From: Parvibaculum sp.
GTDB lineage: Bacteria > Pseudomonadota > Alphaproteobacteria > Parvibaculales > Parvibaculaceae
Length of the DNA stretch: 64,000 bases
Direction: 5' to 3'
Assembly: GCA_019635955.1 (NCBI GenBank)
Contig: JAHBYL010000012.1
Span: forward strand, 1-64,000
Positions 1-64,000 of this stretch are shown here, piece by piece. Below the pieces are notes generated by a model, which worked only from the letters and a program-made list of their open reading frames with translations, was not told where the DNA came from and searched no databases. The stretch's first letter is position 1, and every line of letters begins with the position of its first letter. The translations under genes and the position numbers were made by a program.

Positions 1-1
1 C

Positions 2-232
2 CTGAACTTCCCCGTCACGGAGGCCGAGGACATGCCCTCGATCGCCGCGGATGCACCCGCCATCGCCTTCGGCGATTTCAAACGCGGCTATCTCATCGTC
101 GACCGCCTCGGCATCCGCGTGCTGCGCGATCCCTACAGCGCGAAACCCTACGTGCTCTTCTACACGACGAAGCGCGTCGGCGGCGGCGTGCAGAACTTCG
201 AGGCGATCAAGTTCCTCCAGTTCTCGTCGTGA
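2..232 (+). CDS. Phage/GTA major capsid protein, C-terminal fragment
   Basis: This is an open frame entering from the left edge, so only the last 76 residues are visible. The end resembles the HK97-fold major capsid C-terminus: a strand-rich tail with LYTTKRVGG-like spacing and a terminal NFEAIKFLQFSS. Every following gene is a head-completion or tail gene in GTA order, which places this at the capsid position (ORFg5 of the Rhodobacter capsulatus GTA). In that family the protein forms the icosahedral shell after prohead cleavage; the protease and portal would lie to the left, outside the window. An internal ATG at 32 is not a real start, because the frame is open upstream of it. The assignment rests on a short tail plus context. 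Confidence 0.82.
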   Translation: MNFPVTEAEDMPSIAADAPAIAFGDFKRGYLIVDRLGIRVLRDPYSAKPYVLFYTTKRVGGGVQNFEAIKFLQFSS

Positions 233-240
233 GGTGGCCC

Positions 241-672
241 ATGCGCGACATTCACAACAGCCTGAAGGCGATCCAGACGCTCGATCCCGCGCCCTCCACG
301 GCTACGCGCTACGGCGCGCCCGTCGATGGCAGGGGCTTCCAGGCGGTGGAACATCTGGTGCTGATCGGCGCCGCGGGCGAAGAGCTTTCGGAAGAAATCT
401 CCATCGCCTGCGTCCTTCAGTCCTCGGAGAATGGCGGCGACTGGCTGCCCGTCACCGCCGCGCATGAAGTGCTGGGCGCCCCGCCGGACGAGGCAGGCAT
501 CTTCGCCCGCGTCGAAAGCGCGGACGGTGATCTCTGTGTCTGCCGCACCGGCTATGCCGGCCCCGCGCGCTACACGCGGGTGGGCGTCCTCTTCATCGGG
601 GAGCACGAGGAGCCCACCCCCGTCGCCGCCCTCGCTCTCCTCGGCGGCGGGCATCTGGAGCCGGTGAGGTAG
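241..672 (+). CDS. Capsid-adjacent phage protein of unknown function
   Basis: This 143-residue product starts MRDIHNSLKAIQ and lies directly behind the capsid gene. A GAGGTGG sequence just before the ATG supports this start over an in-frame GTG at 229 that overlaps the capsid stop. It resembles a common unnamed phage family found next to major capsid genes. Members have an N-terminal MRD start, a central block like ISIACVLQSSENGGDW that looks like a sandwich strand-loop-strand, a YAGPARYTRVGVLF segment, and an end with GGHLEPVR. The likely role is a head-surface or decoration component, but this is inference from position. The R. capsulatus GTA has no counterpart at this spot, as far as I recall. 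Confidence 0.6.
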   Translation: MRDIHNSLKAIQTLDPAPSTATRYGAPVDGRGFQAVEHLVLIGAAGEELSEEISIACVLQSSENGGDWLPVTAAHEVLGAPPDEAGIFARVESADGDLCVCRTGYAGPARYTRVGVLFIGEHEEPTPVAALALLGGGHLEPVR

Positions 673-687
673 AAGTCAAAAAAACGA

Positions 688-776
688 CGTCATGACCCGG
701 CTTGTCCGGGTCATCCACGTCTTTCTTCTTGATCGCGGCAAAGACGTGGATGGCCCGCATGAAGCGGGCCATGACG
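688..776. repeat. REP-type compound palindrome in the GTA cluster
   Basis: Two hairpins are arranged head to head. Hairpin one pairs 692-700 with 706-714 (ATGACCCGG/CCGGGTCAT). Hairpin two pairs 750-758 with 764-772 (ATGGCCCGC/GCGGGCCAT). The outer arms ATCCACGTC (713-721) and GACGTGGAT (743-751) also pair, and the whole element begins CGTCATG and ends CATGACG. This is the layout of intergenic REP/BIME-like elements scattered in many alphaproteobacterial chromosomes. It fills the gap before the adaptor gene and has no T-tract, so it is not an ordinary terminator. Confidence 0.75.
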
Positions 777-804
777 AATTTTATTAGCCTTGGAACCACC
801 ACAC

Positions 805-1368
805 ATGACCCTCTCTCTCATCGCACCCCCCGCCGAAGAGCCGGTGACGCTCGCGGAAGCCCGCGCCCATCTCCGCCTCGACGCGGCGGAGGAGAACGCG
901 CTGCTTGCAGCCCTCATCACCGCCGCGCGCACGGCCCTCGAAGCGGAAACGCGCCGCGCCTTCGTCACGCAGCACTGGTGCTACACGATGGACGACTGGC
1001 CGTCGCGCCCCATCGAATTGCCGCTCGCGCCCGTCGCGGAAGTGACGGCTGTGAAGGTCGCGCTCCTCAGCGGCGCCATGCTGACCATCGACCCCGCCTT
1101 CTACGAGGTGGACGCGAAGGGCGAGCCGCCGCGCATCGCCGCAAGGCGCGGTCAGGCCTGGCCCATGCCCGCGATGCGCCTTGCCGGCATCGAGGTGGAA
1201 TTCACGGCGGGCTATGGACCCGCCGCCGCCGTGCCGCAGCCGTTGAAACAGGCGGTGCTTCTTCTCGCCGCGCACTGGTTCGAAAACCGCGCGCCCATGG
1301 GCGAGGGGGCGGAACTACCGCTCACCGTCTCCGCGCTTGCAGCGCCCTACCGGAGGCTCCGTCTTTGA
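805..1368 (+). CDS. Head-tail connector (adaptor) protein, GTA gp6-like
   Basis: This 187-residue protein begins MTLSLIAPPAEEPVTLAEARAHL. The opening PVTLAEARAHLRLD followed by an alpha-helical EENALLAALITAARTALEAETRR is typical of the phiE125 gp8/HK97 gp6-like adaptor family that docks under the portal ring. ATG 805 is preferred over an in-frame TTG at 790 because homologues begin at this point and 790 lies inside the spacer after the repeat. The stop overlaps the TTG start of the head-closure gene, implying translational coupling. It corresponds in order to ORFg6 of the R. capsulatus GTA. Confidence 0.85.
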   Translation: MTLSLIAPPAEEPVTLAEARAHLRLDAAEENALLAALITAARTALEAETRRAFVTQHWCYTMDDWPSRPIELPLAPVAEVTAVKVALLSGAMLTIDPAFYEVDAKGEPPRIAARRGQAWPMPAMRLAGIEVEFTAGYGPAAAVPQPLKQAVLLLAAHWFENRAPMGEGAELPLTVSALAAPYRRLRL

Positions 1369-1691
1369 AAAACAATCCGATCGGCGGCATGCGCGAACGC
1401 GTCACGCTCCAGTCGCCGCTGCTCACGGCCGATGGCGCGGGCGGCGCGAATATCGCCTGGGAAGATGAGGCCACCGTCTGGGCAAAGGTGGAGGAGCTTG
1501 GCGGCGATGAGCGCGTGACCGGCGAGCGCCTCGCTGCCCGTGCGCGTCTTCGCCTCACCATCCGCTATCGCGAAGGCCTCAATGCCGCCATGCGCGTCAT
1601 CTGGAAGACGCGCCCGCTCGACATCCGCGCGATCCGCGGCCCGGACGGGCGAAAGCATCTTCTTATTCTCGATTGCGAGGAAGCCGCATGA
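1365..1691 (+). CDS. Head-closure (stopper) protein, GTA gp7-like
   Basis: This 108-residue protein begins (TTG)KNNPIGGMRERVTLQSP. The motif MRERVTLQ, the segment WAKVEELGGDE, and the strand-rich TIRYREGLNAAMRVIWKTRPLDIRAI are typical of SPP1 gp16-like head-closure proteins, which seal the connector and receive the tail. The start chosen is TTG 1365, which overlaps the previous stop and has CGGAGG eight bases upstream; ATG 1389 is the alternative. The gene ends in an ATGA overlap with the next gene. Position and family match ORFg7 of the R. capsulatus GTA. Confidence 0.85.
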   Translation: MKNNPIGGMRERVTLQSPLLTADGAGGANIAWEDEATVWAKVEELGGDERVTGERLAARARLRLTIRYREGLNAAMRVIWKTRPLDIRAIRGPDGRKHLLILDCEEAA

Positions 1692-2077
1692 GCGCCGATC
1701 TCGAACTGCAAAAGGCGATCTTCGCCCGCCTCGCGTCCGATGAAGCACTCGCCGCCCTTGTCGGCGCCCGCATCCACGACAATCCGCCGGGCGATGTCGC
1801 GCATCCCTATCTCACTCTCGGCGAGAGCGAGACGCGCGACTGGCCGGCCGGCATGGAACATCGCCTCGCCCTCCATTGCTTCACCCGCGGTGGTGGCAGG
1901 GCCGAGGCAAAGACGATCCTCGAAGCCGTCCGCTTGGCGCTCCACGACGCTGCCCTCGCGCTCGAAACCCATAGCCTCGTCAATCTCCGCTTCCTCGATG
2001 TGCAGACGCGCCGCGAGCCGGACGGCCTCACCTGGCGCGGCACCATCCGCCTCCGTGCGGTGACGGAGGAAGGGTAG
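1688..2077 (+). CDS. Tail terminator protein (DUF3168), GTA gp8-like
   Basis: This 129-residue protein begins MSADLELQKAIFARLASDEAL. DUF3168 traits are visible: an N-terminal helix (ELQKAIFARL), then ALVGARIHDNPP, YLTLGESETRDW, a central HRLALHCFTRGGGRAEAKTILEAV helix, and a final strand block up to TIRLRAVTEE. In the family it forms the ring ending the tail tube at the head side. ATG 1688 overlaps the preceding TGA. Right after it sits the second palindromic repeat (2111-2216). Confidence 0.87.
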   Translation: MSADLELQKAIFARLASDEALAALVGARIHDNPPGDVAHPYLTLGESETRDWPAGMEHRLALHCFTRGGGRAEAKTILEAVRLALHDAALALETHSLVNLRFLDVQTRREPDGLTWRGTIRLRAVTEEG

Positions 2078-2110
2078 AGGCGGGGGCGCCAGTAATCGCT
2101 CCACCTTATT

Positions 2111-2216
2111 CGTCACCCCCGGGCTTGACCCGGGGGTCCAGAGCGGCTGGCACAGAGCGAGCAGTTCCTGGATTGCCGGCCTCCTTGAAGTTTCAAAAGA
2201 GGGCCCGGCAATGACG
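2111..2216. repeat. Second REP-type compound palindrome
   Basis: The left hairpin pairs 2115-2123 with 2129-2137 (ACCCCCGGG/CCCGGGGGT) around CTTGA. The right hairpin pairs 2172-2179 with 2205-2212 (ATTGCCGG/CCGGCAAT). The outer ends CGTCA and TGACG mirror the repeat at 688-776, and TCCAG/CTGGA boxes join the halves. It occupies the gap between the terminator and tail-tube genes. Sharing a class of element with 688-776 suggests the genome-wide repeat family has colonised the phage-derived locus. Confidence 0.7.
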
Positions 2217-2253
2217 TTGTAGTGAAAAATGGAACACAAAAAGGACCATCCGA

Positions 2254-2667
2254 ATGACAGCCCAGAAAGGCAAGGACCTGCTGCTGAAGCTCGACAGCAC
2301 GGGCGAGGGAAGTTTCATCACCGTCGCGGGGCTTCGCTCCCGCGCCATCGCCTTCAATGCTCGCGCGGTGGACGTGACGCACGCCGAGTCCGCCGGCCGC
2401 TGGCGCGAGCTGCTGGAAGGCGCGGGCGTCCGCTCCGCCGCCATCACGGGCCGCGGCATCTTCCGCGATGCGGCGTCGGATGCGAGCGTCCGAGACATCT
2501 TCTTCGCGGGCGCCATCCGCGCCTGGAGAGTCGTCATCCCCGATTTCGGAACCGTGACCGGCCCCTTCCAGATCACCGCGCTCGAATTCGCAGGCGACCA
2601 TGACGGCGAAATCACCTTCGACCTTGCGCTGGAGAGCGCCGGCGAGATTGCCTTCGCAGCGGCATGA
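2254..2667 (+). CDS. Major tail tube protein, GTA gp9-like
   Basis: This 137-residue protein begins MTAQKGKDLLLKLDSTGEGSF. The order of motifs GKDLLLKL, ITVAGLRSR, VDVTHAESAGRWRELL and TGRGIFRDA is characteristic of the TP901-1/GTA family of tail tube proteins, and the length is normal. It would stack as hexameric rings to form the tail. The stop abuts the stop of a minus-strand gene at 2669. In canonical GTA clusters gp10 follows at once; here about 2 kb of unrelated exported-protein genes intervene. Confidence 0.88.
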   Translation: MTAQKGKDLLLKLDSTGEGSFITVAGLRSRAIAFNARAVDVTHAESAGRWRELLEGAGVRSAAITGRGIFRDAASDASVRDIFFAGAIRAWRVVIPDFGTVTGPFQITALEFAGDHDGEITFDLALESAGEIAFAAA

Positions 2668-2668
2668 G

Positions 2669-3562
2669 CTAAAGGATAGTGCCCGGCAAGTCCGATTTCG
2701 GAACGACGATCTCGCCCGTGGCTGCGTCCTCGATCCAGATCGTATGGGTATGTATCCGCAGGCCACCGGATCGCTTCAAGGCAAAATCGAACTTGACGAC
2801 ATAGGCCGCGCCCGGCTTCGCATCCAGAAGAACGGGAAGATAGCCTTCGTACAGGCCGGTGCGCGCGAGGATCGCGATGGCCCGCGTGCCGGGCGCAAGG
2901 GCGACGGACTTCGTCGGTTCCCACAGCGGCGCGACCCACACGCCGCGTTCCCTGTCTTCCGGCACAATCTGCCCGTCGACAGCGATGGGATAGACGCTGA
3001 GGCCGCTCTCGTGGACTGTGCCGCGGATCGTCGCCACATCGGCGCCGGAGGGTGGCCGGTAGCGCCCCTCGATCGACATAAGGAGATCCGGCGTCTTCGG
3101 CACGACGATTTCGCCGGTCCGCTCATCCTCGATATAGAGCCATGTGCGGATACGGTTGTAATTGAGCCCGTCCGCCCAGTTGGTGTCCTCGGCTCGTTTG
3201 ACGACATAGCGGCCGCCCGGCTTTGCATCGAGCATCACGGGAATGGAATCGCCGCGCCTGCCGACGATATAGCCGATGGTGAGCGATTGGGGGCCGGGCT
3301 TGAGTTCTATCGGCACGTCGAACTTTTCGTCTTCAAAGGCAACCTTGCCATTGATGGCGAAGACACCGACGGCATAGGTCGCGCTGCCGACAAGGCCCGG
3401 CTTTTGCGAATAGCTGCCGCGCAATGTCGCCGGTTCTGCAATGCCCGTAAGGTCCGGCTTGTAGGGCTGAAAATCGGCGGGCGGCAGTGTCTCGAGCTTC
3501 GGCGCGCAGGCGGCGAGCGAAAGGGCGAGAGCGGCCAGGACAAAGGAAAGGAATCTTTTCAT
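2669..3562 (-). CDS. Lipoprotein with two copies of an unknown domain (cargo gene A)
   Basis: This 297-residue product begins MKRFLSFVLAALALSLAACA, a lipoprotein signal with Cys19 as the acylation site. ATG 3562 has GAGGATG upstream; the frame is open further up but without a signal peptide. The mature protein contains two similar modules, about residues 45-156 and 177-289. Each runs from an AT(L/I)RG strand through a PVMLDAKPG/PVLLDAKPG block to YVVK and an IEDE/IEDA..TGEIVVPK finish, so an internal duplication is plain. I do not recognise the family. It lies antisense to the GTA genes, between tail tube and gp10, tail to tail with the former, and is probably transcribed separately. Function is unknown; an envelope or surface role is inferred from the lipobox. 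Confidence 0.8.
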   Translation of the reverse strand: MKRFLSFVLAALALSLAACAPKLETLPPADFQPYKPDLTGIAEPATLRGSYSQKPGLVGSATYAVGVFAINGKVAFEDEKFDVPIELKPGPQSLTIGYIVGRRGDSIPVMLDAKPGGRYVVKRAEDTNWADGLNYNRIRTWLYIEDERTGEIVVPKTPDLLMSIEGRYRPPSGADVATIRGTVHESGLSVYPIAVDGQIVPEDRERGVWVAPLWEPTKSVALAPGTRAIAILARTGLYEGYLPVLLDAKPGAAYVVKFDFALKRSGGLRIHTHTIWIEDAATGEIVVPKSDLPGTIL

Positions 3563-3599
3563 CGGATCATCCTCGGCAATTTTAGCGCACGCAGCGCGC

Positions 3600-4529
3600 T
3601 CAGCGGTCTCTCTCGCACCATTGCTTCGGCTTCGGCGGCGGTCGCTTTGCTTTCTTGTCCGTGAACGACGTTTGCGTATCGTAGGATACGCCCGCGAAAT
3701 AGGTTGCCCCGCGGTTGATGACATTGAGGGCAACGGGAAGACCGGACACGACATCCTTGCCCGCTGTCTCGTCATGGATCGAGATGACAACCTGCCCGTT
3801 GAAATTGCCCATGCGCAACTCGCCCGGCCGGATCACGTAGCTGTGCCCGGGCTCGAGGTCGAGCAGTAAAGGAAAGACCTGCCACCAGCCGTACGAGCCG
3901 GATGGCGAAATGACCAGGGGTTGCATGGAAACGGGAAAGGCCGACGACGCATGCGATATCATGAAGCTGAGCGCGCGGGTTCCGGGTTCGACGGAGGTTG
4001 ATGTCGTTTTGTCCGTAAGGCGATTGCCATCGACCGTGTAGAGATTAGCGCTTCCCTGCTCGACCGACCCGGCGAGCAGGGTTGCAATTCGCGCTTTCTC
4101 GATTCTGATTGTCGCCGCATCCGCGCTTCCCGGCGCACTTGCGTTCGGCGGTGCTGATGTCTGGGAGATAATGGCGCCAGACCTTGTCTCCCTGATGAGA
4201 ATGTTGTCCTTGCCCGCCTTCTCCACGACATAGACGTCTCCCGCCGAAACATCGAGGCGAATGGGGAGAAGGGCCCTGCCATTGGCGACCACGATGGAGT
4301 GGGGGCCGGGCGCGAGGTCATGGCGGGCGCAGCTTGCCTCAGGGCCGAAAATGGTCCTGCCGTTGATCGCGGCGATCCGCGTACCGGAACTGCCGAACGT
4401 GCCATGGATGACGTCTCCGCGAATGGTCGCCAGAGACGGGTCCTGCGGCGGCGGTGCGGGCTCGCGCTCCTGCGCATGGGCGGTGGTGGCAGCGAAGATC
4501 GCGATGGCGGCAAGGCGTAGAAGTTTCAC
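3600..4529 (-). CDS. Exported protein related to neighbouring lipoprotein (cargo gene B)
   Basis: This 309-residue product has a GTG start at 4529, chosen because it gives a signal peptide (VKLLRLAAIAIFAATTAHA, cleaved before Gln20) and has GGGGGACT upstream. A cysteine lipobox is absent. Two modules, about residues 33-124 and 138-263, resemble those in the neighbouring lipoprotein: ATIRG, a short AINGR strand, DLAPGPHSI or EPGTRALSF turns, and LPIRLDVSAGDVYVVEK or FPLLLDLEPGHSYVIRPG. The C-terminus is proline- and lysine-rich (KKAKRPPPKPKQ). With its downstream neighbour it forms a minus-strand pair, 37 bp apart, inserted between tail tube and gp10. The pair looks like a diverged gene duplication. 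Function is unknown. Confidence 0.75.
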   Translation of the reverse strand: MKLLRLAAIAIFAATTAHAQEREPAPPPQDPSLATIRGDVIHGTFGSSGTRIAAINGRTIFGPEASCARHDLAPGPHSIVVANGRALLPIRLDVSAGDVYVVEKAGKDNILIRETRSGAIISQTSAPPNASAPGSADAATIRIEKARIATLLAGSVEQGSANLYTVDGNRLTDKTTSTSVEPGTRALSFMISHASSAFPVSMQPLVISPSGSYGWWQVFPLLLDLEPGHSYVIRPGELRMGNFNGQVVISIHDETAGKDVVSGLPVALNVINRGATYFAGVSYDTQTSFTDKKAKRPPPKPKQWCERDR

Positions 4530-4626
4530 GAACGAAGTCCCCCGGTGTTGCGCTTCGGGCGAAGCGCGGCCCCGGGGAAAGGATAGCCGCATTCGGGCGG
4601 CAGGCTCCAGCATCAATGAGGTGGAA

Positions 4627-4944
4627 ATGGCAAACAGGCACAGAGGCGAAATCGAGGCCTTCCTCGATGGCGAGCGCATGACGCTGGTCTTGACGCTCGG
4701 CGCGCTTGCCGAGCTTGAGCAGGCTTTCGGCGGCGAGGACATGCTGGCGCTGGCGATCCGTTTCGAAACGGGCCGCATCGCCGCCGCCGACGCGGTGAAG
4801 ATCATCGGCGCGGGCCTCCGCGGCGCGGGTCATCAGCATAGTGACGAAGATGTATCCCGCATGACGGCGGAAGGCGGCGCGGCGGGCTTCGTCGCCATCG
4901 TTGCGGAGTTGCTCTCCGCAACTTTCGGCGGAAGCGGCCAGTGA
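4627..4944 (+). CDS. GTA gp10 family protein, tail assembly
   Basis: This 105-residue protein begins MANRHRGEIEAFLDGERMTLVLTLGALAELE. The opening MAN-x-x-RGE and the TLGALAELE helix are the signature of the 'gene transfer agent family protein' encoded between tail tube and tape measure. By position it acts with the next gene as a tail assembly chaperone. ATG 4627 gives the family start, although the GAGGTGG before it is unusually close. It overlaps the next gene by GTGA. Upstream lie the two antisense cargo genes instead of the tail tube gene. Confidence 0.85.
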   Translation: MANRHRGEIEAFLDGERMTLVLTLGALAELEQAFGGEDMLALAIRFETGRIAAADAVKIIGAGLRGAGHQHSDEDVSRMTAEGGAAGFVAIVAELLSATFGGSGQ

Positions 4945-5153
4945 GCGCGCCGCGTTTTCCCTGGGACGAAGCCATGTCGCTCGGCCTCGGCCAGCTGCGC
5001 CTGCCGCCGGAAATCTTCTGGCGCCTGACGCTCCCCGAACTCGCCGCCGCCGCCCGCGCATTGCGGCCGGTGCGGCAGCACGGAATGAGCCGGCAGTCGC
5101 TGCGCCGGATGATGCTGGCCTTCCCTGACGAGGGGTGTGAATCCGGTCAATAA
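4941..5153 (+). CDS. Phage tail assembly chaperone (TIGR02216-type)
   Basis: This 70-residue product starts at a GTG overlapping the gp10 stop. The motifs FPWDEAMSLGLGQLRLPPEIFWRLTLPELAAA match the short alphaproteobacterial tail chaperone (gp10.1 position). In this family the protein coats the tape measure during tail assembly. The C-terminal end (FPDEGCESGQ) runs into a visibly AT-rich spacer. The tape measure gene normally follows immediately; here two lipoprotein genes come first. Confidence 0.85.
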   Translation: MSAPRFPWDEAMSLGLGQLRLPPEIFWRLTLPELAAAARALRPVRQHGMSRQSLRRMMLAFPDEGCESGQ

Positions 5154-5261
5154 TCGGGTCTATAGAGACTTTGATTATTGCACATCGAAATTTTGATTGT
5201 ACCATTCGACTTGGGTGCTGGCGTTGTAAGTCGGCGGTCATTGGGACTTTGGGGGGACCAG

Positions 5262-5987
5262 ATGAATATCTTGAGCCGTATCGGCGTGGTTGCGGCCGCG
5301 CTGCTGATGCTTGCCGGTTGTGCGACCCAGCCGGCCATTCCGTTCGACAGCTCCTCGGCAGGGCAGATCAAGACAATCGGCATCCTGACGCCGGATATTC
5401 CTACGGGTCCTTCGGCGATCCTCGCGAGCAGCGTCGGGCAGAGTTTCGGGCTGATCGGCGCTCTGGTCGATGCCGGCATGCAGTCCTCGCGCGAGAGCGA
5501 TCTGAAGTCCATGCTGAATTCGCGCCAGTTCGTGGCTCATGACAAGCTGATGGCCGGTGTGACCGCGTCGCTCGAGGCCCAGGGCTATGAAGTGCGCCGT
5601 GTCTCCGTCGCGCGCTCGGAGCGCGGCGAATTCCTGAAGACCTATCCGCTCTCCAACACCGAGAAAGTGGATGCCTATCTCGATATCGTGATGAGAGGCT
5701 ATGGCTATATCGCTGCGGGCATTACCGACGGCACGCCCTACCGGCCGATTGTCGAAACGCGTGTGCGTCTCGTCAGTGCGAAGGATTCAAGCGTGTTGAT
5801 GGAAGATGTCATCTTCTACAATCGCCTCAACGCCACTTACGAAACGACCAACGTCACGATTTCGCCCGACCCGGCCTATTCCTTTTCGGACTTCTCGTCG
5901 CTGGAGCGCGATCCCGACAAGGCGGTGGAGGGGCTCGATATCGCCTTTGCGAAATCGACCGAGGCAATCGCCACCTTGTTGCGCTAG
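5262..5987 (+). CDS. Lipoprotein of unknown function (cargo gene C)
   Basis: This 241-residue product begins MNILSRIGVVAAALLMLAGCATQ, a clear lipobox (LAGC). ATG 5262 has a GGGGGGACC stretch upstream and gives the signal peptide; an in-frame ATG at 5178 would put 28 unlikely residues ahead of it. The mature part opens IKTIGILTPDIP and contains a LDIVMRGYGYIAAG strand block and a RVRLVSAKDSSVLMED block. That layout is loosely reminiscent of outer-membrane-associated lipoproteins that act in trafficking, but I cannot assign a family. It is co-directional with the GTA genes and followed nine bases later by a second lipoprotein, so the two form an inserted mini-operon between tail chaperone and tape measure. 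Confidence 0.78.
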   Translation: MNILSRIGVVAAALLMLAGCATQPAIPFDSSSAGQIKTIGILTPDIPTGPSAILASSVGQSFGLIGALVDAGMQSSRESDLKSMLNSRQFVAHDKLMAGVTASLEAQGYEVRRVSVARSERGEFLKTYPLSNTEKVDAYLDIVMRGYGYIAAGITDGTPYRPIVETRVRLVSAKDSSVLMEDVIFYNRLNATYETTNVTISPDPAYSFSDFSSLERDPDKAVEGLDIAFAKSTEAIATLLR

Positions 5988-5996
5988 GAGCAGCGC

Positions 5997-6632
5997 ATGA
6001 ACAAGTGGAAATGCCTCGCAGTGGCGTCCGCGGGATTGCTCGTCGCCTCCTGCGCAAACAACGCGCCCGACCTGTCGCCGCTGGTGCAGATTGCGCCGGC
6101 CTCCTGCACGCAGGAGCCCAATCTCGGTCGCGCCCTGCCAGTCAGCTTCAGCGCCGAAGGCAAGATCGAGGCCGTGAGGGCGACGATCTCGGAGCAGAGC
6201 CCCTGTCTCACCGTCGGTGAGAAAAAGAGCCTCTACGAGGTCTTCGCTCTGCCGGAAGCCGGTCAGCCGATCATCGTCACGGTGCGGAGCCTGCCGAGTA
6301 CACGCGGTATCCTGCCGCCGCGGATCGTGGTGCTGGACAAGGAGGGCAAGGTTCTGCGGCAGATCGACCGTGAGTCCATCCATTTTCGCGGTACGGCTCT
6401 CACCGCCATGCTGCGCACGCGGCCGGGCGATCGCTACCTGGTGGTCTCATCCGATCCTGATGTGGTCGGCACCGACATTTCCCGCGTGAGCGGCAATGTC
6501 AATCAGCAGATGATTTCGACAGGCGCCTTCATGGTGCCCGTTTACACAGGCTCGGAATCGACCGCCAGCATGACCTATGCGCATAACGGGACGGTGGATG
6601 TTTCCGTCCGGGCTATCCCGGTGGCCAGGTAG
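5997..6632 (+). CDS. Lipoprotein of unknown function (cargo gene D)
   Basis: This 211-residue product begins MNKWKCLAVASAGLLVASCANN, with a lipobox VASC. AGGAGCAG lies just before the ATG. The mature region has strands typical of a periplasmic beta-sandwich: SFSAEGKIEAVRATI, GQPIIVTVRSLPS, PPRIVVLDKEGKVLRQID and GDRYLVVSSD. The last three are faintly like MalM-type periplasmic proteins (PF07148), a weak comparison from memory only. It sits nine bases behind the preceding lipoprotein, and together they separate the tail chaperone from the tape measure. Function is unknown. Confidence 0.76.
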   Translation: MNKWKCLAVASAGLLVASCANNAPDLSPLVQIAPASCTQEPNLGRALPVSFSAEGKIEAVRATISEQSPCLTVGEKKSLYEVFALPEAGQPIIVTVRSLPSTRGILPPRIVVLDKEGKVLRQIDRESIHFRGTALTAMLRTRPGDRYLVVSSDPDVVGTDISRVSGNVNQQMISTGAFMVPVYTGSESTASMTYAHNGTVDVSVRAIPVAR

Positions 6633-6722
6633 CGGCCACCATCCGGCACGAAACCGAAATGCGCTGGCCGATGGCCGGCGCATTTTTCGTTTCAGGCCCG
6701 GCTGTTCTGATCGGAGAAGAAA

Positions 6723-7352
6723 ATGACCCCCGACACCGACCCCGAAACCCTCACCCGCGCCATGGAGCAAGCGGGCGAGGCGGCGCGTCTCTTCGCGCTC
6801 GACAGCGAACGCGCGCTGAAAAGTGTCAGCGCCGAGCTCCGCCGCACCACGCGTGACGGCCGCGATTTCGGCGATGCGCTGGCCTCTGCTTTTGAAGGCG
6901 CGGCGTTGAAAGGCCGCTCGCTTTCCGACACGCTCAGGAAACTCGCGCTCGATCTGTCGCGCATTGCGCTGGACGGCGCGCTGAAGGCCGTCACGGGTGC
7001 TGTCTCCGGCGGCATCGGCAATGCCATCGGCTCTCTCGTCATGAATGCCGATGGCAATGCGATTGCCGATGGCCGCGTGCTGCCCTTCGCGAAGGGCGGC
7101 GTTGTCTCGAGCCCCATGCTCTTTCCCCTGCGCGGCGGCACCGGCCTTGCGGGCGAAGCAGGCGCGGAGGCGATCCTGCCGCTCCGTCGTGGCGCGGATG
7201 GCCGCCTCGGCGTCGCGGCGGGCGAGGGCGCCCCGCCCATGCAGATCACGTTCAACGTAACGGCAACAGACGTCGCGAGCTTCCGCCGCTCGGAATCGCA
7301 GATCGCGGCGATGCTTGCCCGCGCCGCTGCGCGCGGCCGCAGAAACACTTGA
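6723..7352 (+). CDS. Short phage tail tape measure protein, GTA gp11-like
   Basis: This 209-residue protein is very close in length to the R. capsulatus GTA tape measure (about 220), far shorter than tape measures of siphophages, in keeping with the short GTA tail. Features visible are an N-terminal charged helical half (residues 1-90), a glycine-rich hydrophobic stretch TGAVSGGIGNAIGSLV, then the conserved block FAKGGVVSSPMLFPL, GLAGEAGAEAILPL and QITFNVTATDVASFRRS. The start follows GGAGAAAA. It should span the tail lumen and set tail length. Confidence 0.88.
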   Translation: MTPDTDPETLTRAMEQAGEAARLFALDSERALKSVSAELRRTTRDGRDFGDALASAFEGAALKGRSLSDTLRKLALDLSRIALDGALKAVTGAVSGGIGNAIGSLVMNADGNAIADGRVLPFAKGGVVSSPMLFPLRGGTGLAGEAGAEAILPLRRGADGRLGVAAGEGAPPMQITFNVTATDVASFRRSESQIAAMLARAAARGRRNT

Positions 7353-7368
7353 ATGAGGAGTATCTGAC

Positions 7369-8001
7369 ATGGCCTTCCACGACATCAGGTTTCCGCTCGA
7401 GATCGCGCTCGGTGCGAGCGGCGGGCCGGAGCGGCGCACGGAAATCGTCACCCTCGGCTCCGGCCGCGAGGAGCGCAACAGCCCCTGGGCGCTCTCGCGG
7501 CGGCGTTACAATGCGGGCTTCGGCCTGAAGCGGCTCGACGACATTCACGCGCTCATCGCCTTCTTCGAGGCGCGTCACGGTCGTTTGCACGGCTTTCGCT
7601 GGCGGGACCGCGCCGACTGGAAAAGCGCCGCGCCGTCGGCCGCCGTCTCCGCCCTCGATCAGGCGCTCGGGCAGGGCGATGGCGAGCGCATATCGTTCCA
7701 GCTCGTGAAGACCTATGCGTCGGGCGGCGCAAGCTACACCCGCGAGATCGCCAAGCCCGTTGCGGGCAGCATCCGCGTCGCGATGGCAGGCGCGCCGTTG
7801 GAAGGGGGCGTCGATTACACCGCCGATCCCGCAACCGGCCTCGTCACTTTCACGTCGCCGCCTGCGCCCGGCGCGGCGGTCACCGCCGGTTTTGAATTCG
7901 ACGTCCCCGTCCGCTTCGACACCGACTTCCTCGACATCAACCTCGCCGCCTTCGAAGCCGGCAGCGTTCCGGACATTCCGGTCATCGAGATCAGGTTATG
8001 A
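7369..8001 (+). CDS. Distal tail protein (DUF2460), GTA gp12-like
   Basis: This 210-residue protein begins MAFHDIRFPLEIALGASGGPERRTEIVTLGSGREERN, the standard DUF2460/TIGR02217 opening, followed by RYNAGFGLKRLDDIHALIAFFEARHG, FRWRDRADWKS, and a C-terminal FDTDFLDINLAAFEAGSVPDIPVIEIRL. Family members form the ring joining tail tube to baseplate hub. The gene is 16 bp behind the tape measure. Its stop is five bases from the stop of a convergent cargo gene, so the usual tight junction with the hub gene is broken here. Confidence 0.92.
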   Translation: MAFHDIRFPLEIALGASGGPERRTEIVTLGSGREERNSPWALSRRRYNAGFGLKRLDDIHALIAFFEARHGRLHGFRWRDRADWKSAAPSAAVSALDQALGQGDGERISFQLVKTYASGGASYTREIAKPVAGSIRVAMAGAPLEGGVDYTADPATGLVTFTSPPAPGAAVTAGFEFDVPVRFDTDFLDINLAAFEAGSVPDIPVIEIRL

Positions 8002-8006
8002 GCGGT

Positions 8007-9488
8007 CTAGAAGAACTCCGGAAAATCGGCGGAAAGCCGCTTCTCGATCGAATCGACCCGTGCGAGTGGGTCGCTCTCGGCCTGATTTCGCCCGGGCAAC
8101 GCCCTGCCGAGGTCGTAGAAGAGCCATGCCGTCGGAATTTCAAAGGAGTAGGTAAAGTGATCGCCGATATCCTTATAGAAGCTGCCGACATAGGGATTGC
8201 CCAGTATGGCGTCGCGATGAAGGCGGCGTGCGTCTTCGGGCCTTGTGCCTTGCGCGTTAAGTCCGTTCGCAATGAACGCGCCGACCAGATATCCGTTTGA
8301 AAGCAAACTCGTGTCGATGCTCTCCCGCTCTCTTGTTGCGGCTGCAGGGTCGGACTGTTCGATACGGAACGAGTGAAGCAGCGCGCGGCCGTTTGGATCG
8401 CGTTCTGCCGCCTGAACGATCTTCCCGAATGGGTGGCAAGCGGTTTCGCTGGAGGGACAAGTAGAAAGATTATCCCCGTACTGCAGCGAAAGCTCCAGCG
8501 CAAGGGCCAGCGCCTGAAAGGATTGTCCAGCGCGCATGGCATTGTCGATAGCCGATTTGTAATTGGAAACGCTTTGCGGTCCGGAACCATGGCGCCCAGC
8601 TACGGCGTCGAGCATCACGGGCATCAACTCGCGCAGGATTTTTGCTCCGGGTCTTTCGAGCGGCGCGACGGCACGATCGGGTCTGATATCGGCTTTGAAA
8701 TCGGCTGGAAGGGGATAGCTGGGTGTCACCGGGCCTGCGGAGATCAGGACAAGAGTTGTGTATTTGAAACCCCCGCTGTTCTTGGCGCGAACATAAGCGA
8801 TTTCCTGCGGGACGGTGCCGCCCGACGTCATGGCATCGAGAATGGCCGGATGAACCGAGGTAACCTCCCGCATCCCCTGGACGAACCGCTTCCGCAGGGC
8901 AACTGGAACCTGTGTCGTCGAGAGGGTGAAGGAGGAGACCTCCGAACCGCCATAGCTGAACCGGACAATGTCCCCATCGTCGCGCCTTGACGCAATCGCA
9001 TCCGGCGCCGTGCGATCGGGGACCCGGAGTTCCACGGCTGCCCAGAAGGGATTCACCGACGAAGGAGGATCGTTGACGTTCATGGACTCAAGCGTGCGAC
9101 GCAGGTGTTGGCGATTTTGCATTTCGTAGGCGCGAAATGCGATTTCCCCATACAGCGAGTAATTTTCGAAGCTGCGCTTGCTCCGGTCGATGCGAATGCT
9201 TCGTCTTAGCTTGAAATCGATAAGACGAAAATGCGCTTCTCTCGCGGTTTCGATGAAGTCTTCAGCGAGGGTCAGCGTCACCTGTTCCTTGCTGCCGCCA
9301 TCTGTGACGCTTTCATAGACAATACGAAACCCGGTTGGGCTGATCGGGCCGTGCGCTTCGCGAAGTTCGGTTGCCGTGCGCTGCGGTCCGACAACGCTCG
9401 GCTGACTGGCGAAGGTGCTGCCTGCCGCCCCGGTCAACGCGCTCATCATTGTCGAGGCAATCAGAATGACCCTGGCTGTGCTTTTCAT
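8007..9488 (-). CDS. Large exported protein of unknown function (cargo gene E)
   Basis: This 493-residue product starts at ATG 9488, preceded by GGGAGGCAAT. It has a signal peptide (MKSTARVILIASTMMSALTGAAGSTFA). The mature protein is mixed alpha/beta and I do not recognise it. An N-terminal ~250 residues carries strands such as FRIVYESVTDGGSKEQVTLT and FKYTTLVLISAG. The C-terminal ~200 residues is helical with four cysteines, of which CPSSETAC is a tight pair. Lower-GC codon choice than in the flanking GTA genes is visible by eye. It is antisense to the cluster, between distal tail and hub genes, with its own upstream region (9489-9592). Like the other four inserted genes, it encodes an exported product. 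Confidence 0.75.
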   Translation of the reverse strand: MKSTARVILIASTMMSALTGAAGSTFASQPSVVGPQRTATELREAHGPISPTGFRIVYESVTDGGSKEQVTLTLAEDFIETAREAHFRLIDFKLRRSIRIDRSKRSFENYSLYGEIAFRAYEMQNRQHLRRTLESMNVNDPPSSVNPFWAAVELRVPDRTAPDAIASRRDDGDIVRFSYGGSEVSSFTLSTTQVPVALRKRFVQGMREVTSVHPAILDAMTSGGTVPQEIAYVRAKNSGGFKYTTLVLISAGPVTPSYPLPADFKADIRPDRAVAPLERPGAKILRELMPVMLDAVAGRHGSGPQSVSNYKSAIDNAMRAGQSFQALALALELSLQYGDNLSTCPSSETACHPFGKIVQAAERDPNGRALLHSFRIEQSDPAAATRERESIDTSLLSNGYLVGAFIANGLNAQGTRPEDARRLHRDAILGNPYVGSFYKDIGDHFTYSFEIPTAWLFYDLGRALPGRNQAESDPLARVDSIEKRLSADFPEFF

Positions 9489-9592
9489 ATTGCCTCCCGA
9501 AAGACTGGCGCTGTGGCTTGAGAGCCGGACGCTGACCCTTGTGCTCTTGTCCATGACCTATTGATCGTAGACGGATAAACAGGAATTTTCGA

Positions 9593-10435
9593 ATGAAAAC
9601 CATCTCCCCCGGCCTCGCGGCGCATCTTGCTGCGGGCGTGACCACACTTGCCTGGTGCTGGAATCTCACGCGCCGCGACGGCGTGGTGCTCGGCTTTACG
9701 GAGCATGACCGCGATCTCGCCTTCGGCGGCGTTATCTATGAGGCCGCCGCGGGCTTCACGGCGTCCGCCATCGAAAGCACGAACGGCCTCAACCCCGGCA
9801 ATCTCGATGTCGCGGGCGCGCTTACCTCCGCGCATCTCGACGAAGGCGATCTCGCCGCCGGTCTCTATGACGATGCCGAATTCGAGATCTGGCGCGTCAA
9901 CTGGCAGGACGTGGACGAGCGCCTCCTGATGCGCAAAGGGAATCTCGGCGAGGTCTCGCGCGCGGGCGCCGCCTTCACGGCGGAACTCCGCGGCCTCGCG
10001 CATAGGCTGAACCAGCCCGTCGGCCGCCTCTATCAATATGGCTGCGACGCCGATTTCTGCGATGCGCGCTGCGGCCTCGCGGCGGCGGACTGGACGGCGG
10101 AGGCGGTGGTCGCAAGTGCGAGCGCCGACAGGGAAGTTATCGCGATGGAACTCGCTGCCTTCCCCGCCGGTCATTTCACGCGCGGCAGGCTCCGCTTCAC
10201 GAGCGGCGCGAATGAAGGCGCGGCGATGGAGGTGAAAGCGCATGGCGCGGGCGGCCGCATCGAGCTTTGGCGCGCCGCCGCACGGCCGGTCCTCGCCGGA
10301 GACACATTCGAGGTGACGGCCGGTTGCGACAAGCAGTTCGCTACCTGCCGTGACCGCTTTGCCAATGCCGCGAACTTCCGCGGCTTCCCGCATATGCCGG
10401 GCAATGATTTCGTGATCGCGACGGCGGGTAACTGA
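9593..10435 (+). CDS. Baseplate hub protein (DUF2163), GTA gp13-like
   Basis: This 280-residue protein has the DUF2163 hallmarks GLAAHLAAGVTTLAWCWNLTRRDG near the N-terminus, a LGFTEHDRDLAFGG strand block, and the C-terminal CRDRFANAANFRGFPHMPG. Cysteines cluster at 151, 156, 160, 245 and 252 (YGCDADFCDARC and GCDKQFATC). In GTA hub proteins such a cluster has been reported to hold an iron-sulfur centre; a metal site here is inferred from spacing. The stop is one base before the ATG of the peptidase gene. The hub links distal tail to the peptidase and megatron. Confidence 0.9.
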   Translation: MKTISPGLAAHLAAGVTTLAWCWNLTRRDGVVLGFTEHDRDLAFGGVIYEAAAGFTASAIESTNGLNPGNLDVAGALTSAHLDEGDLAAGLYDDAEFEIWRVNWQDVDERLLMRKGNLGEVSRAGAAFTAELRGLAHRLNQPVGRLYQYGCDADFCDARCGLAAADWTAEAVVASASADREVIAMELAAFPAGHFTRGRLRFTSGANEGAAMEVKAHGAGGRIELWRAAARPVLAGDTFEVTAGCDKQFATCRDRFANAANFRGFPHMPGNDFVIATAGN

Positions 10436-10436
10436 C

Positions 10437-10874
10437 ATGACGGCGAGAGATGACATCGTCGCCGCCGCGCGCGGCTGGATCGGCACGCCCTATCGCCATC
10501 AGGCAAGCGTGAAGGGCGTGGGCGCCGATTGCCTCGGCCTCTTGCGCGGCGTCTGGCGCGAAACCATGGGGCCGGAGCCGGAAGCCCCGCCCGCTTATGC
10601 GCCGGACTGGGCGGAAGCCCCCGGCACGGCCGAGGCCATGGCGGAAGCCGCACGCCGCCACATGGTGGAAATTGCGGCCACTGAAGCGCGCGCGGGCGAT
10701 GTGCTGCTCTTCCGCATGCGCCGTCACGGTCCCGCCAAACATGCCGCCATCGTCAGCGGCGTCGATCGCATGATCCATGCCTGGTCGGGCCATGCCGTCG
10801 TCGAAACCCATATCGGCCGCTGGTGGCGCGCCCGCGCCGCCTTCGCTTTCCGCTTTCCGCATATCGAGGACTAG
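10437..10874 (+). CDS. NlpC/P60 family cell-wall peptidase, GTA gp14-like
   Basis: This 145-residue protein has an NlpC/P60 fold. The nucleophile Cys32 lies in GADCLGLLRGVW, a His at 102 is in KHAAIV, and a further His at 114 is in RMIHAW, giving a plausible Cys-His catalytic set. These enzymes cut peptide cross-bridges of peptidoglycan, and in the GTA tail the peptidase helps the particle cross the recipient wall. It sits one base after the hub stop and three bases before the megatron gene, as in known GTAs. Confidence 0.92.
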   Translation: MTARDDIVAAARGWIGTPYRHQASVKGVGADCLGLLRGVWRETMGPEPEAPPAYAPDWAEAPGTAEAMAEAARRHMVEIAATEARAGDVLLFRMRRHGPAKHAAIVSGVDRMIHAWSGHAVVETHIGRWWRARAAFAFRFPHIED

Positions 10875-10877
10875 AAA

Positions 10878-13800
10878 ATGGCGACACTCGTTCTTTCGAG
10901 CGCGGGCTCCGCGCTTGGCAGCGCGTTGCTGCCTTCCGGCCTGAGCTTTTTCGGCGCGACGATTTCCGGCGCCGCGCTCGGCAGTGCGCTCGGCTCCCTC
11001 GCGGGCTCGATGGTCGATGCCCGTCTCTTCGGCAGCTCGTCGCATGTCGAAGGCCCGCGTCTCGGCGACCTCCATGTCATGGCGTCGAGTGAAGGCGCGC
11101 CGATCCCGAAGCTTTACGGGCGTGCGCGCCTCGGCGGGCAGGTCGTCTGGGCGACGGACTACAAGGAACATCGCCACACGCGTTCGGCTGGCGGCGGCAA
11201 GGGTGGCGGCTCGTCGGCAAGCGTCACCGAATACAGCTACTCCGTTTCCTTCGCCGTGGCGCTCTGCGAAGGCGAGGTCGCGCGCATCGGCCGCGTCTGG
11301 GCCGACGGCAAGCCGCTCTCGCTGGCGAATGTCACCTGGCGGCTGCACCGCGGCGGCGAAGACCAGATGCCCGATCCGCTGATCGAAACAATCATGGGCG
11401 TCGCCCCTGCCTATCGCGGCACGGCCTGTATCGTCTTCGAGGACTTCGATGTCGCGCCCTTCGGCAACCGCATTCCGCAACTGAGCTTCGAGGTCTTCCG
11501 CACGCTGGATGGCGTGGAAAGTCTCGTGCGCGCCGTTACGGTGATCCCCGGCGCCGGAGAATTCGTCTACGACACGGAACCGCGCCGCGAAATCCTGAGC
11601 GAAGTCTCGAGCCGTCCGCTCAACATGCATATGGCCTCGGGCGTCGCTGACTTCACCGCCGCGCTGGACGAGCTTCAGGCCGCGCTCCCCAGTGTCGGCG
11701 CGGCGCTCCTCGTCGCGTCCTGGTTCGGCGACGATCTGCGCTGCGGCTCCTGCACCATCCGCCCCAAGGTCGAGACGCGCCACAAGATCACCTGGCCGGA
11801 GCCGTGGAGCGTCGCCGGGCTCCCCCGCCATGCCGCCGCCGAAGTGAGCCGCATCGACGGCCGCCCCGCCTATGGCGGCACGCCCTCCGACGCGAGCCTC
11901 CGCCGCGCGCTCGCCGATATGAAGGCGCGCGGGCTCGCCACCGTCTTCTATCCCTTCGTGATGATGGACATTCCACCGGATGCGGAGCTGCCCGATCCCT
12001 CGGGCGAGGGCGCGCAAGGCGCTTATCCCTGGCGCGGCCGCATCGCGCCCGCAGGCGACACGGCGGCGGATGTCGCCGCCTTCTTCGGCAGCGCCGCGCC
12101 CGGTGCGAGCGAATGGTCATACCGCCGCATGGTGCTGCACTACGCGCAGCTCTGCGCGTCGGCTGGCGGTGTCGATGCCTTCATCATTGGCTCGGAACTG
12201 CGCGGGCTGACGCAGGCGCGCGATGGTTCCGGCAACTATCCCGCCGTCGCTGCATTGATGCAGCTTGCGGCGGATGTCCGCGTGATCCTCGGAGCCGATA
12301 CGAAAATTTCCTATGCCGCCGACTGGTCGGAATATCGCGGCCATGACAGGGGCGAGGGCCGCTTCGCCTTCCATCTCGATCCGCTCTCGGCCGATGCGAA
12401 TATCGACTTCATCGGCATCGATATGTACGCCCCGCTCACCGACTGGCGCGACGGCGATAACCATCTCGATGCGCAGGACTGGGCCTCGATCTACGACCTC
12501 GGCTATCTCCGCTCGCGCATCGCGGGCGGCGAGGATTATGACTGGCATTATGCAAGCGACGATGACCGCGCCTTGCAAATCCGCACGCCGATTACCGATG
12601 GCGCCTATGGCAAGCCCTGGCTCTGGCGCGCGAAAGACCTGAAGAACTGGTGGTCGAACGCGCATCATGATCGCGACGATGGCACGGAAGCGGATGCGCC
12701 GACGGCCTGGGTGCCGCAATCGAAGCCGATCTGGTTCACCGAACTCGGCTGTCCCGCGATCGACAAGGGCACGAACGAGCCCAATCGCTTCGTCGATCCG
12801 AAATCGGCGGAAAGCGCCGTGCCGCATTTCTCGCGCGGCACACGGGACGATTTCATCCAGCGCCGCTTCATCGAGGCGCAGGTGAGCTACTGGTCGCCCG
12901 CCCATGCCGACCACGTTGTGGGCACAAACCCGGCCTCCGATATCTATGGCGGGCCGATGGTCGATCCCGCGCGCATGTTCTTCTGGACATGGGACGCGCG
13001 GCCTTTCCCGGCCTTCCCGGAGCGGAGCGATGTCTGGGCGGATGCGGCGAACTGGCGGCTCGGCCATTGGCTGAACGGCCGCATGGGCGCAGCGCCGCTC
13101 GCCGCGCTCACGGCTGCGATCATGCGCGAGGCAGGCTTTGACGATTTCGATGCCGACGGCCTCCACGGCGTGATCGACGGCTTCGTGATCGACCGCATCA
13201 TGTCGCCCCGCGCCGCCATCGAGCCTTTGATGCTCATGGGCTTCTTCGATGCGGCGGAAACGGAAGGCCGCATCCTCTTCCGCCATCTCGATGAGGGCGC
13301 AACCACGGCGCTCACGCCGGACATGCTCGCGGTCGGCGACGACAGCGCCGCCCCCGGCTGGAAGCTCACCCGCGCGCAGGAGACGGAACTCCCCGCCGCG
13401 CTGAAGCTCACCTATATCGCTGGCGGCATGGAATACCGTCAGGCAGCGGTGGAGGCGCGCCGTCTCGCAGGCGGCAGTCAGCGGGTCGTGACGGCGGCGC
13501 TGCCCATGGTGCTGACACAGATGGATGCCCAGCGCATCGCCGACCTCTGGCTGCAAAAGACATGGGAGGAGCGCGAGCGGGGCGACTTCGCGCTGCCGCC
13601 AAGTCTCCTCGCGCTCGATCCGGGCGACACCGTCTCGCTTGATCTCGGCCACCGCAGCGCGCGCTACCGCCTCACAGGCATTGCCGATGCAGGCGCGCGG
13701 GAAGCATCTGGCGTCTCGGGCATGCCGGGCCTCTTCGCGCCTTCCGATGCGCCGCCGCGCGACGCCGTGCCCGCCGCGCCGCGCGACTATGGCCTGCCGC

Positions 13801-14732
13801 TTGCGGTCTTCATGGATCTGCCGCTCATCACCGGCCATGAAACACCGCATGCGCCGCGCATCGCCGTCGCCGCCGATCCTTGGCCGGGCGGCGTTGCGGT
13901 CTGGCGCGACAGCGGCGCGGGCGTGGCGCTCGATCGCGTGGTGACGGCGGCGGCTACGCTCGGCCGCACGGTGTCTACGCTGCCGCCGGGCCCCGCCTCG
14001 CGCTGGGACGAGGCGAACGAACTCACGGTTGCGCTCGCAAGCGGCGCTCTGTCGAGCGCGTCCGAAGGCGCGGTGCTCGGCGGCGCGAATGCCGCCGCGC
14101 TCGAAGCGCCGGATGGCACGTGGGAGGTGATCCAGTTCCGCGAGGCCGAACTCGTCGCGCCCGCGACATACATGCTGCGCGGCCTGCTGCGCGGTCAGGC
14201 GGGCACGGAACGCGCCATGCGCGCCCCGCTCGAAGCGGGCGCACGCTTCGTCCTGCTTGACGATGCCGTGAGCGAACTCGGCCTTCTCGATGCCGAACGT
14301 GGCCTTGCCCGCCAATGGCTCTATGGCCCCGCGCCGCTGCCTTACGACGACCCGTCCTATGCGAGCGTCACCCGTGCCTTCGATGGCGTCGGCCTTCGCC
14401 CGCTGTCGCCCGTGCATCTTCGCGCCCGGCGCGTCGAGGACGGCACGATCCGTCTTTCATGGGTGAGGCGCACACGCTTGGGCGGCGACAGCTGGCAGGG
14501 GCTCGATGTGCCGCTCGGCGAGGAGCTGGAAGCATATGAAATCGAAATCCGCGATGGCGATGCCGTGAAGCGCATCCTCGCCACCAGCGAACCGCAGGCC
14601 ACCTACAGCGCCGCTGAGCAGAGCGCCGATTTCGGCCATACGGATTTCGAAAGTCTCGACGTCACCATCTATCAACTGAGCCGCGCCTTTGGCCGCGGCA
14701 GCGGAAGGAGCGCGCATCTTCATGTCGAATAG
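10878..14732 (+). CDS. Baseplate megatron with TIM-barrel glycosidase domain, GTA gp15-like
   Basis: This 1284-residue protein is about the usual size for the multidomain megatron. The N-terminus is small-residue rich (GSALGSALLPSGLSFFGATI). It is followed by a VEGPRLGDLHVMASSEGAPIPKLYGRARLGGQV block that starts most members. A TIM-barrel-like glycoside hydrolase region lies around residues 330-700 and contains IGSEL (Glu440) and WFTELGCPAID (Glu622) as candidate acid/base residues. The rest holds tail-tip and fibronectin-like segments. The family forms the tip complex that contacts and penetrates the recipient envelope. It overlaps the DUF2793 gene by 11 bp. Confidence 0.92.
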   Translation: MATLVLSSAGSALGSALLPSGLSFFGATISGAALGSALGSLAGSMVDARLFGSSSHVEGPRLGDLHVMASSEGAPIPKLYGRARLGGQVVWATDYKEHRHTRSAGGGKGGGSSASVTEYSYSVSFAVALCEGEVARIGRVWADGKPLSLANVTWRLHRGGEDQMPDPLIETIMGVAPAYRGTACIVFEDFDVAPFGNRIPQLSFEVFRTLDGVESLVRAVTVIPGAGEFVYDTEPRREILSEVSSRPLNMHMASGVADFTAALDELQAALPSVGAALLVASWFGDDLRCGSCTIRPKVETRHKITWPEPWSVAGLPRHAAAEVSRIDGRPAYGGTPSDASLRRALADMKARGLATVFYPFVMMDIPPDAELPDPSGEGAQGAYPWRGRIAPAGDTAADVAAFFGSAAPGASEWSYRRMVLHYAQLCASAGGVDAFIIGSELRGLTQARDGSGNYPAVAALMQLAADVRVILGADTKISYAADWSEYRGHDRGEGRFAFHLDPLSADANIDFIGIDMYAPLTDWRDGDNHLDAQDWASIYDLGYLRSRIAGGEDYDWHYASDDDRALQIRTPITDGAYGKPWLWRAKDLKNWWSNAHHDRDDGTEADAPTAWVPQSKPIWFTELGCPAIDKGTNEPNRFVDPKSAESAVPHFSRGTRDDFIQRRFIEAQVSYWSPAHADHVVGTNPASDIYGGPMVDPARMFFWTWDARPFPAFPERSDVWADAANWRLGHWLNGRMGAAPLAALTAAIMREAGFDDFDADGLHGVIDGFVIDRIMSPRAAIEPLMLMGFFDAAETEGRILFRHLDEGATTALTPDMLAVGDDSAAPGWKLTRAQETELPAALKLTYIAGGMEYRQAAVEARRLAGGSQRVVTAALPMVLTQMDAQRIADLWLQKTWEERERGDFALPPSLLALDPGDTVSLDLGHRSARYRLTGIADAGAREASGVSGMPGLFAPSDAPPRDAVPAAPRDYGLPLAVFMDLPLITGHETPHAPRIAVAADPWPGGVAVWRDSGAGVALDRVVTAAATLGRTVSTLPPGPASRWDEANELTVALASGALSSASEGAVLGGANAAALEAPDGTWEVIQFREAELVAPATYMLRGLLRGQAGTERAMRAPLEAGARFVLLDDAVSELGLLDAERGLARQWLYGPAPLPYDDPSYASVTRAFDGVGLRPLSPVHLRARRVEDGTIRLSWVRRTRLGGDSWQGLDVPLGEELEAYEIEIRDGDAVKRILATSEPQATYSAAEQSADFGHTDFESLDVTIYQLSRAFGRGSGRSAHLHVE

Positions 14733-15435
14733 TTTTCATCTCGGACTTCCCTTCCTCGAAGCCGCACAGGCGCAGAAGCATGTAACGGTGAACGAGGCGC
14801 TCCGCCGCCTCGATGCGCTGCTGCATCTCTCCATCGCCGCGCGCGATCTCGCCGCCCCGCCCGAAGAGGCGGAAGAAGGCGCGCGCTATATCGTCGGTGC
14901 GGAAGCGGAGGGCGCATGGGCAGGCCATGAAGGCAAGCTCGCCGCGCTGATCGACGGCGCCTGGACCTTCTTCGCACCCCGCGCCGGCTGGCAGGCTTTC
15001 GATGAAGCGGCCGGCGTCATGCTCGTCCATGACGGCGCGGGCTGGTCCCCGGCGGGCGGCAGCGGTCCTACCGGCGCAAGCGGTGCCGCCACCGCGCTCA
15101 CCTTGATCGAGGGCGAGCATGAGCTCACGGCGGGTGCGATCTCGGAAACCGCCTTCGCGATCCCCGACCGCGCCATCGTCCTGGGCGTCACCGGCCGCGT
15201 CATCGAGGCGATCGCGGGCGCCACGACATGGAGTCTCGGCGTCGCCGACGATCCCGCGCGCTATGGCAATAGCATCGGCGCCATGCTGGACGCGACAGTC
15301 ATCGGCGTCTCCGGCACGCCCTGTGCCTATTACGGCGCCACGCCGCTGCGCCTCACGGCGGCGGGCGGCGACTTCACCACCGGCCGCGTCCGCCTCGCCA
15401 TCCATTGCCTGGAACTGACCGGCCCCGAGGCCTGA
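14722..15435 (+). CDS. DUF2793 tail-fibre-like protein
   Basis: This 237-residue product begins MSNSFHLGLPFLEAAQAQKHVTVNEALRRLDAL, the classic DUF2793 signature (QAQKHVTVNEAL). The N-terminal ~100 residues ends in the GAWTFFAPRAGWQAFDEAAG block. A short Gly/Pro linker (GGSGPTGASG) follows, then a C-terminal ~125-residue domain like those in GTA fibre proteins. In R. capsulatus the counterpart is encoded at a separate locus, whereas here it follows the megatron. The C-terminal part probably makes host contact; that is inference. Alternative upstream starts are in the megatron overlap and lack support. Confidence 0.85.
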   Translation: MSNSFHLGLPFLEAAQAQKHVTVNEALRRLDALLHLSIAARDLAAPPEEAEEGARYIVGAEAEGAWAGHEGKLAALIDGAWTFFAPRAGWQAFDEAAGVMLVHDGAGWSPAGGSGPTGASGAATALTLIEGEHELTAGAISETAFAIPDRAIVLGVTGRVIEAIAGATTWSLGVADDPARYGNSIGAMLDATVIGVSGTPCAYYGATPLRLTAAGGDFTTGRVRLAIHCLELTGPEA

Positions 15436-15446
15436 AATCCTCGTTC

Positions 15447-15475
15447 TTGACAATGTTCCTAATATGTTCTCATAT
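15447..15475 (+). promoter_or_regulatory. Putative LexA-box promoter of the lysis-like genes
   Basis: TTGACA (15447-15452) is followed by GTTC-CTAATAT-GTTC (15455-15469), a perfect direct repeat matching the alphaproteobacterial SOS box GTTC-N7-GTTC, with T before each half. Any -10 element at normal spacing would fall near 15470-15475, so a bound repressor would cover the promoter core. The AT-rich patch stands out from its surroundings. The expected start of transcription is about 30 bp ahead of the ATG at 15513. LexA binding itself is inferred from the pattern. Confidence 0.55.
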
Positions 15476-15512
15476 GAAGGAATTAAATCCTATTTCATGG
15501 AGTCCGGCAGGC

Positions 15513-15863
15513 ATGAGTTTGCGTCCCGCCACCAGCCTCACTTTCAGGCGCCTGAAGCCGCTTATCCGCCTTGCCGAAGAACTGGCTCTCATCGCCGACG
15601 GCGAGACGGAGGAGGCCCGCCGCGCGCTCGCCCATGCGCTGGTCCATCGGCTCAAGGGCAGGGCGGACCTGCCCGCACGGAACGATCTTCTGGCGCTCGC
15701 CGCCATCTGCCGCGCGGCGGCCGATGCCGGTCCCGGCCCCGCCCGGGGCGCCACCCGCTTCCATCCGCATACGGAGTGCCCGGACTGGGCCCGCCGTGAG
15801 ACCCCGCTCGCCCTGATCGGCGGGCATTTCTTCTACGCCCCGTCCCCGGGGCACCAACCCTGA
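15513..15863 (+). CDS. Shortened SleB-like cell-wall hydrolase
   Basis: This 116-residue product starts at ATG 15513, chosen because it lies about 30 bp downstream of the predicted promoter and has GGAG upstream; ATG 15474 would overlap the -10 region. The C-terminal GATRFHPHTECPDWA followed by PLALIGGHFFY (79-108) matches the end of SleB/Hydrolase_2 domains (GATHYH...P.WA...IG.H.FY). The N-terminal ELALIADGETEEARRALAHALVHRL fits their first helix. About 40 residues of the usual core are missing, and the canonical GEARGE motif is reduced to DGETEE, so activity is uncertain. It may act in release lysis of the GTA. The holin-like gene follows 11 bp later. Confidence 0.5.
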   Translation: MSLRPATSLTFRRLKPLIRLAEELALIADGETEEARRALAHALVHRLKGRADLPARNDLLALAAICRAAADAGPGPARGATRFHPHTECPDWARRETPLALIGGHFFYAPSPGHQP

Positions 15864-15874
15864 AAGGACATCCC

Positions 15875-16066
15875 ATGGAAACCCTGCTGACCGGCCTCTT
15901 CTCCCAGACCATCGCCCAGTGGATCGAGGCGGCGCTCGCCATTGTCGGCGCCGCCTCCGCCGTGGCCGCCGCCACGCCCACGCAGAAGGACGATGCGCTG
16001 GTGGGCAAGATCACCCGCGTGATCGACATTCTGGCCCTGAACATCGGCTTCGCCCGCCGCCGCTGA
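15875..16066 (+). CDS. Small holin-like membrane protein
   Basis: This 63-residue product has a hydrophobic, alanine-rich helix (IEAALAIVGAASAVAAATP) and a charged end. The pattern AAATPTQKDDALVGKITRVIDILALNIGFARRR recurs in small proteins found next to lysis genes of alphaproteobacterial prophages. It follows the SleB-like gene by 11 bp, with AAAGGA before the ATG. A pore or holin role is inferred from size, the membrane helix and the neighbour. Confidence 0.55.
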   Translation: METLLTGLFSQTIAQWIEAALAIVGAASAVAAATPTQKDDALVGKITRVIDILALNIGFARRR

Positions 16067-16195
16067 GGCGACAGGTCCGGAAAGACGGTCAAATTCTAGG
16101 TTTTACTTTTAGGAATTGGTAAAGCCTGAACCGTCATACTCGCCATAACCAGCAGCCCCGCCCGGCCCTCCGGGACAGAAGGAAAGGGGACCGTC

Positions 16196-16387
16196 ATGGC
16201 GAGGAAGATTTTCTATCACCGCAGGTCGCGCCGCCGCGCATTGGCGGCGGCGGGGCTTGTCCTGTCCGCGGCGGTCCTTTTCGCCGCCGGGCTCTATACC
16301 GGTCTCGCGCTCGCGCCGCTGTTCACGCCCACGCAGATCGCCGTCACGAATGAACCGCCCGCGGTGCTTGCCGCAGCGGAATTCTGA
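16196..16387 (+). CDS. Single-span small membrane protein, unknown
   Basis: This 63-residue product has a basic N-terminus (MARKIFYHRRSRRRA), one transmembrane helix (LAAAGLVLSAAVLFAAGLYTG) and a short periplasmic-side tail ending EPPAVLAAAEF. GGAAAGGGG stands before the ATG. It lies 129 bp beyond the holin-like gene and before an unrelated dehydrogenase, so it could be the last member of the lysis cassette (for instance spanin-like) or independent. No family is recognised. Confidence 0.5.
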   Translation: MARKIFYHRRSRRRALAAAGLVLSAAVLFAAGLYTGLALAPLFTPTQIAVTNEPPAVLAAAEF

Positions 16388-16516
16388 CCCCGCCAGAGCC
16401 ACACGAAATTTCGCCTGCTTTTTGCAGCGGCAACGCGCCGCCGCAGCCGGACAGGCGCGCGCTTTGCTGCTAGAAAAAACGCCGCACAGGAAACGGCGCA
16501 TAAGGGCGGGCAGCAG

Positions 16517-17308
16517 ATGGATCTACAGCTCAAGGGCAAGCGCGCCCTCGTCTCCGGAAGCCATCGCGGCACCGGCCGCGCCATCGCCCATGCGCTGGCG
16601 CGCGAAGGCGCAGACGTGATCGTCCACGGCTTCGAGATCGCCGCGGCGGAAGAAGCCGCCGCCGAGATCCGCGCGCTTGGTTTCTCCGCCGCCGCGGTCG
16701 CGGGCGACATCTGCACCGATGCCGGTGCGGCGGAAGTAGTCGCCGCCGCCGGCGACATCGATATTCTGATCAACAATTACGGCACCGCCGACGCAGGCTC
16801 GTGGAGTCGGACGGAAACCGATGGCTGGATCGATGCCTATGAAAAGAACGTGCTCTCCGCCGTGCGCCTCACGCGCGGTTTCATGGGTGCAATGAAGGCG
16901 AAGGGCTGGGGCCGGATCGTCATGCTCGGCACCATCGGCTCGACGGAGCCCGCCGCCCGCATGCCGCATTACTACGCCTCGAAAGGTGCGCTCGCGACCA
17001 TGACCGTTTCGCTCGCAAAGGAACTGGCGGGCACGGGCATCACCGTCAATCTCGTCTCGCCGGGCCTCATCCGCACGAAGGAAGTGGAAGACCGCTTCCT
17101 CGCGCAGGGCCGCGAGCGCGGATGGGGCACGACATGGGAAGAAGTGGAGCCCCATGTGCTGAAAAGCTTCATGGGAAATCTCACCGGCCATATTCCGCTG
17201 CCGGAGGAAATTGCAAACCTCGTTGCTTTTATCGCAAGCCCCCTTTCCGGCGCGGTGGATGCGCTCAATATCCGGGTCGACGGCGGCACCACCGCCCTCG
17301 TGACGTAA
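16517..17308 (+). CDS. Short-chain dehydrogenase/reductase
   Basis: This 263-residue product has a classical SDR layout: a cofactor loop SGSHRGTGRA (Gly14, Gly18, Gly20), NNYG at 86-89 in place of NNAG, and the active-site pair Tyr152-x-x-x-Lys156 (YYASK). The residue 13 before Tyr152, normally Ser, is Thr139 (LGTIGS), although Ser142 is close by. The C-terminal NIRVDGGTT matches the usual SDR ending. The substrate is unknown. It is upstream of two acyl-CoA dehydrogenases on the same strand (26 bp gap), so a role in acyl-CoA breakdown, such as a hydroxyacyl step, is inferred. Confidence 0.88.
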   Translation: MDLQLKGKRALVSGSHRGTGRAIAHALAREGADVIVHGFEIAAAEEAAAEIRALGFSAAAVAGDICTDAGAAEVVAAAGDIDILINNYGTADAGSWSRTETDGWIDAYEKNVLSAVRLTRGFMGAMKAKGWGRIVMLGTIGSTEPAARMPHYYASKGALATMTVSLAKELAGTGITVNLVSPGLIRTKEVEDRFLAQGRERGWGTTWEEVEPHVLKSFMGNLTGHIPLPEEIANLVAFIASPLSGAVDALNIRVDGGTTALVT

Positions 17309-17334
17309 GAAAAGAAGACAGGGAAGAGAAGACC

Positions 17335-18486
17335 ATGCAGCCTTTCAGGTTCGATCTTTGCGAGCTGCCCGGCGAGACGGAGGGCCTCCGTCAGGAGATC
17401 CGCGCCTTCCTCGCGGAAGAATTGCGCCATGTGCCGAAAGTCACGCGCGCGCAGACCTGGTCGGGCTCGGACCCGGAGTTCAGCCGCAAGATGGGCGCGA
17501 AGGGCTGGATCGGCATGACCTGGCCGAAGAAATATGGCGGCCATGAACGGAGCTTCTTCGACCGCTATGTGATGCTGGAAGAAATGCTCGCCGCAGGCGC
17601 CCCCGTCGGCGCGCACTGGATCGGCGACCGCCAGTCCGGCCCCTTGCTGCTGCGCTTCGGCACCGAGGAACAGCGCCAGTCCATTCTGCCGCGCGTTGCG
17701 AAGGGCGAATGCTATTTCTGCATCGGCATGTCGGAGCCGGATTCGGGTTCCGACCTCGCCGCCACCCGCACCCGCGCCGACAAGGTCGAGGGCGGCTTCC
17801 GTGTCAACGGCACCAAGCTCTGGACCTCGGGCGCCCATACCGCCCATTACATGATCGCGCTCTTCCGCACGGATTCAGCACCGGAAGCGAAACATTCCGG
17901 CCTGACGCAGTTCCTCGTCGACCTGAAGACCACGCAAGGCGTCACCATCCGCCCGATCAAGGATCTCGCGGGCAATGCGCATTTCAATGAAGTCGTCTTC
18001 GAGGATGCCTTCGTGCCGGACAACATGATGGTCGGCACGCTGGGCGGCGGCTGGGGCCAGGTGACGGCGGAACTCGCCTTCGAGCGCTCGGGGCCGGAAC
18101 GCTACCTATCGAGCTATCTGCTCATGGTCGAGATGATCCGCGAACTCGAAAAGCGCGGCGGCGATGAAGGCGCCGAAACGATCGGCCGCCTCGTCGCCCA
18201 TCTGCTGACGCTGCGCCAGATGTCGCTCTCCGTCGCCGGCATGCTCGAAAAGGGCGAGAACCCGGCGCTCGAAGCGTCCGTGGTGAAGGACCTCGGCGCG
18301 ATCTTCGAACAGGACATGCCGGTCATCGCGCATCAGCTGCTCGGCATCGCCCCCACTATCGGCGGGGGCAGCGACTATGAGGAAGTGCTCGGCTATCTGA
18401 CGCAGACCACGCCATCCTTCTCGCTGCGCGGCGGCACGCGCGAAATCCTGCGCGGCATCATCGCGCGCGGTCTTGGGCTTCGCTGA
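17335..18486 (+). CDS. Acyl-CoA dehydrogenase, catalytic-type subunit
   Basis: This 383-residue product begins MQPFRFDLCELPGETEGLRQEIRAFL. Visible ACAD features are the N-terminal helical domain with WIGMTWPKKYGGHERS, the FAD/substrate motif YFCIGMSEPDSGSDLA, the beta-barrel VNGTKLWTSGAHTAHYMIAL, and the C-terminal GGTREILRGIIARGLGL. ATG 17335 is the family-like start. It is followed 12 bp later by a second, shorter ACAD. Such pairs occur in heteromeric ACADs acting on bulky or branched acyl-CoAs such as steroid side chains, and this pair may be one; the actual substrate is unknown. Confidence 0.88.
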   Translation: MQPFRFDLCELPGETEGLRQEIRAFLAEELRHVPKVTRAQTWSGSDPEFSRKMGAKGWIGMTWPKKYGGHERSFFDRYVMLEEMLAAGAPVGAHWIGDRQSGPLLLRFGTEEQRQSILPRVAKGECYFCIGMSEPDSGSDLAATRTRADKVEGGFRVNGTKLWTSGAHTAHYMIALFRTDSAPEAKHSGLTQFLVDLKTTQGVTIRPIKDLAGNAHFNEVVFEDAFVPDNMMVGTLGGGWGQVTAELAFERSGPERYLSSYLLMVEMIRELEKRGGDEGAETIGRLVAHLLTLRQMSLSVAGMLEKGENPALEASVVKDLGAIFEQDMPVIAHQLLGIAPTIGGGSDYEEVLGYLTQTTPSFSLRGGTREILRGIIARGLGLR

Positions 18487-18498
18487 GGAGAGACGACG

Positions 18499-19518
18499 AT
18501 GAACGAATTGCAGACGATCCTTTCCGACAGCGTGAACGGCCTTCTTTCCGACCGCGTCAACAAGGCGCTGATCCAGAAGGCGGAGGAGGGCGCCTTTCCC
18601 GCCGCGCTCTGGAGCGAGGTGGAGGCGAACGGCCTTCCCCGCGTGCTCGTGCCTGAAGAGCAGGGCGGTGCGGGCGCCACATGGGTGGACGCCGCCATCG
18701 TGCTGAAAGCGGCGGGCGAGCATGTCGCGCCCCTGCCGCTCGCTGAATCGATCCTCGCCAACTGGTTTCTTGCCGAGGCGGGCCTGGACGTGCCGGAAGG
18801 CGTGACGACGCTGCTCGATGGCGAGTTCACGCTTTCGGACGGCAAGCTTTCCGGCGAGGCAAAGCGCGTTCCTCATGGCCGCGACGCGGCGCATGGCGTC
18901 GCCATTGTGAAGGGCGAGGTGGTGCTGGTGCCGCTTGGCGGCGCGCAGATGACCCCGGGCATGAATGTCGCCCGCGAGCCACGCGACCATGTCGTGCTGA
19001 AAGACGTGGCTGCGAAGAGCGCGAAGGCAAATCTGCCCGCCAATGCCATGCGGCTCTACGGCGCGCTGACCCGCGCCTGCCAGATGGCAGGCGCTCTCTC
19101 CTATCTCTCGGCCCAGTCGGTTGCCTATGCGAATGAGCGCACCCAGTTCGGCAAGCCCATCGGCAAGTTCCAGGCGATCCAGCAGCAGCTCGCCGTGCTC
19201 TCGACGCAGGCCGCCGCCTGCGGCGTCATCACGGATTTTGCCTGCGCGCAGGTGGTGAAGCGCGGCGCCGATGCCGCTTTCGAAATCGCCGCAGCGAAAA
19301 TCCGCGTCGACGATGCGTCGAGCATCGCCACCTCGATTGCCCATCAGGTGCATGGCGCCATCGGCTTCACCTATGAACACGGGCTTCATTTCGCGACGCG
19401 CCGCCTCTGGTCCTGGCGCGCGGAATTCGGCTCCGGCGCGGAATGGGCCAGGGGCCTTGGCCGCGAAACCATCAAGGGCGGCGCAGATGCGCTCTGGCCG
19501 CACGTCACCGCCCGCTGA
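18499..19518 (+). CDS. Acyl-CoA dehydrogenase, partner subunit
   Basis: This 339-residue product is shorter than a typical ACAD. It keeps an N-terminal helical part (VLVPEEQGGAGATWVDAAIVLK) and the C-terminal domain with YANERTQFGKPIGKFQAIQQ, AAKIRVDDASSIATSIAHQVHGAIGFTYEHGLH. The barrel region between is reduced and lacks a clear SEP.SGSD motif. The length and arrangement fit the beta-type subunit of heteromeric ACADs, complementing the upstream gene across 12 bp. The pairing is inference from adjacency. Confidence 0.82.
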   Translation: MNELQTILSDSVNGLLSDRVNKALIQKAEEGAFPAALWSEVEANGLPRVLVPEEQGGAGATWVDAAIVLKAAGEHVAPLPLAESILANWFLAEAGLDVPEGVTTLLDGEFTLSDGKLSGEAKRVPHGRDAAHGVAIVKGEVVLVPLGGAQMTPGMNVAREPRDHVVLKDVAAKSAKANLPANAMRLYGALTRACQMAGALSYLSAQSVAYANERTQFGKPIGKFQAIQQQLAVLSTQAAACGVITDFACAQVVKRGADAAFEIAAAKIRVDDASSIATSIAHQVHGAIGFTYEHGLHFATRRLWSWRAEFGSGAEWARGLGRETIKGGADALWPHVTAR

Positions 19519-19546
19519 CATTCGACACCAGACAAGGAAAAGCCCG

Positions 19547-20218
19547 ATGAAAGTTTCCGAAGCCCTGAAAAGCCGCATCACCTGCCGCGCTTTTCTCGAC
19601 AAGCCGGTGCCCGAGGCAACCGTCCGCCAGATTCTCGAGGAAGCGAAATACGCGCCGTCGGGCGGCAATCTGCAGCCCTGGCATGTCTATGTCGTGACGG
19701 GAAAGAAGCTCGAGGAATTTCTCGGCATCATCGCGGAGAAGCAGAAGGACAACCCCTTCGGCGAGGGCACGGAATACGACATCTATCCGAAAGGCCTGAC
19801 CGATCCCTACAAGGCCCGCCGCTTCAAATGCGGCGAGGACATGTATGCCTCGATCGGCGTTGCCCGCGAGGACAAGGCCGGTCGCCTCCAGCAGTTCGCC
19901 CGCAACTTCCGCTTCTTCGATGCGCCGGTCGCCATGTTCTTCGCCATCGACCGGCAGATGGGCCTCGGCCAGTGGTCCGATCTCGGCATGTTCATCCAGT
20001 CGGTGATGCTCGCCGCCCGCGAGCACGGCCTTCACACCGCGCCGCAGGAAGCCTGGGCCATCTGGTACAAGACCGTCTCCGAGTTCGTGAACATGCCGGA
20101 GGAGCTGATGCTTTTCTGCGGCCTCGGCCTCGGCTATATGGACGAGAGCGCCCCGATTAACCAATTGCGGACGGATCGCGCACCGCTCGAGGAATTTGCT
20201 ACGCTCAGCGGGTTCTGA
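19547..20218 (+). CDS. Nitroreductase family flavoprotein
   Basis: This 223-residue product starts MKVSEALKSRITCRAFLDKPVPEATVRQIL, with the FMN-binding SRxxCRxF-type start (SRITCRAF) typical of nitroreductases. The motif AKYAPSGGNLQPWHVYVV follows and the C-terminal FCGLGLGYMDE precedes a short end. These enzymes use NAD(P)H and FMN to reduce nitro groups, quinones or enones. An in-frame extension back to 19271 overlaps the previous gene and is rejected. It lies 28 bp behind the ACAD pair, probably in the same transcript. Confidence 0.88.
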   Translation: MKVSEALKSRITCRAFLDKPVPEATVRQILEEAKYAPSGGNLQPWHVYVVTGKKLEEFLGIIAEKQKDNPFGEGTEYDIYPKGLTDPYKARRFKCGEDMYASIGVAREDKAGRLQQFARNFRFFDAPVAMFFAIDRQMGLGQWSDLGMFIQSVMLAAREHGLHTAPQEAWAIWYKTVSEFVNMPEELMLFCGLGLGYMDESAPINQLRTDRAPLEEFATLSGF

Positions 20219-20249
20219 GGGCGCTTCCTGAAGATTCCTTGCCGGGATC

Positions 20250-20266
20250 GTTCATCCCGGGTTCAG
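20250..20266. promoter_or_regulatory. Direct repeat GTTCA-N6-GTTCA, possible OmpR-type operator
   Basis: GTTCA at 20250 and at 20261 are 11 bp apart, about one helix turn, and lie 24 bp before the PepSY gene that precedes a response regulator and kinase. Spacing of half-sites by one turn is typical of OmpR/PhoP-family operators, and autoregulation is common. The left half-site also sits in a CCGGGAT/ATCCCGG hairpin (20242-20258). No footprint or genome-wide comparison is possible here. Confidence 0.35.
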
Positions 20267-20289
20267 CGTCCATGGCTTAGGTACGGGGC

Positions 20290-20607
20290 ATGACGCAGAA
20301 AACCACATGGATCGCCCTGACGATCGCCTTCTTCCTCGCGCTGGGGCTCGCCCCCGCGCGGGCGAACGATCTTCTTGTGCCGGCCCAGTGGCATTCGGAG
20401 CAGGACCGGGCGCGCGATGCGGTCCGCTCGGGCCAGGCGATTTCGCCCGGCCAGGCGAAGCAGGCGGCGCTCGGGGCCTATCCGGGCCGGTTCCTCGATA
20501 TGAGTTTCGGCGGTAACGCCTATTACGTGAAGATCATGACGGCGCAGAACAGGGTGATGGTCGTCACCGTGGATGCCGCCAGCGGCCGTGTCATCGGCGC
20601 GAACTAG
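20290..20607 (+). CDS. Periplasmic PepSY-domain protein
   Basis: This 105-residue product has a signal peptide (MTQKTTWIALTIAFFLALGLAPARA) and a single PepSY domain. Visible elements are ISPGQAKQAALGAYPGRFLDMSF, YYVKIMTAQNRVMVVTVDAASGRVI. PepSY domains bind or inhibit periplasmic proteins. The gene is immediately upstream (18 bp) of an OmpR-type regulator and kinase, so the protein probably feeds or modulates that sensor. A possible operator (20250-20266) lies ahead. Confidence 0.8.
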   Translation: MTQKTTWIALTIAFFLALGLAPARANDLLVPAQWHSEQDRARDAVRSGQAISPGQAKQAALGAYPGRFLDMSFGGNAYYVKIMTAQNRVMVVTVDAASGRVIGAN

Positions 20608-20625
20608 GCTCAGGGGAGAGAAAGA

Positions 20626-21297
20626 ATGCGGCTCCTTGTCGTCGAGGACGATCCCGATCTGAACCGCCAGCTCGTCTCGGCGCTGGAGGAAGCAGGCTAT
20701 GTCGTCGACAGCGCGACGGATGGCGAGGAAGGGCACTTCCTCGGCGACACCGAGCCCTATGACGCGGTGGTGCTCGATCTCGGCCTCCCCGAAATGGACG
20801 GCGTGACGGTGCTGGAGAAGTGGCGCCGCGACGGCAAGACCATGCCCGTGCTGATCCTCACCGCCCGCGACCGCTGGAGCGACAAGGTGGCGGGCTTCGA
20901 TGCCGGCGCCGACGACTACGTCGCCAAGCCCTTCTACATGGAAGAGGTGCTGGCCCGCCTGCGGGCGCTGCTCCGCCGCGCGACCGGCCATGCGACCAGC
21001 GAACTTGAATGCGGGCCTGTTCGGGTCGACACGAAAAGCTCGCGCGTGACCGTGAATGGCCGCGCGATCAAGCTCACCTCGCTTGAATACCGCCTGCTCG
21101 CCTACATGATGCACCATCAGGGCCGGGTCATCTCGCGGACCGAACTTGTGGAACATCTCTACGACCAGGATTTCGACCGCGACTCCAACACGATCGAGGT
21201 CTTTGTGGGGCGCCTTCGCCGCAAGCTTGGAAAGGATGTAATCGAGACCGTGCGCGGCCTCGGCTACAGGCTGTCGGCGGCGGAAGATGCGGCGTGA
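20626..21297 (+). CDS. OmpR-family response regulator
   Basis: This 223-residue product has a receiver domain (1-120) with acid pocket residues in EDD near residue 8, the phosphoacceptor Asp51 (DLGLPEMDG) and Lys101 (YVAKPF). A winged-helix DNA-binding domain follows (residues 128-220: LTSLEYRLLAYMMHHQGRVISRTELVEHLYD, NTIEVFVGRLRRKLG, VRGLGYRL). It overlaps the kinase gene by 11 bp and follows the PepSY gene by 18 bp. The set resembles PhoP/FeuP-type systems of alphaproteobacteria; the signal is unknown. Confidence 0.9.
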   Translation: MRLLVVEDDPDLNRQLVSALEEAGYVVDSATDGEEGHFLGDTEPYDAVVLDLGLPEMDGVTVLEKWRRDGKTMPVLILTARDRWSDKVAGFDAGADDYVAKPFYMEEVLARLRALLRRATGHATSELECGPVRVDTKSSRVTVNGRAIKLTSLEYRLLAYMMHHQGRVISRTELVEHLYDQDFDRDSNTIEVFVGRLRRKLGKDVIETVRGLGYRLSAAEDAA

Positions 21298-22660
21298 CAG
21301 TCTCGCATTCCGGCTGATCGCGGGGGCGGCTCTATGGAGCGCCATCGCGCTCGTCGTGGGCGGCCTCATCCTCTCGGCGATCTTCCGCAATTCCGTCGAG
21401 CGCAGTTTCGACGGCCGGCTGAACGTGCTGCTGCACAGCCTCATTGCCACCACCGAAATCAACGACCAGGGCGAGATCGAGCGGGGCCGCGGCCTCTCCG
21501 AGACGCGCTTCGACCTCGCCTATTCGGGCTGGTACTGGCAGATATGGCCGGTGGCGCAGCGCCCGGCCTTGCGTTCGCGGTCGCTGTTCGACCAGTCGCT
21601 CGATCTCTCGCCCGCCGAACGGGTCGATCGCAACGAGGTCGGCCTCAAGGTCTTCGATGCCGTGGGTCCGGAAAACCAGCCGCTCCGCGTGGTCGAACGC
21701 CGCGTTACGCTGCCCGGCTATGACGTGCCGGTCTCCTTCGCGGTGGCCGCCGATCGCTCCGAGATGGATGAGGAAATCCAGGGCTTCAACGTCTGGCTCT
21801 TTGCCTCCATGGCCGCGATGGGCGCGGGGCTTCTCGTTGCGCTGCTTATCCAGGTACGCTTCGGCCTCCGCCCGCTGGAGCGCGTGCGCAAGGCGTTGGC
21901 CGAAATCCGCAGCGGACGCGCGACGAAACTCGATGGCGAGTTTCCGGCGGAAATCGAGCCGCTGGCCGATGAGCTGAACGGTCTGCTCGAAGGCAACCGC
22001 GAGGTGCTGGAACGTGCACGAACCCATGTCGGCAATCTCGCCCATGCGCTGAAAACGCCCCTCAGCGTGCTGACCAACGAGGCGCGCAGCCACGACGGCC
22101 CCTTCGGCGAGACCGTGCGGCGGACGACGATGCAGATGCGCGAGCAGATCGACCGTCATCTCGCCCGTGCGCGCATGGCCGCCTCGGCCAATGTGCTCGG
22201 CGCCAACACGCCCGTGAAGCCGGTGCTGAAGCGTATTGCCAATGCGCTCGAACGCATCCATGCCGAACGCGGCATCGCCATCGAGATCGACTGCGCCGAT
22301 GACACGGGCTTTCGCGGCGAGGCGCAGGACCTCGAGGAAGTTGCGGGCAACCTGATCGACAATGCCTGCAAATGGGCGGAGGAAAATGTCCGCGTCACGG
22401 TAACGGCCGCGGGCATCGAACGGCGCAATCGGCCTTTCCTCCTGATTTCGGTGGAGGATGACGGGCCCGGCCTGCCGGAAGACGCGCGCAAGACCGCATT
22501 GAAGCGCGGCGCACGTCTCGACGAGACGAAGCCGGGCTCCGGCCTTGGCCTCTCCATCGTGACGGAGATTGCCGAGCTCTATGGCGGCGAACTGAAGCTC
22601 GAATCTTCCGCCCTTGGCGGTCTCAAGGCCGAGCTTTACCTGCCCGCCTCGGCGGCGTGA
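21287..22660 (+). CDS. Sensor histidine kinase paired with the upstream regulator
   Basis: This 457-residue protein has a transmembrane helix near residues 15-31, a periplasmic segment of about 140 residues (with WYWQIWPVAQRPALR), a second helix around residues 168-187 and a HAMP-like linker (LRPLERVRKALAEIRSGRA). The dimerisation box LAHALKTPLSVL carries the phospho-acceptor His253. The ATPase domain has DNACKWAEE and DDGPGLPED, and ends SGLGLSIVTEIAELYGG. The start overlaps the regulator by 11 bp, so synthesis is coupled. The HALKTPL form of the box is typical of PhoQ-like kinases. Confidence 0.9.
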   Translation: MRRDSLAFRLIAGAALWSAIALVVGGLILSAIFRNSVERSFDGRLNVLLHSLIATTEINDQGEIERGRGLSETRFDLAYSGWYWQIWPVAQRPALRSRSLFDQSLDLSPAERVDRNEVGLKVFDAVGPENQPLRVVERRVTLPGYDVPVSFAVAADRSEMDEEIQGFNVWLFASMAAMGAGLLVALLIQVRFGLRPLERVRKALAEIRSGRATKLDGEFPAEIEPLADELNGLLEGNREVLERARTHVGNLAHALKTPLSVLTNEARSHDGPFGETVRRTTMQMREQIDRHLARARMAASANVLGANTPVKPVLKRIANALERIHAERGIAIEIDCADDTGFRGEAQDLEEVAGNLIDNACKWAEENVRVTVTAAGIERRNRPFLLISVEDDGPGLPEDARKTALKRGARLDETKPGSGLGLSIVTEIAELYGGELKLESSALGGLKAELYLPASAA

Positions 22661-22788
22661 GGCGAAATCCCGGCCTTTCCGCGCCTCCAAGCTGAACGCC
22701 ATATGAACGGTGCATTCAGGCCTCGCTCAAGGGCGATTGCCTATCTTCGTGACCATCGGATCAACCCAAAGGGAATGGGGTACGTGTC

Positions 22789-23283
22789 ATGAAGATCAAA
22801 TCAGCACTTCTTGTTGGCGCTCTTGCCGTCGCCCTCGCGGGTTGCCAGACCGGCAGCCCCTACGGATATGGCGGTGGCTATGGCGGCGCCGGACCGAAGG
22901 AAGGTTTCGGCACGCTGGCCGGCGCGGTTGCCGGCGGCCTTGCCGGTTCGCAGATCGGCGGCGGCTCGGGCCGCCTCTGGGCCACGGGCGCGGGCGTCCT
23001 TGTCGGTGCGCTTGTCGGCAACAATATCGGCCGCAGCCTTGATCGCGCCGACCAGGCCTATCTGCAGCAGGCGTCCTACGGCGCGTTCCAGACCGGTCAG
23101 CCGCAGCGCTGGCACAACCCGCAAAGCGGCAACTACGGCTATGTCGAGCCGGGCCGCTCCTACCAGAGCGCGGGCGGTTACTGCCGCGAATATTCGCAGA
23201 CGGTCTATATCGGCGGTCAGCCGCAGAATGCCTACGGCACCGCTTGCCGCCAGCCGGATGGAAGCTGGCAGATCGTGAACTGA
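22789..23283 (+). CDS. Glycine-zipper surface lipoprotein
   Basis: This 164-residue product begins MKIKSALLVGALAVALAGC (lipobox LAGC). It has a glycine-rich zipper (AGAVAGGLAGSQIGGGSGRLWATGAGVLVGALVGNNIG), then a C-terminal domain with GYCREYSQTVYIGGQPQNAYGTACRQPDGSW. This matches the 17 kDa rickettsial-type surface antigen / RT0821-like family, with the two cysteines of the C-terminal domain present. The role is an outer-membrane lipoprotein of uncertain function. A terminator with T5 tract lies at 23324-23380. Confidence 0.87.
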   Translation: MKIKSALLVGALAVALAGCQTGSPYGYGGGYGGAGPKEGFGTLAGAVAGGLAGSQIGGGSGRLWATGAGVLVGALVGNNIGRSLDRADQAYLQQASYGAFQTGQPQRWHNPQSGNYGYVEPGRSYQSAGGYCREYSQTVYIGGQPQNAYGTACRQPDGSWQIVN

Positions 23284-23323
23284 GTTCGCGACGACGAGAT
23301 GGACGGTCCCTCAAGGACCGTTC

Positions 23324-23380
23324 GGCCTCACCCCTGGTGAATTCCGTCCCCCGACCAGCGCCTGGGTGAGGCCACTTTTT
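23324..23380 (+). terminator. Intrinsic terminator after the glycine-zipper lipoprotein
   Basis: GGCCTCACCC (23324-23333) pairs perfectly with GGGTGAGGCC (23364-23373) over a 30 bp loop, and ACTTTTTC follows, giving a T5 tract. A shorter hairpin ACGGTCC/GGACCGT (23303-23321) precedes it. The position, about 40 bp beyond the stop, fits rho-independent termination. Confidence 0.65.
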
Positions 23381-23389
23381 CGAGACGTG

Positions 23390-23425
23390 AAAAGGCCGCC
23401 GCTTTCCTTTTGGAAGGCGGCGGCC
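23390..23425 (-). terminator. Strong intrinsic terminator on the minus strand
   Basis: A 14 bp stem (23394-23407 with 23412-23425, one G-T pair at 23403/23416) closes a four-base loop at 23408-23411. Read on the minus strand it is followed by TTTT (23390-23393 complement). It lies about 125 bp downstream of the tiny ORF 23550-23660, so it would end a short minus-strand transcript facing the lipoprotein gene. Confidence 0.65.
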
Positions 23426-23549
23426 AGTTCGGAACGGCAGCGACGCGGTCGCCATGTTGTGTTTTACGGGACCGCCCCGTTTGCACCAATCCGTTTCATC
23501 CGCAGAGTCACCGCGCGAGGCATGCCCGCGTGGCGAAATAGGTTAAGGC

Positions 23550-23660
23550 TCAGGCAGGAAGGTCCCTGGAAGTATCCGACCAAACCCGCCTCGCCACACG
23601 ACCCTCTGTCGAGATCGAAACTTTGGCGATGGCAAACGGTGTCACCAGACCGTTAGACAT
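23550..23660 (-). CDS. Tiny ORF with full-length Shine-Dalgarno sequence
   Basis: This 36-codon frame begins MSNGLVTPFAIAKVS and ends SRDLPA. Directly ahead (minus strand, complement of 23662-23676) stands GAAAGGAGGTGATCC, of which AAGGAGGTGATCC is complementary to the entire 3' end of bacterial 16S rRNA, far beyond the usual 4-6 bases. TTGACG occurs about 70 bp farther upstream. A strong terminator (23390-23425) closes the unit about 125 bp after the stop. I do not recognise the peptide. Such a ribosome site suggests a real, heavily translated or regulatory short ORF, or an RNA element using the complementarity. Confidence 0.45.
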   Translation of the reverse strand: MSNGLVTPFAIAKVSISTEGRVARRVWSDTSRDLPA

Positions 23661-23881
23661 CGGATCACCTCCTTTCAATATGTTGAACCTAGGATCTTCA
23701 GCGTGAATCCTGCGCGCCGCCGCGTCAAGAAAATGTATGTGACGGATTGCCGTACACAGCATCCGGTAGCCGCATCCGGCGCGATTGCGCGCTTTTCGGG
23801 CGCGTGATGGAAGGTGAAGCCGGGCATGCGAGAAGCTGCCGGTGTGGGTAGCGCGCCGCGCGATGCGCAAGAGATGACGAA

Positions 23882-25252
23882 TCAGGTCTTGCCGCTGACC
23901 GCCGTGTCCCGCTTTTCCTCCTCGGCCGCGATCAGCGAGGCGATGGTCGTCTCTCCGGCAAGACGGTTTTCCTGATCGGCAAGCGCCGTGAAGAAAGCCT
24001 CGACCCGCGGTTCATGGGCAAGCGTCTCCTCGGCGACGGCCCGGGCATAGCGATAGGCGCGGATGGCGGCAAAGACATCCGAAATGCTCGTGCGCGTAGC
24101 CGGCCGGCCCGGCACCATCCGGCTCGGCGTGCCCGTCGAATAAGTGAGAAGTCCTGCCTCGCAGAGTGCGCCCGAGATTTCGCCCATCGCCTCCATCGGC
24201 ACATGCAGCCGCTTGGCAAGCGTATCCGCCGTCCAGGGCGTCTGGCCCTTGTCGAAGGCTTCGTGAACGAGCACTAGCGCCTGAACCGACATGCGGTCGA
24301 GCTGGCGCAGCGTGAGCAGGCTCACACCCGCATAGGGCGAGAGATAGGCGCGGTTCTGGTAATAGAAGGCGATGGCGCAGCCGCCGAGCAGGATGAGCCA
24401 GGCGGCATAAAGCCAGATCATGAAGAAGACGAGCGTCGCGAAGGCGGAATAGATCGCGACATACTGGGCGGACTTCACGACGAAGGTGGCGAAGGTCCAG
24501 CCTGCGGCGCCCCAGGCGATCCCGGCGACCGTCGCGCCGACCGCCGCGGCGGCGAGCGTCACCCGCGTATTCGGGATCATCACATAGATGAAGCCGAAAG
24601 AGGCGATCAGGATGGCATAGGGCAGCAGCCGGCTCGACTGTTCGATCACATAGCGCACGGCATCGTACTCGGCGAGCCCGCCGAGATAAGAGTTCGACAG
24701 CGCACCCGCCATGATGCCGAATACGGAGAGCACGAGCAGGGGACCCAGCACGCTCATGCTGACGATTTCGGTGAATTGCCGCGCAAAGGAACGGCTCGCT
24801 TCCACGCGCCAGATCGCGTTGAAGGCCGCCTCCACCTTGTTGATGAGCGAAATCACCATATAGAGCAGGAAGGCAAAGCCGACCGTGCCCAGAATGTTGA
24901 CGTTCACTCGCTGCACGAATTCCATCATCTGCCGCGTGATGGCATCGCCCTCGTCGCCGAGCGGCGCAAGAAAATCCGCCACCATGGTCTCGAGATAGGC
25001 GTCGAAGCCGAAGGCCCGGAAGATCGCAAAGGCGATGGCGAGCGCCGGCACCAGCGAGAGCAGCGTCGTATAGACGAGGCTCATCGCCCGCAGGCTCAAC
25101 GTGCCGCTGAGAAGATCGCGCACCACGGCCCACCCGATACGGGCGGCGAGATAGAGCGAGCGCTGCCAGAAAGGCAGTTCGTCGATCGCAGGTCCCCAGA
25201 TCAGGGCATGCGCGCGCTCGAGAAGGGAGTCGGAGCCGAACATGGTCACCAT
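23882..25252 (-). CDS. YihY/BrkB family inner-membrane protein
   Basis: This 456-residue protein has about six membrane helices. The motif sequence is LRAMSLVYTTLLSLVPALAIAFAIF near residues 54-80, later YMVISLINKVEAAFNAIWRV, GFIYVMIPNTRVTLAAAAVGA, and SAFATLVFFMIWLYAAWLILLGGCAIAF. These are typical of the YihY/BrkB family, sometimes mislabelled ribonuclease BN. After the membrane part is a long cytosolic tail (about residues 320-456) with a winged-helix-like TPWTADTLAKRLHVPMEAMGEISGALCEAGLL. ATG 25243 is an alternative start. Function in this family is unsettled. Confidence 0.88.
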   Translation of the reverse strand: MVTMFGSDSLLERAHALIWGPAIDELPFWQRSLYLAARIGWAVVRDLLSGTLSLRAMSLVYTTLLSLVPALAIAFAIFRAFGFDAYLETMVADFLAPLGDEGDAITRQMMEFVQRVNVNILGTVGFAFLLYMVISLINKVEAAFNAIWRVEASRSFARQFTEIVSMSVLGPLLVLSVFGIMAGALSNSYLGGLAEYDAVRYVIEQSSRLLPYAILIASFGFIYVMIPNTRVTLAAAAVGATVAGIAWGAAGWTFATFVVKSAQYVAIYSAFATLVFFMIWLYAAWLILLGGCAIAFYYQNRAYLSPYAGVSLLTLRQLDRMSVQALVLVHEAFDKGQTPWTADTLAKRLHVPMEAMGEISGALCEAGLLTYSTGTPSRMVPGRPATRTSISDVFAAIRAYRYARAVAEETLAHEPRVEAFFTALADQENRLAGETTIASLIAAEEEKRDTAVSGKT

Positions 25253-25291
25253 GCTAGACCGCCCGGCAATGATCGGCCAGACCGGCGGGCG

Positions 25292-25328
25292 GAAAGAGAA
25301 AGGCCCTCCACCCGGAAGGTGGAGGGCC
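25292..25328 (-). terminator. Intrinsic terminator of the cold-shock gene
   Basis: An 11 bp perfect stem (25302-25312 with 25318-25328) closes a five-base loop at 25313-25317. On the minus strand it is followed by TTTCTCTTTCC. It lies about 50 bp beyond the stop of the cold-shock gene. Confidence 0.75.
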
Positions 25329-25375
25329 CTGATTGTCTCGAATACGGGTGCGCGCCCGATCCGCTGATGCCGGTA

Positions 25376-25582
25376 TTAGCCGAGAACCAGATTTTCGGCG
25401 GAGAAGCGGCCGTTGCGCCCCTCGACCAGTTCATACTGGATCTGCTGACCCTCCTGCAGGGATTTCTGGCCCGCGCGCTCGACGGCAGAGATGTGGACGA
25501 AGACGTCCTTGCCGCCATCCGCCGGCGCAATGAACCCATAACCCTTAGTGGCGTTGAACCACTTCACGACTCCGCTAGCCAT
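25376..25582 (-). CDS. Cold-shock domain protein (CspA family)
   Basis: This 68-residue product begins MASGVVKWFNATKGYGFIAPADGGKDVFVHISAVERAG. Both RNA-binding motifs are present: RNP1 KGYGFI and RNP2 VFVHIS. It binds single-stranded nucleic acid and acts as an RNA chaperone. The ATG at 25582 is the family start; an ORF extension of seven residues at the N-terminus is discounted. Upstream (25583-25861) is a 279 bp spacer, rather AT-rich near 25680-25760, which could hold a long cold-shock-type leader and the promoter of the divergent gene at 25862; I cannot place promoter boxes confidently. Confidence 0.93.
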   Translation of the reverse strand: MASGVVKWFNATKGYGFIAPADGGKDVFVHISAVERAGQKSLQEGQQIQYELVEGRNGRFSAENLVLG

Positions 25583-25861
25583 AGTGCCTTGAATGCCTCG
25601 CATAGAGAAAAAGATCGAATACCGGCGAAAACCGGCATCCAGCTAAAAACGCTACCACCGAATTTTCCCCCGGCATATCGAAAATCCACCGTCACGATTG
25701 AGTGATTTAACGGTTGGGTTACGGATAAATCCGCGGAAATCAGGCTTCCGGAACCAATTTTTAAGCATGGCTGGCTAGCTTCATAGGCAAGGGAAGGGCC
25801 GTGAAAGCCCGCCGAAGGTCCGGGCCTTGGCGCAGGGCAGACCCGTTGTGCCGGAGATGCG

Positions 25862-27283
25862 ATGACGACGGAACCGCAAGCCTCGATCAGACAGAAGCTC
25901 GCCATCTATCTGGCGCAGCTGCCGCCGCCTGCTGTCGTGAAGCTCGCATCGGGCCTCGAACGCGAAAAGCTGCGCGGAACGAAAGGCCTGCCCTACGAAA
26001 TGATCCTGTCCGGCCTGCGGCCGCTGCTCGCGGGTCTTCGCGGCGAGCGTCCCGGCATGCCGGATGCGCTTCGCCAGTTTTGCGAACCTTTCGAGGACAT
26101 GCTGATAGACGGCGACGACGATGGCCGCCGCAAGGGCGCCATTGCGCGCGGCACGATGAGGCGCGTCTGGGACTGGCTTGGCGAGGAACTGCTGCCCGAT
26201 GCGCTGGCCGATCTGAAACAGCGCATTGCCGACCACACCCTGAAGAACGACAAACTCGCGCTGGAAGCGGCGGTATCCGTTCTGCACGCCTCCGCAGCGC
26301 AGGCAATCCTTTCGGCGATCGAAGAGGCGCGCGGCGACGCCGGCCGCCGCAAGCAGGTTGAACAGCGTCTGGGCGGCGAGGGCGGCATCGAGGACGCACG
26401 GGAGATCGGCGCCATCCTCTCGATCGCGCCAGCCATGCTTCAGCTTCAGAACGAACTTCCGAAGCCGATACTGAATTTCAGCGACGAAATGGTGACGGCG
26501 CTGAAGCGGATTTATGACGAGACCTGCGAGACGGCGCCGGAGGAGGCGATCTATCTGCCTTTTGCCGCAATGTACCGGCTGTCGGAACCGTCCCAGATTC
26601 TCCGCTTCGTGCGCAAGGTCGCCCATCAGCGAAATGACGTCGTGATCAGCCGTTGCGAGCTCGCCGTCTTCGGCGAGGTGCTTCTCGGCGAAATGGAAGA
26701 GATCGCGCGCCGGGTGGACACGCAGCGGCCCGGGCATACCGACCTCGAGGCCATGCTGCTCGATATCCGCCGCTTTGCTCATTTGTCGAAGGGCTTCACT
26801 GCGGAAATCGATCTCCGCCGGAACGGGGATTGGGGCCAGCGATTGCTCGCTGCCCGCGGCCGCGTCTCCGCCGCCATCTCGCAGGAGATGTCGCGCTTCG
26901 AAACCGAACTCGTGCGGGCGCTGCCCTTCCATCAGATCGGCCAGTACGGCCGTGGCGGGCCGATGAAGCCCGACCTCGCCAAGGCGCCGGACCGCGCCCG
27001 CGAGGAGCGGATGAGAAGGTGCCTTCGCTTCATGCATGGTCTGCAGTCGATTTGCGATGCAGTCGGCGCGCAGAGCCACAGCCGCAGCATTCGCCAGCAG
27101 ATCGAAATCTATCTGTCGTCCTACGAGGACCGGCTGCTCGAGGAATTCCGCGTGGCGCAGGGCGCGGCCCGCATCAATGCCGAAGCCTTTGTCGAAGTGG
27201 CCGCCGGCTTCCGAGAGGCGATGGGCGAAGAGAAGCAGGCGGATGTTCTCCGCCGCCGCGGACAGGTTGCCGCACGGGGCTGA
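25862..27283 (+). CDS. Conserved hypothetical protein, helical
   Basis: This 473-residue product begins MTTEPQASIRQKLAIYLAQLPPPAVVKLASGLEREK. I do not recognise a family. It is almost entirely predicted alpha-helical, with many leucine- and arginine-rich stretches and no signal peptide or membrane helix. A segment RIYDETCETAPEEAIYLPFAAMYRLSEPSQILRFVRKVAHQ is the most conserved-looking part. The C-terminus is also helical (QQIEIYLSSYEDRLLEEF). It is a stand-alone plus-strand gene, divergent from the cold-shock gene and convergent with the desulfhydrase gene, with only six bases between the stops. Cytosolic location is inferred; function is unknown. Confidence 0.75.
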   Translation: MTTEPQASIRQKLAIYLAQLPPPAVVKLASGLEREKLRGTKGLPYEMILSGLRPLLAGLRGERPGMPDALRQFCEPFEDMLIDGDDDGRRKGAIARGTMRRVWDWLGEELLPDALADLKQRIADHTLKNDKLALEAAVSVLHASAAQAILSAIEEARGDAGRRKQVEQRLGGEGGIEDAREIGAILSIAPAMLQLQNELPKPILNFSDEMVTALKRIYDETCETAPEEAIYLPFAAMYRLSEPSQILRFVRKVAHQRNDVVISRCELAVFGEVLLGEMEEIARRVDTQRPGHTDLEAMLLDIRRFAHLSKGFTAEIDLRRNGDWGQRLLAARGRVSAAISQEMSRFETELVRALPFHQIGQYGRGGPMKPDLAKAPDRAREERMRRCLRFMHGLQSICDAVGAQSHSRSIRQQIEIYLSSYEDRLLEEFRVAQGAARINAEAFVEVAAGFREAMGEEKQADVLRRRGQVAARG

Positions 27284-27289
27284 ACCGCC

Positions 27290-28315
27290 TCATTCAGGCG
27301 AGAATTCTTCCTCATAGGCGAAGAGGCCCGGCATTCCACCCGTATGAAGGAAAATCGCGGCGTCCCGGTCGGAGTGCTCGCCCGCCAGAAGCTGCGCGAT
27401 GAAACCCGCCATGCCCTTGCCCGTATAGACGGGATCGAGCAGCACGCCTTCCACGCGCGCCACGAGCTCGACGGCGCGGCGCATGGCGTCTGTCGGCAGG
27501 CCGTAGCGCTCGCCGAGATGTCCGCTGTCGAGAACCACCGCGCCGGGCGCCGGCGCGGGCGCCTCCAGCAATGCCGTTGTCTTGCACGCCAGCGCATGGA
27601 TGGCCTGTGCCATGGGCTCGTGATCGGTGCGATAGACATTGACGCCGCGCACTTCGGGGCCGCCGCCGCGCTCGCGGGCGCCGGCGATGAGCCCGGCCTG
27701 TGTCCCGCCACTCGACGAGGCGTGGACGAGGACGGTGTCGCCGAGTTTCAGTGCATCCGCCTGATCCGCGATCTCGCGATAGGCATTGACATAGCCGAGC
27801 GAGCCCACGGCGCTCGATCCGCCGACCGGTACGAAATAGGGGTTGCGCCCGGCGGCGGCGAGTTCATCCATTGTGGCAGTGAAGATTGCGCCGGCATCGG
27901 CATCGCCCGGAACGATCCGGACCTCGGCGCCGAGCACCCGGTCGAGCAGGAGATTGCCGGATTGCCGGTAGCTTCGTCCACGATAGGGCACGGTGTCGAA
28001 AAGAACGAGCACAGAGGAAAGTCCCGCCGCGGCTGCCGCCGCTGCGGTTTGCCGCGCATGGTTCGACTGGACGGCGCCGGTCGTTACCACCGTATCGGCG
28101 CCTTGCGCCAGCGCTTCGCCGATCAGGAATTCGAGCTTGCGCGTCTTGTTGCCTCCGCCGGCGAGCCCGGTGCAATCGTCCCGCTTGATGAAGAGGCGCG
28201 GCAGCGCCTTGCCGGTTTCCCGCGACAGCGCCTCGCGCAGCCGCTTCATCTCGGCAAGCGGCGTGGGGAGATGCGCGAGTGGAAAGTACGGAAAGCGGCC
28301 GGATAGAGACGGCAT
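27290..28315 (-). CDS. D-cysteine desulfhydrase / ACC deaminase-like PLP enzyme
   Basis: This 341-residue product is a fold-type II PLP enzyme of the ACC-deaminase/D-cysteine desulfhydrase family. The PLP lysine is Lys57 in GGGNKTRKLEFL; SNHARQ (84-89) and the phosphate-binding VHASSSGGTQAGL follow, with LDPVYTGKGMAG near the C-terminus. Reaction: alpha,beta-elimination of D-cysteine to pyruvate, H2S and ammonia, or ring opening of ACC; the two cannot be separated here. It lies four bases from the CoA-transferase gene on the same strand, suggesting a shared transcript. Confidence 0.85.
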   Translation of the reverse strand: MPSLSGRFPYFPLAHLPTPLAEMKRLREALSRETGKALPRLFIKRDDCTGLAGGGNKTRKLEFLIGEALAQGADTVVTTGAVQSNHARQTAAAAAAAGLSSVLVLFDTVPYRGRSYRQSGNLLLDRVLGAEVRIVPGDADAGAIFTATMDELAAAGRNPYFVPVGGSSAVGSLGYVNAYREIADQADALKLGDTVLVHASSSGGTQAGLIAGARERGGGPEVRGVNVYRTDHEPMAQAIHALACKTTALLEAPAPAPGAVVLDSGHLGERYGLPTDAMRRAVELVARVEGVLLDPVYTGKGMAGFIAQLLAGEHSDRDAAIFLHTGGMPGLFAYEEEFSPE

Positions 28316-28318
28316 GGT

Positions 28319-29542
28319 TCAGATGATCCCCTCGTCGCGGAAGGCGGAAATCTCCGCCGCCGAATAGCCGAGTTCGCCGAGAATGCTTTCCGTGTGCTCG
28401 CCGAGCACGGGCGCGCGATGGCGGAGCGTTCCCGGCGACTGCGACAGGCGCAACGGTGTCTCCATGATCGGCGCGGGTCCGGGCAGGCCGGGAAAGTCGA
28501 CGGGTTTGAGATAATTCATTGCCTTGATATGCGGATCGTCGAGCGCCTGTTGCGGCGAATAGACGGGGCCTGCCGGGATGCGCGCCTTTTCGAGTTCGGC
28601 GAGCGCTTCCTCGCTTGTCCGCTCTGCCGCCCAGCGCGCCGTGCGCTCGGAGAGGATTTCGCCGTTGTCCCCGCGCGAGAGATCGTCCTTGAAGCGCGGA
28701 TCGGTGAGCCAGTGGTCCTCGCCCATGAGCTTCGCCCAGCGTTTGAAGAGCGGCATGCCGATCACCTGCACAAGAATCCAGCCATCCTTCGTCCGTACGA
28801 TGTCGGCGGGCCCCGCATAGGGAGAGCGATTGCCGATGGCAACGCGGTTGGTGTGGCGAAGCTGCTGCTCGATGAGATGGAAGTTGAAATAGGCAAGCGC
28901 CGTGGAAAGCAGCGAGCCCTCGACCACCTGGCCCTTGCCGGAGCGCGCCCGCTCCATCAGCGCCGCCATGGTGCCGAAGGCGGAAAGGGAAGCCGTGCCG
29001 AAATCGACCCAGGGGGCATAGCTTTTTACCGGCTCTTCCGGATGGCCGGTGAGATAGGCCGCGCCCACCATGGACTGCGCCACGCCATCGAAGCCTGTGC
29101 GTTCGCTGTAGGGCCCGCCATGCCCGAAGGCAGAGACGGTAGTAAGGATGATGTCGGGCTTTGCTTCGACCAGGCTTTCATAGTCGAGACCCATCGCCTT
29201 CAGCGTCGAGGGCGGCAGATTGGCCACGACCACATCCGCGGTGGCGACGAGGCGGCGCACGATCTTCCGGCCGGTATCGGTCATCGGGTCGAGCGTGAGG
29301 CCGCGCTTGTTGCGGTTCATCTGCAGGAACATCGCGCCTTCGCCGCCCTCGCCCGAGCCTGCTCCGGGAACGATGGGTTGGACGAAGCGGTCCTCGCTGC
29401 CCTCCCGCTTCTCGATGCGGATGACGTCGGCGCCCATGTCGCCGAGAAGCGCCGCGCAGTAAGGGCCGGCGATGTAGCGGCCGAAATCGAGGACGCGCAC
29501 CCCCGCCAGAATACCTTGGGGGGCGCCGCTCTGTTCCGTCAT
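28319..29542 (-). CDS. CaiB/BaiF family CoA-transferase
   Basis: This 407-residue product starts at MTEQSGAPQGILAGVRVLDFGRYIAGPYCAALLGDMGADVIRIEK, the standard family-III CoA-transferase opening. ATG 29542, with GGAG upstream, is preferred over an in-frame upstream Met giving 32 odd residues. MFLQMNRNKRGLTLD and VDFGTASLSAFG (carrying the aspartate expected to be catalytic) are visible. The protein moves CoA between carboxylic acids; the specific acids are unknown. It is the upstream member of a minus-strand pair with the PLP enzyme and is divergent from the kinase gene at 29777. Confidence 0.88.
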   Translation of the reverse strand: MTEQSGAPQGILAGVRVLDFGRYIAGPYCAALLGDMGADVIRIEKREGSEDRFVQPIVPGAGSGEGGEGAMFLQMNRNKRGLTLDPMTDTGRKIVRRLVATADVVVANLPPSTLKAMGLDYESLVEAKPDIILTTVSAFGHGGPYSERTGFDGVAQSMVGAAYLTGHPEEPVKSYAPWVDFGTASLSAFGTMAALMERARSGKGQVVEGSLLSTALAYFNFHLIEQQLRHTNRVAIGNRSPYAGPADIVRTKDGWILVQVIGMPLFKRWAKLMGEDHWLTDPRFKDDLSRGDNGEILSERTARWAAERTSEEALAELEKARIPAGPVYSPQQALDDPHIKAMNYLKPVDFPGLPGPAPIMETPLRLSQSPGTLRHRAPVLGEHTESILGELGYSAAEISAFRDEGII

Positions 29543-29776
29543 GTCTTCAGTCTCCGAATTTTCTGTTCCGTCCTGATTTGAGACACCGGACGGCTGGACA
29601 AACGATAGGCTTTGTCGCGAGGGCGAGGAAGCCTGCAATCGGAATTTTGCCTTTTATTTAAGCTTTGCCCCCTAGTCTTGCGCGCGGGGATTGGAAAGAG
29701 CGCGAAGGCGCAGTTCGGAGGCTGGGTGAGGGGGTCGCAAGACGCCATCGGGGCATTGCCGCAGGAAACGCCGCAA

Positions 29777-31582
29777 ATGCCTGAAGAAGCTTATGCTTTT
29801 CGCTGGACCGGCGAGTTCGCGGATGCGCGTCTCGAAGCCGCCTATATTCGTGCGAGCTGGGATGAAATCCGCTCGCGGCTCAATGCCGTCCTCGTAGCCG
29901 TATATGTCTTCGCCGCCTGGGCTGTCTTCGACTTCATGGCGCTTGGCTTCGGCTGGGAATTTGCCGCGCTGCTTGCCGGCCGGCTCGGCGCGCTCGCGGC
30001 TATCACCGTCGCTCTCAGGATTTTCAAGACCGCGGATAGCCAGCGCAGCTTCATGCTCAGCGCCTTCGTGACGCAGCTCTGCGTCGTGATCGTGGCGCCG
30101 GTATCGCTGTATCTGGGAGAGGTCAACTTCGCGGCGGCCCTGCTCAGCATCGTCGTCATCCTGTTTGCTTTCTATATCGGCGTGCCGACCCGGCTCGCGC
30201 CGAACCTCGTGCTCGCCTCGGCGCTCTGTCTCGGCTTCGTGGCCATTGCCCCGGCGCTGACCGAAATCGACACTTTCACGATGATGCAGATATGCCTGCT
30301 TTTCGCGGTGGTGAATGCGATCGGCGTCGAGATGGTGCGCGCGGCAAACCGCCTGCGGCGCAACGGCTTCATCACGCTCATGCACCAGCAGGAGCTCTAT
30401 GAACGTCTGAAGAAGGAAGCCGAAGGCCGCGAGGAAGCCGAAGCGAATGTGCGGAACACCGAGGAAAGCTTCCAGAGCCTCTTCCACGCAGCGCCAACGC
30501 CCATTGCCCTTGTCGATCCGGCCACGTTCAATGTCATGCAGGCCAATATGGCCGCGCTTCACCTCTTCGGGCTCAAGGAGGAAGATCGCGCGACAACCGA
30601 CGTCCGTTCCTTCTTCGATGCCCAGGATTTGCCGTCGCGCATCGAGACGCTGCTGGCCAGCAGCCGCGCGGGCACGCCGGTCGAGTTCCGCATGAAGCGG
30701 ATGGACGGCAATGTGATCCATGTGATCGTCTCTGCGGCGACCGCGCACTTTCAGGGACGCAGGGCGCTTCTCATCGGCCTTCAGGATGTGACGGCGCGCC
30801 GCAAGGAAGCCGAAGCGCTGCGCGACGCGCGCGATCAGGCGACTGCGGCCAGCCGCTCCAAGTCCGAATTCCTTGCCAATATGAGCCACGAGCTTCGCAC
30901 GCCGCTCAATGCGATCATCGGCTTCTCCGAAGCGCTGGAGCGCGAGCTCTTCGGCCCCATCGGAAGCCCGCGCTACCGCGAATATGCCGAGGATATCCAC
31001 GACAGCGGCGTACATTTGCTGAGCCTCATCAACGACATTCTCGATCTATCGAAAATCGAGGCGGGGCATTTCAAGCTGCATGAGGACGAGGCGGACCTCA
31101 ACCACATCGTCGGTGCCGCGACGCGCATCGTGCGTCATCGGGCGCAGCAGGCAAATATCGCGATCGAACTTTCGCTGCCCGAGCCCTCCGTGACGCTGGT
31201 CGCGGATGAGCGCGCGCTCAAGCAGGTGCTGATCAACCTCGTGTCGAATGCGGTGAAGTTCAGCCCCGACGGCAGCCTGGTGCGGATCGACGCGCAGATC
31301 AGGCCGGATGCGCTCCGCATCTCGGTAGCCGATGAGGGAACGGGAATTGCCGAGGCGGATATTCCCCTCGCGCTCACGCCCTTCACGCAGCTCGATGGGT
31401 CGCTCTCCCGTGCGCATGAGGGCACGGGCCTCGGCCTTCCATTGGCGAAGCACCTGACCGAGCTTCATGAAGGAAGCCTCACCATCGAAAGCACACTGGG
31501 CAAGGGTACGACGGTGCATGTCGACCTGCCGCTCTCGCGGATCGTCGGACACACGGCGCCCGGAGAGCGCGCCGCTATGTGA
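29777..31582 (+). CDS. PAS histidine kinase with N-terminal membrane domain
   Basis: This 601-residue product starts at ATG 29777 (AGGAAA eight bases before). The frame extends farther back but without a supported start. About six membrane helices occupy residues 45-200, followed by a helical linker rich in E/R (residues ~215-250), a PAS domain near 245-355 (SLFHAAPTPIALVDPATFNVMQAN), and the kinase core. The phospho-acceptor is His371 (NMSHELRTPLNAIIGFSE). The ATPase end has NLVSNAVKF, DEGTGI and GTGLGLPLAKHLTEL. The DHp region matches PleC/DivJ-type kinases. No regulator gene is adjacent, so it is an orphan. Confidence 0.88.
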   Translation: MPEEAYAFRWTGEFADARLEAAYIRASWDEIRSRLNAVLVAVYVFAAWAVFDFMALGFGWEFAALLAGRLGALAAITVALRIFKTADSQRSFMLSAFVTQLCVVIVAPVSLYLGEVNFAAALLSIVVILFAFYIGVPTRLAPNLVLASALCLGFVAIAPALTEIDTFTMMQICLLFAVVNAIGVEMVRAANRLRRNGFITLMHQQELYERLKKEAEGREEAEANVRNTEESFQSLFHAAPTPIALVDPATFNVMQANMAALHLFGLKEEDRATTDVRSFFDAQDLPSRIETLLASSRAGTPVEFRMKRMDGNVIHVIVSAATAHFQGRRALLIGLQDVTARRKEAEALRDARDQATAASRSKSEFLANMSHELRTPLNAIIGFSEALERELFGPIGSPRYREYAEDIHDSGVHLLSLINDILDLSKIEAGHFKLHEDEADLNHIVGAATRIVRHRAQQANIAIELSLPEPSVTLVADERALKQVLINLVSNAVKFSPDGSLVRIDAQIRPDALRISVADEGTGIAEADIPLALTPFTQLDGSLSRAHEGTGLGLPLAKHLTELHEGSLTIESTLGKGTTVHVDLPLSRIVGHTAPGERAAM

Positions 31583-31585
31583 TCT

Positions 31586-33754
31586 CTAGCGTGCCGCCCG
31601 CGCTCCGGGCCGGTAGCTTTCCTCCACGTGACCTTCAAGCTCCTCCGGCGTGAAACGGACAGGCTTTGTCTCCATCCCGACAAAAAGCGGGGACTGGTCG
31701 GCATAATGCGGCGAGCTGCGGTCGAGCGTCGCCGAGCCGAATGGGTGGATGCTCTCGGAACGCAAGCGACCGGCGCGATCCCACTCGACAAACATGATCA
31801 GCGTATCGCCGCCCCGCGCCGTGAGCGTGCCGTCCTCCACCGGGAAGCCGTAGATCGCGCGAAGAATGTCCGGCCCGCCATCGACGGGCAGGTCGACCGG
31901 GCCGCGGCGAAAACGGTTGACCGTCCCCCATTCGGGATCGAGGCGGCCGAAATGAGTTTTCAGATAGGACATCGTCTCGCGGAGCTTCGTCACTGCTTCG
32001 GGTGGCGTCTCGCCGCGGATTTCGGCGGTGACGACGGGCTCGGCTGTGCGCACGGCAAGGGCTGCACCCCGATTGGCGATGTCGGTACGGCGGTCCCAGG
32101 CGCGGAGGATCTCCTGGGCTTCGGCAAGCTCCGCGTCGTCTTCCGCATCGAGCGCGAGCAGCTCCGCGACGATTTCCGCGACGCGTGAATCTTCGCTATA
32201 GGCCAGATCGTATTTGTAGGCGTGGAAGGCCTCGCGCGTGATCGAGCGGTCCGCCCCATATGTTTCCTCGAGCCGCATGGCGCGGTTCGTCATGTCGGTC
32301 TGGATGCCCATCCGCGCTGGAAAATCGTCCGGCTTCGGATTGTCGTTTGCCGCGCTGGCGCGGAACGGCGTGTTGTTCGCATTGTAGACGAAGCCTGAAT
32401 TCGGATTGTAGAGCTTCGGCACCAGATCGAAGGGCACGTAATCGCGCCAGATCAGCGATGAATCGTCGCCCGGCAGAATGCCCGACCAGTCCGGCCCCTC
32501 CTTCCGGTCGGGGAACTGCGCGTTGTAGACATAGGCGATATTGCCCTGCCGGTCGGCATAGATGTAGTTGATGCTCGGCAGCGCCTGCAACTTCATCGCC
32601 TCGATCCACTCGGAAAGGTTCTGTGCCCTGTCGAGCGCGAAATATTGCTCGACCTGCCTGATTTCGCCGAGCCCCGCATAACGCACCGCATAGGCGCCAT
32701 TCGGCGAACGAAGCACCGGCCCATGTTCGGAGCGCAGCACCTCGCGGTCCACCGTCCACCAGAACGGTCCCCATAGATCGACGCGGATCGTGGCGGTGCG
32801 CCTTTCGAAGTCGCGCCACTCGCCGTCGAGCATGTACTGGTTGTCATTGTCCGGGTTGATGGTCAGCCGGTAGATGTCCACGAGATCGGGCTCGTTCACC
32901 GTATTCGCCCAGCCGAGATTGGCATTGTGCCCGTGAAGCATGAAGGGCGAGCCGGGGAAGAAGCCGCCTGCCACATGCCAGCCCTCGTCGCTGCGCAGCA
33001 CGGCCTCGTACCAGGCGACGGGGCCTGTGAAGGGCTGATGCGAATTGACGAGAAGGCGCGTCGCACCGTCGGCGGAACGGGCAGGGCTCACCGCCACCGC
33101 GTTCGATCCGACGGGAAGCGGCGTCTTCGCCGGCAGGAAGGCATCGACGCCTTCCTTCGACAGACCTTCGCTGTCGCCGATGCGGCCTTCGAAAACGGCG
33201 ATCAGTGTCTTGTCGAGCCCGTAGAAGAAGGGCGTCTTGAACATGAAGCCAGCGGCGATGTCCCGGCCCGTTACCGGCAGCGATCCGGCAATGACTTTCT
33301 CCGGGTGGAGCGCGGCATAGTAATTCACGCCATCGGCATAGGCCTCGATCACGGCGCGGACTTCAGGGGAGAGATCGCTTTCGTAGCGGGCTTCGACCGT
33401 TTCCCAGATGCCCATGAGATTGACGAGATAGTCGGTCACAGCGGCGCGTTCGCCCTTCACCGCGGCGAGCTGGCCGCGCGTCGCGATCAGCACTTCCTGA
33501 ATGGTGGCGTAATCATCTTCGGAATGCGCATAGCCGATGCCAAAAGCGACATCGACATTCCGGGGCCCATAGACGTGGGGCACGCCCCATTCATCGCGGT
33601 GAATCGTGACGTCATAGGCGCCGGCCCTCGCGATCAAAGGCGCGGGGTCGGCCGGTTGCGGCGCTTCCAGAACGCCGCGTACGAGAATGACTGCGAGAGT
33701 GACGAAGGCGACGGCGAAAATGCCGAAAAATGCGGTTTTGGCAATGCGAAGCAC
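31586..33754 (-). CDS. Penicillin acylase family N-terminal-nucleophile hydrolase
   Basis: This 722-residue product starts at GTG 33754, with AGAGGAA before it and a signal anchor (IAKTAFFGIFAVAFVTLAVILV). An upstream Met at 33811 would add 19 odd residues. The chain contains VTIHRDEWGVPHVYGPRNVDVAFGIGYAHSEDD in the alpha part. The autoproteolysis site is G-S-N-A at Ser217, the future beta-subunit N-terminal nucleophile. NSHQPF and HGHNANLGWANT follow in the beta part. These periplasmic enzymes hydrolyse amides such as penicillin G or acyl-homoserine lactones; the substrate is unknown. The end is four bases past the kinase stop in a convergent arrangement. Confidence 0.9.
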   Translation of the reverse strand: MLRIAKTAFFGIFAVAFVTLAVILVRGVLEAPQPADPAPLIARAGAYDVTIHRDEWGVPHVYGPRNVDVAFGIGYAHSEDDYATIQEVLIATRGQLAAVKGERAAVTDYLVNLMGIWETVEARYESDLSPEVRAVIEAYADGVNYYAALHPEKVIAGSLPVTGRDIAAGFMFKTPFFYGLDKTLIAVFEGRIGDSEGLSKEGVDAFLPAKTPLPVGSNAVAVSPARSADGATRLLVNSHQPFTGPVAWYEAVLRSDEGWHVAGGFFPGSPFMLHGHNANLGWANTVNEPDLVDIYRLTINPDNDNQYMLDGEWRDFERRTATIRVDLWGPFWWTVDREVLRSEHGPVLRSPNGAYAVRYAGLGEIRQVEQYFALDRAQNLSEWIEAMKLQALPSINYIYADRQGNIAYVYNAQFPDRKEGPDWSGILPGDDSSLIWRDYVPFDLVPKLYNPNSGFVYNANNTPFRASAANDNPKPDDFPARMGIQTDMTNRAMRLEETYGADRSITREAFHAYKYDLAYSEDSRVAEIVAELLALDAEDDAELAEAQEILRAWDRRTDIANRGAALAVRTAEPVVTAEIRGETPPEAVTKLRETMSYLKTHFGRLDPEWGTVNRFRRGPVDLPVDGGPDILRAIYGFPVEDGTLTARGGDTLIMFVEWDRAGRLRSESIHPFGSATLDRSSPHYADQSPLFVGMETKPVRFTPEELEGHVEESYRPGARAAR

Positions 33755-33921
33755 GCAGGCGTTCCTCTTCCCTGTTTGCGCGCAGCCTAGCGAAGGCGCG
33801 AGCGCCGTCAAACCGAAGCGGCAGGGGGCCTGCGTCCCTCCGCCGCTTTCCGCCCGCGCCTTGAACCTCTATACAGGGGCCCGGACCGGCCAGCCCACCG
33901 ATGGCATGAAAAGGCGGAAAA

Positions 33922-35019
33922 TTGCTGCTCTCGGCGAACGATATCGTGCTCTTCCTCGCTTTTGCGGGCCTGACAGGGTTCTCCCTCTGGCTGCTGCTCC
34001 GGCCCTTGCGCGCGAGCGGGGCGCAGGCGCCGCAGGATCGGGGCGAAAGCGAGGTCGCCATTTATCGCGACCAGCTTGCCGAGATATCGCGCGATCTGGA
34101 GCGCGGCACGATCGGTTTCGCGGAGGCGGAAGCGGCACGGATCGAGGTCTCGCGGCGGCTCATTGCGGCGGACGAGGCGCGTGCTGCGGCCCTGCGGGAG
34201 ACGAGAGGTCCCGGCGACCCACGATGGCGGCGCATGGCTGCGCTCGCGCTGGTTATCTGCGTACCGCTGCTGACGCTCGCCATCTATCTCGATGCCGGCG
34301 CGCCCGGGCTCGAGGGCCAGCCTGCCGAGGCGCGGCTCAATGTGCCCGCGGCGGAGCTACCCGTCGAAGGTTTGGTGGCGCGGGTCGAGCGCCGCCTCAA
34401 GGACAATCCGGACGATGTCGAAGGTTGGGAGACGGTCGCACCGGCCTACGTGATGCTCGGCCGCTATGACGAGGCCGTGCGCGCCTGGACGCGGGCGATG
34501 ATCGCAGGCGGGGTGACGGCCGAGCGGCTGGCGGCACGGGCAGAGGCCCGGGTGCTGGCGAATGAGGGTGCCGTCGGACCCGGTGCAAAGACCGATCTCG
34601 AAAAGGCGGTCGAACTCGATCCTTCCGAGCCGCGGGCGCAGTTTCTTCTGGGGCTTGCCGAAATCGAGGAAGGCGACCGGGAAGCGGCGCTCCGGCGCTG
34701 GAAGGCGCTTGTCGCCGGCGCGCCCGATGACGCGCCATGGGTGTCTTCGGTTCGCGCCCGGATTGCCGCTCTCGAGCGCGGCCCGGCGATTGCCGCCGAA
34801 GATGCACCCATGATCCGCGGCATGGTGGACGGGCTCGCGGCGCGGCTCGCCGAAAATCCGGACGACCTCGAAGGCTGGCTCCGGCTTGTCCATTCCTATG
34901 GCGTGCTGAAGGAGCCGGAAAAGGCCCGCGCGGCGCTTGAAACCGCCCGCGAAACCTTTGCCGGTAATGCCGAAGCCATTGCGCGGCTCGACGAGGCGGA
35001 AGCCAGTCTCGGCAACTAA
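33922..35019 (+). CDS. ccmI: Cytochrome c biogenesis protein CcmI
   Basis: This 365-residue product starts at a TTG (MLLSANDIVLFLAFAGLTG). It has two membrane helices (residues 8-26 and about 104-121) flanking a cytosolic loop with YRDQLAEISRDLERGTIGFAEAEAARIEVSRRLI. A periplasmic TPR-rich part carries repeats such as DDVEGWETVAPAYVMLGRYDEAV and PDDLEGWLRLVHSYGVLKEPEKA. CcmI delivers apocytochrome c to the haem-ligation machinery. In rhizobia the gene (cycH) heads ccmE-ccmF-ccmH; here a chitosanase-like gene intervenes. No ccmG is seen in this locus. Confidence 0.9.
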   Translation: MLLSANDIVLFLAFAGLTGFSLWLLLRPLRASGAQAPQDRGESEVAIYRDQLAEISRDLERGTIGFAEAEAARIEVSRRLIAADEARAAALRETRGPGDPRWRRMAALALVICVPLLTLAIYLDAGAPGLEGQPAEARLNVPAAELPVEGLVARVERRLKDNPDDVEGWETVAPAYVMLGRYDEAVRAWTRAMIAGGVTAERLAARAEARVLANEGAVGPGAKTDLEKAVELDPSEPRAQFLLGLAEIEEGDREAALRRWKALVAGAPDDAPWVSSVRARIAALERGPAIAAEDAPMIRGMVDGLAARLAENPDDLEGWLRLVHSYGVLKEPEKARAALETARETFAGNAEAIARLDEAEASLGN

Positions 35020-35046
35020 TCCCCGGGTTTGCAAGGCCGGGATAGG

Positions 35047-36015
35047 ATGATGCCCGACTCACACGAGACAGGGCAGGGCAAGATGCTGACCGATCTTCAG
35101 AAGGAAACGGCGAAGGCCATCGTCAATATTTTCGAGACGGGCTCGGCGCGGGGCGATTATGCCCGCGTGACCTTGCTCACCGGCGATAGTGGCCATCTCA
35201 CCTATGGCCGGTCGCAGACGACGCTGGGTAGCGGCAATCTGCACCTTCTCATCAAGGCCTATTGCGATGCGCCGGGGGCTGCCTATGCCCGAGCGTTGAG
35301 GCCTTATCTGGCGCGCCTTGCCGATATCGACCTCCGCCTCGATACGGACTGGACCTTTCGCGGGCTGCTGAAAGAAGCGGGCGGCGACCCGGTGATGCGC
35401 GAGACGCAGGACGCCTTCTTCGACAGGGTCTACTGGGCGCCGGCCCTCGCGGCCGCCACCCGCGCGGGTCTTTCGGAGCCTCTTTCCGTCGCCATCGTTT
35501 ACGACAGCGTCGTGCACGGCTCCTGGGGCGCGATGCGCGATCGAACCAATGCAAAACACGGCGATGCAGCCCGCGCAGGCGAGCGCAAATGGGCGACGGC
35601 CTATGTCGACACGCGCCGCGAATGGCTCGCCAGTCATCCGAACATGCTGCTCCGCAAGACCGTCTACCGCATGGATACGCTGAAGGCGCTGGCGGCGGCG
35701 GGAAAATGGAAGCTCGACCTGCCGCTGACGGTGCGCGGTGTCCGGATCGATGCGGATATACTGGGATTCCGCCCGCCGGTGACCGTTTCGGCAATAGATG
35801 CGGCGACCCGCAACCTACGCCTTACCAACCCGCCCATGACGGGCAACGACGTCCGCGCCCTCGAGCAGGCGCTGGTGAAGGAAGGCTATGCGGTGAACTG
35901 CGACGGCACTTTCGACGAAGGACTCGAAGCTGCGCTCAAGTCCTTCCAGCGCGAATTCGGGCTGGTGGATGACGGCATCGCCGGTCCGGCCACAAGGCTG
36001 ATGTTGGGGATTTGA
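35047..36015 (+). CDS. Chitosanase-like (GH46) protein with peptidoglycan-binding domain
   Basis: This 322-residue product starts at 35047 (ATG, with GGGATA upstream); 35083 is an alternative. The N-terminal ~230 residues fit GH46 chitosanases: TDLQKETAKAIVNIFETGSARGDYARVT, then LTGDSGHLTYGRSQTTLGSGNLHLLI. The expected catalytic acid/base pair is Glu30 (IFETG) and Asp47 (GDSGHLTYG). The last ~70 residues are a peptidoglycan-binding domain 1 (MTGNDVRALEQALVKEGY, FDEGLEAALKSFQREFGLVDDGIAGPAT). No signal peptide is seen. The gene sits between ccmI and ccmE, an unexpected place. Its real substrate may be a cell-wall or chitosan-like polymer. Confidence 0.8.
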   Translation: MMPDSHETGQGKMLTDLQKETAKAIVNIFETGSARGDYARVTLLTGDSGHLTYGRSQTTLGSGNLHLLIKAYCDAPGAAYARALRPYLARLADIDLRLDTDWTFRGLLKEAGGDPVMRETQDAFFDRVYWAPALAAATRAGLSEPLSVAIVYDSVVHGSWGAMRDRTNAKHGDAARAGERKWATAYVDTRREWLASHPNMLLRKTVYRMDTLKALAAAGKWKLDLPLTVRGVRIDADILGFRPPVTVSAIDAATRNLRLTNPPMTGNDVRALEQALVKEGYAVNCDGTFDEGLEAALKSFQREFGLVDDGIAGPATRLMLGI

Positions 36016-36135
36016 CGTGGATTCCGGGCAAATTCTCTTACCCCGCGACGATTTAGCGGTTTGGCGGCGAGGCCGGGGCGGGATATATCTGCCCACCGCC
36101 GGCCCCGTTCCGGCAAAAAAGGGAGCGGAACCGAC

Positions 36136-36618
36136 ATGACGCGCAAGCAGCGCCGCGCCACATTCATCGCAGCGAGCCTCGGCATTCTCGGCCTTGCCGT
36201 GGGGCTGATGCTGTTTGCGATGCGCGACAGTATCGTTTTCTTCTACAGCCCGAGCGATGTCGTGGAACGCGGTGTCGAGCCCGGCCAGCGTATCCGTCTC
36301 GGCGGCCTCGTGGAGCAGGGATCCCTGCAGGACCTCGGCGATGCAACACTGCGCTTCAACGTGACGGATTTCGTGGAAACCGTCACCGTCACATATCGGG
36401 GCATGCTGCCGGACCTCTTTCGCGAGGGGCAGGGCGTCGTCACCGAAGGCTCCTTCGGGGAAGACGGAAATTTCACCGCGACCAATGTGCTTGCGAAGCA
36501 CGATGAATATTACATGCCGCCCGAGGTTGCGGACGCGTTGAAGCGCTCGGGCCAGTGGCAAGGCGAAGGCGCCGAAGCCTCCCATGCGGAGACTTACGGG
36601 CAGGGCTCCTATCCATGA
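36136..36618 (+). CDS. ccmE: Cytochrome c maturation haem chaperone CcmE
   Basis: This 160-residue product has an N-terminal membrane anchor (FIAASLGILGLAVGLMLFAM), the IRLGGLVEQGSL beta-barrel strands and FVETVTVTYRGMLPDLFREGQGVV. The haem-binding His122 is in the KHDEYYMPPE motif, with Tyr126 present. Haem is covalently held here and passed to CcmF/CcmH. It overlaps ccmF by ATGA. The start at 36136 is the family start; further in-frame extension is not supported. Confidence 0.93.
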   Translation: MTRKQRRATFIAASLGILGLAVGLMLFAMRDSIVFFYSPSDVVERGVEPGQRIRLGGLVEQGSLQDLGDATLRFNVTDFVETVTVTYRGMLPDLFREGQGVVTEGSFGEDGNFTATNVLAKHDEYYMPPEVADALKRSGQWQGEGAEASHAETYGQGSYP

Positions 36619-38597
36619 TTGTCGAGCTTGGCCATTTCGCGCTGGTGCTGGCGCTCGCCGTTTCGCTCGTACAGACGGTTGTGCCTGCCATCGGTGCGCA
36701 TCGCCGCGACGCCCAGCTCATGGGTGTCGGCGAACCGGCCGCCATCCTGCAGTTCCTGCTTGTCGGCGCTGCCTTTGCGGCGCTCACCTATGCCTTCGTT
36801 GTATCCGACTTCTCCGTGAAGCTTGTCTACGACAATTCGCATTCCATGAAGCCGATGATCTTCAAGGTGAGCGGCGTCTGGGGCAATCACGAAGGCTCGA
36901 TGGTCCTCTGGGTGCTCATCCTCGCGATGTTCGGCGCCATGGTCGCGTTTTTCGGGCGCAACCTGCCGGACACGCTGCGCGCCCGCGTGCTGGCGGTGCA
37001 GGCCTCGATAGCCGTCGCATTCCTGCTTTTCGTGATCTTCACGTCGAACCCATTTGCCCGGCTTGACCCGGCGCCCTTCGAAGGCACGGGGCTCAACCCG
37101 CTCCTGCAGGACCGGGCGCTCGCCTTCCATCCGCCCTGGCTCTATGCGGGCTATGTCGGCTTCTCGATGACGTTCTCTTTCGCGGTCGCCGCGCTCATGG
37201 AAGGCCGCGTCGATGCGAGCTGGGCGCGCTGGGTGCGCCCATGGACGCTCGCGGCCTGGCTCTCGCTCACGATCGGCATCGCCATGGGCTCCTGGTGGGC
37301 CTATTACACGCTTGGCTGGGGCGGCTTCTGGTTCTGGGACCCGGTGGAAAACGCATCGCTGATGCCCTGGCTTGCAGGCACGGCGCTGCTTCACTCCGCA
37401 ATCGTCGCGGAAAAGCGTGGCGCGCTCAAAAGCTGGACGATCCTGCTTGCGATCCTTGCCTTCTCGCTGTCGTTGCTCGGCACCTTCCTCGTGCGCTCCG
37501 GCGTGCTGACCTCGGTTCATGCCTTTGCGGTCGATCCCGCGCGCGGCAGCTTCATTCTTGGCATTCTGATCTTCTTCGTGGGCGGTTCGCTGGCGCTTTA
37601 TGCGTGGCGCGCACCGGTGCTGAAGACCGGCGGCATCTTCGCGCCGATCAGCCGTGAAGGCGCGCTGCTGATGAACAACATGCTGCTTTCGGCGGCGACC
37701 GCGTCGGTCTTCATCGGCACGCTTTACCCGCTCTTTCTTGACGCACTGACCGGCGAGAAGATCACGGTGGGCCCGCCCTTCTTCAATTACACATTCGTGC
37801 CGATCTTCGTGCCGCTGCTCTGCCTCGTGCCGCTCGGGCCGCTGCTCGGCTGGAAGCGGGCGGATGTCATGGCGGCGGCAGAGCGCCTGCTCGCCGCGGC
37901 AGGCATCGCCTTTGTCGCGCTCATCGCCTCCTTCGCCTTCTTTTACGAAGGGCCCTGGCTCGCGCCTTTCGGCATGGCGCTCGCCGTCTGGCTTGTCGCG
38001 GGTGCGCTCTCGGATGTTGCCTGGCGCATCAAGCTCTTCTCGACGCCGCTGGCAGAAAGCCTGTCGCGGGCGCGCCGTCTGCCGCGCGCCGTCTGGGGCT
38101 CGGCGCTGGCGCATGGCGGCGTGGGCATCTGCGTCGCGGGCATTATCGGCGTGACCGCCTGGAGCGACGAACTCATCACCGCCGTGGCGCCCGGCGAAAG
38201 CGCGGAGATCGGCGGATACACGCTGACATTGCAGGGCGTCGCGCTGCGCGACGGCCCGAACTTCGATGCCATGGTGGGCGTGGTGGGCGTTTCGCGCGGT
38301 GGGCGCGACCTTGGCGTGATGCTGCCCGAGAAGCGCCGTTTCCCGGCGGAGCGGCAGGAAAAGACCGAACCGGCGATCCGCACCAATGGCATTTCCGATC
38401 TCTATGTCGTGCTTGGCGAGCAGGCCGGGAACGGCAAATGGGTACTGCGCGCCTATCGCAACACCTTTGCGCCGCTGATCTGGATCGGCGGCACGATCAT
38501 GGGGATCGGCGGCCTCATCTCCCTTCTCGACCGGCGGCTTCGCGTCGGCGCCCCGACCGGCGCCCGCATACGCCTCACCGCGCAACCGGCGGAATAG
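36615..38597 (+). CDS. ccmF: Cytochrome c haem lyase subunit CcmF
   Basis: This 660-residue polytopic membrane protein begins MIVELGHFALVLALAVSLVQ. It contains the WWD-type tryptophan-rich haem-handling motif (WGGFWFWDPVEN, about residues 237-250) and histidine-bearing segments such as ALAFHPPWLYAGYVGFS and LVRSGVLTSVHAFAVDP. The gene overlaps ccmE by ATGA and precedes ccmH by four bases. CcmF transfers haem to apocytochrome c. The C-terminal ~150 residues form a periplasmic domain (VTAWSDELITAVAPGESAEIGGYTLT) before a final helix. Confidence 0.94.
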   Translation: MIVELGHFALVLALAVSLVQTVVPAIGAHRRDAQLMGVGEPAAILQFLLVGAAFAALTYAFVVSDFSVKLVYDNSHSMKPMIFKVSGVWGNHEGSMVLWVLILAMFGAMVAFFGRNLPDTLRARVLAVQASIAVAFLLFVIFTSNPFARLDPAPFEGTGLNPLLQDRALAFHPPWLYAGYVGFSMTFSFAVAALMEGRVDASWARWVRPWTLAAWLSLTIGIAMGSWWAYYTLGWGGFWFWDPVENASLMPWLAGTALLHSAIVAEKRGALKSWTILLAILAFSLSLLGTFLVRSGVLTSVHAFAVDPARGSFILGILIFFVGGSLALYAWRAPVLKTGGIFAPISREGALLMNNMLLSAATASVFIGTLYPLFLDALTGEKITVGPPFFNYTFVPIFVPLLCLVPLGPLLGWKRADVMAAAERLLAAAGIAFVALIASFAFFYEGPWLAPFGMALAVWLVAGALSDVAWRIKLFSTPLAESLSRARRLPRAVWGSALAHGGVGICVAGIIGVTAWSDELITAVAPGESAEIGGYTLTLQGVALRDGPNFDAMVGVVGVSRGGRDLGVMLPEKRRFPAERQEKTEPAIRTNGISDLYVVLGEQAGNGKWVLRAYRNTFAPLIWIGGTIMGIGGLISLLDRRLRVGAPTGARIRLTAQPAE

Positions 38598-38601
38598 GAC
38601 G

Positions 38602-39078
38602 ATGCGGAGCCTCGCTGCCGCGCTCATCCTCTTCCTTACGCTCGCCGCGCCGTCCTTCGCGCTGGTCGATCCTTCGGAGCGTCTCGACGATCCGCAGCAG
38701 GAGGCACGCGCCCGCGCCATTTCTAAGAATCTGCGCTGCATGGTCTGCCAGAACCAGTCGATCGACGATTCCGATGCCGAGCTTGCGGGCGACCTCCGCC
38801 GCGTGGTGCGCGACCGGATCCTCGCGGGCGACACCGACCGCGAAGTCTATGAGTTCGTGGTCGCGCGCTATGGCGATTTCGTGCTGATGACGCCGCCATT
38901 CGGCCCGGCGACACTGCTGCTCTGGCTCGGGCCGGCGCTTGTGCTCGTACTTGGCGGCGGGATTGTCTTCACCGTGCTCCGCCGCCAGCGGACAAGGCCG
39001 GCTGAGCCCCGCCTCACGCCCGAGGAGGCTGCGAAGCTCGCCCTGCTCCTCGAAAAGGACGAAAATCTGCACGGCTGA
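38602..39078 (+). CDS. ccmH: Cytochrome c biogenesis thiol protein CcmH
   Basis: This 158-residue product has a signal/anchor (MRSLAAALILFLTLAAPSFA), the redox motif LRCMVCQNQSI (Cys46, Cys49), then SDAELAGDLRRVVRDRILAGDTDREVYEFVVARYGDFVLMTPPF. A C-terminal membrane helix is around residues 103-125. It reduces apocytochrome cysteines before haem ligation. It is the last gene in the ccm block; the DegP-like gene follows after 144 bp. Confidence 0.93.
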   Translation: MRSLAAALILFLTLAAPSFALVDPSERLDDPQQEARARAISKNLRCMVCQNQSIDDSDAELAGDLRRVVRDRILAGDTDREVYEFVVARYGDFVLMTPPFGPATLLLWLGPALVLVLGGGIVFTVLRRQRTRPAEPRLTPEEAAKLALLLEKDENLHG

Positions 39079-39222
39079 GCCCGTCACGATTTTGCCTTAC
39101 CAATCCGTAATAATTCGGACATGTTTTGGAAAGGATCAGGTAATGATCCTGTGAGCAACCATGCCGCCATTCGCATACCGCGAAACGGGCAGGCCGGAAC
39201 AATGTGACGGGAGTTCAAGATC

Positions 39223-40698
39223 ATGCGGAACGGTCGAAACGGTTCACTGCGCCGCCCGGCGCTGACGCTCGTGCTGGCGGGCATCGTGGCCATTGGGCTC
39301 GGCTCGGTAAGCGTCGTGGCGAACACGGCGCCGCTCGACACGCGCTCGGCCGCACCGGCCGCCAACGCGCTGGAACGCCTGCCGAGCTTCGCCGATCTCG
39401 TGGAAAAGGTGAGCCCCGCCGTGGTCTCGATCCGCGTGAACGAGGAAGTGGCTGCGCAGGCCGGCGTTCCCGAGCTGCCGTTCCCGCCGGGCAGCCCCTT
39501 TGAACGTTTCTTCCGCGATATGCAGCCGCAGGGCCGCGACGGCGCACCGCGCCGCCGTCAGGCAACCTCGCTCGGCTCCGGCTTCCTGATTTCCGCCGAT
39601 GGCTACATCGTCACGAACAATCACGTCGTCGGCGAAGGCAAGGACATCACCGCCGTCCGCGACGATGGCACGGAAATGCCGGCCAAACTCATCGGCCGAG
39701 ATCCGAAGACGGACCTTGCGCTGGTGAAGGTCGAGTCGAAGACGCCGCTGCCCTATGTGGCTTTCGGCAATTCCGACAATGTGCGCGTGGGCGACTGGGT
39801 GCTCGCGGTCGGCAATCCCTTCGGCCTTGGCGGCACGGTGACAACCGGCATCGTGTCTGCCCGCGGCCGCGAAATCGGCGCCGGCCCCTATGACGACTTC
39901 ATCCAGATCGATGCCTCGATCAACCGTGGCAATTCCGGCGGCCCGACCTTCGACGTGCAAGGCAATGTGGTGGGCGTGAACACCGCCATCTTCTCCCCGA
40001 CCGGCGGTAGCGTCGGCATCGGCTTCGCCATCCCGTCCTCGATCGCTCAGCGCGTGATCGCGCAGCTCAAGGATGACGGCAAGGTGACGCGCGGCTGGCT
40101 CGGTGTGACGATCCAGCAGGTGGATGACGAACTCGCCACCTCGCTCGGCCTCGACAAGGCGCGCGGCGCCCTGGTGGCGCAGGTCGCGAAGGACAGCCCG
40201 GCCGAGAATGCCGGCATCCGCACCGGCGACGTGATCGTGAACATCAACAGCAAGGAAATGGAAGACGTCCGCGCCGTGAGCCGCACGGTCGCCGATCTTC
40301 AGCCGGAAACGCGCGCGGAGATCGTGGTGTGGCGCGATGAGCGCCGCCGGACGATCCGTGCACGGATCGGCACCTTCCCCGAAAACCTTGATATGGCGGC
40401 TGCAGGCCCGGCTGAAACCGCGCCGCAGCCCGGCACGACGGAAAGCCTCGGCCTCGCGCTCACGTCTTCGCCGGACGGCGTGGTGGTGCAGACGGTCGAT
40501 CCCGCGAGCGATGCGGCCGAGAAGGGCATCCGCCCGGGCGACGTGATCGTGAAAGTGTCGGGTAAGGACGTGAAGACCCCGGCCGATGTGGTCGCCGGCG
40601 TCGACGAAGCGACGAAGGCGAAGAAATCCTCGGTGCTGCTGCTTCTTCGCAGCAACGACCAGCAGCGCTTCGTGGCGCTGACGCTCGAGAAGTCGTAA
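39223..40698 (+). CDS. degP: DegP/HtrA-family periplasmic serine protease
   Basis: This 491-residue product has an N-terminal signal-anchor (RRPALTLVLAGIVAIGLGSVSVV). The catalytic triad is His134 (TNNHVVGEG), Asp164 (PKTDLALVKV) and Ser238 (RGNSGGP), and a GSGFLIS oxyanion-loop context is seen. Two PDZ domains follow (about residues 275-370 and 400-490; the second is ALTSSPDGVVVQTVDPASD onward). The protein degrades or refolds damaged periplasmic proteins. In rhizobia a DegP gene lies between the ccm genes and a two-component pair, as here. Only the exact paralogue name (degP, degQ, mucD) is uncertain. Confidence 0.9.
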   Translation: MRNGRNGSLRRPALTLVLAGIVAIGLGSVSVVANTAPLDTRSAAPAANALERLPSFADLVEKVSPAVVSIRVNEEVAAQAGVPELPFPPGSPFERFFRDMQPQGRDGAPRRRQATSLGSGFLISADGYIVTNNHVVGEGKDITAVRDDGTEMPAKLIGRDPKTDLALVKVESKTPLPYVAFGNSDNVRVGDWVLAVGNPFGLGGTVTTGIVSARGREIGAGPYDDFIQIDASINRGNSGGPTFDVQGNVVGVNTAIFSPTGGSVGIGFAIPSSIAQRVIAQLKDDGKVTRGWLGVTIQQVDDELATSLGLDKARGALVAQVAKDSPAENAGIRTGDVIVNINSKEMEDVRAVSRTVADLQPETRAEIVVWRDERRRTIRARIGTFPENLDMAAAGPAETAPQPGTTESLGLALTSSPDGVVVQTVDPASDAAEKGIRPGDVIVKVSGKDVKTPADVVAGVDEATKAKKSSVLLLLRSNDQQRFVALTLEKS

Positions 40699-40780
40699 CG
40701 GACGGACGCCGTCGGGGGACGGGCGTCCGCGCGGAACGCGCGGTCCCCGCCTTTCCGGAAGGAGGGATCGCAAAGGCGCG

Positions 40781-40812
40781 CCGCCGATGCTCATCCCCCG
40801 CGGCATCGGCGG
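40781..40812. repeat. Inverted repeat between protease and regulator genes
   Basis: CCGCCGATGC (40781-40790) pairs with GCATCGGCGG (40803-40812) around a 12 bp loop. A second GC-rich palindrome, GGACGCC...GGCGTCC (40704-40728), lies just after the protease stop. Neither is followed by a T-tract. The RNA hairpins could mark the 3' end or a processing site between the protease and regulator messages. Confidence 0.35.
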
Positions 40813-40848
40813 TGTCGTCCGCGGCCAAGGTCAGGAACTGGTGAAGCG

Positions 40849-41526
40849 ATGCGAATTCTGGTGATTGAGGACGATCTGGAGGCAGCCGCTTATGCGGTGA
40901 AGGGCCTGCGCGAAAGCGGCCACATCGTCGATCACGCGGCGGATGGGGAGGAGGGGCTAACCCTCGCACTTTCCAGCACCTTCGATGTGATGATCGTGGA
41001 CCGCATGCTGCCGAAACGCGACGGGCTTTCCGTCGTCCAGACGCTGCGTGAGGAAGGAGTGCGTACGCCCGTTCTCTTCCTTTCGGCGCTGGGCGAAGTG
41101 GACGATCGCATCAAGGGCCTCAAGGCGGGCGGCGACGACTACCTGACGAAGCCCTATGCCTTTGCCGAATTGCTGGCGCGGATCGAGGTGCTGGTTCGCC
41201 GGGCGAACCCGGATCAGGTCCGCACCCGGCTGCAGGTCGGCAATCTCGAAATCGACCTGCTTTCCCGCAAGGTCATCCGCGAGGGTCAGGAAATCGACCT
41301 CCAGCCCCGCGAATTCCGCCTGCTCGAGTATCTGATGAAGCATGCGGGTCAGGTCGTCACCCGGACCATGCTGCTCGAAAATGTCTGGGAATATCATTTC
41401 GATCCGCAAACCAACGTGATCGACGTCCATATTTCGCGGCTCCGGGCCAAGATCGATAAGAATTTCGAGCAGCCGCTCTTGCACACCGTGCGGGGTGCGG
41501 GATACTCGCTGCGTGCCGCTGATTAA
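40849..41526 (+). CDS. OmpR-family response regulator downstream of DegP
   Basis: This 225-residue product has a receiver domain with EDD near the start, phosphoacceptor Asp51 (DRMLPKRDG) and Lys101 (YLTKPY), then a winged-helix output domain (LQPREFRLLEYLMKHAGQVVTRTMLLENVWEY, NVIDVHISRLRAKI, VRGAGYSL). It overlaps the kinase gene by 14 bp. Location behind degP suggests an envelope-stress regulator of the CpxR/CprR type; this is inference. Confidence 0.9.
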   Translation: MRILVIEDDLEAAAYAVKGLRESGHIVDHAADGEEGLTLALSSTFDVMIVDRMLPKRDGLSVVQTLREEGVRTPVLFLSALGEVDDRIKGLKAGGDDYLTKPYAFAELLARIEVLVRRANPDQVRTRLQVGNLEIDLLSRKVIREGQEIDLQPREFRLLEYLMKHAGQVVTRTMLLENVWEYHFDPQTNVIDVHISRLRAKIDKNFEQPLLHTVRGAGYSLRAAD

Positions 41527-42913
41527 ACTCCTCAAGACCTCGACCTTCCGGCTCGCGGTCATTTACCTCGCCCTGTTCGCCGCCTCGGCGATCACGCTGC
41601 TGGCCTATGTCTACTGGAATACGGCCGGCTTCCTCGCCCGCCAGACTGACGAGGCGGTGGAGGCGGAGATCACAGGTCTTGCCGAACAGTACCGCCAGGG
41701 TGGCTTGCCGCTTCTCGTCCATACCGTGATCCAGCGCTCGCGCGATCCGGGGCAGAGCCTTTACCTGGTGCTCGACCCCGCGGGCCGCGTGCTTGCCGGA
41801 ACGCTCGATGCGCGCCCGCAGATCGAGGCCGGGCCCGATGGCTGGTTCGATTTCAGCTATAACCGCAAGACGCTGGACGGCATCGAGATCAAGGCCGCCC
41901 GTGCCCGCGCCTTCTATCTGCAGGAGGGGTTTTACCTCCTTGTCGGCCGCGACGTGCAGGAGCGGCGCGAGATCGAAAATCTCATCACCAATGCGCTGAT
42001 CTGGGCCATCGGCCTCACCGTCGCGCTCGGCCTCGCGGGCGGGCTGTTCATGAGCCGCAACATGCTGGCGCGCGTGGACGAGATCAACCGGTCGAGCCTT
42101 GACATCATGGGCGGCGACCTCTCGCAGCGACTGCCGATTGCCGGCACGGGCGACGAACTCGACCAACTCGGCCAGAACCTGAACGCCATGCTCGAACAGA
42201 TCGAGGCATTGATGATCGGCATGCGGCAGGTGACGGACAATATCGCGCATGACCTCAGAAGCCCGCTCAACCGCTTGCGCAACCGGCTCGAAGTGACGCT
42301 CATGCAGGAAGCGTCCGCCGAGGACTACAAGCAGACGCTCGAAAAGACGATTGCCGAGGCGGACAGTCTTCTCGGCACTTTCAACGCGCTGCTGATGATC
42401 GCGCGGGCGGAAGCAGGGTCCCTGCGCGACTCGATGTCCTGGGTCGATCTCCATGCCACGCTTCAGGATGCTGCCGAACTCTACGAACCGCTCGCCGAGG
42501 AGAAAGGCGTGACGCTGAAGGTCGACGTGGAAGACGGCCTGAAAATCTGGGGCAGCCGCGAGTTGCTGGCACAGGCCGTCGCCAATCTGCTCGACAATGC
42601 ATTGAAGCATGGCCTGCCGAGCGACGATGCCAACGGACGCATGATCGAGATATCCGCCGGGCCGGACGCAGCGAGGGCAGGGCGGGGTATCGCGCTGACG
42701 GTGGCGGACCGCGGGCCGGGCATTCCGGCGGGCGAACGCCAGCATGTGCTGGAGCGCTTCGTGCGGCTCGAAGCGAGCCGCAATACGCCGGGCTCGGGCC
42801 TTGGCCTCAGCCTCGTTGCCGCCGTGGCGCGGCTTCATGGCGGCGCCATCGAGCTCGGCGACAACGGCCCCGGCCTTCGCGTAACGCTTTTTCTCCCCGT
42901 TTCAGGGCGTTGA
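41513..42913 (+). CDS. HAMP sensor histidine kinase
   Basis: This 466-residue product has a GTG start at 41513 chosen because it overlaps the regulator and gives an N-terminal helix (FRLAVIYLALFAASAITLLAYVYW). A periplasmic region of about 130 residues is followed by a second helix near 157-175, HAMP and the phospho box NIAHDLRSPLNRLRNRLEV with His246. The ATPase domain carries NLLDNALKHGL, DRGPGIP and SGLGLSLVAAVARLHGG. It is translationally coupled to the upstream regulator. An ORF extension to 41495 is less likely. Confidence 0.9.
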   Translation: MPLIKLLKTSTFRLAVIYLALFAASAITLLAYVYWNTAGFLARQTDEAVEAEITGLAEQYRQGGLPLLVHTVIQRSRDPGQSLYLVLDPAGRVLAGTLDARPQIEAGPDGWFDFSYNRKTLDGIEIKAARARAFYLQEGFYLLVGRDVQERREIENLITNALIWAIGLTVALGLAGGLFMSRNMLARVDEINRSSLDIMGGDLSQRLPIAGTGDELDQLGQNLNAMLEQIEALMIGMRQVTDNIAHDLRSPLNRLRNRLEVTLMQEASAEDYKQTLEKTIAEADSLLGTFNALLMIARAEAGSLRDSMSWVDLHATLQDAAELYEPLAEEKGVTLKVDVEDGLKIWGSRELLAQAVANLLDNALKHGLPSDDANGRMIEISAGPDAARAGRGIALTVADRGPGIPAGERQHVLERFVRLEASRNTPGSGLGLSLVAAVARLHGGAIELGDNGPGLRVTLFLPVSGR

Positions 42914-42937
42914 CCGGGCGGGAATCTGCTAGCGTCC

Positions 42938-45910
42938 GTGCCTAAACGGATCGACTTGTTGGTGGCGGAAATGGGTACGGCACTTCGCGAGCGGGGGATG
43001 AATGCGCCCGCGCCCTTCGACATGGCGCGTGTGGAACGCGAGATGGAAGACCTCGTGGCCGCGGCAGCGAAGCTCGATGACGGCGCGGCGGCGCGATTGA
43101 TCGAGGATCCTTCGGCGCGGCACCTCATCCATTCCCTTTTCGGCAATTCGCCCTTTCTCGGCCGCATCGTAAGGCTCCACCCGGACTGGCTGCCGCGCCT
43201 CATCGACCGCGCGCCGGAAGTAGCGATGGAAGACCTGCTCACGCGGGTGAAGGCGGCCCGCGATCTGGAAAAACAGGCGGATGTCATGGCCGCACTTCGG
43301 CTCGCAAAGTCGGAAGCCGCGCTTCTCATCGCCATGGCGGATATCACCGACACATGGTCGCTCGAACAGGTGACGGAGGCGCTGACAGCTTTCGCCGACA
43401 TGGCGGTGGAAAGCTCGATCGCATGGCTGCTGCGCAATGCCGCCTCGCGTGGGCAAATCCTCAAGGCGCCGGAGGACGCCGTGCAGACAGGGTCCGGTCT
43501 CGTCATTCTCGGCATGGGGAAATACGGCTCGCGCGAACTGAACTATTCGAGCGACATCGACATGGTCGTCTTCTATGAGCCGGGACAATTGCCGCTCAAG
43601 GACGGGCTCGACGATGGCGATTTCTTCGTGCGGCTGACGAAGGACCTCGTGAAGATGCTGCAGGAACGGACGGCGGAGGGCTATGTCTTCCGCACCGATC
43701 TGCGGCTCCGTCCCGATCCAGGCGGTACGCCCGTCGCCGTCTCGCTTCCCGCCGCCGAAGGCTATTACGAAAGCCGCGGCCAGAACTGGGAACGCGCCGC
43801 CTTCATCAAGGCGCGGCCGATTGCGGGCGACATCGCCGCGGGCGAGCGTTTCCTGAAACATCTCACACCCTATATCTGGCGCAGGAATCTCGACTTCGCC
43901 GCCATCGACGACATTCATTCGATGAAGCGGCAGATCCACGCTGTCGGCGGCCATGCGGTCGTTGCCGTGGCGGGGCACAATATCAAGCTTGGGCGCGGCG
44001 GCATTCGTGAGATCGAATTCTTCGTGCAGACGCAACAGCTGATCGCCGGCGGTCGCGACTACGACCTGCGTGGACGTCAGACCTGCCCGATGCTCGACGA
44101 ACTGGCGGCGAAGAAGTGGATCGCGCCGGAAACCGCAGACGAACTGAAGGAAGCCTACCGCTTCCTTCGCACGCTCGAACATCGCATCCAGATGATCGAT
44201 GACGAGCAAACCCATTCATTGCCTGCGACCGACGAAGGGCTCGATCACGTCGCCTGTTTCATGGGATTTGCGGACCGCGAAGCTTTTTCCGAAGCGCTGA
44301 CGGTGCGGCTCGAATGCGTGCGCGATCATTACGCCAAGCTTTTCGAAACAGCGCCGCCGCTCGGCGAGGAAGGTGGCAGCCTTGTCTTCACCGGCACGGA
44401 GGACGATCCCGAAACGCTCCAGACGCTGCGGGGTCTCGGCTTTACCCGCGTTTCGGAAATGTCGGAGACGATACGCGGCTGGCACACAGGCCGCTTTCCG
44501 GCAACTCGGGCAACGCGCTCGCGCGAGCTGCTGACGAGCCTCATGCCCGAGCTGCTGCGCGCCCTGTCGCGCACGGCGAACCCCGATACGGCTTTCGACC
44601 GTTTCGACAAGTTCCTCACCGGCCTTCCCGCCGGCGTGCAGCTTTTCTCGATGCTCTATTCCAATCCGCATCTGCTCGACCTGCTGGCGGGCATATGCGG
44701 AACGGCGCCGCGCCTTGCGAGATATCTCAGTCAAAATCCGCGCGTGCTGGAGGCGGTGGTCGATCCCGACTTTTTCAAGGTGCTGCCGGGACGGGAGGAG
44801 CTGCACCGCAGTCTCGCGGACGAACTCGCCCATGCGGAGGACTATCAGGACGTGCTGGACTTCGCGCGCGTCTGGGCGCGCGAATATCGCTTCCGCCTCG
44901 GCGTGCGCGTGCTATCGGGCAGTGCCGACGCGGAAGAAGCCGGGCCCGCCTATGCCGCGCTCGCATCCGAACTCGTGGCGGCGCTTGCGCCTGCGGCGGA
45001 GGGCAAGGTGGCGGAACGGCACGGGCGGATTCCCGGCGGCCGCTTCTGCGCCGTTGCCATGGGCAAGCTCGGCAGTGAGGAGATGAGCGCAAGCTCCGAT
45101 CTCGATCTCATCGTGATCTACGATCTGCCGGATGGCGATGCGGAATCGGATGGCGAAAGGCCGCTTCACGCCTCGCAATATTATGCCCGTGTCTGCCAGC
45201 AGCTCATTACGGCGCTGACGGCGCCGACGGCAGAGGGCAAGCTCTACGAAGTCGACATGCGGCTCCGTCCCTCCGGCAATGCCGGTCCGATTGCGACGGC
45301 CTTCGACAGCTTCGTCGCCTATCAGGAGACGGAGGCCTGGACATGGGAACATATGGCGCTGACGCGCGCCCGTGTTATCTCTGGGCCTACCGAATTACGC
45401 GAGCGTATTGAAGCGGCCATCTCGAACACGATCCTCGCCAAGCGCGACCGGGCGAAGATCGCCTCGGATGTGGCCGAAATGCGGGCGCGCCTCGCCAAGG
45501 AACGGCACAGCGAAAACCCCTGGGAAATGAAACATGTGCGCGGCGGGCTCGTAGACATCGAATTCATCTGCCAGTACCTGCAACTCGTCCATGCGCATGA
45601 GCATCCGGCGATCCGCCATCCTCATACGCGGACGGCGCTCATGCGCATCGCGAAGGAAGGACTGCTCCCCGCCGATACGGCCGAGATGCTCGTCCGGGCG
45701 ATCGACCTCAACCATAATCTGACGCAGGTCATCCGCGTCTGCGTCGAGGGCGTGTTCGATCCTGTAGAGGCACCAAGCGGCCTCAAGTTCCGGCTTGCAC
45801 GCGCGGGCGACGTGCCGGACTTCGCGACGCTCGAGGCGGAACTCATCGAGAGCCAGCGCCGCGTGCGCGAGGCATTCGATGCCATCGTCGTTTCCGCCGC
45901 TTCTGGCTGA
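42938..45910 (+). CDS. glnE: Bifunctional glutamine synthetase adenylyltransferase/deadenylase
   Basis: This 990-residue product starts at a GTG (42938); ATG 42971 is a possible alternative. Two nucleotidyltransferase modules are plain. The first (GMGKYGSRELNYSSDIDMVV, about 191-210) is the deadenylase half. The second (AMGKLGSEEMSASSDLDLIV, about 706-725) is the adenylylating half. Each module keeps the GS...SD.D metal-binding aspartates, and each is followed by a helical bundle. The enzyme switches glutamine synthetase off or on in response to PII. It is the last gene in the degP/two-component/glnE order found in rhizobia. A 224 bp spacer follows. Confidence 0.96.
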   Translation: MPKRIDLLVAEMGTALRERGMNAPAPFDMARVEREMEDLVAAAAKLDDGAAARLIEDPSARHLIHSLFGNSPFLGRIVRLHPDWLPRLIDRAPEVAMEDLLTRVKAARDLEKQADVMAALRLAKSEAALLIAMADITDTWSLEQVTEALTAFADMAVESSIAWLLRNAASRGQILKAPEDAVQTGSGLVILGMGKYGSRELNYSSDIDMVVFYEPGQLPLKDGLDDGDFFVRLTKDLVKMLQERTAEGYVFRTDLRLRPDPGGTPVAVSLPAAEGYYESRGQNWERAAFIKARPIAGDIAAGERFLKHLTPYIWRRNLDFAAIDDIHSMKRQIHAVGGHAVVAVAGHNIKLGRGGIREIEFFVQTQQLIAGGRDYDLRGRQTCPMLDELAAKKWIAPETADELKEAYRFLRTLEHRIQMIDDEQTHSLPATDEGLDHVACFMGFADREAFSEALTVRLECVRDHYAKLFETAPPLGEEGGSLVFTGTEDDPETLQTLRGLGFTRVSEMSETIRGWHTGRFPATRATRSRELLTSLMPELLRALSRTANPDTAFDRFDKFLTGLPAGVQLFSMLYSNPHLLDLLAGICGTAPRLARYLSQNPRVLEAVVDPDFFKVLPGREELHRSLADELAHAEDYQDVLDFARVWAREYRFRLGVRVLSGSADAEEAGPAYAALASELVAALAPAAEGKVAERHGRIPGGRFCAVAMGKLGSEEMSASSDLDLIVIYDLPDGDAESDGERPLHASQYYARVCQQLITALTAPTAEGKLYEVDMRLRPSGNAGPIATAFDSFVAYQETEAWTWEHMALTRARVISGPTELRERIEAAISNTILAKRDRAKIASDVAEMRARLAKERHSENPWEMKHVRGGLVDIEFICQYLQLVHAHEHPAIRHPHTRTALMRIAKEGLLPADTAEMLVRAIDLNHNLTQVIRVCVEGVFDPVEAPSGLKFRLARAGDVPDFATLEAELIESQRRVREAFDAIVVSAASG

Positions 45911-46134
45911 CTCCTTGCACCGCCGTCCTGCCGGCCGGGACTGGGCCGCGTTAACCCTGACGGGGCAACGTGCGTCCGATGCGAGGCTTTTCCCGGCATT
46001 TTGTGGTTAACGGGAACCGCGTTTCGGCAATGCGGTTCGCTTGTCCGGCGCGATGCGTGTCAATTCGGTACGCTTGCGCCTGGTGAGGCGTTTGGGAACC
46101 GTCCCAAGCCGGGCGGTGTGTGGGGTAGCGACGC

Positions 46135-47733
46135 ATGGAGCGTCACGATGCAGTCGTGATCGGAGCCGGGCTCAACGGGCTTGTTGCCGCCGCCTATCTG
46201 GCGCGGGCGGGGCTCGATGTGCTCGTGCTCGACCGCGCCTCGGCCCCGGGCGGCATTGCCATGCCGCATGAGATTGCGCCGGGTTTCCTGCTGCCGCGCT
46301 ACACGCTTGGCAGCGGCGGCTTGCCGCCCCGCATTGCTGCCGATCTCGATCTCGCGCGCCACGGATTGCGCTTCATCCGCGCCGAAGGCAGCGTCACCTG
46401 TTTCCCGGACGGCGCCTATGTGGCGAGCTATCGCGACGGCGTGGTCCATCGCCGCGAGCTTGCGCGCCATTCGCGGCGCGACGCGGATGCCTGGACGCGG
46501 TATCGCCGCGACATGCTGCGGGCGGCGAGGGGCCTCGCGCCGCTTCTCTCCCGCGCGGCGTCCGCCCCATCGGGCGGCGTCATCGGCCGTCTTCGCGCGC
46601 GACTTGCGCTGGCCGACCGCCTTGCCGAAACCCCGCCCGCGGAACTGGCGGCTATGCTGGAACTCTGGACACTGCCCCTTTCGGAGTATCTCGACGATTA
46701 TTTCGAGGCACCTGCCGTCAAGGCGCATCTCGCGGCGGCGGCGCTGATCGGCGGAACGCTCGGACCTTCGTCGCCGATGAGCGCGTCGCGCCTCATATGG
46801 CCCTGGCTGTCTGAAACAGGGGACGCCATGGGCGGCGCGCCCGACACACTGATGCCGCAAGGCGGCAGCGTTGCGCTGCTTCATGCGCTTACCGCCGCCG
46901 TGCAGGGGCGCGGCGGCACGATCCGCCTCGATGCGGAAGTCACGGATGTCCTCATCAAGGACCGCAAGGTGCGCGGCGTCGAACTCGCGAATGGCGAGAC
47001 GATCGGCGCTGGCGTGGTGCTGTCGGGCCTCGATGTGAAGCGGAGCTTCCTGAGCCTCTTCCGCTGGAAGGATCTGCCGCAAGGACTGGTCGAGCGTGTC
47101 GGCCGCGTGCGCATGAAGGGCGTCGCCGCCAAGGTGAACATAGCGCTCGACGCCATGCCGGAATTTCCGGGTCTGCCGGAAAGTTGCCCCTCGCTCGGCG
47201 GAGGCTTGCGGCTTGCAGGCACGATCCCGGCCATGGACCGCGCTTTCGCCGACTGGCGAGAGCGGATGCCGCCGCGCGATCCCCTGATCGACGTGCTGAT
47301 CCCCTCGATTGCCGATCCGTCGCTGGCGCCCGCCGGCAAGCATGTGCTCTCCGCCGTGGTCCAGTTCGTGCCCGGCGAGCTTCATGACGGTGCCTGGACG
47401 GGGGAGCGCCGCGATGCGCTGCGCGATCTCGTGACGGCGCGGCTTGCCGAGGTGAGCCCCGGCATCGAGACGCGTATGCTCGCTTGCGAAGTTCTGCTGC
47501 CAGGCGACATCGAAAATGAGATGGGGCTCACGGGCGGCGATCTTGCCTATGGCGAGACGACGCTCGATCAGTTCTTCGCGAACCGGCCTTTCCCCGGCCA
47601 GGGCGGCGCCTCGACGCCGTTGCGCAATTTCTATCTCTGCTCGCCGAGTGCCCACCCCGGACCTTTCGTGATGGGTGCGCCCGGCGCGAATGCCGCGGCC
47701 GAGGTGCTGGCCGCCCGCAAGGGGAGGGCCTGA
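46135..47733 (+). CDS. Phytoene desaturase-like FAD oxidoreductase 1
   Basis: This 532-residue product has a Rossmann FAD site (DAVVIGAGLNGLVAAAYLARAG) followed by LDRASAPGG, typical of phytoene-desaturase/PYROXD2-type flavoproteins. A C-terminal FAD-contact region carries FYLCSPSAHPGPFVMGAPGANAAAEVL. The next gene is a paralogue with the same layout, four bases away. Both probably act on related substrates, and PYROXD2-like enzymes are of uncertain activity in bacteria. GlnE lies 224 bp upstream with no clear promoter visible. Confidence 0.85.
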   Translation: MERHDAVVIGAGLNGLVAAAYLARAGLDVLVLDRASAPGGIAMPHEIAPGFLLPRYTLGSGGLPPRIAADLDLARHGLRFIRAEGSVTCFPDGAYVASYRDGVVHRRELARHSRRDADAWTRYRRDMLRAARGLAPLLSRAASAPSGGVIGRLRARLALADRLAETPPAELAAMLELWTLPLSEYLDDYFEAPAVKAHLAAAALIGGTLGPSSPMSASRLIWPWLSETGDAMGGAPDTLMPQGGSVALLHALTAAVQGRGGTIRLDAEVTDVLIKDRKVRGVELANGETIGAGVVLSGLDVKRSFLSLFRWKDLPQGLVERVGRVRMKGVAAKVNIALDAMPEFPGLPESCPSLGGGLRLAGTIPAMDRAFADWRERMPPRDPLIDVLIPSIADPSLAPAGKHVLSAVVQFVPGELHDGAWTGERRDALRDLVTARLAEVSPGIETRMLACEVLLPGDIENEMGLTGGDLAYGETTLDQFFANRPFPGQGGASTPLRNFYLCSPSAHPGPFVMGAPGANAAAEVLAARKGRA

Positions 47734-47736
47734 GCC

Positions 47737-49317
47737 ATGTCCCGCAGCGGAAATACATTTGATGCGATCGTGATCGGCGCGGGTCATAACGGTCTCGTCG
47801 CTGCAGCGCGCCTCGCGCGGGCGGGTCGCCGCGTGCTCGTGCTTGAAGCGCGCGATGCACCGGGCGGTGCCTCCGCGACATCTGAAATCGTTCCCGGCTA
47901 TGCGGCGCCTGCGGTCGCGCATCTGGTCGATGCTTTCCCGAAGCGGATCGAACGCGCGCTCAAACTTGCGAAACACGGTCTCCGCTATGCCGCGAGGGAT
48001 ATTCCGACCGTCGCACTCGATCCGGATGGCGGCCACGTTCTTCTGCCGCGCAACCGCCGGGAGTTCTCCCGCTTTGCCAAGCGGCTGCCGCGCGATGCGG
48101 AAGCCTATCGCGACTATGCCGCCGACCTTCATACGCAGGCCGCGCTGATCGCGCCGCTTCTCGGTGACATACCGCCGGACCTTCGCGAACCCGAGGTGCT
48201 GCGTAAATTCTGCCGCCGCCTCGTCTGGCGCGGAGAGATATCCGGGGGATCGACGCTGCAGAAACTGATGCGGCGTCTGCCGGAAAGCATCGGCGACAGG
48301 CTCGATGCCGAGTTCGAATCCCCGCTTCTGAAGGGAGCCCTCGCATTCGACGCGACGCTTGGCGGCGGGGAGGGCCCCTATGCACCGGGCACATCCTTCC
48401 GTGCGGTCTGGCGCGAGGCGCTCAGGATGCAGGGCCAGGGCCTGCGGCAGATCGCGGGCGGGCCGGGCGCCCTCATTCGGGCGCTCATCGCGATCGTGTC
48501 GGCGGGCGGCGGGGAACTGCGCCTCAACGCGGCGGTGGAGCGGATCTTCATCGAGAACGGCGTTGCCGCCGGGGTCGAACTCCTGGACGGCACATTGCTG
48601 CGCGCGCCGCTTGTCCTGTCAGCCATCAATCCGCGCGTCACGCTGCTGGAACTCGCAGGCGCGCAGTGCGTGGAAACGCATCAGGCGCTGGAATTGAGCC
48701 GTGCGCCGCGGCCCGGTACGACGGCAAAGCTCAATCTCGCCCTCGAACGCGCACCCCTCTTCACCGGACTTGCCGCAGAACTCCATGGAGCGAGGCTTCT
48801 CATCGCGCCTTCGCTGCAGGAAGTGGACGAGGCTGCCGCTGCCTGCAACGAAGGCCGCCTCACCTCGGCACCGGTTCTGGAACTGCATATGCCGAGCGTC
48901 GCGGACCCGGCACTCGCGCCAGAAGGGCACCAGATTCTTTCCGTCATCGTTCATTCCGCGCCGCATGAGGTCGAAGGCGGCTGGCCCATGCGGCGCGAAG
49001 GCTTTGTGCAGAAAGTTGTGCGGCGGATCGCGTCCTTCGCGCCGGGCATAGAGGAAGCGATGATCGCGGGCGAGATACTGACGCCGCCGGATATCGAATT
49101 GAAATACGGGCTTGCGGGCGGCGACTGGCATCAGGGCGACCTTCGCCTCGACCGCCTGCTGGCCTTTCGGCCTGCTCCCGGATTCAGCCGCTACGAAACG
49201 CCGCTGGCTGGGCTTTATCTCTGCGGTGCAGGCAACCATCCAGGCGGCGGCGTGACCGGACTTCCGGGCTGGATCGCGGCGGGCGCCGCGATCGACAAGA
49301 TGGAGGCGGGCAGATGA
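47737..49317 (+). CDS. Phytoene desaturase-like FAD oxidoreductase 2
   Basis: This 526-residue product resembles the previous gene: a DAIVIGAGHNGLVAAARLARAGRRVLVLEARDAPGG Rossmann block, a helical DRLDAEFESPLLKGALAFDATLGGGEG, and a C-terminal GLYLCGAGNHPGGGVTGLPGWIAAGAA. The tandem pair probably arose by duplication and may form a heteromeric complex. The gene overlaps the GcvT-like gene by ATGA. The substrate is unknown. Confidence 0.85.
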   Translation: MSRSGNTFDAIVIGAGHNGLVAAARLARAGRRVLVLEARDAPGGASATSEIVPGYAAPAVAHLVDAFPKRIERALKLAKHGLRYAARDIPTVALDPDGGHVLLPRNRREFSRFAKRLPRDAEAYRDYAADLHTQAALIAPLLGDIPPDLREPEVLRKFCRRLVWRGEISGGSTLQKLMRRLPESIGDRLDAEFESPLLKGALAFDATLGGGEGPYAPGTSFRAVWREALRMQGQGLRQIAGGPGALIRALIAIVSAGGGELRLNAAVERIFIENGVAAGVELLDGTLLRAPLVLSAINPRVTLLELAGAQCVETHQALELSRAPRPGTTAKLNLALERAPLFTGLAAELHGARLLIAPSLQEVDEAAAACNEGRLTSAPVLELHMPSVADPALAPEGHQILSVIVHSAPHEVEGGWPMRREGFVQKVVRRIASFAPGIEEAMIAGEILTPPDIELKYGLAGGDWHQGDLRLDRLLAFRPAPGFSRYETPLAGLYLCGAGNHPGGGVTGLPGWIAAGAAIDKMEAGR

Positions 49318-50630
49318 CGCCGGATTCCTTCCCGCGCCCCGAAGAACAGCAGTCCGAAACGCTGCGTGAAGAAGCAGTGCCGGTGAATGCCGTCGATCCG
49401 GCGGACGAACGCGCCGAAGTCGATCCATCTCTTTTCGAGGAAGAGAGCGGCGAACCGCCCTTTGCGCGCGCTGTCCGGACGACACCGCTTCATCTTGAAA
49501 CCGCCGCCGAAAGCCGCACCAATCTCTGGACGGCATGGAACGGCTACACGGTGCCGCAGATATTCACCGATCTCGGCGACGAATATCGCGCCTTGCGCGG
49601 TGCCGCCGCCTTGATGGACCTGACGCCTCTCGTCAAATACCGGATTTCGGGCCGCGATGCGCTTGCCTATCTTGAACGGCTTTGCGCTGTGCCGGTCGGT
49701 TCGCTTGAGGTGGACAGGTTGCGTCATGTCATCTTCTGCGAAGGCAGCGGCATGGTGCTCGGCGACGGGCTGCTCTTCCGCCTCGCAGCAGACGACTACC
49801 GGCTGGTGACGGAGGAAACGCATCTCGCCTGGCTCATCGACAGTGCGGAAGGATTCCGCGTCCGCGTGGAAGATGTGAGCGCCACGCTCGCAGTACTCGC
49901 CCTTCAGGGGCCGCTTTCGGCCTTCCTGCTCGCGGAACTTGGCTGCGACGACATCGAGACTCTCGACCCCTTCGCCGCGCGCTGGATTCCGATCGGAGGC
50001 ATGCCGGTCTATGCGAGCCGCAGCGGCGCGACGGGCGACCTCGGATACGAACTCTGGTGCGACGCGGAGGACGCGCCGCATGTCTGGCGCACGCTGCTGG
50101 AGAAGGGTGCAACTTTCGGTCTTCGCCCGGCCGGATTTGCGCTCCGCGAACTGGCGCGGCTCGAAGCAGGCCACCCGCGCGCTGGCGTCGACTATCTGTC
50201 GGCCTTCGCGGCCATCGATCCCGCGGACGCCTTGCCGCCCTCCGCGATCTGGCCGGGCTTCACGATCGCACCCTCCAAGGGCCTGTTCAATGGAGGGTCG
50301 GCACTGCGCGCCATGCAGGGCACGGAACCCGCCCGCCGCCTGGTCCGCCTCGCTGTCGAAGGGCTCGAACCGGCGCGCTTCGCCTCCGTCTCGCTGAACG
50401 GCGCGCCGGCGGGGCTTGCGACCACGACCGGCTTCTCACCGGCGCTCGGCGCGAATATCGCCCTCGCGGTGCTTGCAAATGGCGCCGTCGGAGCCGCCGG
50501 CCTTTCTGTGCTCGCGGAACGCCGGGAAGGACTGTCTGTCGTGGAAACCCGCCTTCCCGCGCAAGTGCTCCCGGGCCCTGCCTTCTCGCATCGCCGCCGC
50601 CTTGCGGTTCGAGCGGGGCTCCGCCCCTGA
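49314..50630 (+). CDS. GcvT-family (aminomethyltransferase-like) folate-fold protein
   Basis: This 438-residue product begins with a ~50-residue acidic extension rich in E/D, then a GcvT-like domain. Its key segments are YRALRGAAALMDLTPLVKYRISGRDALAYLERL, VIFCEGSGMVLGDGLLFRLAADDYRLV, GDLGYELWCDAEDAPHVWRTL, and the C-terminal ARRLVRLAVEGLEPA..ASVSLNGAPAGLATTTGFSPALGANIALAVL barrel. The fold binds tetrahydrofolate and takes a one-carbon group from an amine. Overlap with the upstream flavoprotein suggests a single pathway, for instance oxidative demethylation of an unknown N-methylated substrate; that is inference. Confidence 0.75.
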   Translation: MTPDSFPRPEEQQSETLREEAVPVNAVDPADERAEVDPSLFEEESGEPPFARAVRTTPLHLETAAESRTNLWTAWNGYTVPQIFTDLGDEYRALRGAAALMDLTPLVKYRISGRDALAYLERLCAVPVGSLEVDRLRHVIFCEGSGMVLGDGLLFRLAADDYRLVTEETHLAWLIDSAEGFRVRVEDVSATLAVLALQGPLSAFLLAELGCDDIETLDPFAARWIPIGGMPVYASRSGATGDLGYELWCDAEDAPHVWRTLLEKGATFGLRPAGFALRELARLEAGHPRAGVDYLSAFAAIDPADALPPSAIWPGFTIAPSKGLFNGGSALRAMQGTEPARRLVRLAVEGLEPARFASVSLNGAPAGLATTTGFSPALGANIALAVLANGAVGAAGLSVLAERREGLSVVETRLPAQVLPGPAFSHRRRLAVRAGLRP

Positions 50631-50775
50631 TTTTTCTCGGGCCGAACCGACGGATTCCCGCTCCCCCATCGTTTGAATGAGTAAGGACGGCGGAACTTTC
50701 CGCCTGCGCCACCCTGATGCGGCGGCGTTCCTTGTTCAGCTCCGGGGGACGGAAACTGGAAAAAGGACGATAGCG

Positions 50776-51465
50776 ATGAAGAAGCTCAAGATTGGATTGT
50801 TCGGCACGGCGGCGGCCCTCGCGGTTGCAATGGCGGTTCCGGCGATCACGCATGCCGAGCCCGGAAAACACGGCCACGGGGCCCATCTTTTCGGCATGGC
50901 CGATACGGACAATAGCGGCGACATCTCGAAGGAAGAGTTCCGCGCCGCTGCAGAGCAACGCTTTGCCGCGATGGACAAGGACGGCGACGGCTTCGTCACC
51001 AAGGACGAAATGAAGGCCGCCCGCGAGGCCATGCGCGAGAAGTTCAAGGAAGGCCGCGGCGACCCCGCCGAACGGTTCGCCGCCATGGATGCCGACGGCG
51101 ATGGCAAGGTCACGCTCGAGGAGATGAAGCAGAAAGCCGCGGAACGCAAGGATGGCGAACTTTCCGACCGTCATGCCGGCTGGATGGAGAAGTACTTCGA
51201 GAAGGCCGACGCCGACGGCGACGGTGCGCTGACGCTCGAGGAAATGCAGGCCGCCAAGCAGAAGATGCGGGACGGCAAGAAGGAAGCCGGCCGCGACGGC
51301 TCCAAGGAAGGCAAGCGCGGTGACCACTTCGCAAGCCTCGACACGGATGGCGATGGCAAGGTTTCCAGGGATGAGTTCCTTGCCGGTGCCGACAAGATGT
51401 TCGAGCGCCTCGACCGCAATAGCGACGGCAAGATCGAACGTGGCGAAGGCCGCGGAAACCGCTGA
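50776..51465 (+). CDS. Periplasmic EF-hand calcium-binding protein
   Basis: This 229-residue product has a signal peptide (MKKLKIGLFGTAAALAVAMAVPAITHA). Six EF-hand loops are readable: DTDNSGDISKEE, DKDGDGFVTKDE, DADGDGKVTLEE, DADGDGALTLEE, DTDGDGKVSRDE and DRNSDGKIERGE, separated by lysine- and glutamate-rich helices. It is expected to bind Ca2+ in the periplasm. It sits seven bases before a sigma factor gene on the same strand, and a calcium-sensing or buffering link to that regulator is possible but unproven. Confidence 0.9.
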   Translation: MKKLKIGLFGTAAALAVAMAVPAITHAEPGKHGHGAHLFGMADTDNSGDISKEEFRAAAEQRFAAMDKDGDGFVTKDEMKAAREAMREKFKEGRGDPAERFAAMDADGDGKVTLEEMKQKAAERKDGELSDRHAGWMEKYFEKADADGDGALTLEEMQAAKQKMRDGKKEAGRDGSKEGKRGDHFASLDTDGDGKVSRDEFLAGADKMFERLDRNSDGKIERGEGRGNR

Positions 51466-51472
51466 GGCGGGG

Positions 51473-52171
51473 ATGAAACAACTGCCGAAGCCAGCTAGGC
51501 TTCGGCAGGACGAGCCTGATCGGGTGAAGGGCGCCGGCATGAGCCGGGGCCCTTTGCTCGCGCCGGTGCAGGATGGCAGGGGAGGAAGCGGGCGCGTGAA
51601 GGAAGCGTCGGACGACGAACTGGTTGCCGCCGTCGCCAAGGGCGACGGAGCCGCCTGTGGTCTGCTGATGGAGCGTCATCTCGGGCGCACCGTCGCTTTG
51701 GCCCGGCGCATGATGGGCAATCAGGCCGACGCCGAGGAAGTGGCGCAGGAAGTGTTCCTGAGGGTCTGGACCCATGCAGACCGTTGGGAGCCGGGCAGGG
51801 CACAGTTCTCCACCTGGCTGCACCGCGTGGCAACCAATCTCTGCCTCGACCGCCTGCGGCGCCAGCGCAGAACCGTGGATATCGATGAAATGCCCAATCT
51901 CGTCAGCGACGAGCCGGGCCCCGACCGCAGGCTCGAAGCGGACCAGCTTGCGGCCCGTGTCGAGGCGGCCCTCCAGCAATTGCCGGAGCGCCAGCGCGCC
52001 GCGATCGCGCTGTCGCACTATCAGGGCCTGAGCAATACCGAAACGGCGGAAATTCTCGAGGTGAGTGTCGAGGCGGTGGAATCGCTGCTTTCGCGCGGGC
52101 GGCGCCAGTTGCGGGTGTTGCTTGCGACGGAAAAAGACGAATTGTTGCGTTCAAGGGAAACAAGCGCCTGA
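51473..52171 (+). CDS. Extracytoplasmic-function type sigma factor
   Basis: This 232-residue product starts MKQLPKPARLRQDE (ATG 51473, GAGGCGGGG before it); 51539 (MSRGPLLAP) is a possible shorter start. Region 2 is visible as ACGLLMERHLGRTVALARRMMGNQADAEEVAQEVFLRVW and FSTWLHRVATNLCLDRLRRQRR. Region 4 is seen in RVEAALQQLPERQRAAIALSHYQGLSNTETAEILEVSVEAVESLLSRGRRQLR. ECF factors are usually held by a membrane anti-sigma; the next gene (25 bp away) is a candidate. Confidence 0.9.
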   Translation: MKQLPKPARLRQDEPDRVKGAGMSRGPLLAPVQDGRGGSGRVKEASDDELVAAVAKGDGAACGLLMERHLGRTVALARRMMGNQADAEEVAQEVFLRVWTHADRWEPGRAQFSTWLHRVATNLCLDRLRRQRRTVDIDEMPNLVSDEPGPDRRLEADQLAARVEAALQQLPERQRAAIALSHYQGLSNTETAEILEVSVEAVESLLSRGRRQLRVLLATEKDELLRSRETSA

Positions 52172-52196
52172 CGCGCTTAATTCGGATTTGAAGACG

Positions 52197-52688
52197 ATGG
52201 CGAACGAAATCACATTGGAGCGCTTCTCGGCGATCGTCGAGGCCTATGGCGCCTCGCCGGCCCGCTGGCCCGAAGCGGAACGCGGCGCGGCAGAGGCCTT
52301 TGCCGCCTCTTCGGCCGAGGCGCGCTCGCTTCTCGCCGTTGCCGGGGCGCTCGATGCGGCGCTGGCTGCGGCCCCGGTCGAAGCCCCTTCCGCGGCGCTT
52401 GTCGCGCGGCTGATGGCGGCACGGCCGCGCGCCGCTGGTGCGGCGCCGGCAGCCAAGCCGCGAAGTGCTTTCCGTGAGTTGATCGACACGATCTGGCCTT
52501 ACGGGTCGCCCGCCTTGCCGACCGGTGCCCTCGCGGCATCGATCATGCTGGGCATCGCGGTGGGATCCGTATCCGAGATATCCGTGCTGAACGAGGGCCT
52601 GACGGCGGCGGAGGAAACCGAGGCGGACGACCGTCTGATCTCGCTTGCACTTGCCGATGTCGCTTGGCCCGAGGAGTGGATGCAATGA
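52197..52688 (+). CDS. Putative membrane anti-sigma factor
   Basis: This 163-residue product begins MANEITLERFSAIVEAYGASPARWPEAERGAAEAFAASSAEA, an acidic helical N-terminal part typical of cytosolic sigma-binding domains. One membrane helix (about residues 101-121, PALPTGALAASIMLGIAVGSV) is followed by a short periplasmic tail. The family is not recognised from memory, so the anti-sigma role is inferred from topology and the ECF neighbour. The stop overlaps the next ATG. No HXXXCXXC zinc motif is visible. Confidence 0.6.
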   Translation: MANEITLERFSAIVEAYGASPARWPEAERGAAEAFAASSAEARSLLAVAGALDAALAAAPVEAPSAALVARLMAARPRAAGAAPAAKPRSAFRELIDTIWPYGSPALPTGALAASIMLGIAVGSVSEISVLNEGLTAAEETEADDRLISLALADVAWPEEWMQ

Positions 52689-53248
52689 GCGAAGTGAATG
52701 CACCGAAGGAAAAGCCCGTGCGCCGCTGGCTCGGCCCGGCCCTTCTCGTGTCGCTGGCCTTCAACCTCTTTCTCGTCTCGCTGATCGCGGTGCCCTTCAT
52801 CAAGGGGCCGCCCGGCGGCGAGTTCGGCCCGCCGCGCGGGCAGGGACCGATGCTGCTCCAGGGAGCCTTCAAGGAATTGCCGGACGAGGACCGGCAGGAG
52901 ATTCGCCGCGCCATGCGGGAGAAGTTCCGCGAGATCAGGCCGCACTTCCGTGAAATGCAGCAGGCGCGCGAGGCGCTCGCCGACGCGATTGCCGCGGAGC
53001 CTTACGATGAGAATGCGGTGCGCGCCGCGTTCGACGAAATGTCGAGAACCATGACCGTCATGAGCGATATGGGCCGCGATGCTATGCTGGAAGGTTTCGC
53101 GCGGTTGACGCCCGAGCAGCGCCAGCGTGTGGCGGAAGCCATGCGCAAGGACCGCGAACGGATGAGGCTTCTCATGCGCCGGCATGAGGGTGGCACCGGC
53201 ATCGGCATCGGTGGTCCGCCGCCTCCCATGCCCCCGCTGGAGGAGTGA
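52685..53248 (+). CDS. CnrX/CpxP-like periplasmic heavy-metal sensor protein
   Basis: This 187-residue product begins MSEVNAPKEKPVRRWLGPALLVSLAFNLFLVSLIAVPF, with one anchor helix. The mature part is helical, with LPDEDRQEIRRAMREKFREIRPHFREMQQAREALADAI and the LTPEQRQRVAEAM motif found in CnrX/CpxP/Spy proteins, ending in a Gly/Pro-rich tail GGPPPPMPPLEE. The family binds metals or damaged proteins in the periplasm. Overlap with the anti-sigma gene and the sigma factor before it recalls the CnrYXH arrangement; which metal or stress, if any, is unknown. Confidence 0.7.
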   Translation: MSEVNAPKEKPVRRWLGPALLVSLAFNLFLVSLIAVPFIKGPPGGEFGPPRGQGPMLLQGAFKELPDEDRQEIRRAMREKFREIRPHFREMQQAREALADAIAAEPYDENAVRAAFDEMSRTMTVMSDMGRDAMLEGFARLTPEQRQRVAEAMRKDRERMRLLMRRHEGGTGIGIGGPPPPMPPLEE

Positions 53249-53307
53249 CAGCTCTACCCCCGCAGCCTGTATAGTCTCCCCGCGGGGCAAAGGGGAGGCG
53301 ATCCGGA

Positions 53308-54648
53308 ATGAGCTGGTATCACGCGGGCATGTATGATGCGGCAAGGCCCGCAGGCAGCCTGTGGGAGGATACCGCGCCGCCGCTCGCTCCCGGCGTCGAT
53401 CTCGGGCCGGCGGGCGACACGGATTGCGATGTCGCCATTATCGGGGGCGGCTATACCGGCCTTTCGGCGGCGCTTCATCTTGCGCGCGACTTTTCTCTGG
53501 ATGTGCGCCTTCTCGAGGCGGGCCCACTCGGCTGGGGCGCGTCGGGCCGCAATGGCGGCTTCTGCACCCTGCCGCCCATGGCGCTTTCATTCGCGGAACT
53601 GATTTCGCGCTATGGCGAAGGTGAGGCACGCCGCTTCATCGATACGCAGCGCGAGGCGATCTCTTTCGTCCGCAGCTTCGCCGAAACGGAAGCGATCGAC
53701 ATCGAGCCGCAGGGCGAGGGCGAGCTTCATGTTGCCCATGCGCCATCGCGCTTCGCCGAACTTGAAAAGGAAGGTGACCTTCTCTCCCGCGTCTTCGGCA
53801 TCGAGGCGGAGCTCTTTCGTCGCGAGGAAGTGGCCGAACGCTTCTACGATTCACGCGAACAATTCGGTGCCCTGCTCATGCCGCTGAGCTTCGGTCTCCA
53901 CCCGCTGCGTCTCGCGCGCGGGCTTGCCACTGTTGCCGCGCGGAGCGGAGCAAGGCTGCATGGCAGTTCCCCCGTAACTCGATGGGAAAAGGAGGGCAGG
54001 AGGCACCGCCTTGTCACGCCATCGGGCACGATCCGTGCTTCCCGCGTGCTTGTCGCGACAAACGGGTTCACGCGCGCGCCTATGCCTGAGGCGCTTTCGT
54101 CCCGTGTCCTGCCGGTGATGTCGAACATCGTGGTGACGCGCCCGCTGACGGAGAGCGAACTTGCGGCGCAGAACTGGCGGACGGAGACGCCCTGCGCCAA
54201 CACGCGCAATCTCCTCTTCTACTATCGCCTGCTGCCGGACCGCCGCTTCCTTTTCGGCGCCCGTGGCGACACCACAGGCACACCCGAAGACGGTGTGCGC
54301 ATGCGCCGCTTCATGGAGCGACGGTTGCGCGAGGTCTTTCCAGGCTGGGCGGATGCCGAGATCACGCATTCCTGGCGGGGCTTCGTTTGCATGGGCCTCC
54401 GCCGCACGCCTTCGGTCGGTACGCTGGCGGCGGATCCATCCGTCTCTTTCGCTCTCGGCTATCACGGAAATGGCGTGGCAGCGGCCCCCTGGGCGGGGCG
54501 CCTTGCCGCCCAACTCATTGGCGGGACAGCGAAAATCGGGGATTTTCCGGCGCCGGTCAGAGGCGAACCGGCTGTCATTCCGTTTCCTTCGCTCCGTGGC
54601 TGGTATCTTCGTGCAGCCCTCGGCTACTATTGGCTCATGGACCGATAG
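53308..54648 (+). CDS. FAD-dependent amine oxidase, PuuB-like
   Basis: This 446-residue product is a DAO-family flavoprotein. The Rossmann site DVAIIGGGYTGLSAAL is followed by LLEAGPLGWGASGRNGGFC, then a GELHVAHA... region, and the C-terminal GYHGNGVAAAPWAGRLAA FAD contact. The sequence and order (next gene a PuuA-like synthetase) match gamma-glutamylputrescine oxidase, which oxidises a gamma-glutamylated amine to the aldehyde. Start ATG 53308 follows GGAGGCG. The substrate identity is inference. Confidence 0.85.
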   Translation: MSWYHAGMYDAARPAGSLWEDTAPPLAPGVDLGPAGDTDCDVAIIGGGYTGLSAALHLARDFSLDVRLLEAGPLGWGASGRNGGFCTLPPMALSFAELISRYGEGEARRFIDTQREAISFVRSFAETEAIDIEPQGEGELHVAHAPSRFAELEKEGDLLSRVFGIEAELFRREEVAERFYDSREQFGALLMPLSFGLHPLRLARGLATVAARSGARLHGSSPVTRWEKEGRRHRLVTPSGTIRASRVLVATNGFTRAPMPEALSSRVLPVMSNIVVTRPLTESELAAQNWRTETPCANTRNLLFYYRLLPDRRFLFGARGDTTGTPEDGVRMRRFMERRLREVFPGWADAEITHSWRGFVCMGLRRTPSVGTLAADPSVSFALGYHGNGVAAAPWAGRLAAQLIGGTAKIGDFPAPVRGEPAVIPFPSLRGWYLRAALGYYWLMDR

Positions 54649-54725
54649 GGCGCGATAGCAGTTTCGAACGCGGGCGAGGGGGATTCGCCGGCGTGGACCG
54701 TTGCGCAGTAAACACGCAGGACATC

Positions 54726-56111
54726 ATGAGCCACCGCGAAAGACAGGGCCCGAAGGACTGGGCCACGCTGGGCGAGTTCAAAGCCTTTCTGGCCGAGAAT
54801 GGCGACATCGATTATCTCGACGCGGTTTTCGTCGATATGTGCGGTACGGTGCGCGGCAAGCGCTTCCCCTCCGAAGAGGCGGACAAGGTTTTCACCTCCG
54901 GCGTACAGATGCCGCAGTCGATCTATTTCTTCGACGTGACGGGCGTCAACGAAGACGTGCTCGGCATGGGCTTCTCCGACGGCGATCCGGACAGGCAGTC
55001 GCGGCCCGTCGCAGGCTCCATCGTTCCCGTTCCCTGGGCTTCGATGAAGCAGGCCCAGGTGCTGATGACCATGCTCGACCATGACGGCGCGCCGCACATG
55101 TTCGAGCCGCGCAACGTGCTCATCAATGTCGCGAACAAGCTCTCGGAAATCGGCCTGCGCGCGACCGTCGCCTGCGAATTCGAGTTCTATTTGCTCGACA
55201 AGGAGCTCGACCGGAAGGGCCGCCCGCAGCCGCCGATCAACCCGGCGACGGGCGCGCGCGAAACCGCGCATGAGGTCTACGGCATCACCGAACTCGACGG
55301 GTTCATGTCGCTGCTGAAGGATATCGACGAGGCAGCGGCGGAGCAGGGCGTGCCGGCTTCAGGCGCGACGGCGGAATTTGCCCCCGGCCAGTACGAGATC
55401 AACCTCAAGCATGAGGATGATGTCGTGCTTGCCGGCGACCATGCGATCATGCTGCGCCATCTGATAGGCGCCGTGGCGCGCAAGCACAACTTCCTCGCAA
55501 GCTTCATGGCCAAGCCCTTCGTCAACCAGACGGGCAATGGCATGCATGTTCATTGCTCCGTGATGGACGAGAAGGGCAACAACATCTTCGACGACGGTAC
55601 TGATGAAGGGTCGGCCCGCCTGCGGCATGCGATCGGCGGGTTGCAGGCGACGCTGCCGGAGGCCATGGCGGTCTTCGCGCCGAACCTGAATTCCTATCGC
55701 CGCTTCGGGCCCAATCTCTTCGTGCCCGTCAATGGAAGCTGGGGCTACAACAACCGCTCGGTCGCCTTCCGCGTGCCGAACGGTTCGCCGGATTCACGCC
55801 GCATCGAGCATCGCGTATCGGGCGCCGACGCCAATCCCTATCTGGTGCTTGCCGCGATCCTCGCCGGTATTCATTACGGCATCGTCAACGAGATCGACCC
55901 GGGCGATCCGGCTGAAGGCAATGCCTGCGAGAACATGGACGAGAACCTGCCCTTCTACCTGCCGAGTGCGCTCAAGCGTTTCCGCAACTCGGATATCATG
56001 CGGCAGTATTTCACCGACCTTTACGTCGATGTCTATGCCGAGACGAAAATCCTGGAATACGAGAAATTCCAGCAGGCGATCTCGCCGCTTGAATACGACT
56101 GGTATCTTTAA
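54726..56111 (+). CDS. Gamma-glutamyl amine synthetase (GS-III-like), PuuA-type
   Basis: This 461-residue product has the glutamine-synthetase fold: the beta-grasp VFVDMCGTVRGKRFP, the catalytic core CEFEFYLLDKE, EFAPGQYEINLKHEDDVVLAGDHAIM, NGMHVHCSVMDEKGNN, and NGSWGYNNRSVAFRVP. It lacks the regulatory adenylylation Tyr context of GlnA. Such proteins ligate glutamate to amines such as putrescine, feeding the oxidase before it, so the two constitute the first steps of the Puu pathway. The stop overlaps by four bases the stop of the convergent kinase gene. Confidence 0.85.
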   Translation: MSHRERQGPKDWATLGEFKAFLAENGDIDYLDAVFVDMCGTVRGKRFPSEEADKVFTSGVQMPQSIYFFDVTGVNEDVLGMGFSDGDPDRQSRPVAGSIVPVPWASMKQAQVLMTMLDHDGAPHMFEPRNVLINVANKLSEIGLRATVACEFEFYLLDKELDRKGRPQPPINPATGARETAHEVYGITELDGFMSLLKDIDEAAAEQGVPASGATAEFAPGQYEINLKHEDDVVLAGDHAIMLRHLIGAVARKHNFLASFMAKPFVNQTGNGMHVHCSVMDEKGNNIFDDGTDEGSARLRHAIGGLQATLPEAMAVFAPNLNSYRRFGPNLFVPVNGSWGYNNRSVAFRVPNGSPDSRRIEHRVSGADANPYLVLAAILAGIHYGIVNEIDPGDPAEGNACENMDENLPFYLPSALKRFRNSDIMRQYFTDLYVDVYAETKILEYEKFQQAISPLEYDWYL

Positions 56112-57970
56112 GAAGCCGCAATCGGCAGGGTGAAGCTCACCGTCGTGCCGACGCCTTCGGTGCTCTCGATGGTGAGCGTGCCGCCGTGGAGTTCCACGAG
56201 GGAGCGCGACAGGGCGAGGCCAAGCCCCGTGCCTTTGTGCTTCTTGGAATGCTGGCTTTCCACCTGTTCGAAAGGACGGCCGATCTTCGGCAGGGCGCTC
56301 GCCGGGATGCCGATGCCCGTATCCTCGACGGCGATAGTGACAAGGCCGTCCTTCGCCACGCCTTTGAGATAGATCGAACCGCCGGCAGGCGTGAACTTCA
56401 CGGCGTTTGAAAGAAGGTTCAGCAGCACCTGCTTCACCGCGCGCTTGTCCGCATTCACGGCAGGAAGCGAAGGCAGCAGATTCTCGACGCTGACGCTCGC
56501 CATCTCGGCGCGGCCGGAAACGAGGCGGAGCGACTCTTCCGCGACTTCCTGCACATCCAGCACCTGCGTCTCGAGCGTCATCCGCCCGGCCTCGATCTTC
56601 GACATGTCGAGAATGTCGTTGATGAGTTCGAGGAGATGCGTACCGCTCGCATGGATATCGGCCGAATATTCCTTGTATTTCGGCGAACCGAGCTCACCGA
56701 AAAGGCCCGACCCCATGATTTCGGAGAAGCCGATAATGGCGTTGAGCGGCGTCCGAAGCTCATGGCTCATATTGGCGAGGAATTCCGACTTGGAGCGGTT
56801 CGCTGCTTCGGCGCGCGTCTTTTCCGAGGCGTATTTCTCGGCAAGGTCCACAAGCTGACGCGCCTGCTCCTGCAGCTTGCGGCGCGAGGCCTCGAGGTCG
56901 CGCACCGTCTTCTCAAGAGCGAGCTTGTTATCGGTGAGCGCGGTTTCCTGGCTCTTGATCGCAGTGATGTCGGTGCCGACATTCACATGACCGCCGCTCT
57001 TCGTGCGCCGCTCGCTGATATGCAGCCAGCGCCCGTTAGGCAGACGGATTTCGATGACGCCCTTGTTCTGCTCGGTCTCGCTGGCGACGGGCCAGGCATC
57101 GCCGATACCCGCCTCCGCCATGATGGCGCGGCGGTCGGCGCCGGCGGCAGGGGTGGCGATATCGAGAAACTCGCCGAACTTGCTGTTCGCCGTAACGAGA
57201 CGCCCCTCGGCATCCCACAAGGCGAAGGCCTCGCCGACGCTTTCGATGGCATCGCGCAGCCGCTCATTCGCTTCCGAGACGCGCTCTTCGGCGAGCTTCT
57301 GTTCGGTGATGTCGATGGTGATGCCGACAAGCCGGTCGCCGGCGGGCAGGTTCGCGGACGCGCCGCCGCGGCGAAGCCCGGCCGAGCGCCCGGCGCTCCA
57401 CACTTGGCCCTTGGCATGCATCCAGACCCAGCTGCCATCCGCATGGCGCAGGCGGAACGTCGTGTCATAGGACCGCGAAGGACGGTTCGCCGCTTGCGCG
57501 ATTTCGTCGATGGCATCCGCATCGTCGGGATGAGCGAGCGCCTTGACCTCGGCGGGCGAGAGGCGCTTCGAAGGCTGCTTCAGCCCCACCATGTCGAACA
57601 TGGCGGACGACCAGTAAATGCGGTTCTCGCCGACATCCCAGTCCCAGATGCCGCAGCGCGCGCCGGCAAAGGCCATGTCGAAGCGGTACTGGTTTTCGAC
57701 AAGCGCCGCTTCCGCATCGAGCTTCGACTCGCGCAGCCGCACCAGCATATAGGCGATGATGATATAGCCGCCGGAAAGCATTGCCGAAGAAGCAAGCGCC
57801 CGGGAAAAGCCGTCCTGCGCGAAGAGCACGATATTGAGCGCGGCAAGCGCCGCGGCAGAAACCGCCAATACGAGCCGCGGCAGCAGCCCCGCGGGCAGGG
57901 CGCGCCGCTTCGGCTGGGCGGCATCCTGCCACCGTGCTGCTTCCTCGCGTGTCGCCGTCGCATCGCTCAT
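56108..57970 (-). CDS. PAS histidine kinase
   Basis: This 620-residue product starts at MSDATATREEA (57970). Two membrane helices lie about residues 26-72 (LPRLVLAVSAAALAALNIVLF, SAMLSGGYIIIAYMLVRL). A PAS domain with the core AFAGARCGIWDWDVGENRIYWSSAMFDM (about residues 99-230) is followed by a second PAS domain (GEAFALWDAEGRLVTANSKF), a coiled coil (EASRRKLQEQARQLVDLAEKY), and a kinase core with His403 in NMSHELRTPLNAIIGFSE. The ATPase has NLLSNAVKF, EDTGIGIP and GTGLGLALSRSLVELHGG. No regulator is adjacent. The spacer 57971-58243 separates it from the pepN gene on the same strand, and no promoter was resolved there. Confidence 0.9.
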   Translation of the reverse strand: MSDATATREEAARWQDAAQPKRRALPAGLLPRLVLAVSAAALAALNIVLFAQDGFSRALASSAMLSGGYIIIAYMLVRLRESKLDAEAALVENQYRFDMAFAGARCGIWDWDVGENRIYWSSAMFDMVGLKQPSKRLSPAEVKALAHPDDADAIDEIAQAANRPSRSYDTTFRLRHADGSWVWMHAKGQVWSAGRSAGLRRGGASANLPAGDRLVGITIDITEQKLAEERVSEANERLRDAIESVGEAFALWDAEGRLVTANSKFGEFLDIATPAAGADRRAIMAEAGIGDAWPVASETEQNKGVIEIRLPNGRWLHISERRTKSGGHVNVGTDITAIKSQETALTDNKLALEKTVRDLEASRRKLQEQARQLVDLAEKYASEKTRAEAANRSKSEFLANMSHELRTPLNAIIGFSEIMGSGLFGELGSPKYKEYSADIHASGTHLLELINDILDMSKIEAGRMTLETQVLDVQEVAEESLRLVSGRAEMASVSVENLLPSLPAVNADKRAVKQVLLNLLSNAVKFTPAGGSIYLKGVAKDGLVTIAVEDTGIGIPASALPKIGRPFEQVESQHSKKHKGTGLGLALSRSLVELHGGTLTIESTEGVGTTVSFTLPIAAS

Positions 57971-58243
57971 GCGCTCGTCCGTCCGCTCCGGGCCTCGGCC
58001 CACTGTACCACTCACTTGCGGTGCCGCTCCCCACACTCTACCACGCGCCACCGCGCATCGAGCGAATCACCCTTGCTGGAACGATGATTCGGTCTCGGAG
58101 TCCCCCTGTCCATAGGCGCCGTTAACTTTTTGTTAACCGATGCAAACGGGACTCACCGGGCTGCCGCCCTTTTTGTCCTTAATAGCGGGTTAAGCTGAAT
58201 ACGGGGTTAATCGCTGCTCTCGCGGCGTGCCACGCCGGGACGC

Positions 58244-60895
58244 TCAGGCGAGCGTCTTGCCGGCGATTTCGAAGACGTCGCGGGAAAGTCCCTCGGTGCC
58301 CGCGATCCGCTTCAATTCCTTCTGCATCAGCTTGCGCCGCTTCGCCTCGAATTGCCGCCAGCTCTTGAAGGCGCCGAGCATGCGCGCCGCGACCTGCGGG
58401 TTGAGCCGGTCGAGTTCCAGTACCTTGTCGGCGATGAAGCGGTAGCCTGCGCCGTCCGCCGCATGGAACCGGAGCTGGTTCGCATTGGCGAAGCTGCCGA
58501 TGAGGGCGCGCACCTTGTTCGGGTTCTTCATCGTGAAGGCTGGGTGGCCGGTGAGGCGCTTCACCTCGGCGAGAGTGCCGGGAAGATAGGAAAGCGCCTG
58601 GATGGTGAACCACTTGTCCATGACAAGATGGTTGTCCTTCCATTCGTCGTGGAAGGCGGCCAGGGCTTCCTTGCGTTCATCGCAATCGATATTCGACAGC
58701 ACTGTGAGCGCCGCAATCTTGTCGGTCATGTTGTCGGCCTGGCGGAACTGTGCCGCCGCAAGCGCAATGCCGTCGCCGCCCGGTGCGGCGGCAAGATAGG
58801 CGAGGCAGGCATTGCGGAGCGCGCGGCGCCCCGCCTGTTCTGCATCGGGGCTGTAGGCTGCTTTCACTTCCATCCGGCGATAGCAGTCGAGAAGCACGTC
58901 CTTCGTTTCCGCCGCGATCGAGCGGCGCAGCGTTTCGCGCGCTTCGTGAATCGCGTCGACATCGACATCCTTGCCGATGATCTGCGCCAGCGTCTGCTCG
59001 CTCGGCAGAAGAACGATCTGCGCCGCAAATTCCGGATCGGCCTTCTTCGCGCGCAGCGTGTCGTGCACCATCTCGGCAAAGCCGGTACCCTTGCGAAGGC
59101 TCCCGCCCGTCTGGAGGCTTTCCACCATGCCTGTGAGCAGCCCGGTCGCATAGCGCTGTGCCGCTTCCCAGCGGTTGAAACTGTCGCTGTCGTGCCGCAT
59201 CAGGAAAACGAGATCGCGCTCCTTGAGGTTGGCATTGAGCTTCACCGGTGCCGTGAAGCCGCGCAGCAACGAAGGCACCGGCCTTTCCTTCACATTGCGG
59301 AAGCGCCAAGTCGCCTCGCGCTCCGTCAGATGTAGCACGCGCGTCTTCGGCCCCGGCTTTTCCTCTCCGTCGAGCGTCAGCGGCATGTCCTTGCCGTCCG
59401 GCCCAATGAGGCCGATTGCAAGCGGAATGTGATAGGGCTCCTTCACGCGTTGACCGGGTGTCGGCTGACAGACCTGGCTCATTTTCAGTGTGTAGGTCTT
59501 GCGGGCGGCATCGTAGCGGCCGGAGGCGAGAACTTCCGGCGTGCCGGATTGCGAGTACCAGCGCTTGAATTGCGCAAGATCGAGCTTCGCGCCATCGGCC
59601 AGCGCATCGAGAAAATTCTCGACCGTCGCCGCTTCGCCGTCATGCCGCTCGAAATAGAGATCCATGCCTTTGCGAAAGCGCTTCGGCCCCGCGATGGTAT
59701 GGATCATGCGGCAGAGTTCGGCGCCCTTCTCGTAGACGGTCGCCGTATAGAAGTTGTTGATCTCGATATAGCTGTCCGGCCGCACCGGATGGGCGAGCGG
59801 GCCGCCATCTTCCGGAAACTGGTGCGCGCGCAAGAGCCGCACATCCGAAATCCGCTTCACAGGGCGAGAGCGCATGTCGCTCGTGAATTCCTGATCGCGG
59901 AAAACGGTGAGGCCTTCCTTGAGGCAGAGCTGAAACCAGTCGCGGCAGGTGATGCGGTTACCGGTCCAGTTGTGGAAATATTCATGCGCGATGATGGCTT
60001 CTATCGCGGCGTAATCGGCATCCGTCGCCGTGTCGGGCCGTGCGAGGATATATTTGTCGTTGAAGACGTTGAGGCCCTTGTTCTCCATCGCGCCCATGTT
60101 GAAAGCGCTGACCGCGACGATCATGAAGATGTCGAGATCGTATTCGCGGCCGAAGCGTTCCTCGTCCCATTTCATGGAACGCTTGAGCGCCTCCATGGCA
60201 TAGGCGCAGCGATCCTCGTTGCCCTTCTCGACGAAGATGCGCAAGGTCACCTCGCGGCCCGACATGGTGGTGAATTTGTCTTCGACTGCCGCGAGGTCGC
60301 CCGCCACCAGCGCGAAGAGATAGGAAGGTTTGGGGAAGGGGTCGTGCCATTCGACGAAATGCCGCCCATCCTTCGTCTTGCCGCTCTTTACGGGATTGCC
60401 GTTCGACAGCAGCACGGGCGCGGCCTTCCGGTCGCCGGTGATGCGCGTGCGGAAAACGGACATGACGTCCGGCCGGTCAAGATAATAGGTGATGCGGCGG
60501 AAGCCTTCCGCCTCGCATTGCGTGCAATAGATGCCGTTCGAGAGGTAAAGGCCCTCAAGGGCGGTGTTATCCTCCGGCGCGCAGGTCACCGCCGTCTCGA
60601 GCGTGAAGGGGCCTTCCGGCACGTCGTGGATGGTGAGCTGCGTATCGCTCACATCGTAGCGGTTCGGCCCGAGCGTCTCTCCGTCGATCTTCACTTCGAG
60701 AAGCGTCAGCGTCTCGCCGTCGAGCACCAGCGGGGCGTTCTTTTCCACAGAAGCCGGATTGCGCTCCATCCGGAGTGTGGCGTGAACGCGCGTCGCCTTG
60801 GGATCGAGTTCGATATCGAGCTTGACCTCGCCGATCCGGAAAGAAGGCGGCGTGTAGTCCTTGAGACGGATCGGGCGGGGCTCGTCGGTGCGCAT
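58244..60895 (-). CDS. pepN: Aminopeptidase N (M1 family)
   Basis: This 883-residue product is a complete M1 metallopeptidase. GAMEN at 268-272 binds the peptide N-terminus. The zinc motif is HEYFH with His304, Glu305 and His308 in HEYFHNWTGNR, and Glu327 follows, giving the full metal set. It trims N-terminal residues from peptides in the cytosol. ATG 60895 is the family start. Its promoter region (60896-61014) is shared with the divergent acetyltransferase gene. Confidence 0.96.
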   Translation of the reverse strand: MRTDEPRPIRLKDYTPPSFRIGEVKLDIELDPKATRVHATLRMERNPASVEKNAPLVLDGETLTLLEVKIDGETLGPNRYDVSDTQLTIHDVPEGPFTLETAVTCAPEDNTALEGLYLSNGIYCTQCEAEGFRRITYYLDRPDVMSVFRTRITGDRKAAPVLLSNGNPVKSGKTKDGRHFVEWHDPFPKPSYLFALVAGDLAAVEDKFTTMSGREVTLRIFVEKGNEDRCAYAMEALKRSMKWDEERFGREYDLDIFMIVAVSAFNMGAMENKGLNVFNDKYILARPDTATDADYAAIEAIIAHEYFHNWTGNRITCRDWFQLCLKEGLTVFRDQEFTSDMRSRPVKRISDVRLLRAHQFPEDGGPLAHPVRPDSYIEINNFYTATVYEKGAELCRMIHTIAGPKRFRKGMDLYFERHDGEAATVENFLDALADGAKLDLAQFKRWYSQSGTPEVLASGRYDAARKTYTLKMSQVCQPTPGQRVKEPYHIPLAIGLIGPDGKDMPLTLDGEEKPGPKTRVLHLTEREATWRFRNVKERPVPSLLRGFTAPVKLNANLKERDLVFLMRHDSDSFNRWEAAQRYATGLLTGMVESLQTGGSLRKGTGFAEMVHDTLRAKKADPEFAAQIVLLPSEQTLAQIIGKDVDVDAIHEARETLRRSIAAETKDVLLDCYRRMEVKAAYSPDAEQAGRRALRNACLAYLAAAPGGDGIALAAAQFRQADNMTDKIAALTVLSNIDCDERKEALAAFHDEWKDNHLVMDKWFTIQALSYLPGTLAEVKRLTGHPAFTMKNPNKVRALIGSFANANQLRFHAADGAGYRFIADKVLELDRLNPQVAARMLGAFKSWRQFEAKRRKLMQKELKRIAGTEGLSRDVFEIAGKTLA

Positions 60896-60910
60896 GGGAA
60901 CTCGGCTGCG

Positions 60911-60934
60911 AGGGGAACTTCCCCTCTATATAAT
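60911..60934. promoter_or_regulatory. Palindrome and perfect -10 box between divergent genes
   Basis: AGGGGAA-C-TTCCCCT (60911-60925) is a perfect 15 bp palindrome. Just to its right TATAAT (60929-60934) reads on the plus strand, with no good -35 at 17 bp, so the palindrome would lie in the -35/-10 spacer or at the start of the divergent pepN transcript. The position suggests an operator for one or both genes. The regulator is unknown. Confidence 0.4.
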
Positions 60935-61014
60935 TGAGTCTGCGATATCTGCGACAGGGAGTTTCCGCGGGTGGGATGGCGGAAATGCGGCACCTGCCGG
61001 GACGGGGGAAGCGA

Positions 61015-61629
61015 ATGAACGAAAAGATCAGGCCGGCGAAGGCGGACGATCTCGACGCAATCTACGAAATTGCGCTCAAAACCGGGGCCAGCGGCGAGGA
61101 TGCGACCGCCCTCTACGCCGATCCTCGCCTGGTCGGCCATGTCTATGCAGCGCCCTATGTCTTGCTCGAACCCGGTTCCGCCTTCGTGGCGGAGGATGGC
61201 GAGGGTGTCGGCGGCTATATCGTCGGTACGGCAGACACGCGCGGTTTTGATGAGCGGCTCGAAGCGGAATGGTGGCCGGCGCTGCGCCCGGCCCTTGCCG
61301 ATCCGGCGCCGCCGGCAGAGACCTGGACTGCGGATCAGCGCATGGCGTTCCTGATCCATCATCCCTTTCGCACGCCGTCCCGCATCGGTGCGCGCTATCC
61401 CTCGCACCTCCATATCAACCTGTTGCCGCGGTTGCAGGGCAGGGGGCTTGGCACAAGATTGATGGACCGCTGGCTCGCGCGGATGAAGGAGCTTGGCTCG
61501 CCCGGCGCCCATCTCGGCGTCGGCGGAGCGAATGTGCGGGGATGCGCCTTCTACGAGGCCTATGGCTTCACGAAGCTGGAGGAAACGCCCCATGCCATCT
61601 GGTACGGATGGCGCTTTGAGGCGGCTTAG
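61015..61629 (+). CDS. GNAT family acetyltransferase
   Basis: This 204-residue product starts MNEKIRPAKADDLDAIYEIALKTG, a typical GNAT opening, and includes the acetyl-CoA-binding strand-helix LHINLLPRLQGRGLGTRLMDRWLARMKELG with R-x-x-G-x-G (RLQGRGLGTRL). Near the end GGANVRGCAFYEAYGFTKLEE is typical of the family's C-terminal part. The acyl acceptor is unknown. The gene is divergent from pepN and its stop overlaps by four bases the stop of the minus gene that follows. Confidence 0.88.
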   Translation: MNEKIRPAKADDLDAIYEIALKTGASGEDATALYADPRLVGHVYAAPYVLLEPGSAFVAEDGEGVGGYIVGTADTRGFDERLEAEWWPALRPALADPAPPAETWTADQRMAFLIHHPFRTPSRIGARYPSHLHINLLPRLQGRGLGTRLMDRWLARMKELGSPGAHLGVGGANVRGCAFYEAYGFTKLEETPHAIWYGWRFEAA

Positions 61630-62162
61630 TCGGCCTGGCCGAGAATGCTGGTCGCGAGCGCGCCCGCGTCCTGCGCGAGATCCATCACCTCGTTGGGCAG
61701 GTTTTCCGGATTGTGACGCGCATAATCCGCAAGGCGACGCATCAGCACCAGCATCTTGGGCGCGGCGGCGATCACCTTCGCCTGCAGTTCCACGCGGTCC
61801 GGCGTGAGATCGTATTCGACGCCCGGCACGCGCCAGCCGCCACCTTCATGGCTGCCCGTCACGACCACGGGGTGCGTGCCCGGCACCGGATGGTTAGGGC
61901 ACTCCTCGGCGGAGCGCCATTTGTTCGGCACGCGCACCACATGCCATTCCTCCATCTCGGGATCGAGATGGGTCAGCGTGGCGACTTCTTCGGTCTCGAG
62001 TTCCTTCGCCGCGAAATCGCGACCAAGCCCTACGTCGTAATGGATGCGCAGCGGTTCATCCATGTCCTTCACCCATTGCGGCACGATCCGCTCGATCGTC
62101 GCCCAGGTGCCCACCGGGCGCACATAGACCCGCTGGTTTTTATGGAACTGCGCTTTCGCCAT
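61626..62162 (-). CDS. Conserved hypothetical protein
   Basis: This 178-residue product begins MAKAQFHKNQRVYVRPVGTWATIERIVPQWVKDMDEPLRIHYDVGLGRDFAAKELE. The start ATG 62162 has GGAGG upstream. It resembles a small conserved alphaproteobacterial protein that I cannot name. The N-terminal part has a barrel-like RVYVRPVGTWATIERI segment, the middle contains a charged loop, and the C-terminus is helical (VIAAAPKMLVLMRRLADYA). No signal peptide or membrane helix is seen. Function is unknown. Confidence 0.75.
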   Translation of the reverse strand: MAKAQFHKNQRVYVRPVGTWATIERIVPQWVKDMDEPLRIHYDVGLGRDFAAKELETEEVATLTHLDPEMEEWHVVRVPNKWRSAEECPNHPVPGTHPVVVTGSHEGGGWRVPGVEYDLTPDRVELQAKVIAAAPKMLVLMRRLADYARHNPENLPNEVMDLAQDAGALATSILGQAD

Positions 62163-62277
62163 CTGACGAGGAGCCTCCGCCCGAATAGATGAATCCCGCG
62201 GGGATGATGCGCCGCAGGCGGTAAGCAGAGGCTTAAGGAAAATGGCTGATTTCGACCTATCCGGCCGAAAAATGGCT

Positions 62278-64000
62278 CTACTCCGCCGGTGCGCCGGGCG
62301 GGCGCCCGCCGCCGATGCCAAATCGCGCCATGAGGCCCCGCGCCGTGCCACCCGCTCGCGACACCTTTGCCCGCGCATCTTCCATCAGCGTGTAGGCGAC
62401 AGGCACCACGACGAGCGTCAGCGCGGTGGAGGAGACAAGGCCGCCGATCACCAGAATGCCCATGGCATTTCGGAACTCCGCGCCCTGGCTCGTCGACAGC
62501 GCCACCGGGATGAGGCCGCAGACCGTCGCGATCTGCGTCATCAGCACAGGGCGGAGACGCACCGGCCCCGCCTTCGCGACTGCCTCGCGCACGCCCGCAC
62601 CCGCATCGCGAAGCTGGTTCGTGTAGTCGACAAGCAGAATGCCGTTCTTCATCACGAGGCCCATCAGCGCGAGCAGAGCGATCTGGCTGAACATCGTCAT
62701 TTCCTGGCCGGATATCTTCAGCGCGATGAAGGCGCCGGCAAAGGAGAGCGGCGCCGAGAGCATGATGATCGCCGGTTGGGCGAAGCTGTTGAATTGCGAG
62801 GCGAGGATCATGTAGAGCGCGATCAGCGCCAGCAGGAAGGCGAAGCCGATGGCCGCGCCCGTTTCCTTCATCCGTTTGGAACGGCCTTCCGCGCTCCAGG
62901 AATATCCGTCCGGAAGGTTGAGTTCGGTGAGGTAGCGCTCCACTTCGGCGGAGGCCGGTCCAAGGGCGGCTCCCTGCGGATTGTTGGCGAGAATGGCGAT
63001 GCGCCGCGCCCGGTTCTGCCGCTCGATCTGCGCCGGCCCCTCCGCAACGTCGAAGCGCGCGACGTTCGACAGGTCGATGAGGCTGCCATTCGCGGCCCGC
63101 ACCTGAATGAGCGATAGCTTCGATATGTCGTCGCGCTGCCCTTCCTCGAGCCGCACACGCACATCGTAGCGCTGGCCATATTCCTCGAAACTGCCGGCCT
63201 TCATGCCGCCCACGGTCGCGCGCACGGTTTCCGCGAGCGCCCGCACCGGCACGCCGAGATCGGCCGCACGGCGGCGGTCCACCTGCACCTGCACTTCGGG
63301 CTTGCCGGAATCGTAGCTGGTCTTCGAGTCCGCAAAGAGCGGGCTTTGCCGCATCCGCGCGACCACCTGATTGGCCTGCGCTTCGAGCACGGCAAGGTCC
63401 GGGCCCTGCAGCACATACATCATGGCGTAGTCGGCGAAACCGCCGCCCGAAATCCAGGGCACATCGGCAAGCGAGATGTGCTTCGCCTCGGGCGCGGCGC
63501 GCTGCATGGCAATGCGGGTCTCATCCATGATGGGAATGAAGCTCACATCGCGCGCGTCCTTCGCCGTGAGGCCGACATAGAAGGACGCCTTGTTCACGCT
63601 CTGCTGGGCGTCGGAGCCGATCGTGTAGAAAACGGTCGTGACCTCCCGCACACCCGTCACGGCGCGTGCGACGCGCGAGGCGACGAGCCTCGTTTCCTCG
63701 ATGCCCGCACCGAAGGGGAGTTCGACAGTCGCGAGAAACTCCGAGCGGTCGGCGCGCGAGTCGAAGGCCGACGGAATGGTCCGGGCGACGAACACCGCGA
63801 GGACGAGCGAGGCGATGGCGATGAGCACAACCGCCCAGCGCGCGCCGAGCGCCCAGGTGAGCACCCGGCCGTAGAAGCGGTCGAGGGCGTCATAGGCATC
63901 GTTGAAGAAGCGGGCGAGACGGTTGTAGTTCGCAGGATCGGTTTCGCCGGGCTTCAGCACGCGCGAGCAGAGCATCGGCGTCAGCGTCAGCGAGACGAGG
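62278..64000 (-). CDS. RND-family efflux transporter, C-terminal part
   Basis: The frame is open to the right edge, where it begins ...LVSLTLTPMLCSRVLKPGETDPANYN; about 574 residues are visible. Typical RND features are the TLTPM sequence at the end of the first transmembrane bundle, FGAGIEETRLVASRVARAVTGVREVTTVFYTIG in the second periplasmic domain, and final helices with LSAPLSFAGAFIALKISGQEMTMFSQIALLALMGLVMKNGILLVDYTNQLRDAG. It is an HAE1/AcrB-type exporter driven by proton flow. The periplasmic adaptor subunit would be beyond the edge or upstream. Confidence 0.9.
   Translation of the reverse strand, partial: LVSLTLTPMLCSRVLKPGETDPANYNRLARFFNDAYDALDRFYGRVLTWALGARWAVVLIAIASLVLAVFVARTIPSAFDSRADRSEFLATVELPFGAGIEETRLVASRVARAVTGVREVTTVFYTIGSDAQQSVNKASFYVGLTAKDARDVSFIPIMDETRIAMQRAAPEAKHISLADVPWISGGGFADYAMMYVLQGPDLAVLEAQANQVVARMRQSPLFADSKTSYDSGKPEVQVQVDRRRAADLGVPVRALAETVRATVGGMKAGSFEEYGQRYDVRVRLEEGQRDDISKLSLIQVRAANGSLIDLSNVARFDVAEGPAQIERQNRARRIAILANNPQGAALGPASAEVERYLTELNLPDGYSWSAEGRSKRMKETGAAIGFAFLLALIALYMILASQFNSFAQPAIIMLSAPLSFAGAFIALKISGQEMTMFSQIALLALMGLVMKNGILLVDYTNQLRDAGAGVREAVAKAGPVRLRPVLMTQIATVCGLIPVALSTSQGAEFRNAMGILVIGGLVSSTALTLVVVPVAYTLMEDARAKVSRAGGTARGLMARFGIGGGRPPGAPAE

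Follow-up and report, generated by a model that had tools for sequence, protein, structure and literature searches.

Prophage morons are independently transcribed accessory genes, and Llp of phage T5 is a superinfection-exclusion lipoprotein. The usual picture of GTAs is one of compact, conserved and domesticated gene clusters. Another superinfection-exclusion lipoprotein is Ltp, from phages of Streptococcus thermophilus (PMC3952083). In the Caulobacter GTA, CcGTA, a terminator inside the cluster is passed by GafZ, such that terminators internal to a GTA are overcome by antitermination (PMC11150451), and lysis in Caulobacter proceeds via LypABC (PMC13236601).

The window, that is, the whole 64,000-nt stretch of Parvibaculum DNA that we analysed, carries a GTA cluster of the RcGTA type, with an ordered tail module (g9 to g15) and the megatron baseplate protein. 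In profile searches, the megatron scored 1724.9 bits with NF048004 (cut-off 800), the tape measure matched RcGTA_tape (NF058675) at 192 bits, under its cut-off of 220, and the GTA domains DUF2460, Phage_tail_2 and BR0599 were also matched. The cluster lacks its upstream half, given that the contig begins within the capsid gene; another copy was not found in the genome. The initial annotation had placed five genes, here called A to E, at the g9/g10, g10b/g11 and g12/g13 junctions, and all five reading frames are open in the following arrangement:

2254..2667, + strand: GTA tail tube (g9); Phage_tail_2, 1.3e-45
2669..3562, - strand: gene A, lipoprotein, paralogue of B; orthologues at the same junction
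3600..4529, - strand: gene B, exported, paralogue of A, GTG start; open reading frame and comparison with A
4621..4944, + strand: GTA g10, tail chaperone position, possible start at 4627; synteny in relatives
4941..5153, + strand: GTA g10b (gp10.1 position); synteny in relatives
5171..5181, + strand: TTGATTATTGC motif upstream of C, defined from the window itself
5262..5987, + strand: gene C, lipoprotein, first in the C-D unit; lipobox and relatives
5997..6632, + strand: gene D, second in the C-D unit, a lipoprotein weakly similar to MalM; profile scan and relatives
6657..6685, + strand: between D and g11, predicted intrinsic terminator of -21.8 kcal/mol with a T-rich stretch after it; hairpin script
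6723..7352, + strand: GTA tape measure (g11); RcGTA_tape, 1.1e-56, below its cut-off
7369..8001, + strand: GTA distal tail (g12); DUF2460, 1.6e-88
8007..9488, - strand: gene E, 493-aa exported protein; open reading frame and two relatives
9593..10435, + strand: GTA hub (g13); Gp84_N and BR0599 domains
10437..10874, + strand: GTA g14 (NlpC/P60); profile match
10878..14732, + strand: GTA megatron (g15); NF048004, 1724.9 bits

A and B are paralogues with 28% identity, A consists of two related halves as judged by eye, and B-A is presumed to form one unit with A as its second gene. The predicted export of all five products, three of them as lipoproteins, was borne out by sequence: a lipobox is present in A, C and D and in those C, D and A-type relatives whose N-terminus is complete, and B and E have signal-peptide-like N-termini and no lipobox. 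A, C, D and their relatives thereby share the exported lipoprotein form of superinfection-exclusion proteins. By a crude rule, 4 of the 55 genes called in the window encode lipoproteins, three of the four being A, C and D; the rule missed E, whose two relatives show the signal segment more plainly, and it flagged g9 and g10 as exported, which makes its non-lipoprotein class unreliable.

In agreement with the initial annotation, the profile libraries returned no structural-family match for the five, and A to E had no match above any curated cut-off in Pfam, NCBIfam or PHROGs. Sub-threshold matches were D with MalM (1.6e-4), E with FlgO (0.032) and C with a P2 Rz1-like model (0.045, over the signal-peptide part only). 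No known exclusion or defence family was found for A to E in Pfam, NCBIfam, PHROGs or PADLOC; the sole PADLOC matches, two weak ones for C (E-values 0.011 and 0.055), were judged to be chance, and a defence identity was rejected. Family scans of relatives gave weak scattered matches for A/B (best 0.05) and, for 1 of 12 C relatives, Peripla_BP_6 at 2.4e-4, with nothing comparable in the rest. Sequence matches to solved structures were judged to be chance for C (three designed proteins, 0.005), D (arsenite ATPase, 0.21) and E (an OrfX1 chain, 0.89), and A/B had none. C was not found in phage records, nor A in plasmid records, nor E in IMG/VR. Kinship of A/B with D, or of C with E, was dropped, as nothing beyond signal peptides supports it, and a lysis-protein identity for A to E was borne out by no test run. 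A two-component spanin was rejected for C-D, given that it needs a small inner-membrane protein and a short lipoprotein and that both members, C with 241 aa and D with 211 aa, are lipoproteins. Chance reading frames were likewise dismissed, since orthologues exist with dN/dS below 1.

We surveyed eleven junctions, from g6 to g16, in 26 Parvibaculum GTA loci, and compared 31 loci from other genera. Gaps of at least 500 bp occurred in Parvibaculum at g9/g10 (11/24), g10b/g11 (12/24, including G003 and G004, which hold a holin-type cassette only) and g12/g13 (3/23), and at none of the other eight junctions; the corresponding counts in other genera were 0/28, 0/24 and 3/31. The tightness that the initial annotation ascribed to GTA clusters here largely stood, with a 4-nt g9/g10 overlap in six and a g12/g13 distance of 3-4 nt in ten of the insert-free Parvibaculum loci listed, but other empty loci have gene-free spacers of up to 130 nt (g9/g10) and 208 nt (g12/g13). 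That the inserts encode exported products is true of A to E and not of the genus, given that a family of 120-aa proteins with no obvious signal peptide lies at g10b/g11 in three species. The complete set A to E was seen in the window only; G002 carries A to D, and clusters with tail genes and without A to E are found in G001, G012, G018, G022 and G025. Like morons, the inserts are extra genes between conserved genes that are absent in relatives. The window comes from a Parvibaculum metagenome-assembled genome (MAG), and an assembly artefact of this MAG was rejected, as independent genomes and IMG/VR contigs have these families at the same junctions; among the genomes, the one-contig G013 carries B only, and the assembly of P. 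sedimenti HXT-9 carries C-D together with a holin-like cassette.

The link to the GTA cluster holds for one genus, Parvibaculum. Across 61 genomes, a GTA-cluster location was found for E in 3/3 cases, for C in 7 of 8 genomes, for D in 7/8 and for 19 of 25 A/B matches, the other 6 lying outside; within Parvibaculum, most copies of every family are in the GTA cluster. The initial annotation had tied its reading to a GTA association across several genera, and this failed in its strict form, given that no relative of A to E lies in another genus's GTA cluster among the 61 genomes. Occurrence outside GTA clusters was seen for the adjacent C-D pair and for A/B relatives, and E was seen in GTA clusters only. 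Its proposal of moron-like, envelope-targeted cargo has held up, as the genes recur at few joints, in a cluster that is conserved elsewhere, and are mostly under purifying selection, and cassette-like signals (terminator, upstream motif) were seen for C-D. The dN/dS ratio was 0.03-0.28 in most A to E pairs and 0.32-0.42 for C and D against G017 and for the swapped B pair, with the estimate being poor for the many pairs, including all E pairs, with dS above 1.

Comparison of G000 with the near-identical G002 shows an allele swap in the mature part of B. The two are 88-100% identical through A and 92-100% identical from the 5' end of B to D, and 48-59% identical in the mature part of B (3700-4400); the dS of B is 1.37, compared to 0.02-0.30 for intact neighbours. 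In L128, the dS of C-D is 0.98-0.99 compared to 0.22-0.58 for g8, g9, g10 and g11, with g7 and g10b likewise at 0.75 in the same comparison. Breakpoints of a C-D tract inside g10b of L128 were unconvincing, given that the 3' end of g10b is variable in all pairs. In MAG G026, which may be a strain mixture, two contigs are 94-96% identical, and E is present on one and missing from the other. Inspection by eye found no target-site duplication at E.

Three of the genes, A, B and E, lie antisense to the GTA genes, a point on which the initial annotation was silent. This orientation is shared by all A/B genes in GTA loci (24/24), which occur at two different junctions, and by E (3/3), whereas C (8/8) and D (8/8) are sense. 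In the window, the stop of A lies 1 nt from that of g9 and the stop of E 5 nt from that of g12. For A/B, the distance between the stop of the first antisense gene and the GTA stop before it is -4 to 8 nt in 13/15 cases and 29 and 105 nt in the others, so tail-to-tail spacing was rejected as a strict rule; for E the distance is 5-6 nt in 3/3. A predicted terminator closes the C-D unit in 7/8 loci, as would be expected of a moron with its own terminator, and five of the hairpins directly follow D (-18.9 to -22.0), against a background in coding sequence of 38 hairpins at -18 or stronger per 115,123 bp. In G006 (-16.6, weaker than that background class) and G020 the terminator comes only after further genes, and G017 has none after C-D. 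A separate terminator scan found 10 compared to 7.7 expected, with the hairpin after D absent from its list, and the same tool's consensus promoter scan found 1 promoter-like site compared to 1.5 expected. Of the 11 positions of TTGATTATTGC, at least 8 are kept in 7/8 GTA copies of C and in 0/6 non-GTA copies. Judged by such sequence signals, the placement of the cassettes would let their own transcription avoid downstream GTA genes.

We consider that B-A, C-D and E are probably exchangeable moron-type envelope cassettes, passengers of the Parvibaculum GTA cluster that are insulated from its transcription. Their position at the only three of eleven junctions with large inserts, their patchiness, the B swap and the divergence of C-D all count for moron-type passengers. 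We also considered that host envelope genes could have landed at tolerant joints and spread via GTA homology arms with no GTA role, a plausible account to which we give somewhat less than an even chance. It would fit the C-D pairs and A/B paralogues that are found in diverse gene surroundings away from GTAs (for C, 5 of the 10 named loci), the restriction to one genus, losses such as that in G025, where g9/g10 is empty with a 4-nt overlap and whose sister G016 carries A and B, and a GC content of 58-63% in A to E, lower than the 66-70% of GTA genes. It is harder to reconcile with the concentration of most copies of all families within the GTA cluster, with few over the rest of the genome, and with A/B being antisense at both of its junctions. 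Tolerance also sits poorly with the roomy g8/g9 junction (up to 248 nt), which stays gene-free while g9/g10, overlapping in several empty loci, receives genes.

The inserted lipoproteins could instead aid GTA exit as outer-membrane destabilisers or regulators beside a holin and spanins in a g10b/g11 lysis cassette, which we regard as unlikely. Seven sister-clade loci (G003, G004, G006, G007, G015, G020 and L133) do have, at g10b/g11, a holin-like gene that is accompanied in several of them by small spanin-like genes and in some by adjoining C-D or A/B, which lends indirect support to the lysis role suggested in the initial annotation; all 6 strong holin matches in the 61 genomes lie at this junction, with weaker ones elsewhere in G000, G011 and G050, and the sub-threshold Rz1-like match of C, over its signal peptide only, points the same way. 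However, such a holin is absent from the GTA clusters of the window's clade, the window genome having a weak relative on another contig, and A, B and E lie on the opposite strand to the late operon. In G006, G007 and G020, a predicted terminator stands between the holin and C-D, a pair that is also found outside GTAs. Incorporation of some exported proteins into the particle, as parts of the tail or fibres, is extremely unlikely: position among tail genes is all that suggests it, and the products carry signal peptides and lipoboxes, match no structural family and are missing from many tail-bearing clusters, among them those listed above.

Under the moron-type reading, the antisense A/B and E cassettes, which in most cases meet the GTA gene before them tail to tail, and the sense C-D cassette, normally closed by its predicted terminator, would keep their own transcription out of downstream GTA genes. 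By analogy with GafZ in Caulobacter, the late GTA transcript may pass the C-D terminator via antitermination, and it would run antisense through B-A and E, such that A, B and E may be made mainly in non-producers and damped in GTA producers. The conserved flanking GTA genes could serve as homology arms for cassette swaps between related strains. A possible though doubtful function is that the cassette proteins act at the outer membrane and alter who GTA particles or phages can hit, by analogy with prophage superinfection-exclusion lipoproteins. Quite improbable, in our estimate, is the wider proposal that the GTA cluster is a docking site for surface-identity cassettes, in which swapped alleles of outer-membrane proteins (mature B, C-D, E) would set which GTA particles or phages could exploit a cell and antisense silencing would make producer and non-producer surfaces differ, resulting in kin-gated exchange.

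We found no report of such cassettes in the GTA literature that we consulted, which included passages of PMC9836097, PMC13236601 and PMC11150451. The window cluster resembles RcGTA and CcGTA, of Rhodobacter and Caulobacter, in having a megatron and a tape measure of the RcGTA type in its tail module; in the 61 genomes, the A to E families were unseen in GTA clusters outside Parvibaculum. D and all 11 members scanned are weakly similar to MalM, the maltose operon periplasmic protein (PF07148; best 1.4e-6, 11/11 with E-values of at most 1); unlike MalM, D sits in no maltose operon, and it covers the profile partly at 21.8 bits, below the Pfam cut-off of 26. A, C and D resemble Ltp and Llp as exported lipoproteins from a phage-like element, but show no sequence relation to them in the libraries searched and have a two-part (A/B) or paired (C-D) architecture, with a putative exclusion role. 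The inserts resemble prophage morons in lying between conserved structural genes, in their patchiness and lower GC, and in the C-D terminator and envelope-directed products predicted from sequence; unlike morons, they are hosted by a GTA-type cluster at a conserved locus, and the antisense cassettes are mostly tail to tail with the preceding gene. Collectively, our findings suggest that much of the genus Parvibaculum parks exchangeable envelope genes at three fixed GTA joints, in an arrangement that would allow the cassettes and the GTA to be transcribed without getting in each other's way. Should the cassettes control adsorption, a self/non-self filter would be part of GTA exchange itself, a point relevant to the selection maintaining GTAs; if they do not, the case would still show that a domesticated element is able to keep collecting morons.

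Five genes for exported proteins, A to E, lie within the tail half of the gene transfer agent (GTA) cluster on contig C24, of which the window is bases 1-64000; the contig begins within the GTA capsid gene, and its source MAG comprises 3.26 Mb in 201 contigs. The open reading frames were confirmed at the positions proposed in the initial annotation:

2669-3562 and 3600-4529, minus strand: genes A and B, at the g9/g10 junction (g9, tail tube)
5262-5987 and 5997-6632, plus strand: genes C and D, at the g10b/g11 junction (g11, tape measure)
8007-9488, minus strand: gene E, at the g12/g13 junction (g12, distal tail; g13, hub)

All five products are predicted to reach the envelope. Three had been called lipoproteins, and a lipobox is indeed present in A, C, and D, as well as in those of their relatives that have a full N-terminus. 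A and B are paralogues (28% identity). Family profile scans assigned none of A to E above any curated cut-off; the weak MalM match of D was common to 11/11 relatives scanned. Palindromic repeat-like elements with strong hairpins also lie between GTA genes at 685-777 and 2078-2253, and similar-looking elements occur at other GTA joints of relatives.

The proposal that insertion recurs at GTA joints held genus-wide in Parvibaculum, at the same three junctions. Across 26 Parvibaculum loci, which are not independent given the near-identical pairs G000 (the window's genome)/G002 and L131/L132, gaps of at least 500 bp were found at g9/g10 in 11/24, at g10b/g11 in 12/24 (in G003 and G004, a holin-type cassette alone), and at g12/g13 in 3/23, and none at the remaining eight junctions between g6 and g16. 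Four loci were left out beforehand, namely the diverged GTA-like tail modules of G005 (L063), G006 (its second one, L060), and G009 (L062) and an empty contig of G026, which would turn the g12/g13 figure into 3/24. The corresponding values for 31 loci outside Parvibaculum were 0/28, 0/24, and 3/31, the last three all from one genus; inserts also occurred there at g14/g15 (6/30) and once each at g6/g7, g7/g8, g11/g12, and g13/g14. Looseness of a joint does not by itself explain where the inserts sit, given that g9 and g10 overlap by 4 nt in six listed Parvibaculum loci without an insert. In another family, the G040 cluster carries three exported-looking genes at g14/g15 (L059:11367-14326, oriented).

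These loci came from a first search of 61 genomes (27 Parvibaculum genomes, counting that of the window, plus 10 from the same family and 24 from the same class), in which 37 places were listed and all except the window's own and G047 examined; from a 289-genome class sample, in which 47 places were listed, the best 20 new ones taken, and 20 weaker ones omitted; and from IMG/VR. G019, G021, and G023 had no g12 match and are outside the counts, and G014 entered via its C gene. The window's relatives are Parvibaculum, with contigs of G002, G006, G007, G008, and G017 corresponding to records of Parvibaculaceae ACE_PRO21, Parvibaculum sedimenti HXT-9, two Parvibaculum sp. MAGs, and an uncultured Rhodobiaceae MAG.

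In whole-genome searches of the 61 genomes, E was found in three, at g12/g13 every time. C and D each occurred in eight, within the GTA cluster in seven and elsewhere in G032, and A/B gave 25 matches over 13 genomes (19 in GTA clusters, 6 elsewhere). All IMG/VR loci with A/B (5/5) or C (2/2) were GTA clusters, in a collection that is biased to virus-like DNA and in which several loci duplicate each other or genomes already counted. Against GTA exclusivity, 5/10 named C loci (L109-L113) are on contigs without a GTA match, two of them short, and D adjoins C in each. D-like matches occurred in 6/289 genomes of the class sample, the window among them, and the D-like gene of G311 lies ~36 kb from its GTA g12. 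The non-GTA A/B genes of G008 and G026 (L095, L096) adjoin apparent lipid A genes, named by eye as waaA, lpxK, and lpxL.

Orientation was consistent within GTA loci: A/B were antisense in 24/24 copies, at two junctions, and E in 3/3, and C and D were each sense in 8/8. In 13/15 cases, the stop codon of the first antisense A/B gene is at a distance of -4 to 8 nt from that of the GTA gene before it (exceptions, 29 nt in G011 and 105 in G015); for E, the distance is 5-6 nt. A strong hairpin with a T-rich tail lies directly 3' of C-D in G000, G002, G008, L128, and G007; in G020 (-21.6 kcal/mol) and G006 (-16.6 kcal/mol), a hairpin lies ahead of the holin-like gene rather than directly after C-D, and a script scan found none after C-D in G017. 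The scripted background was 38 hairpins at -18 kcal/mol or stronger per 115,123 bp of GTA coding sequence, and a second terminator scan, with a total of 10 versus 7.7 by chance, omitted the hairpin that follows D. At 91-110 nt upstream of C, an 11-base motif defined from the window had at least 8 matches in 7/8 GTA copies and in 0/6 others; for each of the seven, 0 to 10 of 200 shuffled upstream regions matched as well as the real one. Orientation and predicted terminators suggest that the inserts may be expressed independently of GTA production. A terminator within the late operon would require readthrough; in Caulobacter, GafZ provides this, according to PMC11150451. The Parvibaculum GTA transcript could pass the C-D terminator by similar GafZ-like readthrough.

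The inserts turn over. On the GTA-gene tree, read by eye, the g9/g10 distribution is consistent with a single gain at the base of or within the window's clade and a loss in G025. G010 and L128 have one fused B/A gene, G013 and G008 have B without A, and G011, L131, and L132 have A without B. The G000/G002 alignment drops to 48-59% identity across 3700-4400, within the mature part of B, but remains at 92-98% in the 5' end of B and on its upstream side. In G002, most of the stretch from g12 to g16 has been lost (L065:9433-10024) and inserts A-D retained, with A, C, and D at 96-100% identity and B swapped. For L128 versus the window, dS was 0.98-0.99 in C-D and 0.22-0.58 in g8, g9, g10, and g11, with g7 and g10b also reaching 0.75. 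In MAG G026, two contigs 94-96% identical differ in that E is on one and the other is empty, possibly a strain mixture.

We consider exclusion or gating the first-choice candidate function of the inserts, ranked above lysis support, a putative role that we place second. The g10b/g11 junction can host release functions if the labels of the sister-clade Parvibaculum cassette are right. There, seven GTA clusters (L043:1206-2064, L046, L044, L045, L042, L047, and L133) carry a holin-like gene that hits phrog_17576 (unknown function) and has only weak similarity to PF09682 or a holin PHROG. Several add a small membrane gene, i-spanin-like by eye and with no family match, and a short, o-spanin-like lipoprotein gene that matches phrog_26778 (unknown function). 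Hitch-hiking of the inserted genes is a serious alternative. The dN/dS was 0.03-0.28 in most pairs of inserted genes; comparisons of C and D with G017, and of the two swapped versions of B, gave 0.32-0.42, with many dS values overall above 1, where the method performs poorly. The g10b/g11 junction also holds a 120-aa family without an evident signal peptide, antisense in 3/3 loci from three species (L045:6145-6507, L032, and L033), with a remnant in G006 and non-GTA copies in G007 and G035. A third lipoprotein gene (172 aa) follows C-D in G006 (L046:11857-12375) and G020 (L043:551-1069).

Moron-type cargo, accessory genes between conserved genes, is already known from prophages. The GTA literature covered by our search contained no report of such cargo inside GTA clusters.
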